From an uncultured Clostridia bacterium (GTDB lineage: Bacteria > Bacillota > Clostridia > Oscillospirales > Acutalibacteraceae): DNA of 43,436 nt. The stretch lies in the NCBI GenBank assembly GCA_946041635.1, contig CAMGDG010000003.1, positions 1 through 43,436 on the forward strand. The letters run 5' to 3'. The translations under genes and the position numbers were made by a program. Positions 1-43,436 of the stretch are shown one piece after another; the stretch's first letter is position 1; the number at the start of each line of letters is the position of its first letter. The notes beneath the pieces are model-generated. The model made no database searches, was not told the origin of the DNA, and saw only the letters and a program-made list of their open reading frames with translations.

Positions 1-6
1 TGTTTA

Positions 7-35
7 TTGACTGTTTATACTTTTTATGCTAAAAT
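7..35 (+). promoter_or_regulatory. Sigma-A promoter of the 38-codon ORF
   Basis: TTGACT (7-12), a 17-base spacer and TAAAAT (30-35), with TGC just before the -10 box giving an extended -10. It lies 30 bases upstream of the small ORF at 65. Near-consensus, not tested. Confidence 0.75.
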
Positions 36-64
36 TCATAGGAAATCTGACAGGAGTGAAAACA

Positions 65-181
65 ATGAGCTTATCTTCATACTTTGCCTTTTCAAAGAAA
101 ATACAAAGCATAAGTTTTAAAGCCGTTTTCATTTTTTCTTTAATTGCCGCGGTTGGCGGTACGGTACATTTTTTATTTTGA
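65..181 (+). CDS. 38-residue hydrophobic small protein, unknown function
   Basis: This short ORF encodes 38 residues starting MSLSSYFAFSKK. AGGAG (52-56) sits 8 bases before the ATG, a strong promoter lies upstream and a rho-independent terminator follows directly, so it looks like a complete monocistronic gene. The N-terminal half is polar with three lysines; residues about 20-38 are hydrophobic (AVFIFSLIAAVGGTVHFLF), enough for one membrane span reaching the C terminus. I recognise no family. It could be a membrane-regulating small protein, a type I toxin-like peptide, or the incidental ORF of a small RNA. Coding status is inferred from signals, not from homology. Confidence 0.55.
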   Translation: MSLSSYFAFSKKIQSISFKAVFIFSLIAAVGGTVHFLF

Positions 182-187
182 TTTTTT

Positions 188-217
188 CAGCGACGGAACT
201 TCCGCCGCTGTTTTTTT
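188..217 (+). terminator. Rho-independent terminator
   Basis: The arms CAGCGACGGA (188-197) and TCCGCCGCTG (201-210) pair with one mismatch around a three-base loop and are followed by seven T. It isolates the small ORF from carAB. Confidence 0.8.
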
Positions 218-238
218 GAATAATTACCGTTTTTTATA

Positions 239-267
239 TTGAACGGTAGTTGAAAATGAGGTATAAT
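239..267 (+). promoter_or_regulatory. carAB promoter
   Basis: TTGAAC (239-244), 17-base spacer, TATAAT (262-267). Only about 26 bases separate it from the carA start, which leaves no room for a PyrR-type attenuator, so any pyrimidine control must act another way. Confidence 0.75.
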
Positions 268-293
268 ATTCAGTTGATATAAAGAAAGGCACG

Positions 294-1382
294 GTGGAAG
301 CTTTGAAGGCGTATTTAATGCTTGAAGACGGCTCTGTTTACTGTGGACAGGCTGCGGGAAATTTTAAAGAAACGGCATGTGAGATTGTTTTTAATACATC
401 GATGACGGGATATGTGGAAATTCTTACCGACCCGTCATATGCAGGTCAGGGAATTGTTATGACATACCCGATGATAGGCAATTACGGAGTGAGCGAAAAG
501 GATTTTGAGAGCGGAAAGCTTCAACCCTGCGCCTTCCTCGTTCATGAGCTGTGCGATACGCCCTCAAATTTCAGAAATGAAATGACTCTTAATGAGCTTC
601 TGATAAAGTACGGTATACCCTGCGTTACAGGGCTTGACACACGCTCCATTGTTAAAAAGCTCCGTGAAAGCGGCACAATGAGAGGAATCATAACCGATGA
701 TATTACCGATAAAGAAACGCTTATGAATAAAATCAAGGCGTTCCGTCAGGAAAAGCTGGTAGAATCGGTTACGGTTGACGAGCCCACGGTACTTTCAACA
801 GGCGACGGCGCAAAAATTGCGCTTATGGATTTCGGAACGAAAAGAAACATCGGTGACAGTCTTGTAAAAAGAGGCTGTTCGGTTATTCAGTACCCCTCTT
901 TCACAACAGCCGAAGAAATAATCAAAGCAGCTCCCGACGGAATTATGCTCTCCAACGGACCGGGCGACCCCTCGGACTGCGTGGACATTATAAAGGAAAT
1001 AAAAAAGCTTTATGATTACGGTATTCCCACCTTTGCAATATGCCTTGGGCATCAGCTTATGGCTCTTGCAAACGGCGGCGAAACAGAGCGTATGAAATAC
1101 GGTCACAGAGGTGCAAATCACCCTGTAAAATTCATAAATGACGACAGAACATATCTTTCCTCACAAAACCACGGTTATATGGTTAACGGCAAGGGGCTTC
1201 CGTCAAACGCGGAAATCAACTGTATAAATGTTAACGACTCCACGGTTGAGGGTATTGTTTATCACGGAAAGCCCGTATTTACGGTACAGTTCCACCCCGA
1301 GGCAAACTCGGGACCGAGAGATACCTCGTTTTTGTTCGACAGATTTTTAAAAATGGTTAAGGAGGGCCGCTACGATGATTGA
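294..1382 (+). CDS. carA: Carbamoyl-phosphate synthase, small (glutaminase) subunit
   Basis: CarA hydrolyses glutamine and channels ammonia to CarB for carbamoyl phosphate, the precursor of pyrimidines and arginine. The 362-residue length is usual. The N-terminal CPSase small domain starts AYLMLEDGSVYCG and includes FNTSMTGYVEILTDPSY; the C-terminal class I amidotransferase domain has the nucleophile Cys250 in FAICLGHQ and the His334/Glu336 pair in VQFHPEA. The start is uncertain: GTG 294 lies only 4 bases after AAAGG (285-289), while TTG 303 would follow GGTGG (293-297) by 5 bases and give the family-typical start M-KAYLMLEDG. It overlaps carB by 8 bases, which implies translational coupling. 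Confidence 0.97.
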   Translation: MEALKAYLMLEDGSVYCGQAAGNFKETACEIVFNTSMTGYVEILTDPSYAGQGIVMTYPMIGNYGVSEKDFESGKLQPCAFLVHELCDTPSNFRNEMTLNELLIKYGIPCVTGLDTRSIVKKLRESGTMRGIITDDITDKETLMNKIKAFRQEKLVESVTVDEPTVLSTGDGAKIALMDFGTKRNIGDSLVKRGCSVIQYPSFTTAEEIIKAAPDGIMLSNGPGDPSDCVDIIKEIKKLYDYGIPTFAICLGHQLMALANGGETERMKYGHRGANHPVKFINDDRTYLSSQNHGYMVNGKGLPSNAEINCINVNDSTVEGIVYHGKPVFTVQFHPEANSGPRDTSFLFDRFLKMVKEGRYDD

Positions 1383-4300
1383 TAAATCCATAAAAAAAGT
1401 TCTCGTTATAGGCTCGGGCCCCATCATCATAGGTCAGGCCGCAGAATTTGACTATGCAGGTACGCAGGCATGCCGTTCGTTAAAAGAAGAAGGCGTTGAG
1501 GTTGTGCTTGTAAACTCAAACCCCGCCACCATTATGACCGACGGCGACATTGCGGATAAGGTTTATATTGAGCCTCTGACTATCCCCACTCTTACAAAAA
1601 TCATCGAAAAGGAAAAGCCCGATTCAATACTCCCCACTCTGGGCGGTCAGACAGGTCTTAACCTTGCAATGGAGCTTGAAGAAATAGGCGTTCTCAGAGA
1701 AAACGGAGTCCGTCTTATCGGCATAAACGCAGACGCTATCAAAAAAGCGGAGGACAGGCAGAGCTTTAAGGATACTATGGAGAAAATCGGCGAGCCCTGC
1801 ATTGACTCCCTTGTTGTTGAAACGGTTGAAGACGCAGTTGAGTTTTCAAGCAAAATCGGCTATCCCGTTATTGTTCGCCCTGCTTATACTCTGGGAGGTA
1901 CAGGCGGCGGTATTGCCGACAACGAAGAAGAGCTTCGTGAGATTGCTTCAAACGGTATCCGTCTTTCACGAGTTAATCAGGTTCTTATTGAAAAATGTAT
2001 TGCAGGCTGGAAAGAAATCGAATACGAGGTAATGCGTGACTCAAAGGGCAACTGCATTACCGTTTGTAACATGGAAAACCTTGACCCCGTGGGCGTTCAT
2101 ACAGGCGACTCAATAGTTGTTGCGCCGTCACAGACGCTTATGGACAAGGAGTATCAGATGCTTCGTTCCGCAGCTCTCAACATTATTACGGAGCTTGGAA
2201 TCCAAGGCGGCTGTAATGTTCAGTTTGCCCTCCACCCCGACTCATTCAAGTATGCGGTTATTGAGGTTAACCCGAGAGTTTCACGCTCCTCGGCTCTTGC
2301 ATCGAAGGCTACGGGCTATCCCATAGCAAGGGTTGCGGCGAAAATCGCTCTCGGACTGGGACTTGACGAGATTCCCAATGCGGTTACGGGCAAAACCTTT
2401 GCCTCCTTTGAGCCTGCTCTGGACTACTGTGTTGTTAAAATTCCCAAATGGCCCTTTGATAAATTTGTTACAGCAAAGAAAACTCTGGGCACGCAAATGA
2501 AAGCAACGGGAGAGGTTATGGCGATTGCCCGCTCCTTTGAGGCGGCGCTTCATAAGGCGCTTCATTCCTTGGAGGAAAACCGTGAAAGCCTTTTGCTTGA
2601 CGATTTTCTCAATCTCGGCTGTGATGAGCTTCGTCCCCTGCTTCACAACATTGACAATCAGCGTCTTTATGTTGTTGCGGCGTCCATTTATAACGGAATT
2701 CCCCTTAAAGAAATTCACGATATAACAAAAATTGATATGTGGTTCCTCAATAAGATAAAGGTAATCACGGATATGGAAAAAACGCTGAAAAGCGGTAAAT
2801 TCGACCCGGACACGGTGCTTGAAGCAAAGCGTCTCGGTTTTACCGACTCCGTAATTGCCAAAAATGTGGGAACTACTAAATCCGCAGTTAAAAATATGAG
2901 AGAGCTTTGGGGAATTAAGCCGTCTTTCTCGGTTGTTGATACCTGCGCCGCTGAATTTGCCGCACAAACACCGTATTTCTATTCGGATTACGGCGTTGAA
3001 AACGAGGTTAATCCCGCCTCGGACAAAAAGAAGATTATGGTGCTGGGTTCAGGTCCCATCAGAATCGGTCAGGGTATTGAATTTGACTACTGTTCCGTTC
3101 ACTCTGTCTGGGCGCTGAAAAAAGCGGGCTGTGAGGCGATTATCGTAAACAACAACCCCGAAACCGTTTCCACCGACTTTGATATTTCGGATAAGCTTTA
3201 TTTTGAACCCCTTACGCCCGAATATGTAACGAGTATTGTTGAGCTTGAAAAGCCCGACGGCGCTATTGTTCAGTTCGGCGGTCAGACTGCTATCAAGCTG
3301 ACAAAAACGCTGAACGATTTAGGCATAAAAATTCTCGGTACGGACGCAGATCATGTTGACGCCGCCGAGGACAGAGAGCGTTTCGATGAAATTCTTGAAT
3401 TCTGCGATATTGCACGCCCGAAAGGACAGACTGTTTTCACGGCACAGGAGGCTATTGCGGCGGCTCACAGCTTAGGATATCCCGTACTCGTTCGTCCCAG
3501 CTATGTTCTGGGCGGTCAAGGTATGCAGATTGCTTCAAGCGATGATGATATTCTGGAATTTATGGATATTATCACGAGAACTATCCCCGACCTTTCCGAA
3601 CACCCCGTACTTGTTGACAAGTATCTTATGGGTCAGGAGGTTGAGGTTGACGCCATATGCGACGGCAGAGATATTCTTATCCCCGGAATTATGGAGCATA
3701 TTGACCGTGCAGGTATTCACTCGGGCGACTCAATTTCGGTTTACCCTGCCGTTACCCTTTCCCCCAAGGTACAGAAAACCATTGTGGACTACACAAAGCG
3801 TCTTGCCTCTGCATTGCATGTTATCGGTATGATGAACATACAGTTTATTGTACTGCGTGAAACGGTATATATTATTGAAGTTAACCCACGCTCCTCGAGA
3901 ACAGTTCCATACATCAGCAAGGTTACGGGTATTCCCGCCATTGCCCTTGCCACAAGAGCGATGCTGGGCGAAAAAATCAAGGATATGGGTTACGGCACAG
4001 GGCTTTATGCAAACAGCGGTTATTATGCGATTAAGCTTCCTGTATTCTCCTTTGAAAAGATTATCGGTGCCGACACCTCATTAGGTCCCGAAATGAAATC
4101 TACGGGCGAGGTTCTCGGTATTTCCAAGGACTACAACGAGGCTCTCCTCAAAGCTTTTGAGGGCGGCGGAGTTTCTCTTCCCAAAAATGCAAAAATAATT
4201 GTAACGGTCCGTGATAAGGACAAAAAAGAGGTTTCCGAAATGCTTAAAGAATTCAAGGATTCCGATTTTGAATTCTATGCAACGCCGGGAACTCAAAAAT

Positions 4301-4590
4301 CTTTAAGCGAAGCGGGAATCCCCTGTAAAAAGGTAAATCCCCTTACGGGAGCGCACCCCAATATTATGGATATGCTCCACGAAGGTCAGGTTTCCCTCAT
4401 TATAAACACGCCTACTCACGGCAGACTTTCCGACCGTGACGGCTTCAAGCTTCGCCGCATTGCGGTTGAATCGGGTACATCCTGCCTTACCTCCTTAGAT
4501 GCGGCATTAAGCATAATGCGAAGCACATTTATTGTTCCCGACGGCAACATAAGCCTTACGGATATTGCTTCTCTTAAAATTCAGAAATAA
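1375..4590 (+). CDS. carB: Carbamoyl-phosphate synthase, large subunit
   Basis: CarB makes carbamoyl phosphate from bicarbonate, ammonia and two ATP, using ammonia delivered from CarA. At 1071 residues it is the normal full length. Two homologous halves are evident: the first begins KVLVIGSGPIIIGQAAEFDY and the second KIMVLGSGPIRIGQGIEFDY (about residue 555), each with pre-ATP-grasp and ATP-grasp domains (VRPAYTLGGTGGG and VRPSYVLGGQGM) and with metal/ATP-binding EVNPR motifs. The last ~140 residues form the MGS-like allosteric domain that binds UMP or ornithine in other CarBs. The ATG overlaps the carA stop; GGAGGG ending near 1367 serves as ribosome binding site. Confidence 0.98.
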   Translation: MIDKSIKKVLVIGSGPIIIGQAAEFDYAGTQACRSLKEEGVEVVLVNSNPATIMTDGDIADKVYIEPLTIPTLTKIIEKEKPDSILPTLGGQTGLNLAMELEEIGVLRENGVRLIGINADAIKKAEDRQSFKDTMEKIGEPCIDSLVVETVEDAVEFSSKIGYPVIVRPAYTLGGTGGGIADNEEELREIASNGIRLSRVNQVLIEKCIAGWKEIEYEVMRDSKGNCITVCNMENLDPVGVHTGDSIVVAPSQTLMDKEYQMLRSAALNIITELGIQGGCNVQFALHPDSFKYAVIEVNPRVSRSSALASKATGYPIARVAAKIALGLGLDEIPNAVTGKTFASFEPALDYCVVKIPKWPFDKFVTAKKTLGTQMKATGEVMAIARSFEAALHKALHSLEENRESLLLDDFLNLGCDELRPLLHNIDNQRLYVVAASIYNGIPLKEIHDITKIDMWFLNKIKVITDMEKTLKSGKFDPDTVLEAKRLGFTDSVIAKNVGTTKSAVKNMRELWGIKPSFSVVDTCAAEFAAQTPYFYSDYGVENEVNPASDKKKIMVLGSGPIRIGQGIEFDYCSVHSVWALKKAGCEAIIVNNNPETVSTDFDISDKLYFEPLTPEYVTSIVELEKPDGAIVQFGGQTAIKLTKTLNDLGIKILGTDADHVDAAEDRERFDEILEFCDIARPKGQTVFTAQEAIAAAHSLGYPVLVRPSYVLGGQGMQIASSDDDILEFMDIITRTIPDLSEHPVLVDKYLMGQEVEVDAICDGRDILIPGIMEHIDRAGIHSGDSISVYPAVTLSPKVQKTIVDYTKRLASALHVIGMMNIQFIVLRETVYIIEVNPRSSRTVPYISKVTGIPAIALATRAMLGEKIKDMGYGTGLYANSGYYAIKLPVFSFEKIIGADTSLGPEMKSTGEVLGISKDYNEALLKAFEGGGVSLPKNAKIIVTVRDKDKKEVSEMLKEFKDSDFEFYATPGTQKSLSEAGIPCKKVNPLTGAHPNIMDMLHEGQVSLIINTPTHGRLSDRDGFKLRRIAVESGTSCLTSLDAALSIMRSTFIVPDGNISLTDIASLKIQK

Positions 4591-4599
4591 GGTGTAACT

Positions 4600-5760
4600 T
4601 TGGCAAACATTATTGATTATGCGCTTTTAAACGCAAACAAAGATTTTAACACTGTCCCCTTTTCAAAAATTGACGGGCTTATTCTGGCACAGCTTTCGTA
4701 TATGCGCTATGACGGCATAGTCCCCGATATAAAAAGCAGGACAAAGGGAGTTTTGTTTTCCGATATAGTTGAAAGCGACGGATATAACAAAATGTTCCCC
4801 CTCGAACGCACGGCAGAAAGAAATAAAATGCTGCTTAACGCTGTTGCGTACAGCAAGCGGTACGGCAAAATACGCATAAACTATTATGAGAATATTTTTG
4901 ATTCTTCAAAAGACGCTCAGTTTTGCGCCGTAACCTTTATTTTGGAAAACGGCGACGCATACATAGCTTTCAGGGGCACCGATTCAACCATTACAGGCTG
5001 GAAAGAAAATTTCAATATGCTTTATATGTCCCCCGTTGCCTCTCAGACATTGAGCGTTCCGTATGTTGAGAAAGTTGCCCGTAAAACAAAGGGGAATTTA
5101 ACTCTTTTAGGGCACTCAAAGGGCGGAAATCTTGCAATATATGCGGCTGTAATGTGCAGTGATAAGGTTAGGGACAGAATTATTGAAATTCAAAGCTTTG
5201 ACAATCCCGGTTTTACCGAGGAGTTTATCAATTCGGAAAAATACCTTGAAACGGAAAGCAGAATTTCAAAGCTTGTGCCCGAAGAATCAATGATAGGTAT
5301 GCTTCTTAACAACCGGGGCAGATACAGGGTTGTTAAAAGCGACGGTGTGGGATTTTATCAGCACGACCCTTTTATGTGGAAAATCGAAAACAACGATTTT
5401 ATTAACGCAGACGGTGTTGTGACAAGGGCGAGAATAATCGACGGTACTTTTAACGAATGGGTTTTCGGTTTTTCTCCGGAACAGCGTGAAATGTTTATAG
5501 AAGGTCTTTTCAATGTTATTGAGGCGACCAACGCTCAAAATGCCGCAACCTTTGCTCAATGGAGCGAAAATCTGAAAGGAAACACAACGCTTATTCTCGA
5601 CGCTTTAAAAGGCCTTAATCCCGAAACCCGTTCCCTTATGTTAAAGGTTTTGGGCAATCTTTTCGTTTCCGCAAAGGACACGGTGGCAACAACGCAAAAG
5701 AGGATTATAAAACGCAAAATCAAGAGTATTCCCCTACTCTCCCCGGCAAACGAGCAGTAA
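4600..5760 (+). CDS. Mbeg1-like (DUF2974) alpha/beta hydrolase
   Basis: A 386-residue cytosolic protein of the Mbeg1-like/DUF2974 group, lipase-like alpha/beta hydrolases common in Firmicutes and without an agreed substrate. The nucleophile elbow GHSKGG places the catalytic serine at residue 173; AFRGTD upstream resembles the oxyanion-side motif of class 3 lipases, and SFDNPGF after the elbow is family-typical. No signal peptide or membrane segment is evident. The start is TTG 4600, chosen because AAGGTG (4588-4593) precedes it by 6 bases. It follows carB by only 9 bases, so it is probably transcribed with carAB, although a link to carbamoyl phosphate is not obvious. Confidence 0.8.
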   Translation: MANIIDYALLNANKDFNTVPFSKIDGLILAQLSYMRYDGIVPDIKSRTKGVLFSDIVESDGYNKMFPLERTAERNKMLLNAVAYSKRYGKIRINYYENIFDSSKDAQFCAVTFILENGDAYIAFRGTDSTITGWKENFNMLYMSPVASQTLSVPYVEKVARKTKGNLTLLGHSKGGNLAIYAAVMCSDKVRDRIIEIQSFDNPGFTEEFINSEKYLETESRISKLVPEESMIGMLLNNRGRYRVVKSDGVGFYQHDPFMWKIENNDFINADGVVTRARIIDGTFNEWVFGFSPEQREMFIEGLFNVIEATNAQNAATFAQWSENLKGNTTLILDALKGLNPETRSLMLKVLGNLFVSAKDTVATTQKRIIKRKIKSIPLLSPANEQ

Positions 5761-5784
5761 GGCAAATCCGCCTTAACGCTTTTT
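5758..5784 (+). terminator. Possible weak terminator
   Basis: TAAGGC (5758-5763) and GCCTTA (5770-5775) pair perfectly over a six-base loop; a T5 run follows after four bases. The stem is short and starts at the hydrolase stop codon, so it is weak at best. Confidence 0.35.
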
Positions 5785-5796
5785 ATATATAAAAAT

Positions 5797-5838
5797 GTCA
5801 GTTCGAAACCATCCTGACAAAAAACAAAACTACGGAGT
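5797..5838 (+). promoter_or_regulatory. preQ1-I riboswitch (putative)
   Basis: The stem GTCAG (5797-5801)/CTGAC (5814-5818) encloses TTCGAAACCATC, and an A-rich tail (ACAAAAAACAAAACTA) leads into CGGAG, the ribosome binding site of the next gene. This is the compact H-type pseudoknot layout of preQ1-I riboswitches, where the tail folds into the P1 groove and its 3' end pairs with loop bases. Because the 3' element overlaps the Shine-Dalgarno, translational control by preQ1 is likely. The downstream queT gene supports the assignment. Pairing was judged by eye. Confidence 0.75.
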
Positions 5839-5845
5839 GATAAAA

Positions 5846-6358
5846 ATGAACAAAAAGAAAACGGTTTTCATCGTCCAGGCGGCAGTTATTGCCGCAATTT
5901 ATGCCGCGCTCACATACGCCGCGGCTCTTGCAGGCCTTGCTTACGGAAACATTCAATTCAGGTTTTCGGAAGCACTTACAATCCTTGCATGCTTAACGCC
6001 CGCCGCCATACCCGGTCTCACCATAGGCTGTTTTTTGGGGAACATCACAAGCCCCTACGGTATGGTAGATATTATATGCGGTACATTGGCAACTCTCATT
6101 GCGGCTGTTTGCTCGTACCATACAAGAAAAATTACGGTTAAGGGTATGCCACTTGTTTCGGCGATTTTCCCCGTAATTGCAAATGCGATAATCGTAGGGC
6201 TGGAAATTACATTTTTCATGCCTGAGGGCTTTAAGTTTTCAGCATTCCTGATTGCCGCGGCAGAGGTTGGAGCCGGCGAGCTTATTATGTGCTACGCCCT
6301 GGGAATTCCCCTGTTTGCGGCTCTCAAAAAAACGGGAGCAGACAGATTACTTAAATGA
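5846..6358 (+). CDS. queT: QueT family queuosine-precursor (preQ1) transporter
   Basis: QueT proteins are ECF S-component-like membrane proteins that import queuosine precursors for tRNA modification. This 170-residue protein has a short basic N terminus, about five or six hydrophobic segments and the typical QFRFSEAL motif near residue 38, followed by LTPAAIPGLTIGCFLGN. The start is ATG 5846, with GGAGTG (5834-5839) 6 bases upstream; an in-frame ATG at 5795 falls inside the riboswitch and is rejected. No queuosine synthesis genes are nearby, which fits a salvage lifestyle, but I see only this window. Confidence 0.9.
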   Translation: MNKKKTVFIVQAAVIAAIYAALTYAAALAGLAYGNIQFRFSEALTILACLTPAAIPGLTIGCFLGNITSPYGMVDIICGTLATLIAAVCSYHTRKITVKGMPLVSAIFPVIANAIIVGLEITFFMPEGFKFSAFLIAAAEVGAGELIMCYALGIPLFAALKKTGADRLLK

Positions 6359-6365
6359 TTTTACA

Positions 6366-6397
6366 CCGCCTGAATTTTAATTTCAGGCGGTTGTTTT
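6366..6397 (+). terminator. Terminator of queT
   Basis: The 9-base arms CCGCCTGAA (6366-6374) and TTCAGGCGG (6382-6390) pair perfectly over a 7-base loop, followed by TTGTTTT. Confidence 0.88.
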
Positions 6398-6419
6398 ATT
6401 GAAAAAAGTATGATATTAT
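6391..6419 (+). promoter_or_regulatory. Promoter of the two-component system
   Basis: TTGTTT (6391-6396), 17-base spacer, TATTAT (6414-6419), preceded by TGA as an extended -10. The -35 box overlaps the T-tract of the queT terminator. Confidence 0.6.
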
Positions 6420-6438
6420 AAAGCCGTGAGGTGGTTTT

Positions 6439-7128
6439 ATGGCAAAAATAATAATTGCGGACGACGAACAGCTTATACGCCGTCTTGTATGTGATTTTTT
6501 GAAAAAAAGCGGTCATACTCCTCTTGAAGCCGAAAACGGTGGGGAGGCTTTAACGCTTTTCAAACAAAATCCCGATGTATCTTTGCTTATTCTTGATATT
6601 ATGATGCCTGAAATCGACGGTTGGGAGGTCACCCGTGAGGTTCGCAAAACCTCCGATGTACCTGTTCTGCTGCTCTCCGCAAGAAGTCAGGAATTTGACC
6701 AGCTCGCAGGATTTGAAGCGGGTGCGGACGATTATGTAACAAAGCCTTTCAGTCCTGCTCTTTTAATGAAAAGAGTTGATGTGCTTTTAAAGCGCGGTCA
6801 ATCGGTTATTGTTAGCAACGATAAGAGCGGTATTGACGGTCTTGTTATTGACAATGACGCTCACGAGGTATTCCTTGACGGTAACGAAGTAAGCCTTACC
6901 GCAAAAGAATTTAAAATACTTGTGAAACTGATGGACAACATAGGCAGAGTTTACAGCCGTGAACAGCTTCTTGACGATATTTGGGGTTTTGATTATTTCG
7001 GCGACACAAGAACTGTTGATTCCCATGTTGCAAGACTTCGCACTAAGTTGGGTGCATGGGGCAACGAGCATTTAAAGACTGTTTACGGAGTGGGATACAA
7101 AATCCAGGAAAGTGACGCCAATGAGTAA
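6439..7128 (+). CDS. OmpR/PhoB-family response regulator
   Basis: A 229-residue DNA-binding response regulator. The receiver domain (about 1-118) has the acidic pocket D8/D9, the phospho-acceptor Asp53 in LILDIMMPEIDGW and the conserved Lys in DDYVTKPFSP; the C-terminal winged helix (about 130-225) has the typical LTAKEFKILVKLMDN and VDSHVARLRTKLG segments. TGAGGTGG (6427-6434) precedes the ATG by 4-5 bases. It overlaps its partner kinase gene by 8 bases. No flanking transporter or resistance gene points to the regulon, so the signal is unknown; the neighbouring queT is terminated separately. Confidence 0.95.
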   Translation: MAKIIIADDEQLIRRLVCDFLKKSGHTPLEAENGGEALTLFKQNPDVSLLILDIMMPEIDGWEVTREVRKTSDVPVLLLSARSQEFDQLAGFEAGADDYVTKPFSPALLMKRVDVLLKRGQSVIVSNDKSGIDGLVIDNDAHEVFLDGNEVSLTAKEFKILVKLMDNIGRVYSREQLLDDIWGFDYFGDTRTVDSHVARLRTKLGAWGNEHLKTVYGVGYKIQESDANE

Positions 7129-8557
7129 TAAAAAAGGACTCAGCATCCGTTTTAAAATGTTCTTTGAAATTTCTGCCATTCTTCTTGCCGCAGTTATTCT
7201 GATACTTTTTATCAACACAAGATATTTAAACGATATTTATTTTTTCAACAAAAAGAAGGATATGACAAATTCTGCCGAATACATAAATACACTCGATATA
7301 AAATCGGGCATTTATTTCGGCTCTGTTACGAGCCTTGAATCGGAAAAGAATATCTCCGTTGATATTTATGACAGCGACGGCACTCCTCTTTATCTCAGCG
7401 CCAAAAATATTTCGGCAAACGGCGGAAGCGCACGGATAGTTGAAACCGAAACGCAAAAGGACGGTTCGGTTATTGAAATTCACGAGATTGACAACAAGCA
7501 ATATATTCTGCTGAAAAAGAATCTCTCTTTCGGCGGTGAGCTTGAAATATACGCCAATAAAAGCGATATTGATACAAACGCCGATATTGCCCTGACCTTC
7601 ACATGGGGTTCGGTTTTGCTCATTTTCTTTGCTTCCCTTATTTTCATCTTTTTCTACACCCGCAGGTTTACAAAGCCACTAATCAAAATGAGTGAAATCA
7701 CCGAAAAAATGTCCAATATGGACTTTTCGGAGAAGTGCGATGTCAAGAGCCGTGATGAAATCGGACACCTTTCGGACAGTATTAACAATCTTTCCGTTTC
7801 TCTTGACACAACGCTCAACGATTTGAATGAAAAGAACAAACAATTAAGCGATGATATTGAGAAAAAGCAAACCCTTGAACAGCTTCGTAAGGAGTTTATT
7901 TCCAGCATTTCTCACGAACTGAAAACGCCCATTGCAATTATCAAGGGCTATGCCGAGGGAGCACAGATGATGCTTGACGGTGATGACAGCAAGGGTGCGG
8001 CGGAATACTGTGAGATAATTACAAAAGAAAGCGATAAAATGAACGCTCTCGTTTATGAACTTTTGGAGTTATCAAGGTATGAATTGGGCGACAGCCGCCT
8101 TGAAATTGAAAAGTTTGAATTAAAGCCCTTTATCGAGGACTATACCGACGCAGAGAAAATAGTTTTTGAGGAAAAGGGAATACGCTTTTCTGCCGAAATC
8201 CCCGAAAACGCTCTGTGCGAGGGCGATACGGTCAAGCTTTCAATGGTGCTTAATAACTTCGTTTCAAACGCCGTTTCTCACGCCGACGGCGAAAAAGAAA
8301 TCAAAATAACCTGCCGTGATATGGCTGATAAGTACAGAATAACCGTATTTAACAGCGGTGAACACATAAAAGACGAAGATATTGAAAAAATTTGGAAATC
8401 ATTTTACCGAGCGGACAAATCCCATTCACGAAAAGAAGGTCGGTTCGGGCTTGGGCTTTCAATAGTCAGCGCCATACAAAATCTTCACGGTATGGAATAC
8501 GGCGTTAAAAACGCAGAAAACGGCGTTGAGTTTTGGTTCGATATTAAAAAAGTATAA
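7121..8557 (+). CDS. Sensor histidine kinase (EnvZ/VanS-like)
   Basis: A 478-residue membrane kinase, the partner of the upstream regulator. Two membrane spans (about 14-33 and 159-179) bracket a ~125-residue extracellular sensor domain. HAMP follows (about 180-235), then HisKA with phospho-acceptor His265 in SISHELKTP, then an HATPase domain with the N box NNFVSNAVSHAD and the G2-like FGLGLSIV. ATG 7121 is chosen because AGGAA (7106-7110) is 10 bases upstream; the in-frame GTG at 7112 would leave no space. The sensor domain resembles no ligand-binding fold I can name. Confidence 0.93.
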   Translation: MSNKKGLSIRFKMFFEISAILLAAVILILFINTRYLNDIYFFNKKKDMTNSAEYINTLDIKSGIYFGSVTSLESEKNISVDIYDSDGTPLYLSAKNISANGGSARIVETETQKDGSVIEIHEIDNKQYILLKKNLSFGGELEIYANKSDIDTNADIALTFTWGSVLLIFFASLIFIFFYTRRFTKPLIKMSEITEKMSNMDFSEKCDVKSRDEIGHLSDSINNLSVSLDTTLNDLNEKNKQLSDDIEKKQTLEQLRKEFISSISHELKTPIAIIKGYAEGAQMMLDGDDSKGAAEYCEIITKESDKMNALVYELLELSRYELGDSRLEIEKFELKPFIEDYTDAEKIVFEEKGIRFSAEIPENALCEGDTVKLSMVLNNFVSNAVSHADGEKEIKITCRDMADKYRITVFNSGEHIKDEDIEKIWKSFYRADKSHSRKEGRFGLGLSIVSAIQNLHGMEYGVKNAENGVEFWFDIKKV

Positions 8558-8561
8558 TAAA

Positions 8562-8596
8562 AAGAGCAGCTTCGGTGAAGCACGAAGTCTGCTCTT
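8562..8596. terminator. Bidirectional terminator between the kinase and dnaJ
   Basis: AAGAGCAGCTTCG (8562-8574) pairs with CGAAG-T-CTGCTCTT (8583-8596), with one bulged T, between convergent genes. On the minus strand the stem is followed by TTTTATTAT, giving a good dnaJ terminator; the plus-strand T-tract is poorer. Confidence 0.8.
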
Positions 8597-8610
8597 ATTC
8601 TTTATACTCT

Positions 8611-9762
8611 TTATTTCTTTTTCTTGCCGAAAAACGATTTTTTATCGTTATCAATTCCGTCTGCGGCGCCGAATTCAACGGCAAGCTGATTTATAAGCTC
8701 ACGCTGTTTTTCCGTAAGCTTTTTCGGCACATCAACAATAATGCGTACAAGCTGGTCGCCCTTGCCGATACCGCTTCTGCTTTGAATACCCCTGCCGCGA
8801 AGCTTGAAAACATCGCCCGGCTGAGTACCTGCGGGAATTGAGTATTCAACCTTACCGTCAAGCGTGGGAACCTGAATTTTACAGCCTAATGCCACCTGCA
8901 TAAAGGTTAAATGCACATCGCACCAGACATTGTATCCGTCACGCTCAAAAATCGGGTGAGGTCGAACATTTACAACAATATTAAGGTCGCCTGCGGGTCC
9001 GCCGTTAACACCCTTGTTGCCCTGACCGCGTACCGTTATAATCTGACGGTCGTCAACACCTGCGGGAATATTTATATCAAGCTTAGACGGCTTGCGCACT
9101 CTGCCTGCGCCGTTGCACTTTTTACAGGGCTTTTCGATAATTGTTCCCCTGCCGCCGCACTTTGAACAAGGCTTGCTTGACTGAATAACGCCGAAAGGTG
9201 TTCTCTGCTGAACCGTTACCTGACCTCTGCCGTTACATTCGGGGCAGGTTTTAGGTGAAGTTCCGCTTTCACAGCCGTTGCCGTGGCACTCCTCGCACAC
9301 CTCAATACGCATTGTATCAATGGTACGCTTACAGCCCTTTGCCGCCTCCTCAAAGGAGATTGTGATGCTTGACTGCGTATCGCTTCCTCTCTGAGGTGCG
9401 TTGGGATTTGCTCTGCCGCCGCCGAAACCGCCGAAGCCGTTTCCGAATATTGAGCCGAAAATATCGCCCAAATCGAAGTCCATTCCGTCGAAGCCTGCGC
9501 CGCCGTATCCACCCTGCCCTGCACCGTAGTTTGGGTCAACACCCGCATGGCCGAACTGGTCATAGCGCGCCTTTTTTGTACTGTCGGAGAGAACCTCGTA
9601 AGCCTCGTTGGCCTCTTTAAACTTCTCCTCCGCTTCCTTATTGCCGGGGTTTAAATCGGGGTGATATTTTTTTGCGGCTTTGCGGTACGCTTTTTTTATT
9701 TCGTCCTCGGAAGCCGATTTATCGATACCGAGCACTTCATAATAATCTCTTTTTTCTGCCAT
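8611..9762 (-). CDS. dnaJ: Chaperone DnaJ (Hsp40)
   Basis: DnaJ delivers substrates to DnaK and stimulates its ATPase. The 383-residue protein is a full type I DnaJ: J domain (1-70) with HPD in KYHPDLN, a Gly/Phe-rich region (about 75-120), four zinc-binding CxxCxGxG-type repeats ([32 protein letters not shown]), and a C-terminal substrate domain. The lysine-rich end ([10 protein letters not shown]) is an unusual tail. It is the last gene of the hrcA operon; GGAG lies 8 bases before its ATG. Confidence 0.98.
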
Positions 9763-9779
9763 AAGTAATACTCCGAAAG

Positions 9780-9814
9780 CGGGTTAGGACAGAGTTTTCG
9801 CTCTGTCCTGCCCG
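9780..9814 (-). other. Strong hairpin between dnaK and dnaJ
   Basis: AGGACAGAG (9786-9794) and CTCTGTCCT (9801-9809) pair perfectly, extended by CGGG/CCCG (9780-9783 with 9811-9814) after small bulges. Read on the minus strand there is no T-run, so it is not a standard terminator; it may be an RNA processing or stability element that sets the dnaK to dnaJ ratio. Confidence 0.7.
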
Positions 9815-9823
9815 TTATTTTTA

Positions 9824-11674
<1,851 letters not shown>

Positions 11675-11724
11675 TTATTCCTCCTAAATGTATGCTTATT
11701 ATATATTATTGACTGATTTCTCAG

Positions 11725-12243
11725 TTAATTTACTACCTTTACCACTGCGGGGCGGATTATTCTGTCGCCCATCTTATAGCCTGTTGAAAACACCTCGGCA
11801 ACGCTGTTTTCGGGAAGCTCATCGTCCTCTGCGTGCATTACGGCGCTGTGAATATTGGGGTCAAACTCGTCGCCTTTTTCGCCGAAGGACTCAACGCCGA
11901 TTTTTTTAAGCGTTTCGCCGAACTGATTGAAAATCATTTCCATACCTTTTTTATATGACTCCAAATCCGTTGCGGCTGCCGCCATTGCGCGCATAAAGTT
12001 ATCATATACGGGAAGAAACTCGCTTACCGTTGAGGCTTTAATGTCGCCGTACGCCTGCTCCTTTTCCTTTTGGGAGCGCTTGCGGAAATTATCGTACTCT
12101 GCCATAACACGCAGGAGCTGATCTTTTTTCTCGTTAAGCTCCGCTATAAGCTTTTCTGTTTCGTCCGCTTGGGCAGCTTCAACCTTTTCTTCGGTTTTCT
12201 CTTCTGTTTCTTCGACAGTCTTTTTTTCCTTATCTTTTGCCAT
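11725..12243 (-). CDS. grpE: Nucleotide exchange factor GrpE
   Basis: GrpE releases ADP from DnaK. The 172-residue protein has a charged, Glu/Lys-rich N terminus (KEKKTVEETEEKTEEK), a long helix (about 30-90, including RVMAEYDNFRKRSQKEK) and the C-terminal beta domain with the signature FDPNIHSAVMHAEDDELPE and VAEVFSTGYKMGDRIIRPA. It starts one base after the hrcA stop, implying translational coupling. Confidence 0.98.
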   Translation of the reverse strand: MAKDKEKKTVEETEEKTEEKVEAAQADETEKLIAELNEKKDQLLRVMAEYDNFRKRSQKEKEQAYGDIKASTVSEFLPVYDNFMRAMAAAATDLESYKKGMEMIFNQFGETLKKIGVESFGEKGDEFDPNIHSAVMHAEDDELPENSVAEVFSTGYKMGDRIIRPAVVKVVN

Positions 12244-12244
12244 G

Positions 12245-13273
12245 TCAATCCTCCAAGGTGTCGGACATTATGTTGCCGACTATTTCTGTTAAATATTTAA
12301 GGCTGGGAATAAGCCTTGCGTAATCAATTCTTGTGGGGCCTATTATGCCCAATGTTCCGCTTTCTTTTCCGCTTACGGAATAGTTTGAAAATATTACGCT
12401 GGACTCCTGCAACTCTCTGAACAGGTTTTCCTTACCTATAAGCACGCTGGCGTCGCCCTGCGACTTATGATTTGAAAAGAGATTTGTCAGCGGGTCCGAA
12501 CGGCGTAAAAATTCAAGCAACTCGTATGCGTTGGGATAATCGGAATAATTCAAAAGATTTGACTGCCCCTCCAACAGAAGCTGAGTTTGCTCCGTTAACT
12601 GTGCCAAATCGGAAAGCGTTACAAGCAGGGGAGAAATCGCAAGAGATTTACTTCCCAAGGATAATGCCAGCGTTTGAATAAGCGCCATACTCACCTCGGA
12701 CGCGGATTTGCCTATAAAGTGCTGTGAAACAATATTATAAAATGTTTCTATAAGCTCCATATTCAGCTCGCTGTCCGTACGGCAAACCCGGCTTTTTAAA
12801 ATTCCGGAGGACGAAAGCATAACCATCATCACGGTGCGTGTGCCGAGAGGGACTAATTCAACTCTGCGAATAACCGCATTATCGTCGCAAGGGGTAGTTG
12901 AAACAACTGCGCAATTCGTTATTTCCGCAAGCACCTGCCCCGCCTGCTCCAAAATCTGCTGTGGCTCGCCCCCTGCCGTGCTGAGCCTTGCCTCAATAAG
13001 TCTTTTCTCATTCAAGGGAAGCTCGTAACGGTTCATAAGGCGGTCAACATAATAGCGGTAGCCGGACTGTGCGGGGATTCTGCCTGCCGAGGTATGAGGC
13101 TGTTCAAGAAGCCCCAAGCGGGAAAGCTCTGCCATCTCGTTACGGATTGTTGCGCTTGAAACAGGTATGTTCAAAAATTCAAGCAGTGTTTTTGAACCGA
13201 CAGGCTCGCCCGTTGCAATATAATGCTCAATTACTGCCGCAAGAATTTTTTCTTTTCTCTCACTCAACTGCAT
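12245..13273 (-). CDS. hrcA: Heat-inducible transcription repressor HrcA
   Basis: HrcA binds CIRCE and represses class I heat-shock genes; in other Firmicutes its activity depends on GroE. The 342-residue protein has an N-terminal winged helix (about 1-75: SERKEKILAAVIEHYIATG, PVGSKTLLE, SSATIRNEMAELSRLGLLEQPHTSAGRIP) and the C-terminal dimer/GAF-like domain ending IGPTRIDYARLIPSLKYLTEIV. The start is ATG 13273, since AAGGGGG lies 7 bases upstream; an in-frame longer version would begin upstream of the CIRCE element and promoter and is rejected. Confidence 0.97.
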   Translation of the reverse strand: MQLSERKEKILAAVIEHYIATGEPVGSKTLLEFLNIPVSSATIRNEMAELSRLGLLEQPHTSAGRIPAQSGYRYYVDRLMNRYELPLNEKRLIEARLSTAGGEPQQILEQAGQVLAEITNCAVVSTTPCDDNAVIRRVELVPLGTRTVMMVMLSSSGILKSRVCRTDSELNMELIETFYNIVSQHFIGKSASEVSMALIQTLALSLGSKSLAISPLLVTLSDLAQLTEQTQLLLEGQSNLLNYSDYPNAYELLEFLRRSDPLTNLFSNHKSQGDASVLIGKENLFRELQESSVIFSNYSVSGKESGTLGIIGPTRIDYARLIPSLKYLTEIVGNIMSDTLED

Positions 13274-13296
13274 TTCATCGCCCCCTTTTGTCCGTA

Positions 13297-13323
13297 TTAG
13301 CACTCTCATATTCAGAGTGCTAA
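13297..13323 (-). promoter_or_regulatory. CIRCE operator (HrcA-binding site)
   Basis: TTAGCACTC (13297-13305), nine-base spacer, GAGTGCTAA (13315-13323): a perfect consensus CIRCE. It lies between the -10 box and the hrcA start, so bound HrcA would block transcription of hrcA-grpE-dnaK-dnaJ. It is the only CIRCE seen here; groESL is not in the window. Confidence 0.98.
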
Positions 13324-13334
13324 CTCTACTAATA

Positions 13335-13363
13335 AATATACATTCATTCTCAAAAAATGTCAA
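13335..13363 (-). promoter_or_regulatory. Promoter of the hrcA operon
   Basis: On the minus strand TTGACA (13363-13358), 17-base spacer, TATATT (13340-13335). Near-consensus sigma-A promoter immediately upstream of CIRCE. Confidence 0.88.
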
Positions 13364-13508
13364 GGAAATATTTGTAAACAATTTGTTAAGAACTTATATT
13401 TTGCTCTTTCCGCGTTTAATCTTAATAACAACGGCAATGAAGCCGGATATAAAAATTCATATACAGTCCGCAAGAGCGGTTCGCGAAAATTATAGCACAT
13501 CAAAACAT

Positions 13509-13534
13509 GCGGCGGGAGCAAGCCCCCGCCCTAC
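13509..13534. repeat. Short GC-rich palindromic repeat, copy 1
   Basis: A 26-base unit with arms GGCGGGAGC and GCCCCCGCC and the 3' flank CTAC. It is identical to 21431-21456 and nearly so to 40919-40941. It lies between the divergent hrcA operon and thrS leader, with no gene in 13382-13560. Confidence 0.85.
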
Positions 13535-13564
13535 CCTATGTGACTTCGGTATTACATTTTAATG

Positions 13565-13593
13565 TTGACAAACTAAAAAAATGAGTATAAAAT
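13565..13593 (+). promoter_or_regulatory. Promoter of the thrS T-box leader
   Basis: TTGACA (13565-13570), 17-base spacer, TAAAAT (13588-13593); transcription would begin about 280 bases before thrS, leaving room for a complete T-box leader. Confidence 0.8.
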
Positions 13594-13599
13594 ATATAC

Positions 13600-13860
13600 A
13601 TATTTATAAAGCGTTGAGAAAGAACGACGGACAGTTAAAAGCTTACAGAGAGATTTTGGTTGGTGTAAAAAATCAGTTTTTTTCGTCCCGAGACCGCTTT
13701 CGAGCGTCGGCGAAAACATATTTTTATGATTAAGCCGCACCGTAAGACTGCGTTAAAGTCAAATGAGCGGCAAGGCTTTTGCTTTGCAATACGGGTGGAA
13801 CCGTGGAATGTTATTTACAGCATTTCATCCCTTTTTTCGGGATGAAGTGCTTTTTCTTTT
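13600..13860 (+). promoter_or_regulatory. T-box riboswitch (tRNA-Thr sensing)
   Basis: The leader has the Stem I landmarks AGAGAGA (13647-13653) and GGTTGGTGTAAAA (13658-13670), a candidate specifier ACC (13693-13695, a Thr codon followed by a purine), and the T-box core ACGGGTGGAACCGTGG around 13791-13805. A terminator follows: GCATTTCATCCC (13820-13831) pairs with GGGATGAAGTGC (13839-13850), then T5. Uncharged tRNA-Thr should stabilise the antiterminator and let thrS be transcribed. The specifier choice is inference from position. Confidence 0.92.
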
Positions 13861-13877
13861 TGAAAGGAGTTAAAACA

Positions 13878-15830
13878 ATGGTTAAAGTAACACTTAAAGA
13901 CAATGTAATTAAGGAGTACGAGAGCGGCACAACCGTTGCAGAGATTGCAAAATCCATAGGTATGGGGCTTTACAAATCAGCCTGCGGCGGCAGAATTGAC
14001 GGTGAATACTGCGATTTGCGCACACCCGTCACAGCCGACTGTTCTCTTGAAATCGTCACCTTTGACGACCTTGACGGTAAAAAGACATTCTGGCACACAG
14101 CATCTCACATTATGGCACAGGCTGTTAAACGCCTTTATCCCGATGTCAAGCTGGCAATAGGCCCTGCCGTTGACAGCGGTTTCTACTATGATTTCGACAG
14201 CGAAATTTCTTTCACTCCCGAAATTTTAGAAAAAATCGAAGGGGAAATGAAAAAAATCGTAAAAGAAGATTTACCCCTTGAAAAATTTGAAATGGCTCCC
14301 GATGAGGCTCTTAAAATGATGGAGGAAAAAGGCGAAATCTACAAGGTTGAGCTGATTTCCGAGCACGCAGGAAAGGGCGAGCCCATTTCGTTCTACAAGC
14401 AGGGCGAATTTACAGAGCTTTGCGCAGGCCCTCACCTTATGAGCACGGGAGCGGTTAAGGCGTTTAAGCTTACCTCCTGCACAGGCGCATACTGGAGAGG
14501 AAACGAGAAAAACAAGATGCTTCAAAGAATTTATGCCACCGCTTTCCCGAAAGCGAGCGAGCTTGAAGCGCACCTTGAACAGCTTGAAGAAGCCAAAAAG
14601 CGTGACCACAACAAATTAGGCCGTGACCTTGAACTTTTCACAACAAGTGAGCTTATCGGTCAGGGCTTGCCCATACTGCTCCCCAAAGGCGCAAGAATTA
14701 TCCAGACTTTACAGCGCTGGGTTGAGGACGAGGAGCAAAAGCGCGGATGGTTGCTTACAAAAACTCCGTATATGGCAAAGAGCGACCTTTACAAGGTTTC
14801 GGGGCACTGGGATCATTATCTTGACGGTATGTTTGTTTTGGGTGACCCCGAAAAAGAAAAAGACGGCGAAGAGGTTTTCGCATTGCGTCCCATGACATGC
14901 CCGTTCCAATATCAGGCATATCTGAACCGTCCCCGTTCGTACAGAGATTTGCCCCTCCGATACAATGAAACATCAACGCTTTTCCGAAACGAGGCGTCAG
15001 GCGAAATGCACGGTCTTATCCGTGTCCGTCAGTTCACAATTTCAGAGGGCCACTTAATGTGCACTCCCGAACAGCTTGAAGATGAATTCAGGGGTTGTCT
15101 TGAACTGGCGATTTATATGCTTAAAACGCTGGGACTTTATGAAGATGTTTCTTACCGTTTTTCACAATGGGACCCCAATGACAGTGATAAATACATCGGC
15201 ACTCCCGAGCAATGGGACGAAGCGCAGTCTGTTATGAAAACAATTCTTGACGATTTAGGGCTGAATTACAAGATAGGCATAGGCGAAGCCGCTTTCTACG
15301 GTCCTAAGCTTGACATTCAGATTAAAAATGTTTTCGGCAAGGAAGATACACTCATTACAATTCAGGTTGACCAGCTTCTTGCTGAAAAATTCGGTATGGA
15401 ATACACAGATAAAGACGGCGCAAAGAAAAATCCGTATATAATTCACCGTACATCAATCGGATGCTACGAGCGTACTCTCGCTCTCCTCATTGAAAAGTAT
15501 GCAGGTGCATTCCCCTTGTGGCTTGCTCCCGAGCAGGTAAGAATTCTTCCTATTGCCGACAGACACCACGACAGAGCGTACGAAATTAAGAAACAGCTCG
15601 AAAATGCGGGACTTCGCGTCACCGTTGACGACAGAAGCGAAAAGACGGGATACAAAATCCGAGAAGCAAGGCTGCAAAAGCTCCCCTACTGGCTTGTTAT
15701 CGGCGACAAAGAGGTTGAAAACGGCACGGTATCCGTCAGCCGCCGCGGCGAGGGTGACATAGGCACAATGGATATAGACGCACTTCTTCAACGCTTAAAC
15801 AACGAAATTGCAACGAAAGCGAGAGATTGA
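13878..15830 (+). CDS. thrS: Threonyl-tRNA synthetase
   Basis: Charges tRNA-Thr. The 650-residue protein has an N-terminal TGS domain (1-62), an editing domain with HTASH (His73, His77) and ELCAGPH, the class II catalytic core with LRPMTCP (zinc-ligand Cys), RNEASGEMHGLIRVRQF and a later IIHRTSIG His, and the C-terminal anticodon domain from about residue 550. Motifs are slightly divergent from the common form (FTISEGHLMC where many have FTQDDAHIFC), suggesting a separate clostridial branch. ATG 13878 is chosen for AAAGGAG 8 bases upstream; the longer in-frame ORF runs into the T-box terminator. The next gene begins one base after the stop. Confidence 0.97.
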   Translation: MVKVTLKDNVIKEYESGTTVAEIAKSIGMGLYKSACGGRIDGEYCDLRTPVTADCSLEIVTFDDLDGKKTFWHTASHIMAQAVKRLYPDVKLAIGPAVDSGFYYDFDSEISFTPEILEKIEGEMKKIVKEDLPLEKFEMAPDEALKMMEEKGEIYKVELISEHAGKGEPISFYKQGEFTELCAGPHLMSTGAVKAFKLTSCTGAYWRGNEKNKMLQRIYATAFPKASELEAHLEQLEEAKKRDHNKLGRDLELFTTSELIGQGLPILLPKGARIIQTLQRWVEDEEQKRGWLLTKTPYMAKSDLYKVSGHWDHYLDGMFVLGDPEKEKDGEEVFALRPMTCPFQYQAYLNRPRSYRDLPLRYNETSTLFRNEASGEMHGLIRVRQFTISEGHLMCTPEQLEDEFRGCLELAIYMLKTLGLYEDVSYRFSQWDPNDSDKYIGTPEQWDEAQSVMKTILDDLGLNYKIGIGEAAFYGPKLDIQIKNVFGKEDTLITIQVDQLLAEKFGMEYTDKDGAKKNPYIIHRTSIGCYERTLALLIEKYAGAFPLWLAPEQVRILPIADRHHDRAYEIKKQLENAGLRVTVDDRSEKTGYKIREARLQKLPYWLVIGDKEVENGTVSVSRRGEGDIGTMDIDALLQRLNNEIATKARD

Positions 15831-15831
15831 T

Positions 15832-17439
15832 ATGGCAAAGGTACCGCTGACGGTAACCGTCATAACAGATACGCATTACTATGCAAAATCCACAGGCATT
15901 GAGGGTGCAGCATACGAGGCGGCAAATACCAAAAGCCAAATACTGTTAAAATATTCCGCAGAGCTTCTGGACGCCGCGTTCCGTCAGATTAAAGCTGACA
16001 AACGCACCGATATTGTGCTCCTTTCAGGCGACACAACAAGCAACGGCGAATACGATTCGCACCGTGAATTTATTGAAATGCTCCGTGATTTAAAGGCGGC
16101 GGGAAAGCGTGTATATGTTATAACCGCCACCCACGATTATCAGGACGACGGTCAGACAAATTCATATGTGGGCGACGAAAAGGTGAAAATCCCTGCGGCA
16201 AAGCGTGAGGAGCTTTACGAAATGTACCGTGAATTCGGCCCCGATGAGGCCATTTCCGTGCACCGCCAAAGTATGTCGTATGTGGTGCAGTTGCAGGAGG
16301 GCTACCGCCTGTTTGCCATCAACGATGACAGCAATTCGGCAGGCAAAAGCGGCATTTCCGACGACTGCTACGCTTGGCTTTGTGAGCAGGTTGAGGACGC
16401 CAAGAAAAACAATCAGTTTATGCTGATGATGACGCATCATCCTCTTATTGCTCCCTCACCCATTTACGCACTTATCGGCAAAAATGATATGCACGGCGAT
16501 TTTGACATTCGCCGCAAGCAGTATGCTGATTTAGGACTGCAATTCATATTGACGGGGCACACACATATTCATCACATCGACAAAATGGAAAGCGACATCG
16601 GCAATACGCTTTATACGATTGCAACTTCCGCAACCGTCGGCTACCCTGCCCCAATCCGCACCGTTGTTGTAGATGAAGCGGCAGGCATTGTTTCTACAAC
16701 CACCGATTTTATCACCGAAAAGGTAGATTTTGATTTAGAGGGCAACTCCTTGCAGGATTACCTAAAAAATCAGCTTGTGGGTATGGTGCGTGATATGGTC
16801 AAGGCCGCAGGCGGCGACATTCACAAGTTCGCCGATATGGCAACGGCAATGAGCATTAAAAAGAAGCTTATTTACAAAATAGGCTGGCTTATAAAGCCCT
16901 TCGCCAAGCGGCTGAACAGTCTTAAAATCGGTACGGTTGCCAAATGGACAAAAAAAGAAACAGGCTTGAAGCCCGAGGATTATGCGGATATTAAGGATAA
17001 GTCCGTTGTGGATTTCATTGTGGATATTGTTACAAATCTTTACGCAGGCGAAAATCTTTACAATCCCGAAGATGCAGAATACAAAATCACTATGGGACTG
17101 TTAAGCATTTTTGATTCAATATTTGCAGCTCTCCACATTTCGGTGAAAAAACTTTTGAAAGTTTCCGACTCGCTGTGTGATTTCGTTGAGCCGCTTTTAC
17201 ATAACAGCGGTATTCCGTCTTATGACGCAGTTTTGCCCATTATGCCTTTCTACACCGCAGATAATCCTGCGCCGAAGCACGGGGAAGATGCAAAGCCACA
17301 GCGCAAAAAGAGCAAGAAAGGCTTGCCCATAGTAATAATTTCTATTCTGCTGGCAATAATTCTGCTTCCGATTATTCTGTTGACGCTCCTCATAGGGTAC
17401 ATTACCAACAGAATAAGATACAGAGAATACCTGAAATAA
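15832..17439 (+). CDS. Membrane-anchored calcineurin-like metallophosphoesterase
   Basis: A 535-residue protein with a two-metal phosphoesterase domain: D13/H15 in TDTHYY, LLSGDTTSNGEYD, the ATHDYQDD segment in place of the usual GNH, MMTHHP, and GHTHIHH. A linker region of about 220 residues follows with no motif I know, then a basic stretch (QRKKSKKG) and a strongly hydrophobic C-terminal segment (about 500-525) ending with positive charges, so the catalytic domain is probably tethered to the membrane. There is no N-terminal signal peptide, hence a cytosolic orientation is most likely. The gene starts one base after thrS and should share T-box control. Substrate unknown. Confidence 0.88.
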   Translation: MAKVPLTVTVITDTHYYAKSTGIEGAAYEAANTKSQILLKYSAELLDAAFRQIKADKRTDIVLLSGDTTSNGEYDSHREFIEMLRDLKAAGKRVYVITATHDYQDDGQTNSYVGDEKVKIPAAKREELYEMYREFGPDEAISVHRQSMSYVVQLQEGYRLFAINDDSNSAGKSGISDDCYAWLCEQVEDAKKNNQFMLMMTHHPLIAPSPIYALIGKNDMHGDFDIRRKQYADLGLQFILTGHTHIHHIDKMESDIGNTLYTIATSATVGYPAPIRTVVVDEAAGIVSTTTDFITEKVDFDLEGNSLQDYLKNQLVGMVRDMVKAAGGDIHKFADMATAMSIKKKLIYKIGWLIKPFAKRLNSLKIGTVAKWTKKETGLKPEDYADIKDKSVVDFIVDIVTNLYAGENLYNPEDAEYKITMGLLSIFDSIFAALHISVKKLLKVSDSLCDFVEPLLHNSGIPSYDAVLPIMPFYTADNPAPKHGEDAKPQRKKSKKGLPIVIISILLAIILLPIILLTLLIGYITNRIRYREYLK

Positions 17440-17460
17440 TGTAATAATACTTTGCTTTTA

Positions 17461-17491
17461 AGGGTGCATACTTAATGTATGCGCCCTTTTT
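17461..17491 (+). terminator. Terminator after the thrS operon
   Basis: AGGGTGCATAC (17461-17471) pairs with GTATGCGCCCT (17477-17487), followed by T5. Confidence 0.87.
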
Positions 17492-17589
17492 CCTTTGTGC
17501 AAATAATGGATTTTTTACATCCTTTTTCTACTTATATCACAAAAAGCAAGCGATAAAATACAATTTTTAACTATTTTTTCCTCTTTTCC

Positions 17590-17618
17590 TTGATTTTTTA
17601 ACAATTCTGATGTATAAT
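17590..17618 (+). promoter_or_regulatory. Promoter of the PHP phosphoesterase gene
   Basis: TTGATT (17590-17595), 17-base spacer, TATAAT (17613-17618). The remaining 17492-17674 interval is AT-rich and shows no other feature. Confidence 0.7.
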
Positions 17619-17674
17619 ACTTTATATATTGAGGGGTTATACGCTTTCGGCACCTGTTTTTGGAGGTTTTTATT

Positions 17675-18550
17675 TTGAGCGGAGATTTACATTGTCACAC
17701 AAGATTATCTGACGGTTCGTTAGGCATTGAGGATCTTATAGTTTTTGCAAAGAAAAAAGGTATTGAAACCATTGCAATAACCGACCACGACTGCCTTGCC
17801 GGTACTGTTCGCGGAAAGGTTATCGGTGCCCGTCACGGTATTCAGGTTATACCCGGTGTTGAGCTTTCCTCAACATTTGAAAAGTACAATAAAAATCTTC
17901 ACATACTTTGCTATTTACCCGAGTCCCCCGATATGCTTGAAGGGCTTTGCAAAAGAAATTCGCTTGCAAGGAAAAAGGCGTCTCATTTTATTATGCTTCA
18001 AACAGCCAAGCGCTATCCTATTACTACCGAATTCATTATCAAATGCGCCACAGGCTCTACAAATCTTTACAAAAAGCACATTATGCAGGCGCTTATTGAA
18101 TGCGGATATGCAAATTCTTTCAACGGAGATTTATATAAAGAGCTCTTTACTCCCGAAAGTGATAACAATATTCTTGTTGTTCCAAAATATGACAGCGTTC
18201 AGAATGTTATTGACGAGATACACACCGCAGGAGGAATTGCGGTTCTTGCTCATCCCGTGGCTTCCGGCTGCATAGATTATATTAACGAAATTATTGAAAT
18301 GGGCATTGACGGAATCGAAGTTTTCCACCCCTCTGCTGACGAGGAGCAACAGGCTATGCTTAAAAAGATTGCCGTTTCGCATAAAATTTTAATGACAGGC
18401 GGCAGTGATTTCCACGGAATGTATAATCAATATAATGTTTCATTAGGCGATTACAACACACCCGATGACTGTTTACACGCCCTTTTAGGTTATAAATCAA
18501 AGCAGAAAAGGCTTCAAAAGAAGCTTGCACAGCAAGCAGAAAGCGAATAA
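17675..18550 (+). CDS. PHP-domain phosphoesterase (YciV/RNase AM-like)
   Basis: A 291-residue stand-alone PHP protein. Metal-binding motifs are intact: DLHCHTRLSDG (His6, His8), ITDHDCLAG, PGVELSS, a central KHIM histidine, AVLAHPVA and GGSDFHG. The stand-alone PHP family that includes E. coli YciV/RNase AM acts on 3',5'-nucleotide bisphosphates or RNA 5' ends, which is the best guess here. The start is TTG 17675, with GGAGG (17662-17666) 8 bases upstream; an in-frame TTG at 17660 overlaps that Shine-Dalgarno. It probably shares its transcript with the next gene, 37 bases on. Confidence 0.88.
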   Translation: MSGDLHCHTRLSDGSLGIEDLIVFAKKKGIETIAITDHDCLAGTVRGKVIGARHGIQVIPGVELSSTFEKYNKNLHILCYLPESPDMLEGLCKRNSLARKKASHFIMLQTAKRYPITTEFIIKCATGSTNLYKKHIMQALIECGYANSFNGDLYKELFTPESDNNILVVPKYDSVQNVIDEIHTAGGIAVLAHPVASGCIDYINEIIEMGIDGIEVFHPSADEEQQAMLKKIAVSHKILMTGGSDFHGMYNQYNVSLGDYNTPDDCLHALLGYKSKQKRLQKKLAQQAESE

Positions 18551-18587
18551 ATAAAGTTTTACAAAATACAATTAAGGAGGAAGACAG

Positions 18588-19157
18588 ATGCTTTTTGACG
18601 ACAGCGATGTTAAAATTTTTAACGACGGCAAAAAAGGAAACGACTCATTTGACGAGGTTTCGGTAATTGCTGAAATGACAAAGCACAGAAGCAACGGAAA
18701 TATTGAAAAAGCAAAAAATCTGGGCAAGCACCTTGCTGAAATCTTTGTTGACGAGCCCCATCTGCTTTCCGATTTGGAAAACGAAGTTGGCCCCCTTCGC
18801 CATGACGACGGTTTTATGTATCAGGTTAAGGTTTTGCTTGTTTTCACTGCGGAATACTGTATAAACCACTGTTTGCCCTCGCCTCTTCTTTCAAACACAG
18901 CCGTTAACGCCATGTATGACACCGTTAAGAAAAAGGCTTTTGAGTTTTATGACAGACTTGACGATGCGGCGGAATACAGTTTTTATTATCTCGCCGTCAG
19001 AAAAGGCGTTGATATTCCTGCAAATATCGGAGTTTCCTTTGCAATGCTCTGCGGCAATGAGAAAAGCGAAGACTCTGCGAAGCTGGGAACAAAAATTTTT
19101 GAGGTTTCACAGCACGAAATAGAGCAAATCATTGATACCTTTGATTTTGCGAAATAA
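18588..19157 (+). CDS. Uncharacterised 189-residue protein
   Basis: I do not recognise this family. It is a soluble-looking, acidic, mostly helical protein with no signal peptide or membrane segment. Features include an Asp/Lys-rich start (DDSDVKIFNDGKKGNDSFDE), a central conserved-looking stretch (LRHDDGFMYQVKVLLVFTAEYCINHCLPSP) with two cysteines flanking N-H, and an aromatic run (EYSFYYLAVRKG). AAGGAGG lies 7 bases before the ATG, so translation should be strong. It follows the PHP gene and is terminated together with it, so a shared role in nucleotide or RNA turnover is possible but only inferred. Confidence 0.8.
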   Translation: MLFDDSDVKIFNDGKKGNDSFDEVSVIAEMTKHRSNGNIEKAKNLGKHLAEIFVDEPHLLSDLENEVGPLRHDDGFMYQVKVLLVFTAEYCINHCLPSPLLSNTAVNAMYDTVKKKAFEFYDRLDDAAEYSFYYLAVRKGVDIPANIGVSFAMLCGNEKSEDSAKLGTKIFEVSQHEIEQIIDTFDFAK

Positions 19158-19172
19158 ATTCAGACATAAGAA

Positions 19173-19210
19173 TACCCGCATTTCGTTATGAAGTGCGGGT
19201 ACTTTTTATT
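19173..19210. terminator. Terminator between convergent genes
   Basis: TACCCGCATTTC (19173-19184) pairs with GAAGTGCGGGTA (19190-19201) with one G-T pair, then CTTTTTATTT. The stop codon of nfo lies in this T-tract. On the minus strand the following bases are TTCTTATG, so termination is weaker there. Confidence 0.85.
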
Positions 19211-20036
19211 TATAAAGTGATTTTAAAAGTTTGATTTCTGCGGCATAGCCTTCAAGGTCATTTGGCGTTTCAAGGAAGAAAGGCAAATTGCGAAGTTCAG
19301 AATGATTGATGATTCTTTCAAACGCCTCTGTACCTATGGAGCCCTCGCCTATCTTTTCGTGGCGGTCCTTATGGCTCATAAAGGGATTTTTACTGTCGTT
19401 TATATGAATTGCCTGCAATCTTTCGAGCCCTATAATCTTATCGAACTGTGTAAGCACGCCGTCAAGGTCGCCCACAATATCGTAACCTGCATCGTACACA
19501 TGGCAGGTATCAAGACAAACGCCCATTTTATCTTTCAGTTCAACTCTGTCGATAATTTCACGCAGTTCTTCAAAGCGACTGCCCACCTCACTGCCCTTGC
19601 CTGCCATTGTTTCAAGCAATACCGTGGTATGCATATCCTCCCACAGTATGGCGTTGAGTTGGTCGGAGATAAGCTTTATTCCCGTTTCAACGCCTTGCTC
19701 CACATGACTGCCCGGGTGAAAATTATACATATTTCCGGGGACAAACTCCATACGCTTTAAATCGTCCAGCATTGTATTGTGAGCAAACTCACGGATACTT
19801 TCCACCTTTGCGCAGGCGTTGAGCGTATAGGGTGCATGGGCAAGTATTTTTGCAAACTTTTTTTCCTTCATCAGTTCGTTCAGCTTCTGTGCGTCCTGCG
19901 GGTCAATATCCTTTGCAGAGCCGCCTCGTGGATTGCGTGTGAAAAACTGAAAAGTGTTTGCATCTATGGAAAGGGACTCCTCCCCCATATGATAAAATCC
20001 TTTTGACGATGATAAATGACAACCTATATTCAGCAT
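19206..20036 (-). CDS. nfo: Endonuclease IV (AP endonuclease)
   Basis: Cleaves DNA 5' to abasic sites in base excision repair. The 276-residue TIM barrel keeps all nine ligands of the tri-zinc site: His67 (AHAPY), His107 (NFHPG), Glu142 (LLETM), Asp176 and His179 (CLDTCH), His211 (HINDS), Asp224 and His226 (HKDRHEKIG), and Glu256 (FLETP). The ATG follows AGAGGTAG, which lies inside the end of the upstream gene; only 3 bases separate the genes, so nfo is probably transcribed from the promoter of the cohesin-like gene. Confidence 0.97.
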
Positions 20037-20039
20037 AAA

Positions 20040-21338
20040 CTACCTCTGTTCAGTATTATTGGTATTATTACCGTTTTTCTTCATTTTGTTTTTATAAATT
20101 GACGATGTGATTATAGCGGTTACGGGAATTGTTATAGCCGCCATAACGGCAGAAGCCGCCGCAACCATACAGTAGTGATAAAACTTCGTGACAGTATTGT
20201 TATCATCGTTTAGTTTTGCTTTGACCTTTGCAATAAATCCTGCAAAGACATTCTTTTCTGTTTTTTCCGCGGCGGTTGTTGATTCGGTTACCGCCTCTGT
20301 TGAGGTGAGTTCGGTAGTTTCGGTTCCGGTTTCCGAAACATCGCTTGAACTTTCCTCCGAAGAAATATCGGAACTTGATTCCTCGGTTTTTTCAACAACA
20401 GTCACTTTATATGTTGCAGTCCAACCGTTTGATTTTGCGGTGATTGTGGCTGTTCCCAAAGCGACGCCCTTTACGGTACCGTTTGAGGATACTGTTGCAA
20501 TATTTGTATCAGAGGACGACCAAGTAACACCGTAACTGTCTGTTGCATCGGCGGGAACCTTTGCCACCGAAAGGCGCAGAGTGCTGTTAAGCCCCAATGT
20601 TCTTTCCGCACCGCCCGATGTTTTAATTCCCGTTTGTGCAACGCTTACGGTGACCTTACAGGTTGCGCTCTTGCCACCCGCTTTTGCGGTGATTGTTGCC
20701 GTTCCTCCACCCACGGCAGTAATTTTACCGCCGCTTGTAACGGTTGCAACCTTTGAATTTGACGAAGAATATGTAACGGTTCTGTTTGTAGCGTCGGAGG
20801 GGGTAACGGTTGCAGATAACTGCGCCGTACCGCCCTTTTTAAGGCTTACGCTTGTTGTGTTAAGGGAAATGCCTGTGACGGGTTTTGTTACGGTGACACG
20901 TCCCCCGGTTGCCGAACAGGAGTAAACATTACCGTCATAATCGGTGTTCTCCGTACTTGAAAGCGTAAGGGTTGAAGACCCTGAGTCCTTCAAAATCTTA
21001 AATTTAGCCGTGAATACAGTTCCGCTTTTAGCATTGAACATTCCTGAAAAATTTATAGAAGAACCCTGCGGATTAAGGCTTCCGCCTGAAACTATACCGC
21101 CTTTTGCACAGCTTACATATTGAAGCTCGCTTGAATTAAATCCAAGCTTAACATTTGCACCCCAAATCTGAACGCTTGAAGATATTTTAACGCTTACCGT
21201 TACTGTATCGCCTTTTGCTCCGCTGGCGCTTGTGCAGGAATATGTTACGCTTGCGGCAGAGGCGGGAACAGCAAAAATTACAGACAGCAATATTACAAAT
21301 GCGGCAACAACCGCAAACATTCTTTTTATCCTTTTCAA
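20040..21338 (-). CDS. Membrane-anchored cohesin-like, Ig-like (Big_2) surface protein
   Basis: A 432-residue exported protein. Layout: signal peptide (1-29, ending PASAA); a cohesin-like beta domain (about 30-151) with V-x-V-x-I strands, IWGANVKLGFNSSELQY and GTVFTAKFKI; two bacterial Ig-like Big_2 domains (153-233 and 236-315), each with the WSSSD/YSSSN, VATV and GTATITAK signatures; a Ser/Thr/Glu-rich linker (317-362); one membrane span (about 388-412) and a basic tail. There is no LPXTG motif. In-frame ATGs further upstream are rejected: TTG 21338 has GGGGTGA just before it and yields the signal peptide. Cohesin-type modules bind dockerins in cellulosomal clostridia, but non-cellulosomal relatives exist; no dockerin is in this window. 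Confidence 0.85.
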   Translation of the reverse strand: MKRIKRMFAVVAAFVILLSVIFAVPASAASVTYSCTSASGAKGDTVTVSVKISSSVQIWGANVKLGFNSSELQYVSCAKGGIVSGGSLNPQGSSINFSGMFNAKSGTVFTAKFKILKDSGSSTLTLSSTENTDYDGNVYSCSATGGRVTVTKPVTGISLNTTSVSLKKGGTAQLSATVTPSDATNRTVTYSSSNSKVATVTSGGKITAVGGGTATITAKAGGKSATCKVTVSVAQTGIKTSGGAERTLGLNSTLRLSVAKVPADATDSYGVTWSSSDTNIATVSSNGTVKGVALGTATITAKSNGWTATYKVTVVEKTEESSSDISSEESSSDVSETGTETTELTSTEAVTESTTAAEKTEKNVFAGFIAKVKAKLNDDNNTVTKFYHYCMVAAASAVMAAITIPVTAIITSSIYKNKMKKNGNNTNNTEQR

Positions 21339-21368
21339 AATATCACCCCGAAAAGTTATTACATTATA

Positions 21369-21397
21369 ATAATACAATATTTGCGGAAGAAAGTCAA
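21369..21397 (-). promoter_or_regulatory. Promoter of the cohesin-like gene and nfo
   Basis: On the minus strand TTGACT (21397-21392), 17-base spacer, TATTAT (21374-21369), about 30 bases before the TTG start. Confidence 0.85.
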
Positions 21398-21430
21398 CGA
21401 ACATCAAAGCACAAATATTGGAATAAAAAA

Positions 21431-21456
21431 GCGGCGGGAGCAAGCCCCCGCCCTAC
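21431..21456. repeat. Short GC-rich palindromic repeat, copy 2
   Basis: Identical over 26 bases to 13509-13534. Read on the minus strand the palindrome is followed by GCTTTTTTATT and lies 25 bases after the mgtE stop, so this copy can serve as the mgtE terminator. Confidence 0.85.
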
Positions 21457-21481
21457 GCGTTTCATCTAAAAGAAGTCTGTA

Positions 21482-22825
21482 TTAAAGATTAAGCACAGCC
21501 GACGCAACGGTAAAGTAAATAAGCAGGGTCACGGCATCGACGATTGTGGATATAAAGGGGCTTGACATAACCGCAGGGTCAAAGCCCAATTTCTTTGCAA
21601 TAACGGGCAGGACAGAGCCCACCACCTTTGCAAATATAACCGCCATAATCATGGTAAAGCTTACTACAAGGGCTACTTTTGCGCCCACATCATCAAAAAG
21701 CATCAGCTTTGCAAAATTGACAATCGCCAGCGCCAAGCCGCACACAAATGCTATTCTTAATTCCTTGAAAATCACCTTAAAGGTATCACGGAACTCAATA
21801 TCGCCCAAGGAAAGTCCGCGGATTATTGTTGCCGAGGACTGGGCTCCGCAGTTACCGCAGGTTCCCGTAAGCATTGGAATGAACGCCGTTAGCACAACGC
21901 AGGCTGTGAGCGTTCCCTCAAAATGGGTGATGATTTTTTCGGTAAAGGTTGCCGAAACCATCAAAAGCATAAGCCACGGAATTCGCTTTTTGAAATTCTC
22001 GATTACGCTCATTTTCAGATATGGCTTATCCGTGGGCGTAATAGCCGCCATTTTTTCGATGTCCTCGGTCATTTCCTCCTGCAAAACATCAATAGCGTCG
22101 TCAACGGTGATAATACCCACAAGCCTGCCCTCGCCGTCCACTACGGGAAGAACAACAAGGTCATATTTCTGGAAAATGTCGGCTACAACTTCTTTATCTT
22201 CATGAGTGGTAACCGAAATAACATTATCCTCCATAATATCGCGGATTGTTGAGTTTTCATCGGCAAGAAGCAAATCCTTTACTGTTACATAGCCTTTCAG
22301 TTTTCTTTTACTGTCGGTTACATAACAGGTATAGATTGTCTCTTTATCAACACCCGTTCTGCGAATTCTTGTAAATGCGTCGGCAACGGTCATTGAGCGT
22401 TTCAGGTCAACATACTCAATTGTCATAAGACTGCCTGCCGAATCCTCGGGGTATCTTAAAATTTCATTTATACTTTTTCTTGTATCGGGGTCGGTATGCC
22501 GCAAAATTCTTTTTACAAGCGTTGCCGGCATTTCCTCTATCAAATCAACGGCATCGTCAACATAAAGCTCGTCCAGAACCTCACGCAGCTCCGTATCGCT
22601 GAACGCACGGATAAGCATTTCCTGATACTCAGGCTCCATATTAACAAACACCTCTGCCGCCAATTCCTTTGGCAGCAAACGGTAAATAAGCGTCAAATCT
22701 CGCTCGTCAAGCTCCATGAAAAGCTCGGCAATATCCTGCTCGTTCATTTCGCTTAAAATATCTTTCAGCTCCTGCCATTTTTTGCCGTGCAGAAGCTCTG
22801 TGAGAAGCTCATAGGTTTCCATCAC
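21482..22825 (-). CDS. mgtE: Magnesium transporter MgtE
   Basis: A 447-residue Mg2+ channel of the MgtE family. The cytosolic N domain (about 1-130, with MNEQDIAELFMELDERD and PEDSAGSLMT) is followed by two CBS domains (about 135-255, including VVDGEGRLVGIITVDDAIDVL), a connecting helix, and five membrane segments starting near RIPWLMLLMVSATFTE with the pore-side GTCGNCGAQSSATIIRGL. The N and CBS domains gate the channel by sensing cytosolic Mg2+ in homologues. Start choice: GTG 22825 is 9 bases after GGAG, ATG 22822 is 12 bases after it, so either is possible. An M-box leader controls the gene. Confidence 0.96.
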   Translation of the reverse strand: MMETYELLTELLHGKKWQELKDILSEMNEQDIAELFMELDERDLTLIYRLLPKELAAEVFVNMEPEYQEMLIRAFSDTELREVLDELYVDDAVDLIEEMPATLVKRILRHTDPDTRKSINEILRYPEDSAGSLMTIEYVDLKRSMTVADAFTRIRRTGVDKETIYTCYVTDSKRKLKGYVTVKDLLLADENSTIRDIMEDNVISVTTHEDKEVVADIFQKYDLVVLPVVDGEGRLVGIITVDDAIDVLQEEMTEDIEKMAAITPTDKPYLKMSVIENFKKRIPWLMLLMVSATFTEKIITHFEGTLTACVVLTAFIPMLTGTCGNCGAQSSATIIRGLSLGDIEFRDTFKVIFKELRIAFVCGLALAIVNFAKLMLFDDVGAKVALVVSFTMIMAVIFAKVVGSVLPVIAKKLGFDPAVMSSPFISTIVDAVTLLIYFTVASAVLNL

Positions 22826-22873
22826 ATTTCACCACTCCCATAGGAAAAATAAAGTGAAACGCAACAAGTATTT

Positions 22874-22929
22874 AAAAACTGCGGACACAAAGCGCAAAGC
22901 AAGACAAGCTTTGTTTCGCTTTTGCCGCA
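22874..22929 (-). terminator. Second leader terminator before mgtE
   Basis: Read on the minus strand, TGCGG (22929-22925), AAAGCG and CAAAGC pair with GCTTTG, CGCTTT and CCGCA (22884-22880) with small internal loops, and GTTTTTAAA follows. It lies between the M-box platform and the mgtE start. Confidence 0.65.
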
Positions 22930-22991
22930 CAAATACTCGGTGGTTTCGTATTGGTACTTCGGACTGTGTCCACAATTTTCACCTCTTTTTA

Positions 22992-23030
22992 CAAAAAATA
23001 AAACCGCACTTGCAAGAACGCAAAATGCAG
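22992..23030 (-). terminator. M-box expression-platform terminator
   Basis: On the minus strand CTGCATTT (23030-23023) pairs with AAGTGCGG (23011-23004) using two G-U pairs, followed by TTTTATTTTTT. It sits about 20 bases after the aptamer, as expected for Mg2+-dependent transcription termination. Confidence 0.7.
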
Positions 23031-23047
23031 TCATAAGACATTGGCAT

Positions 23048-23193
23048 TATTCGTTCAAGCTTTAGCTTCGCAGGGCGATGAAATTACATTAAATCATACC
23101 TTATGCTCGATATGGCCTGTTAACCTGCTGACAGTGTCTCCACCGTTTCGCGGCAGTAATCCGTATCCCTGTGGTAGCCTTACCTACCGAATA
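23048..23193 (-). promoter_or_regulatory. M-box (ykoK) Mg2+ riboswitch
   Basis: On the minus strand the aptamer is closed by TATTCG (23193-23188)/CGAATA (23053-23048) and contains the family landmarks in order: GGTAGGTAAGGCTACC, ATACGGATTACTGCC, GAAACG, GGTTAACAG, ATAAGG and GCTAAAGCT. It lies upstream of mgtE, the classical target. High Mg2+ should fold the aptamer and favour termination. Confidence 0.93.
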
Positions 23194-23228
23194 GGCTTAT
23201 ATTCGTAAATCTTCAATTTACTTTACAT

Positions 23229-23257
23229 ATTATCATATTTTTTTCGCTGTTTGTCAA
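23229..23257 (-). promoter_or_regulatory. Promoter of the M-box/mgtE transcript
   Basis: On the minus strand TTGACA (23257-23252), 17-base spacer, GATAAT (23234-23229), 36 bases before the aptamer. The neighbouring 23258-23382 stretch is AT-rich and holds no gene I can support. Confidence 0.8.
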
Positions 23258-23382
23258 GACAAATTCAAAAAGAAAAAGAAAAAAATGCTCTTACACCGTA
23301 TATGATTTCCATAACTTTCATTTTTATTATGCACAAATTATTGTAAAGGTTTTTGTAGAATTCGCCGATTTTTTGATTATCT

Positions 23383-23404
23383 GTTCATTTTTTGTTAAAA
23401 AACT
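23383..23404 (+). repeat. Shared upstream motif, copy 1
   Basis: A 22-base AT-rich sequence beginning GTTCA, with T6 then GTT and A6, identical to 27071-27092. Each copy stands upstream of one of the two paralogous transporter genes. Confidence 0.7.
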
Positions 23405-23424
23405 TCACGGGGAAACGGTAAATA

Positions 23425-23433
23425 TGTTAAAAT
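23425..23433 (+). promoter_or_regulatory. Extended -10 promoter element
   Basis: TGT-TAAAAT (23425-23433) lies 35 bases before the transporter ATG; no good -35 box is seen at the right distance, so it would depend on the extended -10 or an activator acting through the motif upstream. Confidence 0.5.
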
Positions 23434-23468
23434 ACATTTATTGTATGATCAAGGAGAGTGTTTGCTTA

Positions 23469-25871
23469 ATGAATTTATCAGAAAAAGCAAAAGACGGTCT
23501 TTCAAAGGTCAGAACCTATTGGAAAACACCGCCTTTGGGAAAGTATGTTGCCTACAAAGAAATGATTGCCTACGGCGTAGGCGGTATGGGCGTGCAGTTT
23601 GTAATGGCGTTTGCCGGACAAATTGCGCTTTCGGCAACCAGCTTTTTGGTGGGCAATACAATCGGTATCAAGCCGATGCACTTGCAGTATATGGCAGTTG
23701 CGTCCACACTTATCGGTTTTATCATCACCATAGCAAGGTCATATATCATTGACAACTCCCGTTTGAAAATGGGTAAATTCCGACCTTGGCTTGCAGTAAT
23801 GGGTATCCCGACGGTGGCTTTATCGGTGCTGTTCGTCTGGCTGCCGTATGAAACAATGTCGTATGTGGAAAAAGCCGCGTCTGTATTTATCATTTACAAT
23901 TTGCTGCAATGCTGTTACCCGTTCTACCAAAACTCGTTTACGGATTTGGTCAATGTTATTTCACCCAATTCCCACGAACGGACGGATATTGTTTCGGTAT
24001 CGTCCATTATCTATTCTATGGCGCCCTCGTTAACAGGTTTGTTTATACCTATGCTTTCAAGCCTGACAGGCGGATTGAACAACATCAGAACCTACCGCAT
24101 CATTCACCCGATTGTTGCGATTGTCGGTCTTTTGCTTACATATGTTGCCGTGTTCGGCACAAAAGAGCGTATCATCGTTGCAAAAACTCATGTTTCTCAC
24201 TTTAAGTTTTCCGACGCATTCCGTGCCGTTGCAAAGAACAAATATTTCTGGATAACATCTCTTGCCGGCTGGCTCGGTTTCCTCGAAGGTGCAGTAGGCG
24301 TAATCATAGGATGGAATTTCATTTACGGATATCCCGAGCGTATGGCGCTTTACGGAATAGCAACAACGCTTATCGGAAATGCGGCTCTGTGGGCAATGAT
24401 TATCTGTCCGTTTGCAATTCGCACTATCGGCAAGCGTAATTTGCTGATTTGGTGCAACTTTGCCAACATTTTCTTAATCGGCCTTTTATATCCGCTGTAT
24501 AAAAATCTGTATGCGCTTATAATTTTGTACTACTTAAACGGCTTTGTAAACTCCTTTGCCGTTGTTTACAATCCCGGTATTAACGCCGATATGCGTGACT
24601 ATCAGCAGTATTATACAGGCGAGCGCATTGACGGTATGTTCGGCGCAGTAGGTATTATCGGCAGCTTTATAGGTATGTTCACAGGTATGGTTCTGCCTGC
24701 TATTTACCAAGGCCTCGGTCTTCAAGATAACTATGATGTTATGGAGGTTGCCTCCTTCCGTGAAGATATGTTTGAGGTTCTCATTATTGCGGCTGTTATC
24801 GGTGCGTTTATGAATATGGTACCGTATTTCTTCTATGACCTTACCGAGGTTAAACAGCGCGGCATAGTTAAAGTTCTCAAAATCCGTGCCATGTTTGAAG
24901 ACTACGGCAACGGCGTTCTTCGTGACGATAAGCTTGTTGAAGCCATTGACCTTATTGATGAGGCAAACCGCTTCTATGAAGAAAGAAAGTTTATGACCAC
25001 AAAGGACGACATCAAAAAAGCCAAGCACCTCCCTGCCGGAACTGCGGAGGAAAAAGCCTTCAAAAAGGCCGAAATTCAGCGTCTTAAAAAGGCTTATCAA
25101 GTGTTCACGGCAGAGAACAAGCAAAAAATCCACGACACAAAGGCTCACGCAAAATCTATGCCGAAAAACACTCCGGAGGAAAAAGCCGCCCGCAAAGCCG
25201 CAATTAAGCAGGCAAAAGCGGAGGTTCGCACATATAAGCGTGTAAACGAGGAAATATCCGTTTGTGACTTCGTTGTTGACGAGATGAACAAATATAACAC
25301 ACGCCGTATTCAGGTTCAGTATGACCGTTTCAAGGCTCTTTACGAAACAGGTATTGAAGCGGTTTACAACGCTGACAAGAGCTTGCTGAAAGAGGCAAAG
25401 GCTATGCCCAAATCCACCCACGAGGAGCGGATTATCCGTTCCGATGCGGCGGCATATGCAAGGCTTATGCTTAACTGCAAAAAGAATCTTTTAAAGTATT
25501 ATCCCGACAAAAATGTTCATGAGCCTGACGAAGCCGTGCTTGAAGCCGCAGAGAATATGCCTGAGGACACGCTTGCACAGAGAATTGCAAAGAAAAAGGC
25601 AATAAAGGCTTTTGTAAACGAGAAATCAAGATATGTTCGTTCAGTAAAGATTTTGCTTGACGCAAAGAGAATGCTGACCGAAAAGGAAAACTTCACTCAC
25701 CTTGACGAAATCAGGGCAAGCTATAACGAAGCAAAGAAACGGCATGAGGCTGAATACGCACTTGTAAAGGAAGAGGCTGAAAAGCTTGAAGCGCAGCGCA
25801 AGGCAGACCTTGAAAGAAGAAAGGCGGAAAGACTTGCAAAGAGCGGTAAAGGGGGTAAAAACAATGACTAA
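23469..25871 (+). CDS. GPH-family sugar/cation symporter with long helical C-terminal tail
   Basis: An 800-residue transporter. Residues about 25-455 form a 12-span MFS unit of the glycoside-pentoside-hexuronide (GPH) family, with the family loop IIDNSRLKMGKFRPW after span 2 and DYQQYYTGERIDGMFG in the second half. Residues 456-800 are a hydrophilic Lys/Glu/Ala-rich tail predicted helical, with four motifs centred on Pro522, Pro565, Pro647 and Pro698 (AKHLPAGTAEEK, AKSMPKNTPEEK, AKAMPKSTHEER, AENMPEDTLAQR). The known GPH tail is the IIA-like domain of LacS; this one is unlike it. ATG 23469 is chosen because its paralogue has the same start (MNLS-KxKDG); AAGGAG is 12 bases upstream. The 3' end overlaps the lipoprotein gene by 8 bases. 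Confidence 0.9.
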   Translation: MNLSEKAKDGLSKVRTYWKTPPLGKYVAYKEMIAYGVGGMGVQFVMAFAGQIALSATSFLVGNTIGIKPMHLQYMAVASTLIGFIITIARSYIIDNSRLKMGKFRPWLAVMGIPTVALSVLFVWLPYETMSYVEKAASVFIIYNLLQCCYPFYQNSFTDLVNVISPNSHERTDIVSVSSIIYSMAPSLTGLFIPMLSSLTGGLNNIRTYRIIHPIVAIVGLLLTYVAVFGTKERIIVAKTHVSHFKFSDAFRAVAKNKYFWITSLAGWLGFLEGAVGVIIGWNFIYGYPERMALYGIATTLIGNAALWAMIICPFAIRTIGKRNLLIWCNFANIFLIGLLYPLYKNLYALIILYYLNGFVNSFAVVYNPGINADMRDYQQYYTGERIDGMFGAVGIIGSFIGMFTGMVLPAIYQGLGLQDNYDVMEVASFREDMFEVLIIAAVIGAFMNMVPYFFYDLTEVKQRGIVKVLKIRAMFEDYGNGVLRDDKLVEAIDLIDEANRFYEERKFMTTKDDIKKAKHLPAGTAEEKAFKKAEIQRLKKAYQVFTAENKQKIHDTKAHAKSMPKNTPEEKAARKAAIKQAKAEVRTYKRVNEEISVCDFVVDEMNKYNTRRIQVQYDRFKALYETGIEAVYNADKSLLKEAKAMPKSTHEERIIRSDAAAYARLMLNCKKNLLKYYPDKNVHEPDEAVLEAAENMPEDTLAQRIAKKKAIKAFVNEKSRYVRSVKILLDAKRMLTEKENFTHLDEIRASYNEAKKRHEAEYALVKEEAEKLEAQRKADLERRKAERLAKSGKGGKNND

Positions 25872-26916
25872 AAAAGTAATTGCAGTTATCATCGGTTTAA
25901 CGCTCGTACTTTCCCTTGTCTTATCGGGCTGTTCGGCAGACGGGATTATGAAAATATTAGCCATTGATACCGATGCCTACGACCCGGCAACCGAAACCGT
26001 TGCGGATATGGCAGGAAAAACCGTTTCAAAATCCGATATAAAAAGCGGCGATTTCACATACACTTTATACTCTGACGGCACAGCCGCAATAACCAAGTAC
26101 AGCGGTGAAGACAATATTCTTTCAATTCCTGCGGAAATTGACGGAAACACGGTTATCGGTCTTGAAAACAAAGCTCTTTATGAATCAAAAATCACAGAGC
26201 TTATACTGCCCGACACTTTGGAAATCATCGGTAACTTTGCCGTTCTTCACTGTGAAAAGCTTGAAAAGGTAACTTTCGGCAAAAACATAAAGGTCATCGG
26301 CATCAGCGCCTTTGAAAGCGAGGGCGACAACACAAAAAGCCTCGGCAAAGGCTCACTCAAAACGATTGTCTGGAACGGAGCTCCTGAAAGAATCGGCGAA
26401 AAGGCGTTTTTGTTCAATGACAAGCTGTCGGAAATCGTTCTTCCCGCCGGAGTAAAGACAATTGAGGAATGGGCGTTTGCAAAGTGTTACGGTGCAGACA
26501 AGATTATTCTCGGTGACGGACTTGAATTTATCGGTGACCACGCATTTTTAAAATGCCGTGCAGCTAAAGAAATTTCAATACCCGGAAGCTGTAAAACTAT
26601 TGATGTAAGCGCATTCTATCAGTGCTCCTCTGCCGAAAAAATAACTCTCGGCAACGGAATTGAAACGCTTAAAAAAGGCGCTTTTGAGGAGTGCGGTTCT
26701 CTTACGGAAATCACAGTACCCGACAGCGTTACCGTTATGGAGGCATATATTTTCTACAACTGTTCTTCTTTAAAGACCTGCAAACTCGGGGCTTCTGTTA
26801 CCGATTTGGGCAAAGATATTTTTACAGGTGACAAAAGCGTAACCGTTATTGCCCCCGCAGGAAGTGCGGCTGAAAAATACGCCAAGGAAAACAAAATAAG
26901 TTTTTCCGAAACCTAA
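25864..26916 (+). CDS. BspA-like leucine-rich-repeat lipoprotein
   Basis: A 350-residue surface lipoprotein. The signal peptide ends in the lipobox LVLSGC, so Cys21-22 should be lipidated. After a ~45-residue spacer and a small beta unit (DFTYTLYSDGTAAITKYSG), repeats of the LRR_5/BspA type run to the C terminus, with recurring I-x-x-x-A-F and L-x-x-I-x-I-P patterns (ITELILPDTLEIIGNFAV, SLTEITVPDSVTVME). ATG 25864 has AAGGGGG 7 bases upstream and overlaps the transporter stop. BspA-like repeats bind host proteins or glycans in other bacteria; here the overlap with a sugar transporter hints at a substrate-capturing partner, which is inference. Confidence 0.88.
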   Translation: MTKKVIAVIIGLTLVLSLVLSGCSADGIMKILAIDTDAYDPATETVADMAGKTVSKSDIKSGDFTYTLYSDGTAAITKYSGEDNILSIPAEIDGNTVIGLENKALYESKITELILPDTLEIIGNFAVLHCEKLEKVTFGKNIKVIGISAFESEGDNTKSLGKGSLKTIVWNGAPERIGEKAFLFNDKLSEIVLPAGVKTIEEWAFAKCYGADKIILGDGLEFIGDHAFLKCRAAKEISIPGSCKTIDVSAFYQCSSAEKITLGNGIETLKKGAFEECGSLTEITVPDSVTVMEAYIFYNCSSLKTCKLGASVTDLGKDIFTGDKSVTVIAPAGSAAEKYAKENKISFSET

Positions 26917-26936
26917 AAACATTGATTTATAATTGC

Positions 26937-26974
26937 CCGCCGGACATCAGTTGCAATGTTCGGCGGCTTTTTTT
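26937..26974 (+). terminator. Terminator after the lipoprotein gene
   Basis: CCGCCGGACAT (26937-26947) pairs with ATGTTCGGCGG (26956-26966) with one G-T pair, followed by C and seven T. Confidence 0.9.
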
Positions 26975-27070
26975 GTGTTTCTGTTACTTCATTTTTAAAA
27001 AAATCAATTATCCTTTTTGTAAATTTTTTAATCTGTTTTTTGTAAGATATAACGAAATTTCGTATTTTCC

Positions 27071-27092
27071 GTTCATTTTTTGTTAAAAAACT
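27071..27092 (+). repeat. Shared upstream motif, copy 2
   Basis: Identical over 22 bases to 23383-23404. It ends 10 bases before the -35 box of the second transporter gene, the usual place of an activator site. Confidence 0.7.
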
Positions 27093-27101
27093 GTTTTTCA
27101 A

Positions 27102-27130
27102 TTGAAGTAATTTATTTTATGTGGTAAAAT
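27102..27130 (+). promoter_or_regulatory. Promoter of the second transporter gene
   Basis: TTGAAG (27102-27107), 17-base spacer, TAAAAT (27125-27130) with TGG before the -10 as an extended -10. Confidence 0.7.
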
Positions 27131-27162
27131 ATCACTATCACTGCATAAGGAGCGCAAAAGAA

Positions 27163-29694
27163 ATGAATTTATCTCAAAAAGTAAAAGACGGCGTTGACAA
27201 AGTACGCACGTACTGGAAAACGCCAATGGCAGGCCGCTATATGACCTTCCGTGAAATTGCCGCATATTCAGGCGGCGGTATCGGTGCTTATATGATTATT
27301 ACACTGGGTACTGCGTGTCTTCTTGCCGCAAACAACACCCTGCTTTCAAGTACGCTGGGCGTTGACCCCACGGATATGTACATAATGTATGTTATTGCGG
27401 TTCTTGCAAACATTCCTCTTACGGGAATCCGTGCAAACATAATCGACAATACCAGAAACAAAGCCGGTAAATACCGTCCGTACATTGTTTCTATGGCTTT
27501 ACCCACTGCCATCATATGTATTTTAATGGTATGGTTCCCGTACAATAAGCTTGAAGCAATTGTGGGAACAGGCACTATTTTCGGCGAAACAAGAGCATAT
27601 ATTGCAAAGTGCGCCATTATAATGGTATTAAACCTTTTCCTGCACTTCTTCTATTATTTCTTCTATGACGCATATGAAAACTTAATTCATGTGCTTTCTC
27701 CCAACACACAGGAAAGAGCCGATGTTTCCGCTGTTAAAAGCGTTGTATATTCTCTGGCTCCCACACTTGTAAACTTATTTACACCCATTATCGCACAGAA
27801 TATTTTCCACACAAACACCACGGATATCCGTGTTTACAGACTTCTTTATCCCATTCTCGGTGTTTTCGGAATTTTGCTTTGCATTATTGTTTACAAATAT
27901 ACGGAAGAAAAAATTGTTCAGGCGAGAACACACGTTGTACAGATTAAATTTACCGACGCTTTGCGTGCTGTTGCCAAGAACAAATATTTCTGGATAATTT
28001 CACTTGCAGGTTGGATAGGTTTCCTTGAAGCCTCCTATGCCAACATTCTTTTCTGGATGTATAACTACGGCGGAGCCTGCTCCGGTAATGTTTACGGACT
28101 TCTTATCACCCTTTACGGTAACTCCTCTTTATGGGGTATGCTTTTAGCTCCCTTCTGCATTAAACGCTGGGGTAAAAAGTCAGTATTGGTAATTACAAAT
28201 CTGTTCAACATTGCCTTCATTCTTTTGATGCTTCCCTTTACAAATCAGATTGATAATCTTACTATTTGGCTTGTCATGGGATGCCTTTATCTCAACGGAT
28301 TCATGGGTGCTTTTGCCCATATCCTTAACCCTGCAATTCAGGCTGATATTCGTGACTATCAGCAGTACAAAACAGGTGAACGAATTGACGGTATGTTCTC
28401 CGCAGTTGCCACGATAGGTACTGTTATCGCTCTTGCAACATCTTCGGTTCTTCCCATTATTTATGAAAAGAGCGGTCTTACAAAGGCAAATGCTTTTGCA
28501 GTTACAGGCAGACCTGAAATTCTCAACAGAATGTTGGGCGACGGCAGAACAGTAGGAGAAATTCTCCAGGAGCAGATTGCTACCGGTCAGGATCCACGCA
28601 ATACAGCTCTTTCTGCACTCTATGACCCTGAAATACTCATAAACCTGCTTCATATTCTTATTATCATTTCCGCGATAGGCGCTTTGATGAATGTTATTCC
28701 CTATTTCTGGTATGATTTTAACGAAAGAAAGCAGAAATCAGTTGTTCGAGTTCTTAAAGTGCGTGCACTTTTTGAAGACTACGGAAACGGTGTTCTTAAC
28801 GACAGCGAGCTTGTTGAAGCAATTGACATTATCCGTGATGCAAAGGCTATGGCTGTTGCAGAACCTAAAACGATTGATAAAAAATCCTACAAGTCTATAA
28901 GCGACAAGGCGCTTCGCAAGGCGGCAAAGAAGCAATACCGCGAAGACATAAAGTTTAACGAGGAAATTGAAATAGCAAAATTTGTATGTGATGAGCTTAA
29001 CAAGTTCTCCACAGATGTTGTTAAACATCAGGTAACAGAATATTCCGCAGTTTACAACGCAGGGCTCGACGGACTTTTGAAAATGGATATTGCTGAAATC
29101 AAGGCTGAGCTTGCCGCCGCAAAATCCATGCCTAAAAATACTGCCGACGAAAAAGAGCTTCGCAAGTTTGCAATTGAAATTGCGAGAAATAAAAAGAGCG
29201 CATACAAAGCCATCAAAAAGTATTTTGCCGACGAAAAAGATTTTGTACAGCCCGATTTTGCAGTTGTTGAACAGTATTTTAACGAAGAAGACGAATGTGA
29301 CGAGAAGCTGAAAGTTCTTTATACCGAGCTTAAAGATGCAAAGAAAGCAAAGGACGCAAGCAAAGTGGCTTCTCTTAAAGCAGAAATCAAAGAATACAAC
29401 ATTAAACGCAAGGCGGCTCGTGACAATTCAAAAGTCGAGATGGATAAGCACGCATACTTTAACCGTGCCGCAAAGCCCTATCTTGACGCTGAAAGACTTA
29501 TCAAGCAACAGGAAAATTACAGCCGTTTTGACGAGATTGCAAATATGTATGACGAAGCAAAACTTCGTCATGAAAAGAAGCTTGCAGACGACGCCGAAGA
29601 GGCAGAGCGTTTGAGAGCAGAAGAAAAAGCATTGGCGGCTCAAATCAAGGCGGAAAAAGCCCAAAAAAAGCTTGACAAAAAGAATAAAAAATAA
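27163..29694 (+). CDS. GPH-family sugar/cation symporter with long helical C-terminal tail (paralogue)
   Basis: An 843-residue paralogue of the transporter at 23469. The membrane unit (about 25-516) has the GPH loop IIDNTRNKAGKYRP and DYQQYKTGERIDGMFS, and an extra hydrophilic insert of about 45 residues (RPEILNRMLGDGRTVGEILQ onward) before the last span. The tail (517-843) starts with the same R-V-L-K-V-R-A-L-F-E-D-Y-G core as its sister, carries one clear AKSMPKNTADEKELRKFA motif, and ends in a Lys/Ala/Glu coiled-coil-like stretch. The tail core and end are conserved while the middle differs, so the tail is probably functional. AAGGAG (27147-27152) precedes the ATG by 10 bases. Confidence 0.9.
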   Translation: MNLSQKVKDGVDKVRTYWKTPMAGRYMTFREIAAYSGGGIGAYMIITLGTACLLAANNTLLSSTLGVDPTDMYIMYVIAVLANIPLTGIRANIIDNTRNKAGKYRPYIVSMALPTAIICILMVWFPYNKLEAIVGTGTIFGETRAYIAKCAIIMVLNLFLHFFYYFFYDAYENLIHVLSPNTQERADVSAVKSVVYSLAPTLVNLFTPIIAQNIFHTNTTDIRVYRLLYPILGVFGILLCIIVYKYTEEKIVQARTHVVQIKFTDALRAVAKNKYFWIISLAGWIGFLEASYANILFWMYNYGGACSGNVYGLLITLYGNSSLWGMLLAPFCIKRWGKKSVLVITNLFNIAFILLMLPFTNQIDNLTIWLVMGCLYLNGFMGAFAHILNPAIQADIRDYQQYKTGERIDGMFSAVATIGTVIALATSSVLPIIYEKSGLTKANAFAVTGRPEILNRMLGDGRTVGEILQEQIATGQDPRNTALSALYDPEILINLLHILIIISAIGALMNVIPYFWYDFNERKQKSVVRVLKVRALFEDYGNGVLNDSELVEAIDIIRDAKAMAVAEPKTIDKKSYKSISDKALRKAAKKQYREDIKFNEEIEIAKFVCDELNKFSTDVVKHQVTEYSAVYNAGLDGLLKMDIAEIKAELAAAKSMPKNTADEKELRKFAIEIARNKKSAYKAIKKYFADEKDFVQPDFAVVEQYFNEEDECDEKLKVLYTELKDAKKAKDASKVASLKAEIKEYNIKRKAARDNSKVEMDKHAYFNRAAKPYLDAERLIKQQENYSRFDEIANMYDEAKLRHEKKLADDAEEAERLRAEEKALAAQIKAEKAQKKLDKKNKK

Positions 29695-29716
29695 TCCCGC
29701 ATATAACAAGAATTAT

Positions 29717-29751
29717 CCCCTGCACATATTGTATGTGCAGGGGACTTTTTT
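29717..29751 (+). terminator. Terminator after the second transporter gene
   Basis: CCCCTGCACATA (29717-29728) and TATGTGCAGGGG (29732-29743) form a perfect 12-base stem with a 3-base loop, then ACTTTTTT. Confidence 0.93.
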
Positions 29752-29754
29752 GAG

Positions 29755-30720
29755 TTATACTGCTGTTGATGTGAATCGAAGGTATTTATCATTTTTCTCC
29801 GTGCCCTTCCAGAAATGGATTTGGCGTGGATTTGCGAATATATCGTCAAGGCGTTTGATAAACGGCACCGCCTCGCCGAAATCAAGAGCACGGTGGTCAA
29901 AGGCGATACAGATTGGAAGCACCTGACGGATTTCTATGCTTTTTTCACCGTTTTTATCTGTTACAACCACAGGTTTATCCTGTACCGCTCCAACGCCGAA
30001 AGCGCAAACCTGAGGAGGGATAATTTCAAGAAGTCCCACATTACCCCTTTGCCCTCTGTAAAGCGAGCCGATATTTGAAACGGTAACCGTGCCCTGCTCT
30101 ATATCACTTTTTGTCAGGCGTTCTGTTTTGGGTATGCTTTCATATTCTTTTTTCGCTTTACCTTTCATTGTTTTAACTTTATATTTACCTGTTTTTGAGC
30201 CGATGAGACGAAATACCGTTTGCAGTATTTTCCCATTTTTAAGACCGGTAAGCGTATTATCCAAAGACACCTCAAACATTGCTTCATTAAGATTTGTTTT
30301 TAGGAGTCGCTTTGAAATGTCGCTGATATAATCTGTCATTTCATCAAGGTTTTTGTTTTCAAAATTATGAAGATTTACTGTCATCATTTCGCCTGTGGGC
30401 ATAAGCATGGGCATTGAAATATTTATATCCTCAAAGGTTTTTATTGTGCCTCTCACGAGCCTGCGGTTATATTCAATATGAGAGTTCATTATGGGAGCCG
30501 CTTTAAGCCCCTCGGCAATTACTTTAAGCATAAGGGTGTTTACTGTGATTTTATCTGCGCCCTTGCGGTTAAAATTCAGTTTTTTATATTCTTTCATAAA
30601 GTCTGTAACATCCGGCTCATAATTATATGTTACATGGGGAATTGTTTCCCAGCTTTCCGTTGTCATATTGGCAACGATTTTTCTTTGGATTCCGAACTTT
30701 ATTGTATTTACTGTTTTCAT
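29755..30720 (-). CDS. Stand-alone 2-oxoacid dehydrogenase (E2)-type acyltransferase
   Basis: A 321-residue protein matching only the catalytic domain of dihydrolipoamide acyltransferases and chloramphenicol acetyltransferase. There is no lipoyl domain and no E3-binding domain. The active-site region reads CIAFDHRALDFGEAVPF, so the catalytic His is present but the usual H-R-x-x-D-G is altered (Asp-Phe-Gly). GTVTVSNIGSL matches the E2 core strand normally reading GTFTISNLG. Thus it may use a CoA acyl donor on a small molecule, protein or sugar rather than act in a dehydrogenase complex. No E1 or E3 gene is adjacent. AAGGAG lies 7 bases before the ATG. Confidence 0.85.
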   Translation of the reverse strand: MKTVNTIKFGIQRKIVANMTTESWETIPHVTYNYEPDVTDFMKEYKKLNFNRKGADKITVNTLMLKVIAEGLKAAPIMNSHIEYNRRLVRGTIKTFEDINISMPMLMPTGEMMTVNLHNFENKNLDEMTDYISDISKRLLKTNLNEAMFEVSLDNTLTGLKNGKILQTVFRLIGSKTGKYKVKTMKGKAKKEYESIPKTERLTKSDIEQGTVTVSNIGSLYRGQRGNVGLLEIIPPQVCAFGVGAVQDKPVVVTDKNGEKSIEIRQVLPICIAFDHRALDFGEAVPFIKRLDDIFANPRQIHFWKGTEKNDKYLRFTSTAV

Positions 30721-30764
30721 GAGTTTACTCCTTGTGGAAAATATTTTTTGTTTGCAAGCTCATA

Positions 30765-30793
30765 ATAATAAATTTTACTCGTTTCTTCCACAA
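30765..30793 (-). promoter_or_regulatory. Promoter of the E2-like gene
   Basis: On the minus strand TTGTGG (30793-30788), 17-base spacer, TATTAT (30770-30765), 44 bases before the start codon. Confidence 0.6.
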
Positions 30794-30875
30794 ACTTTGC
30801 TTGTCAGGGGTAATTTTCTATGTAAATTTCAGGTTGCAAGCTTCCGCAACCGTTGATATTCAAGGCTTTTGGCGC

Positions 30876-30907
30876 AAAAAAATCGGGACTGCAAAAAGCA
30901 ATCCCGA
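30876..30907 (-). terminator. Terminator of the glycosidase operon
   Basis: On the minus strand TCGGGATTGC (30907-30898) pairs with GCAGTCCCGA (30892-30883), one mismatch, followed by seven T. It closes the GH2-GNAT-GH95 operon. Confidence 0.88.
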
Positions 30908-30925
30908 CTAAATCTATATTAGTTT

Positions 30926-33295
30926 TTATGAAGCCGTAATTCTGTACTGCTTGCCTTTTTCCGTATCAAACTGAGCAAAACCGTTTTGAGAAGCAATTTC
31001 GCCGTTGACCGTGAAAGAGGATTTGCCGTAATGAACGGCACATTTTCCGCCTGAATTTGAGGTGATAACGGCATTTACAAGCTTTCCGTTTTTCCATTCA
31101 ATATCTACGGTAAAGTTGCCCCGGGACACAAGCCCCTTGATACTGCCCTCCTGCCACTCGGACGGTAATGCAGGCAAAAGGTCGATAAATCCGCAATGGC
31201 TTTGCATGAGCATTTCGTTAACGCCTGAGGTAAAGCCGAAATTACCGTCAATCTGAAACGGCGGATGATAGTCCCAGAAATTACAGTAAATTCCGTTTTT
31301 AAACAAATCTCCTATAATCTTTAAAACTCTGTCGCCGTCGCCCACTCTTGCCCATGAGTTAATCTTTTGACCCATAGACCAGCCTGTGCTTTTATCGGTT
31401 CTGTGATTCATTGAGACGATTGCCGCCTTAATAAGGTCGGGATTATCGTGCCAATTTATCACATTGCAGGGGAACAGACCCAAAAGGTGTGACATATGGC
31501 GATGATGAAGCTGACCGAATTCGCCTAAATGCTTTTCGTGATACCATTCCTTAATCTGCCCGTCCTCGCCTATTTCATATGGCTTTAACTGCTCTTTCAT
31601 TTCCTGCCATTCTTTTTGCAGATCTATGTCCGTATTCAATGCCGCCGCACTTTTTATCGCATCGTCATAAAGCTGCCAGATAAGCGCCTGTTCATATGTA
31701 TTGCCCATTGTTCTTGGTCCGTGCTCGGGAGAGTAGCAGGGAACGGTTAGCAATCTGCCGTTATGGGGAACGAGCAGCTTTTTGAAATACCCTGCGGTTT
31801 CTTTTAGCATGGGATAAATATCGTTTTCGAGAACATCTTTATCGAGAGTATATTCGTAATACTCATAAACATTATGCAAAATCCACGGCACCGCCGCCGG
31901 CGACCAACCCCAATCAAAACTCCAACCGGGACAGGTCCAGCCAAAGGGCGTATTCTGAGTATGGAACAAAAATCCGTTTTTCTCCCCTTCGCCGCTTTTA
32001 ACATTGGTATAGTATTCTGCGGTAAGCCTGCCGGGAATTACAAGGGACTTTATATACCTTATCAGCGGCTTTGCGCACTCGTGGAGATTACCGTTAAACA
32101 CAGGCCAATAGTTCATTTGAAGGTTTATATTCAAATGAAAATCGCTGCTCCAAGCGGGAGAATTTGTGTTGCACCATATGCCTTGAAGATTTGACGGTAA
32201 AATATCGTCTTCTCTTGACGAGGATATTGTGAAATATCTGCCGTACTGATACAAAAGCTGTTCCGCACTACGCTTATCGGAACCAATCGGCTTTCCGTAG
32301 GATTTTATAAGCTTATCCGCCTCACGGTCAAGCCTGCCGCCCAGATTGAGAGATACACGGGAAAAAAGGCTCGAAAAATCATCGATATGGGCTTTTTTCA
32401 GCTCGCCGTATGACTTTTCACTTGCTTTTTCGCACAGTTTTGCAACACGGGTGTAAAGCTCGCCGTCGCTCTCCCCTGTTCTGTAAGCGGGATAAGAGTC
32501 AAGATAATCCGTATCCGCTGAAAAGACAAAAGTTAACTCTGTTGCCTCTTTTACTGACATTTCTTTGCCGCCGAGAAGCGTTCCGTCTGTAATCACCTTG
32601 CCCACAAGGCAGAATTTCAAGCCGTTATCGTCAAGTGCTCCTCTGTGGATAATTGTACCGTCGGAATTATACTCGATTTTACCCCCGTGCTCTGTTGCAA
32701 GGGAAAAACTGCAATCAAGCACGCCGCCTGTTCTGGTAATATGAACTACTGCACATTTATCGGGATAAGACACAAAGTATTCACGCTTATCGCTGAAAGC
32801 TGTACCGTTTTGTGAAACGCCGTCATAAGACACGGTGCAAACGGCTTCATCCATATTAAGGATGCGTTTGTAATTCTTATACTTTTTAATGCCGTCCACC
32901 GTCAAATTGAGGTTGCCCCAGCACTGAAAAGAGCCGTAGCCGTCATAAATACCCACAAGCTTTTCGCAAAGCTCGGAGGCTTTTTTATCATTACCCGCTT
33001 CAAATTTCTTGCGGATATCATAATAATAATCATAGGGCATTTTGCCGCTATCATCGGGTGTGTTTATATTTCCGCCGCAATAATCGGGACGCTTTTCGGA
33101 CGGCCCGCCAATCCAAAGCGTTTTGTGGTTAAGCACAAGGCTGTCTTTTTTTACCTCGCCTGAAACCGTAAGTCCCAAACTGCCGTTTCCCACGGGAAGT
33201 GCAGTTTGCTCCCATACATTCGGGCGGCGGAAGCGCGGTCTTTTAAGCCGCATTTTTGACGGAGGCACGGTATAAAAAAGCTCGTTTTGTTTCAT
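30926..33295 (-). CDS. Glycoside hydrolase family 95, alpha-L-fucosidase (intracellular)
   Basis: GH95 enzymes are inverting hydrolases that release terminal alpha-1,2-linked L-fucose; some act on alpha-L-galactosides. The 789-residue length fits. The N-terminal beta domain has LPVGNGSLG and [11 protein letters not shown]; the (alpha/alpha)6 barrel contains [14 protein letters not shown] and the substrate-assisting asparagines in [11 protein letters not shown], the general acid Glu524 in YSPEHGP and the Asp683 in FQIDGNFG. No signal peptide is present, so it works in the cytosol on imported oligosaccharides. ATG 33295 is chosen because AGGGG lies 7 bases upstream. It is the third gene after the galactosidase and GNAT genes. 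Confidence 0.93.
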
Positions 33296-33313
33296 TTTAT
33301 TTCCCCTCATTAT

Positions 33314-33751
33314 TCAATCGTTTAAATCCTTATACATATTCAAATGCGGTATGTTTTCTTCCATATACTCAGGCTCGCCCGTTAAAACAAATCCGCATTT
33401 TTCATAAAAGCCGACTGCGTGAGTTTGAGCGCCTAACGCAACCTTTTGTGCGCCGCTTTCCTTTGCACCGCGCAAAAGCTCTGCCACGAGTTTTTCGCCC
33501 AAGCCTTTGCCACGCAAATCTTTTCTTACGGCTATTCTGCCGATTTTTACGGTTTTTTCGCCGTAGGGTATGTATCTGCCCGTTGCCGCAGGCTCACCGT
33601 CAAGAAAAATTACAAGATGAGGGCAAACAAGGTCATACTCATCAAACTCGTTTTCACGGGGTACGCCCTGTTCATTGACAAAAACGCTCACCCGCAAATC
33701 AACAAAGGATTTATCGGTTTCCCCTGCGCCGAACCACTTATATTCAAGCAT
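33314..33751 (-). CDS. GNAT-family N-acetyltransferase (ElaA/YjcF-like)
   Basis: A 145-residue single-domain acetyltransferase. The N-terminal FVDLRVSVFVNEQGVP is typical of the ElaA/YjcF type; the acetyl-CoA binding motif is RKDLRGKGLGEKL near residue 80, and AVGFYEKCGFVLTGE is the usual C-terminal motif B. Acceptor unknown. It sits between two glycosidase genes (3 bases after lacZ, 18 before the GH95 gene), so a sugar-related acceptor such as a galactoside, in the manner of LacA, is conceivable, but LacA belongs to another fold and this is inference. GGAG lies 8 bases before the ATG. Confidence 0.88.
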   Translation of the reverse strand: MLEYKWFGAGETDKSFVDLRVSVFVNEQGVPRENEFDEYDLVCPHLVIFLDGEPAATGRYIPYGEKTVKIGRIAVRKDLRGKGLGEKLVAELLRGAKESGAQKVALGAQTHAVGFYEKCGFVLTGEPEYMEENIPHLNMYKDLND

Positions 33752-33754
33752 ATT

Positions 33755-36700
33755 TTACTCCGCCTTAAATGAAAATCTGAACGCCAGAGGCTTATCGGTT
33801 TTAACTCTGTATTTTTGTAGTGTATCCGGTCCGCAGGTATTCGTTCCTGTTCCTCTCATAAAGCCGTCTATGCAGAGCACGGTTGTATTATCGTGAACAA
33901 GCTCCTCTTGGTGCTTTGCCTTATCAAGAGCGCCTTGCGTATAATCGTGAGCTGAAAAACTGAATTTCGGCTCGCCGTAAACAGCAAAAGTATTACCGCA
34001 CCCATCGGAAATTTTAACATACTTTACGCCGCCGCAATTTCCGTTATCCTGCGGCATTACATAAGGCTCGTGCATATCGCTGACCGTTGTTTTATAAATG
34101 CCTACCGTTGTATGAGCATTCAAATCACAGAGATTTTCCATTTTTTCATCGGAGCCTCTGCCATAGAATTCGATATTCTTAAACTGTGACGGCAGCTCTG
34201 AGCTGAGTCCGAACCGCTGAATTTCAAGGCATCCGAACAAGGCTTTATCAAGATTGGCTTCAATATTTACAAGTCCGTCGCCATGGATTGTATAAATAAC
34301 ATTAACACGGAAAAATGTTTTAAAGCCTTTCTTTATCACAAAGGAAGCGGCTACAACTGCATATGCGGAATGATTTGCGAACTTAAATTCCTTTAAAACA
34401 GGCTTTGCCTCTTTAAGCTTGATTATATCCCAAGGCTTATTGAATCCGTAAGAATCGTTATCAAGGGAGGCTCTTGTAAGATTTGGCATAAAGCCCTTTT
34501 TACCCTCCGCAGGGCAGGGATTAAAGAATTCGCAGTCGTTTTTGAAATAACTTACCATTTCGCCGCTGTTCTTATTGAAAACAGCCTTTCCGCCGTCGAA
34601 TTCAACTGTAAGCACACCGTTTTTATCGTGTGTTGTAACATTTCCTACGCCTACTTCCGAGGGGATAAATCTTGCCTTGTCGCTTATAGTATGCTGTTCC
34701 ACCGCACAGCGTGTTTCGCCGTCGAAATATGCTATATTGATATGGCAATCCTCGCCGCTCTCGTATGCATCGTAGGGTATTTCATAGGTTTTTGTCTGCA
34801 TAGGCTCAATGTCGAGAGTCAGCGTACCGTTCTTTCTTTCAACGCCGTTTACAAGCTGAGTCCATATAACATTAAGATAAGTGCTGTTTTTAAATCTGTT
34901 AGTATTTGTAAAAGAGAAGCATTTTCCGCTGATAAACGAGCTTCTTACTGGGCGGTAAACCGCTTTCATCACATATGCGCCCGTATGGGGAGTTTTGTCG
35001 GGATAAACCATACCGTCCACACAGAAGTTGCTATCGTGCTTTTCTTCGCCGTGGTCGCCGCCGTAAGTATAGCGGAAAGGATACTTCTTATCGCCGTCCT
35101 CATGATACACGGCATGGTCTGCCCATTCCCATACACAGCCGCCCATTAAATTATCGTGAGCATAAATACTCTCCCAATATTCCTCTGCTCCGCCGGGGCC
35201 TACGCCCATTGCGTGAACATACTCGCACATAAAATAGGGCTTTTCAAGATATTTGGGAACGTCACTGCCGTTGCCTACCTTTTCAACATGCTCCTGAGAG
35301 GGATACATTTCGGAAACAACATCATAAGCAAAACGCTTTGAACGGATTACTCCCTCATAATGCACGGGAACAGCGGCACCGTTGCTTTTAAGATACTCAT
35401 AGCACTTATCCTGGCATTTATAGCCCCCTGCCTCGTTGCCCAATGACCACATTGTTACACACGGGTGGTTACGGTCGCGGCAGAACATTCTGCTTACTCT
35501 GTCCACATAGCGGTTTTCCCATTTCAAATCGTTGCTGATAAGATGCTCGGTTGCGGTTTTGGAACAGTTGCTTGCGCCGTGAGTTTCAATATCCGCCTCG
35601 TCAACAATGTAAAATCCCATTTCATCGGCAAGAGAGAGCAAGGTGGGATCGGGAGGATAATGTGAAGTACGGATAGCGTTGATATTGAGCTTTTTCATAA
35701 GTTCAAGCTCATTTTTAATCTGTTCCCCCGTAAGTACATAGCCGTTTTTCATATCGGTATCATGGTGATTTACACCCTTGAATTTTATGGGCATACCGTT
35801 GAAATAAAATACATTGCCCTTAATCTCAACCGTTTTGAAGCCCGTAACATTTTTAACGGCTGTTACGGTTTTATTGCCTGATTTCAGAGTGATTATAAGG
35901 TCGTATGTATAAGGCTCCTCCGCATTCCATTCCTTTACCTTTAAATCGGGAAGCACTATTTCCGTTTTTCTGCGGGCGTCGGCCTGCCCTTTTGAAATTA
36001 CTTTTCCGCCGTCGGTAAGTTCGCAGGAAAGGGTATAACCCTTTGTGTCGCCTATAATATCCGCATTAAGGGTTAAGGTGTATTTACCGTCTTTTTTTAC
36101 TGTATCAATATGAAAATCGTAAAGATATGTATTGTCAAGCTCGGTCATATAAACATCACGGAAAATGCCGTTTTCACGGAACATATCCTGACATTCCAGA
36201 TATGTGCCCGTTGACCACTTGCTGACTGCCGCAATAATCTCGTTTTCGCCCTTTACAAGGTACTTTGAAATATTAAACTCGGCAGAATTGTGAGCACCCT
36301 CGCTGTAACCTACAAACTCGCCGTTTACATAAAGGTCAAGAGAGGATATAACACCCAAGAATGTGATTATATGCACCTTGTCAACATTCTCAACATTTAC
36401 GAATTTTCTGTAAATCCCCATGGGGACATCCTGAGGCATTTCAGGATAAAGCGTAGGGTCAAATTCATAGCGTGTATTGAGATAGCAAGGCTCACGGTAG
36501 CCTGTTCTCTGCCATGTTGAGGGTACTGTTACCTTATCGAACTGAATACGCTCGCTGTAAAACTCATTGGGGATAAGCATATCCTTATCGTAATATTTAA
36601 AATCCCACTCGCCGTTAAGAAGCGTAACTAAGGGGCTGTTGTAGCGCTCGGTCAGAACCGTTTGGGCACTCAACTCCTTTTTGGTGGGATACGGTATAAA

Positions 36701-36778
36701 ATAAGCTCTCGGTGAAAGCTTGTTGATTTCAGATATATCAAACTGCCTGAAATTCTCTCTGCTGATTAAATACTTCAT
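33755..36778 (-). CDS. lacZ: Beta-galactosidase, glycoside hydrolase family 2
   Basis: Hydrolyses terminal beta-D-galactosides such as lactose. At 1007 residues it matches LacZ-type enzymes with five domains: sugar-binding (about 50-210), Ig-like, the TIM barrel (about 320-600), a further beta domain, and the C-terminal Bgal_small_N domain (about 730-1005). The acid/base Glu449 is in WSLGNEAGG and the nucleophile Glu519 is in FMCEYVHAMG. There is no signal peptide. CCTCC complement (36790-36786) gives GGAGG 7 bases before the ATG. It heads the operon with the GNAT and GH95 genes and is divergent from the Crp-like regulator gene. Confidence 0.96.
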   Translation of the reverse strand: MKYLISRENFRQFDISEINKLSPRAYFIPYPTKKELSAQTVLTERYNSPLVTLLNGEWDFKYYDKDMLIPNEFYSERIQFDKVTVPSTWQRTGYREPCYLNTRYEFDPTLYPEMPQDVPMGIYRKFVNVENVDKVHIITFLGVISSLDLYVNGEFVGYSEGAHNSAEFNISKYLVKGENEIIAAVSKWSTGTYLECQDMFRENGIFRDVYMTELDNTYLYDFHIDTVKKDGKYTLTLNADIIGDTKGYTLSCELTDGGKVISKGQADARRKTEIVLPDLKVKEWNAEEPYTYDLIITLKSGNKTVTAVKNVTGFKTVEIKGNVFYFNGMPIKFKGVNHHDTDMKNGYVLTGEQIKNELELMKKLNINAIRTSHYPPDPTLLSLADEMGFYIVDEADIETHGASNCSKTATEHLISNDLKWENRYVDRVSRMFCRDRNHPCVTMWSLGNEAGGYKCQDKCYEYLKSNGAAVPVHYEGVIRSKRFAYDVVSEMYPSQEHVEKVGNGSDVPKYLEKPYFMCEYVHAMGVGPGGAEEYWESIYAHDNLMGGCVWEWADHAVYHEDGDKKYPFRYTYGGDHGEEKHDSNFCVDGMVYPDKTPHTGAYVMKAVYRPVRSSFISGKCFSFTNTNRFKNSTYLNVIWTQLVNGVERKNGTLTLDIEPMQTKTYEIPYDAYESGEDCHINIAYFDGETRCAVEQHTISDKARFIPSEVGVGNVTTHDKNGVLTVEFDGGKAVFNKNSGEMVSYFKNDCEFFNPCPAEGKKGFMPNLTRASLDNDSYGFNKPWDIIKLKEAKPVLKEFKFANHSAYAVVAASFVIKKGFKTFFRVNVIYTIHGDGLVNIEANLDKALFGCLEIQRFGLSSELPSQFKNIEFYGRGSDEKMENLCDLNAHTTVGIYKTTVSDMHEPYVMPQDNGNCGGVKYVKISDGCGNTFAVYGEPKFSFSAHDYTQGALDKAKHQEELVHDNTTVLCIDGFMRGTGTNTCGPDTLQKYRVKTDKPLAFRFSFKAE

Positions 36779-36795
36779 AATAGTACCTCCGCATT

Positions 36796-36807
36796 TTAAT
36801 ATATTAA
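36796..36807. promoter_or_regulatory. Palindrome at the lacZ transcription start (possible operator)
   Basis: TTAATATATTAA is a perfect 12-base palindrome immediately downstream of the lacZ -10 box and upstream of its ribosome binding site, a usual place for a repressor site. AT-rich palindromes also arise by chance. Confidence 0.35.
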
Positions 36808-36835
36808 GTGTACCATATTATACCGTTTTTTACAA
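36807..36835 (-). promoter_or_regulatory. Promoter of the lacZ-GNAT-GH95 operon
   Basis: On the minus strand TTGTAA (36835-36830), 17-base spacer, TACACT (36812-36807). A stronger-looking TATAAT (36822-36817) is close by but has no fitting -35 box. Confidence 0.55.
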
Positions 36836-36889
36836 CCGAAAAAGGAATATTTACATTCAAAATTCTTATGTTTAAAATTTATTTTTATG

Positions 36890-36918
36890 TTGACATATAC
36901 ACCGTTGGGTGATATTAT
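36890..36918 (+). promoter_or_regulatory. Promoter of the Crp-like regulator/ABC operon with inverted repeat
   Basis: TTGACA (36890-36895), 17-base spacer, TATTAT (36913-36918). The spacer contains the inverted repeat CACC-GTTG-GGTG (36900-36911), well placed for a regulator, possibly the Crp-like protein itself. Confidence 0.75.
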
Positions 36919-36960
36919 ATATGTAAAATTTGTATTATATAAGACAAAAAAGGCGGTAAT

Positions 36961-37620
36961 ATGACAAAATCCGTATTGGAAAAGGCTTTATCGGGACTTA
37001 AAGCTTCGTCAATTTTTAAGGATGCCGACGAAACGCTTCTTATCAAAATGCTTAACGAATATTCAAGTGCGGCTTCTTTTTCAAAGGGAGAAACCGTATT
37101 TGCCGAAAGCAGTACGCCTGCGCTTTATCTGATAATAAAGGGTGAAGCAAGAGTTAATAAGGGCGAGGCTGTTATTTCCCACCTTGGTGAAGGAGATATT
37201 TTCGGAGGAGCTTTTCTTTACAATCAGAATTACCGATTTGAAAATACAATCACCGCCCTATCGCCCATAAAGGCTGTAATAATCGAAAAGTCGGGCGTTG
37301 ATATGATTATAGCCGCTGACGGCAAAACGGCAATCAACTATATTGCATATCTTTCGGACCGTATCGGTTTTCTCAACGGTAAAATTGAGGGCTACACAAA
37401 ATCCTCGGCGGAGGAAAAGCTTCTTCTTTATCTTGAAAAAAGCTGCTGCGGCAGCGATGAAAAATGTGAAATAACCGTTTCAATGACTGAACTATCCGAT
37501 GTACTGCGTATAAGCCGTGCAAGTCTTTACAGGGTTATGGACAGCCTTGAAAAAAGCGGAAAAATCAACCGTGACGGGAAAAAAATATATTTGCAGACAA
37601 AGTCTGTTGAAAGGAAATGA
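36961..37620 (+). CDS. Crp/Fnr-family transcriptional regulator
   Basis: A 219-residue regulator with an N-terminal cyclic-nucleotide-binding-type beta roll (about 15-125), a dimer helix (about 125-160) and a C-terminal HTH_Crp winged helix (about 172-212: MTELSDVLRISRASLYRVMDSLEKSG). The phosphate-binding motif of cAMP receptors (G-E-x-x-L ... R-S/T) is replaced by FGGAFLYNQNYRFEN, so cAMP binding is unlikely. A cluster Cys162-Cys163-x5-Cys169 lies between the dimer helix and HTH and could bind metal or sense redox; the N-terminal Fnr cysteines are absent. AAGGCGG precedes the ATG. It is probably the regulator of the ABC genes that follow. Confidence 0.9.
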   Translation: MTKSVLEKALSGLKASSIFKDADETLLIKMLNEYSSAASFSKGETVFAESSTPALYLIIKGEARVNKGEAVISHLGEGDIFGGAFLYNQNYRFENTITALSPIKAVIIEKSGVDMIIAADGKTAINYIAYLSDRIGFLNGKIEGYTKSSAEEKLLLYLEKSCCGSDEKCEITVSMTELSDVLRISRASLYRVMDSLEKSGKINRDGKKIYLQTKSVERK

Positions 37621-37625
37621 TAAAA

Positions 37626-38621
37626 ATGAAAAAAACTGTTTCAATTCTTCTTGTTTTTGCAATTATGCTTGCCTTTGCGGCTTGCGGCGCAAAAAACGAA
37701 CCTGAAACAACAACCGAACCCACCACAGCCTATCAGCCGATTACTATGAAAGTTGCCGGCCTTGCAGGTCCCACAGGAGTAGGTATGGTTAAGCTTATGA
37801 GTGATAAAGACGCAGGAACTGCTAAAAACGATTATCAGTTTACAGTTGTAAGCGACCCCAAAGAAATCGTTGCCGGTATGCTTAACAGCTCATACGACAT
37901 CGCCGCCTGCCCCGTAAATCTTGCCGCAACTCTTTACAATAAGCTGGAGGGCAATCTCCAAGTGCTTGCTGTAAACACAAAGGGCGTTTTGTATGTTCTT
38001 GAAAACGGCAACACAATTAACTCCTTTGCCGACCTTGCAGGCAAAAAGCTTTATGCAACAGGTCAGGGTTCCACTCCCGAATACATTTTAAACTATTTGC
38101 TTGAAAAGAACGGTCTTGCCGACAAAGTTACGGTTGAATATGTTGAGTCGCACGATGAATTGGCATCTCTTGCGGCGGCAGGGAAAGCAACAATCGCTAT
38201 GCTTCCCGAGCCCAAGGTTACAGCCGCAATGACAAAAAATGCCGATTTGAGAATTGCCCTTAACCTTACCGAGGAATTTGAAAAAGCAAGCGGCAAAACG
38301 CTTATTCAGGGCGTTATTGTTGCCAAAAAGGATTTTGTAACCAATAATCCCGATGCTGTTAAGATGTTCCTTACAGAATACAAGGCGTCAATTGACTACA
38401 CAGCGTCTAACCTTGAAGATACAGCAACACTTTGCGAAACTTACGGAATTATCCCGAAAGCCGCAATGGCTAAAAAAGCTATTCCCAACTGCAACATTGC
38501 ATATATTGACGGTGCGGACATGAAAACTGCCGTAGCGGCAAATCTTCAGCTTTTCTATGACGCAAATCCCCAGTCCATAGGCGGAAAAATGCCTGCCGAT
38601 GATTTCTATTATGGAGCATAA
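37626..38621 (+). CDS. ABC transporter substrate-binding lipoprotein (SsuA/TauA/NMT1-like)
   Basis: A 331-residue lipoprotein with signal peptide and lipobox (LAFAACG), then a Thr/Glu/Pro-rich spacer, then a type II periplasmic-binding fold like those of sulfonate, taurine, nitrate or thiamine-precursor importers (MKVAGLAGPTGVGMVKLM, VSDPKEIVAGMLNSSYDIA, FADLAGKKLYATGQGSTPE). The ligand cannot be read from sequence. ATG 37626 is chosen since AAAGGAA (37610-37616) is 9 bases upstream; an in-frame ATG at 37617 touches that site. Its end overlaps the permease gene. Confidence 0.9.
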   Translation: MKKTVSILLVFAIMLAFAACGAKNEPETTTEPTTAYQPITMKVAGLAGPTGVGMVKLMSDKDAGTAKNDYQFTVVSDPKEIVAGMLNSSYDIAACPVNLAATLYNKLEGNLQVLAVNTKGVLYVLENGNTINSFADLAGKKLYATGQGSTPEYILNYLLEKNGLADKVTVEYVESHDELASLAAAGKATIAMLPEPKVTAAMTKNADLRIALNLTEEFEKASGKTLIQGVIVAKKDFVTNNPDAVKMFLTEYKASIDYTASNLEDTATLCETYGIIPKAAMAKKAIPNCNIAYIDGADMKTAVAANLQLFYDANPQSIGGKMPADDFYYGA

Positions 38622-39411
38622 GTTAAAGAAAACTCTGATTTTTATTATCAAAATTGCCCTGGCCGGAATTTTCTGGCTGGGGCTTTGGCAGTTAGTTTAT
38701 AAAAAAATCGGTATTGATGTAATTCTGCCCTCCCCTGCCGCAGTTTTTAAAAGGCTTGCCGAAATGCTGCCCGAAAAAAGCTTTATTCAATCGGTTTTCA
38801 ATTCCTTCAAGGGTATTGCGTTAGGATATATGGCAGGAGTTCTGTTCGGAACGGTGCTTGGCATAATTACGGCTTTTTCAAAAACGCTGAACACGCTGTT
38901 CAAGCCGTTTTTTACCGCAGTAAAGACCACTCCCGTTGTGTCTTTTATCATTCTTGCGCTGATTTGGCTTGAAAAGACAAGAGTGCCTGTTTTTATCACA
39001 TTTTTAATGGTTATGCCTATTGTTTGGGCAAATGTTTCCGGCGGTATATCGGGGACTGACAAAAGCCTTATTGAAATGGCAAAAGCATACAAATTCGGTT
39101 TTTTCAAAAAACTAAAACTTATTTATCTGCCATCTGCCGTGCCCTCTTTTATGACAGCCTGCGAAACTGCGGTAGGGCTTGGCTGGAAAGCGGGAATTGC
39201 CGCCGAAGTGCTTTGCACCCCCAAAAATTCCATTGGCATAAATCTGAGAAACGCACAAATCTATATTGAAACGGTTGACCTTTTTGCATGGACAGCCGCA
39301 GTAATAATACTAAGCCTCGTTCTTGAAAAGGCTCTCGTATGGGTATTACGGTTTATGTTCAGCCGTATTATGAAAAAGGGAGGTTATTTTATTGAAAATA
39401 CAAATAAATAA
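38611..39411 (+). CDS. ABC transporter permease (SsuC/TauC-like)
   Basis: A 266-residue membrane protein with about six spans and the BPD_transp_1 fold. The EAA loop that contacts the ATPase reads AKAYKFGFFKKLKLIYLPSAVP near residue 160. It belongs to the SsuC/TauC/ThiX group. ATG 38611 overlaps the binding-protein gene by 11 bases; ATG 38599 is a possible longer start, neither has a clear Shine-Dalgarno, so translation is probably coupled. The end overlaps the ATPase gene by 20 bases. Confidence 0.93.
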   Translation: MEHKLKKTLIFIIKIALAGIFWLGLWQLVYKKIGIDVILPSPAAVFKRLAEMLPEKSFIQSVFNSFKGIALGYMAGVLFGTVLGIITAFSKTLNTLFKPFFTAVKTTPVVSFIILALIWLEKTRVPVFITFLMVMPIVWANVSGGISGTDKSLIEMAKAYKFGFFKKLKLIYLPSAVPSFMTACETAVGLGWKAGIAAEVLCTPKNSIGINLRNAQIYIETVDLFAWTAAVIILSLVLEKALVWVLRFMFSRIMKKGGYFIENTNK

Positions 39412-39961
39412 TCTTTGCAAGAAATACGGGAAGAAAGTGATATTTGACAATTTTTCCGCATCGGTTGATTTTGACGGAATTCTGATGGTTAAAGGCAAAT
39501 CGGGATTGGGAAAAACCACGCTTATTAAAATGCTTGCGGGACTTGAAAAGCCCAACAGCGGTAAAATTTCTGTACCTGCCGAAAGAATTTCCTTTATGTT
39601 TCAGGAGGACAGGCTGATTCCCTTTGTATCTGTACTCAAAAACCTGACAGCAGTATGCAATGAAGAAAAAGCGTTGAAATATCTTTCGCTTATGGAGCTT
39701 GAACAGGAAAAAGACGCCTCTCCTTTAAGCCTCAGCGGCGGAATGAGGCGCAGAGTGGCTCTTGCACGGGCTTTGTGCTATGACAGCGAGCTGATTATTC
39801 TTGACGAGCCTTTTAAAGGACTCGACGAAGCGCTTAAAATTAAAATCGGTGAAATTTTGAAAAAAGAAAGCAACGCAAGACCTATTATAATCGTAAGCCA
39901 CGAAACAGACGGCGCAGATTTTTGCGGCGCAGAAACACTTGATTTAGATAAATTATATTGA
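39392..39961 (+). CDS. ABC transporter ATP-binding protein (short, SsuB-like)
   Basis: Powers the importer with the two preceding gene products. Walker A is GKSGLGKTT (about residue 36), the Q-loop is FMFQEDRLIP, the signature LSGGMRRRVALARAL and Walker B LIILDEPF, with the switch His in IVSHE. At 189 residues it is much shorter than the usual 240-260 and lacks the C-terminal extension, yet all catalytic motifs are kept. The start is TTG 39392 with GGGAGG (39378-39383) 8 bases upstream. Its stop codon lies inside the -35 box of the tRNA promoter. Confidence 0.93.
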   Translation: MKIQINNLCKKYGKKVIFDNFSASVDFDGILMVKGKSGLGKTTLIKMLAGLEKPNSGKISVPAERISFMFQEDRLIPFVSVLKNLTAVCNEEKALKYLSLMELEQEKDASPLSLSGGMRRRVALARALCYDSELIILDEPFKGLDEALKIKIGEILKKESNARPIIIVSHETDGADFCGAETLDLDKLY

Positions 39962-39986
39962 CATTTTGAGTTTATTGAGATATAAT
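39958..39986 (+). promoter_or_regulatory. Promoter of tRNA-Leu
   Basis: TTGACA (39958-39963), 17-base spacer, TATAAT (39981-39986): full consensus, 22 bases before the tRNA. The -35 box overlaps the end of the ABC ATPase gene. Confidence 0.93.
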
Positions 39987-40008
39987 TATTAGGCTGTCAG
40001 AACAGCAT

Positions 40009-40095
40009 GCTGGTGTGGCGAAATCGGCAGACGCAAGGGACTTAAAATCCCTCGGTGGCAACACCGTACCGGTTCAAGTCCGGTCACCGGCACCA
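40009..40095 (+). tRNA. tRNA-Leu(UAA)
   Basis: An 87-base class II tRNA. The acceptor arms GCTGGTG/CACCGGC pair with one G-T; the anticodon loop CTTAAAA (40041-40047) gives anticodon TAA; a variable arm (CGGTGGCAACACCG) follows; the T loop is GGTTCAAGTCC; CCA is encoded at 40093-40095. Confidence 0.98.
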
Positions 40096-40100
40096 GTCGA

Positions 40101-40143
40101 GAGCCTCGACACGCAATTCGCGTAGTTGAGGTTCTTCTTTTTT
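40101..40143 (+). terminator. Terminator of tRNA-Leu
   Basis: GAGCCTCGACACGC pairs with GCGTAGTTGAGGTTC with one bulge and G-T pairs, then a T-rich TTCTTCTTTTTT tract (to 40143). Confidence 0.85.
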
Positions 40144-40190
40144 GCAGTTTTTTCTCTCGCGCTTCAAGTCCGTTATGAACAACCGTACCA

Positions 40191-40227
40191 AAGCCCCAAA
40201 GACTATCGTCTTTGGGGCTTACTTTTT
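40191..40227 (+). terminator. Perfect 13-base hairpin with T-run
   Basis: AAGCCCCAAAGAC (40191-40203) and GTCTTTGGGGCTT (40208-40220) pair perfectly over TATC, followed by ACTTTTT. It looks like a second terminator after the tRNA. The 40144-40328 spacer also has a diverged copy of one arm (CTTTGGGGCTTTGG near 40262) but no gene. Confidence 0.65.
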
Positions 40228-40328
40228 ACCTATTCACTTTTCACTCTTCACTGCAAACGCCTTTGGGGCTTTGGAAGTAACAAGTGACAGTGAAAACTGA
40301 AAAAGTGTGTTTTGCAAGATATATCGCA

Positions 40329-40793
40329 TTATTCTACATTTGTTTTTGACTCGGTTTTTTCCTTTTCTGCAAGCTTATTCGTGTTTATTGAATTGCGGTA
40401 AACCCAGAAACGGCAAACGAGAAATTCCGTTACAAGATTGCACACCATTGTGACCGCCTCAATAATATAGTTGTTTATTCCTGCGGTTTCCGCCAAATTT
40501 CCCAAGTATGTTGAAACAGGCGTAAAAATGCAATAGTAAAATGCCACTTTAAGCATTGCAATGGGCACATTTGTTGCGGATTTAAAGGTATATCGGCGGT
40601 TTACCGTAAAGTTATACAGCACGGAAAGGATAAGCGACGGCAGATAGCATTTCCAATGCGCCCAACCCGATATTTCGTGAATAAGCGTATATGACACAAT
40701 CTGTATTATGCCTGCGCCCATTGAAAACGCAACGAATTTTGCCACCTGAACTATGGTTTGGCGCTTTGTGAGTTTTTGCTTTTTTTCTGCCAT
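40329..40793 (-). CDS. GtrA-family membrane protein
   Basis: A 154-residue protein with four membrane spans typical of the GtrA family, thought to help move lipid-linked sugars or take part in cell-surface polysaccharide synthesis. The family signature region reads LSVLYNFTVNRRYTF after span 2, and FLVCRFWVYRN closes span 4. The Lys-rich N terminus and the Lys/Glu-rich C-terminal tail (KLAEKEKTESKTNVE) are cytosolic. GAAAGAG lies 9 bases before the ATG. No glycosyltransferase is adjacent, so its partner is not in view. Confidence 0.92.
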   Translation of the reverse strand: MAEKKQKLTKRQTIVQVAKFVAFSMGAGIIQIVSYTLIHEISGWAHWKCYLPSLILSVLYNFTVNRRYTFKSATNVPIAMLKVAFYYCIFTPVSTYLGNLAETAGINNYIIEAVTMVCNLVTEFLVCRFWVYRNSINTNKLAEKEKTESKTNVE

Positions 40794-40827
40794 TTATATC
40801 AACTCTTTCACCGTATTTTCTGTAATT

Positions 40828-40856
40828 ATTATATATTTGCGTTCAGGTTATGTCAA
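40828..40856 (-). promoter_or_regulatory. Promoter of the GtrA gene
   Basis: On the minus strand TTGACA (40856-40851), 17-base spacer, TATAAT (40833-40828): consensus, 35 bases before the ATG. Confidence 0.9.
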
Positions 40857-40918
40857 CAAAATTATTCAAGGCTTACCTGATACAATCATTTACGAATTTC
40901 ATAGGCACATATGCAAAA

Positions 40919-40941
40919 GCGGGGGCAAGCCCCCGCCCTAC
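40919..40941. repeat. Short GC-rich palindromic repeat, copy 3
   Basis: A 23-base version of the units at 13509 and 21431: GCGGGGGC-AA-GCCCCCGC is a perfect palindrome, with the same CCTAC flank. On the minus strand it is followed by TTTTGC and lies about 30 bases after the DUF4097 stop, so it may act as that operon's terminator. Confidence 0.8.
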
Positions 40942-40972
40942 CGCATAAATACAAACATAAATAAAAATTTAT

Positions 40973-41791
40973 TTACGCCGCGGTATTTTCCGAAAAAGAG
41001 ATGCGGATTTCGCCGACACCGCCGTCGATGTCGATTGTATTTTCACCGCTTCCCCGTACTGCGCCGTCGGATAAGCTCTCGCCCTCCAAGGTTGCCGCAC
41101 CGACGCCTTTATCAAGCTCTATGCGGTAATCGTCTATACTTCCAACAAGATTGAGATATGTTGCACCGACGCCCATATCCAAGTCACAGTCGCCCGTTAA
41201 GGCACTCTTAATGCGCAATTCTCCCACGCCCATATCCAAATCCAGATTATGAAGCGTGCCGTCGTTAACGATAACCTGCCCTGCGCCGCCGTTGATTTTG
41301 GAAGAACGGGTGGCTTCGAGGGTTTCGATTTGCACCTGCCCTGCGCCCAATTCCAAATAAAGGTTCTCAGCCGCAAGGCGGTCAACATTTACCTGCCCTG
41401 CGCCTGTGACAATATCGACCTTTTTAAAGGTTGTGCCTGTGGGGACGCAAATTTCCAACCGTATTTTATTGCTTGTATTCGTATAATGCCGTTCAGTTTC
41501 CGTGATTTCCAGGAGATTTCCCTGTTCACTCACTTTTAAATACTTATTGTTGCTTTGCACACTGAATACATCGCCCTCGGTGATAACAAGCTGTGTTGCG
41601 TTGATGTCCAATTTCAATTCCTGTATATCACCCGAAACGGTATAGGTTTGCATTTCACCCACAGCGTTTTCGTCGTCAAACACATTGGAGACCAAGCCCA
41701 AAGCACCGAAAATACCGCTTAAAATGCTCACAATCAAAAACAGCGCAAACGCCATTGCCAGATATTTTATTGTTTTTTGCCAGCTTGTCAT
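40973..41791 (-). CDS. DUF4097 (YvlB-like) beta-repeat membrane protein
   Basis: A 272-residue protein with one N-terminal membrane span (about 8-33) and an extracytoplasmic DUF4097 domain of short beta repeats, seen as recurring GAGQV, GVGEL and GVGA units spaced about 20 residues apart (ELGAGQVQIETL, NGGAGQVIVNDG, DMGVGELRIKS, DKGVGAATLEG). The repeats suggest a beta-helix. In Firmicutes such proteins accompany LiaF-like proteins, ABC exporters and envelope-stress regulators. Its ATG overlaps the LiaF-like stop (ATGA), with GGAGTGG as ribosome binding site. Confidence 0.9.
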   Translation of the reverse strand: MTSWQKTIKYLAMAFALFLIVSILSGIFGALGLVSNVFDDENAVGEMQTYTVSGDIQELKLDINATQLVITEGDVFSVQSNNKYLKVSEQGNLLEITETERHYTNTSNKIRLEICVPTGTTFKKVDIVTGAGQVNVDRLAAENLYLELGAGQVQIETLEATRSSKINGGAGQVIVNDGTLHNLDLDMGVGELRIKSALTGDCDLDMGVGATYLNLVGSIDDYRIELDKGVGAATLEGESLSDGAVRGSGENTIDIDGGVGEIRISFSENTAA

Positions 41792-42471
41792 TGAATTTCC
41801 ACTCCTCCGAACATACCGCTGCCGTTCACATATACCGTTACGGTATTTTGCGGGCTGTTGCGGTGTTTTTTGTCGGACACGCCGCCGAAAATCGAATTGG
41901 AACGCACTTTTACATTGACATAGGCGGGCAAGAAAATATCCACGCCGCCGAAGACTGCGCTTGCGTTAATCACACAGTCTTTTTCAATAATTGCACCGCG
42001 CAAATCACATTTTATGCCGCCGAACACCGCATTTAACTCCGCACCGTTGAATACCTCGTTGTCAAAGTTTAAGTTTTGCCCCGAAAATGCGGCAAAACCG
42101 TTGGCAACGCCCGTGCCGTCCGCTTTCATTTCCGCCATAATTTTATCGGATTTTCCGCTGAACACGCCGCCGAAGATACACTTTAATCCGATGATAATGA
42201 TAACGGCAGGAATTGCCAATTTCCAAAGCATCGAAAAATCGAGTACATCTTGACAGCATAACAGCAGAAATACGCCAACAAGCAGTCCGATAAGATTGCC
42301 TGTTTTTTCACGCTCGGTAATAAGCCCTACCGAGCAGGGAATGATGATGAACAGCGTCCACCAACCGTCAAAAAAGATGTTAATATCCACAATATGGAGA
42401 GCGTTCAGCGCGAAGACTACACCGACAGCCACCAAAACAACGCCCCATAAAATTCTGTTTAATTTTTGCAT
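41788..42471 (-). CDS. LiaF-like membrane protein
   Basis: A 227-residue protein with an N-terminal membrane part of about four short spans (LWGVVLVAVGVVFALNAL and following, to about residue 103) and a C-terminal domain of the LiaF/cell-wall-active-antibiotic-response type with repeated FGG turns (AVFGGIKCDLRGA, AVFGGVDIFLPA, SIFGGVSD, GMFGGVEIQ). LiaF in Bacillus inhibits the LiaRS envelope-stress system; no kinase or regulator adjoins it here. AAGGAG lies 7 bases before the ATG and overlaps the stop of the permease gene. Confidence 0.88.
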   Translation of the reverse strand: MQKLNRILWGVVLVAVGVVFALNALHIVDINIFFDGWWTLFIIIPCSVGLITEREKTGNLIGLLVGVFLLLCCQDVLDFSMLWKLAIPAVIIIIGLKCIFGGVFSGKSDKIMAEMKADGTGVANGFAAFSGQNLNFDNEVFNGAELNAVFGGIKCDLRGAIIEKDCVINASAVFGGVDIFLPAYVNVKVRSNSIFGGVSDKKHRNSPQNTVTVYVNGSGMFGGVEIQ

Positions 42472-42482
42472 ACCCGTTCTCC

Positions 42483-43436
42483 TTATAATGTTTCAAATAT
42501 TTTTGCGCCTTTTGTTTTGATATAGCGGTAAAGCACGGCGGAAAGTACAATGAGCAACACCGCTGAAGCCGCAAGGAACACCATAGGCGTTAAAAGATTC
42601 CGCAGGGCGTAATACAGTACGCAGAAGGCAAGTACTATCACCCAGCCGCCGAACAAAGCAAGTGTAACGCTCATACTTTGTTTAATGGGTACAATTTCGT
42701 TGGTCCAGGTAAGATTTGGCATTTTAAGGTTGAAAAACAACCCTGCAAGCGCCATAAACAATACAAACGCCGCAACCGTTACAAGGAGTAAAATACATTC
42801 GCCCCAATGCAATCTGAACACCCATTCCACAGAGAGCGTCAGCAAAACTGCGGGAGGAAGCGTCAGGAACAAATGCAGTTTCAGTTTGGCTTTTAAAGGT
42901 TGGAAAGCGTTTAGGGGCAGAACCTGCACAAGCCAAAGGTTTTTACCCTCCAAGGAAACGGAAGGTGCGGTCATATCGCACATAGAGGTTATCGTACAAA
43001 CCGCCGCCGCACATAGCAAGGGAATCAGGTGCAGATAGCCTTCAAACATGCCGTAAATCATTTCACGAAACGCCGCACCCTTTATCAATAATGCCGCCGT
43101 GGCAATCAGCATAAACACAATCCCCAGCCCGCAGTTGAGCATATAAACGGGACTGCCGAGAAAACGCCGCAGTTCTTTTTGCAGTAACGCGCTGTCTGCT
43201 GTGCCCCGTTTTGCCGTTTTCTCTTTATATTTTTTCTTCGCCGTGCCACGGTTAGCTGTTGCCAAATGCAGAAAGCTACGGGCAAGCACAAGATATACGA
43301 GCACAAACAGCGCCGCCATAATTCCCGTGAAAATCAGCATGGACAGTAAATCACCGTCGGCACCCCTGCCCATACAGTAAAACGGATACAAGGCGTTTTT
43401 CACGCCGTTCGCCACTTTTTGGGGATTGGCAAGGAT
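42483..43436 (-). CDS. ABC-2-type permease, C-terminal part (truncated by the window end)
   Basis: The reading frame is open to the window edge, so the start lies beyond 43436; the 317 residues seen are the C-terminal part. About seven hydrophobic segments are present, separated by a basic cytosolic loop (TAKKKYKEKTAKRGTADSALLQKELRRF) and by SVSLEGKNLWLVQVLPL, a motif typical of large ABC-2-type exporter permeases of Firmicutes. The ATPase should lie just upstream, outside the window. It is followed at 11 bases by the LiaF-like gene, so the module is permease, LiaF-like, DUF4097. Substrate unknown; an antimicrobial peptide exporter is one possibility. Confidence 0.8.
   Translation of the reverse strand: MLANPQKVANGVKNALYPFYCMGRGADGDLLSMLIFTGIMAALFVLVYLVLARSFLHLATANRGTAKKKYKEKTAKRGTADSALLQKELRRFLGSPVYMLNCGLGIVFMLIATAALLIKGAAFREMIYGMFEGYLHLIPLLCAAAVCTITSMCDMTAPSVSLEGKNLWLVQVLPLNAFQPLKAKLKLHLFLTLPPAVLLTLSVEWVFRLHWGECILLLVTVAAFVLFMALAGLFFNLKMPNLTWTNEIVPIKQSMSVTLALFGGWVIVLAFCVLYYALRNLLTPMVFLAASAVLLIVLSAVLYRYIKTKGAKIFETL

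Follow-up and report, generated by a model that had tools for sequence, protein, structure and literature searches.

Two tailed symporters at one locus

The window analysed here, meaning the whole stretch of 43,436 nucleotides from an uncultured Clostridia bacterium (contig CAMGDG010000003.1), carries two paralogous forward-strand genes, called P1 and P2. P1 occupies positions 23469-25871, with its ATG at 23469 and its stop codon at 25869-25871, and codes for 800 amino acids. P2 occupies positions 27163-29694, from an ATG at 27163 to a stop codon that ends at 29694, and codes for 843 amino acids. Their parts, and the gene that lies between them, are as follows.

23469..24833, + strand: P1 membrane part, residues 1-455, GPH/MelB-type symporter (PF13347; MelB structural match)
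24834..25868, + strand: P1 tail as searched, residues 456-800, predicted all-helical (AlphaFold2 pLDDT 89.4, pTM 0.71)
24846..24920, + strand: P1 juxtamembrane segment, residues 460-484, linking TM12 to the tail (invariant residues; predicted helix 460-481)
25864..26916, + strand: BspA-type LRR_5 lipoprotein (PF13306, E 8.6e-63; lipobox LSGC found by eye)
27163..28710, + strand: P2 membrane part, residues 1-516 (PF13347 over residues 42-431, E 4.7e-29)
28711..29691, + strand: P2 tail, residues 517-843 (alignment A2)

The membrane parts of both proteins match PF13347 (MFS_2) above its gathering cut-off of 27 bits, with 119.1 bits for P1 (residues 35-459, E 2.4e-34) and 101.6 bits for P2. The membrane part of P2 also matches MFS_1, and all Pfam matches in the two proteins are confined to the membrane part. 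The NCBIfam model TIGR00792 aligns with P1 over model positions 2-435 of 437 and with P2 over positions 4-376, at scores (118.5 and 107 bits) below its curated cut-off of 231.35. A full-length AlphaFold2 model of P1, which is of moderate confidence (pLDDT 74.0, pTM 0.62), has the MelB fold according to Foldseek. The best PDB matches are 7l16, 9oli, 9old, and 8fq9, with TM-scores by target of 0.79-0.82 and identities of 16-17%; this fold check covers P1 alone. P1 and P2 are thus GPH-family symporters of the MelB type, and they presumably transport sugars by cation coupling.

The C-terminal tail

Initial inspection of the sequence had proposed that both symporters end in large extra C-terminal tails, and this is borne out by the open reading frames and by the limits of the PF13347 and TIGR00792 matches. 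Each tail is about 330 residues long. Because the TIGR00792 alignment reaches P1 residue 471, the truly extra part begins near residues 471-475 rather than at 456. The two tails were also thought to be alike in their first 40 and last 60 residues. The likeness is real, but it is not limited to these ends, since the tails align with 32% identity (E 6e-39) along P1 tail positions 1-305. Residues ~711-746 of P2 form a segment that is missing in P1-type tails (alignment A2).

No known family accounts for the tail. We assembled an alignment (A1) of 28 tails, hand-picked from 45 non-redundant tails. Scanning these 28 against Pfam at E values up to 1 gave nothing significant (best E 0.0079), and the same was true of PHROGs for the tail alone (best E 0.011). 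The tail region of P1 and P2 is unmatched in NCBIfam, and PDB sequences yielded no significant match, the one weak match being 7vg4 (E 0.31 with a single tail, 0.17 with a profile). The view that the tail is not a described domain therefore holds for the libraries searched, none of which gave a whole-tail match.

Structure prediction of the P1 tail alone, which the sequence-only reading had suggested, returned a confident model from 11 sequences (pLDDT 89.4, pTM 0.71) with helices throughout. Helix boundaries are near-identical in the tail-alone and full-length AlphaFold2 runs, and the model includes long continuous helices, four of which span 37-43 residues. The full-length model gives nothing reliable on contacts between this arm and the membrane. 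At the base of the tail, the juxtamembrane segment carries four residues (L15, R18, F21, and D23 in tail numbering) that are invariant across A1. The tail of P1 is probably a large, well-folded helical extension inside the cell.

A recurring helix joint

Four motifs of the form A-K-x-M-P-x-x-T-x-E-E-K had been noted in the P1 tail. Four are present, beginning at residues 518, 561, 643, and 694 with the spacing of 43, 82, and 51 residues that had been given, but the strict pattern (with K or R at the last position) fits only those at 561 and 643 exactly. The motif at 518 has L in place of M, and that at 694 reads AENMPEDTLAQR. As anticipated, P2 retains at least one motif, a single near-match at residue 653 (AKSMPKNTADEK) that is one letter off the pattern.

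25002..25091, + strand: P1 repeat unit 1, residues 512-541 (unit HMM 17.8 bits; motif AKHLPAGTAEEK at 25020-25055)
25119..25244, + strand: P1 repeat unit 2, residues 551-592 (unit HMM 37.5 bits; motif AKSMPKNTPEEK at 25149-25184)
25365..25499, + strand: P1 repeat unit 3, the core unit, residues 633-677 (unit HMM 41.3 bits; motif AKAMPKSTHEER at 25395-25430)
25548..25583, + strand: degenerate fourth P1 motif AENMPEDTLAQR, residues 694-705 (found in all four P1-type rows of A1)
29119..29154, + strand: P2 single joint motif AKSMPKNTADEK (pattern search)

A looser form of the pattern matches the P1 tail three times against 0.0009 expected, a count reached in none of 10000 shuffles. It matches the P2 tail once, as happened in 1 of 10000 shuffles. 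The unit scores listed above come from an HMM built on 24 A1 tails with the P1-type rows left out. When this HMM was run on 1000 shuffled sequences, 952 gave some match, the best of which scored 6.4 bits. The fourth P1 copy scores 0.7 bits and is not significant as a repeat.

In the AlphaFold2 model, all four P1 motifs sit at joints between helices, with the Thr (tail residues 70, 113, 195, and 246) directly preceding the next helix. This model favors describing the repeat as a helix-loop-helix joint unit over calling it a binding motif. The loose motif form is present at the place of the core unit in 25 of 28 tails, and P1 has two extra copies of the unit. Motif number ranges from one to four among tails, and one tail (L021, G005:C139) carries an exact tandem copy of a unit of ~64 residues, which together suggest that the tail grew by copying units. 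The L021 duplication lies on a 3-kb contig and might reflect recent expansion or an assembly effect.

A look-alike joint in FTCD_C proteins

The same joint occurs in FTCD_C, a domain of the methenyl-THF cyclohydrolase family, and the arm might be considered a derived FTCD_C domain. FTCD_C is the most frequent weak Pfam match (4 of 28 tails, best E 0.02), and 7vg4 is the sole match among PDB sequences. Moreover, in a class sample of 391 genomes, 25 besides the window's own gave weak tail matches (E 2e-4 to 0.01, at most 20.4 bits). Among the nine of these loci that were fetched, eight encode FTCD_C proteins and one encodes a protein that looks coil-like by eye. In the FTCD_C enzymes at L095-L102, the joint has the helix-PKxTxEEK-helix form seen in the tail.

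However, hhalign aligns only 30 columns of the tail with FTCD_C (probability 86.7%), most of the residues invariant in FTCD_C, among them the PGGG motif, lie outside this stretch, and Foldseek places 7vg4 at E 1.7 with a TM-score of 0.13 by query. No full-domain FTCD_C profile match was found in the 28 tails. The two families thus have the joint in common over ~30 residues, whereas the remaining sequence does not align and Foldseek gave no significant match for the predicted tail fold. We therefore regard derivation of the arm from FTCD_C as very improbable. Two protein families probably use the same helix joint by convergence, and the joint hairpins could conceivably share descent.

Distribution

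A search with the P1 tail found it in all 36 same-genus genomes included, the window's own among them, and gave no match in 23 genomes drawn from the order's other families. With profile A1, 9 of 345 genomes of the order have matches, all within the family of the window. At the family level, the profile matches 52 of 250 genomes in 27 of 135 genera, most of these matches being judged by open-frame length alone. The class sample of 391 genomes gave no credible match outside the family, and at E 1e-4 the only match among 348 genomes of the phylum is in the window's own genome. All these figures describe samples of the groups rather than whole groups. The tail has so far been seen in one bacterial family within the samples searched.

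The tail marks a subset of the family, since 168 of the same 250 genomes have a PF13347 match (151 over the cut-off) compared with the 52 that have the tail. A first look by eye counted 13 to 56 GPH candidates in genomes with tails and up to 26 in genomes without them, which are overlapping ranges. On closer look, two tailless family genomes (G059 and G127) have no GPH protein over the cut-off. Relatives occur in six named records, whose labels are Bacillota, Oscillospiraceae, Ruminococcus, Ruminococcaceae, and Clostridia (twice).

Searching with the tail alone also addressed whether it occurs only behind GPH transporters. Among 102 tail-matching open reading frames of at least 330 amino acids, a set in which overlapping loci often contribute one gene several times, 101 also match the GPH membrane part. 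The exception (L079) lies behind a GPH gene that is read in a different frame. An orphan tail fragment of 215 amino acids (L105:2305-2949) has no GPH gene in the 2 kb upstream and lies near a dUTPase-like open reading frame. One P1-type locus (L103) has an in-frame stop, and L109 has frame breaks.

Origin and constraint

A rapid tree (LG+G4 model, with SH-aLRT as the sole support measure), which came with long-branch warnings, was built from 107 membrane domains, of which 61 belong to proteins with a full tail, 4 to proteins with a partial tail, and 42 to proteins with none. The genomes were picked mainly for having tails. Nine named open reading frames that were cut, broken, or duplicate copies were left out at the start, and rows were dropped if they were shorter than 330 amino acids, if the tail match did not start at the profile start, or if they shared an identical 90-residue stretch. 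All 61 full tails fall in one group with SH-aLRT support of 91, which also contains a truncated protein (L008) from the window's own genome. The full-tail trait requires 2 changes on the tree, the second being this one truncated member, against a mean of 34.7 when shuffled, and none of 500 shuffles was as low.

Most of the arm is absent from L008, and at least some members therefore do without it. Three relatives outside the group have short versions. Two of these (L107 and L108) have ~110 residues that match the tail profile at its two ends and nowhere between, and in L110 a single protein has ~75 residues matching only the first 47 profile positions. Two proteins that fall between the short-tail relatives and the full group (L012 and L171) have no tail. 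On this tree, the arm probably arose once in one family of gut Clostridia. One origin, growth from the middle, and losses would fit these data, as might other orders of events.

P1 and its four orthologues are 799-803 amino acids long, with tail identities of 67-73%. In the membrane part, dN is 0.02-0.08 and dN/dS is 0.024-0.058 in comparisons with P1. In the tail, dN is 0.22-0.29 and dS is saturated in every pair, so we claim no ratio for the whole tail. Some tail sub-segments have a usable dN/dS, of 0.076-0.233. P2 shows the same trend against three relatives (dN 0.03-0.15 in the membrane part and 0.16-0.36 in the tail). With tail dN several times higher than that of the membrane part, these sequence comparisons indicate that constraint is weaker on the tail than on the carrier. 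The tail probably retains its length and its fold while its sequence drifts.

These rates bear on whether the arm is a neutral extension that is merely tolerated. The faster divergence of the tail fits this idea, as do the truncation in L008 and the short versions in L107, L108, and one L110 protein. Against it stand an apparent single origin with retention in nearly all group members (among genomes chosen for tails), the confident predicted fold, invariant positions across 28 diverse tails, and a length that P1 orthologues hold within a few residues despite saturated synonymous divergence. The earlier expectation was that a neutral tail would be absent or highly variable in orthologues, whereas those of P1 keep its length at ~70% tail identity. 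We consider neutrality improbable.

Nucleotide identity between P1 and its G013 counterpart falls from ~85% to ~65% near positions 24,900-24,970 and stays low thereafter. Synonymous sites differ too, and so abrupt a change may point to recombination in the membrane half of P1.

Gene neighborhoods

The ATG of the LRR_5 lipoprotein gene overlaps the P1 stop codon by 8 bases. A homologue of this gene adjoins P1-type genes in all eight loci whose DNA was examined, the window included (ten loci were matched, three being second copies of the same contigs, and some flanks are short). No homologue lies beside the full or partial tails of 19 further loci, some of which also have short flanks. For a symporter, a partner on the cell surface would be out of the ordinary.

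A second tailed symporter lies beside P1 in five of the eight P1-type loci (the window, G015, G031, G003, and G013). Two others (L103 and L111) extend less than 2.1 kb downstream and therefore cannot show whether one follows. In G015, G031, and G003 the gene order is a TetR regulator, P1, the LRR lipoprotein, P2, and an AraC-type regulator, with the regulators assigned by Pfam in G015 and by the likeness of their starts in the other two. G024 (L060) has the same flanks around a P2-type gene and lacks P1 and the lipoprotein. This pairing of genes is relevant to the idea that the arm is mainly an oligomerisation device, in which helices of two symporters pair, either P1 with P2 or each with itself, with no signal input. 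Four long continuous helices of 37-43 residues would suit such a role. However, the recurring joints split the arm into hairpins, and several tailed symporters have no tailed neighbor in the DNA examined. We hold pure oligomerisation to be a tentative alternative.

The sequence-only reading also raised the possibility that the tail docks glycosidases encoded nearby, and that the GH2, GH95, GNAT, and E2-like proteins of the window might be its partners. The corresponding scaffold model would have the arm dock cytosolic catabolic enzymes for substrate channelling. Glycosidase genes are indeed found near several tailed symporters. Besides GH2 and GH95 in the window, these include GH31 (L058), GH127 (L064), and GH2 (L065), and within a few genes of others lie a GH20 (L046) and a BNR sialidase-like protein (L050). 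Neighbors for this Pfam scan were picked by eye. However, the enzymes vary by locus while the core arm is constant, and in a comparison of twelve loci the cluster found in the window reappears in G020 alone, beside a P2 orthologue without P1. One tailed symporter (L057) neighbors a class II aldolase and a class III aminotransferase, and no glycosidase is present among the open reading frames inspected at L055, L056, and L060. Docking of the nearby glycosidases is thus not supported. Since the arm sits behind symporters in differing sugar-gene surroundings, recruitment of one particular glycosidase is unlikely, and we doubt the enzyme scaffold model as a whole. The arm could instead dock a shared central enzyme.

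A gene at 29755-30720, convergent with P2, codes for a 2-oxoacid dehydrogenase acyltransferase domain in which no lipoyl domain was matched. This convergent layout is also seen in L059 and L040, and the acyltransferase homologue in L068 ends in a K/E-rich coil of ~180 residues.

Possible function of the arm

Our preferred reading, to which we assign a probability of roughly 0.55, is that P1 and P2 carry a helical arm, specific to their lineage, which serves protein contacts and regulates or clusters the symporters. The arm is predicted to attach to the end of TM12 through the strongly conserved juxtamembrane segment and to consist of helices linked by recurring helix-MPxxT-helix joints. As a protein-contact module, it might allow symporters to associate with each other (with the same protein or the tandem paralogue), with a shared cytosolic protein, or with both. 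The juxtamembrane helix could then relay such contacts to the transport cycle and so provide control of uptake at the protein level. This segment, with its invariant L15, R18, F21, and D23, is a point at which contacts could act on transport.

The earlier suggestions of a scaffold or of a substrate sensor are possible by inference. A further suggestion, that the tail senses phosphorylation, found no direct support, although the arm may still contact HPr. HPr is present in 38 of 39 genus genomes, which include the 36 searched with the P1 tail, but PTS_EIIA_1 was detected in none of the 39, whereas a control gave positives in 5 of 14. Consistent with the initial assessment that the tail differs from that of LacS, neither P1 nor P2 matches PTS_EIIA_1, and the tail therefore does not act as a IIA switch of the LacS type.

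A more speculative extension starts from a genus that has HPr and lacks a detectable Glc-type IIA. Here a GPH subfamily would have evolved an expandable helical sensor arm that replaces uptake control by IIA-Glc, the number of joint units would tune reach or partner choice, and P1 would be coupled to the surface LRR lipoprotein. We regard this full scenario as a long shot. Whatever its role, the arm offers a defined test case, in that it is a predicted folded domain, essentially GPH-only and seen in a single family of gut bacteria, which probably originated once and apparently grew by units.

Comparison with known systems

The closest known relatives are the MelB/GPH symporters (PF13347, TIGR00792). 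P1 and P2 resemble them in a membrane part that exceeds the Pfam gathering cut-off and in the MelB fold of the P1 model. They differ in falling under the TIGR00792 curated cut-off and in carrying ~330 extra residues. This arm adds a domain that is unmatched by any Pfam or NCBIfam model searched, and the tail is best viewed as a new C-terminal domain variant on a known carrier family. Carriers can have tails, and this much is ordinary. The unusual aspects are its size, the confidence of its predicted fold, its apparent growth by units, and its narrow distribution.

Two systems offer functional parallels. The C-terminal antiparallel coiled coil of ProP, an MFS osmosensor, is much shorter than the arm of P1 and P2 and is a simple coiled coil. 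By description, ProP is also an MFS carrier whose C-terminal domain is helical and cytosolic, as in P1 and P2. LacS is a GPH carrier with a fused IIA-Glc-like domain that is phosphorylated by HPr, and P1 and P2 are likewise GPH carriers with a large C-terminal domain. However, PTS_EIIA_1 is absent from P1 and P2 and is also not among the 25 families listed, out of 39, for the 28 tails. Passages of one published account describe regulation of LacS through its C-terminal domain and tuning of ProP activity by its helical cytosolic C-terminal domain (PMC10710835). By analogy, these two domains may serve as precedents for carrier control by a C-terminal domain, and they appear unrelated to the arm described here.
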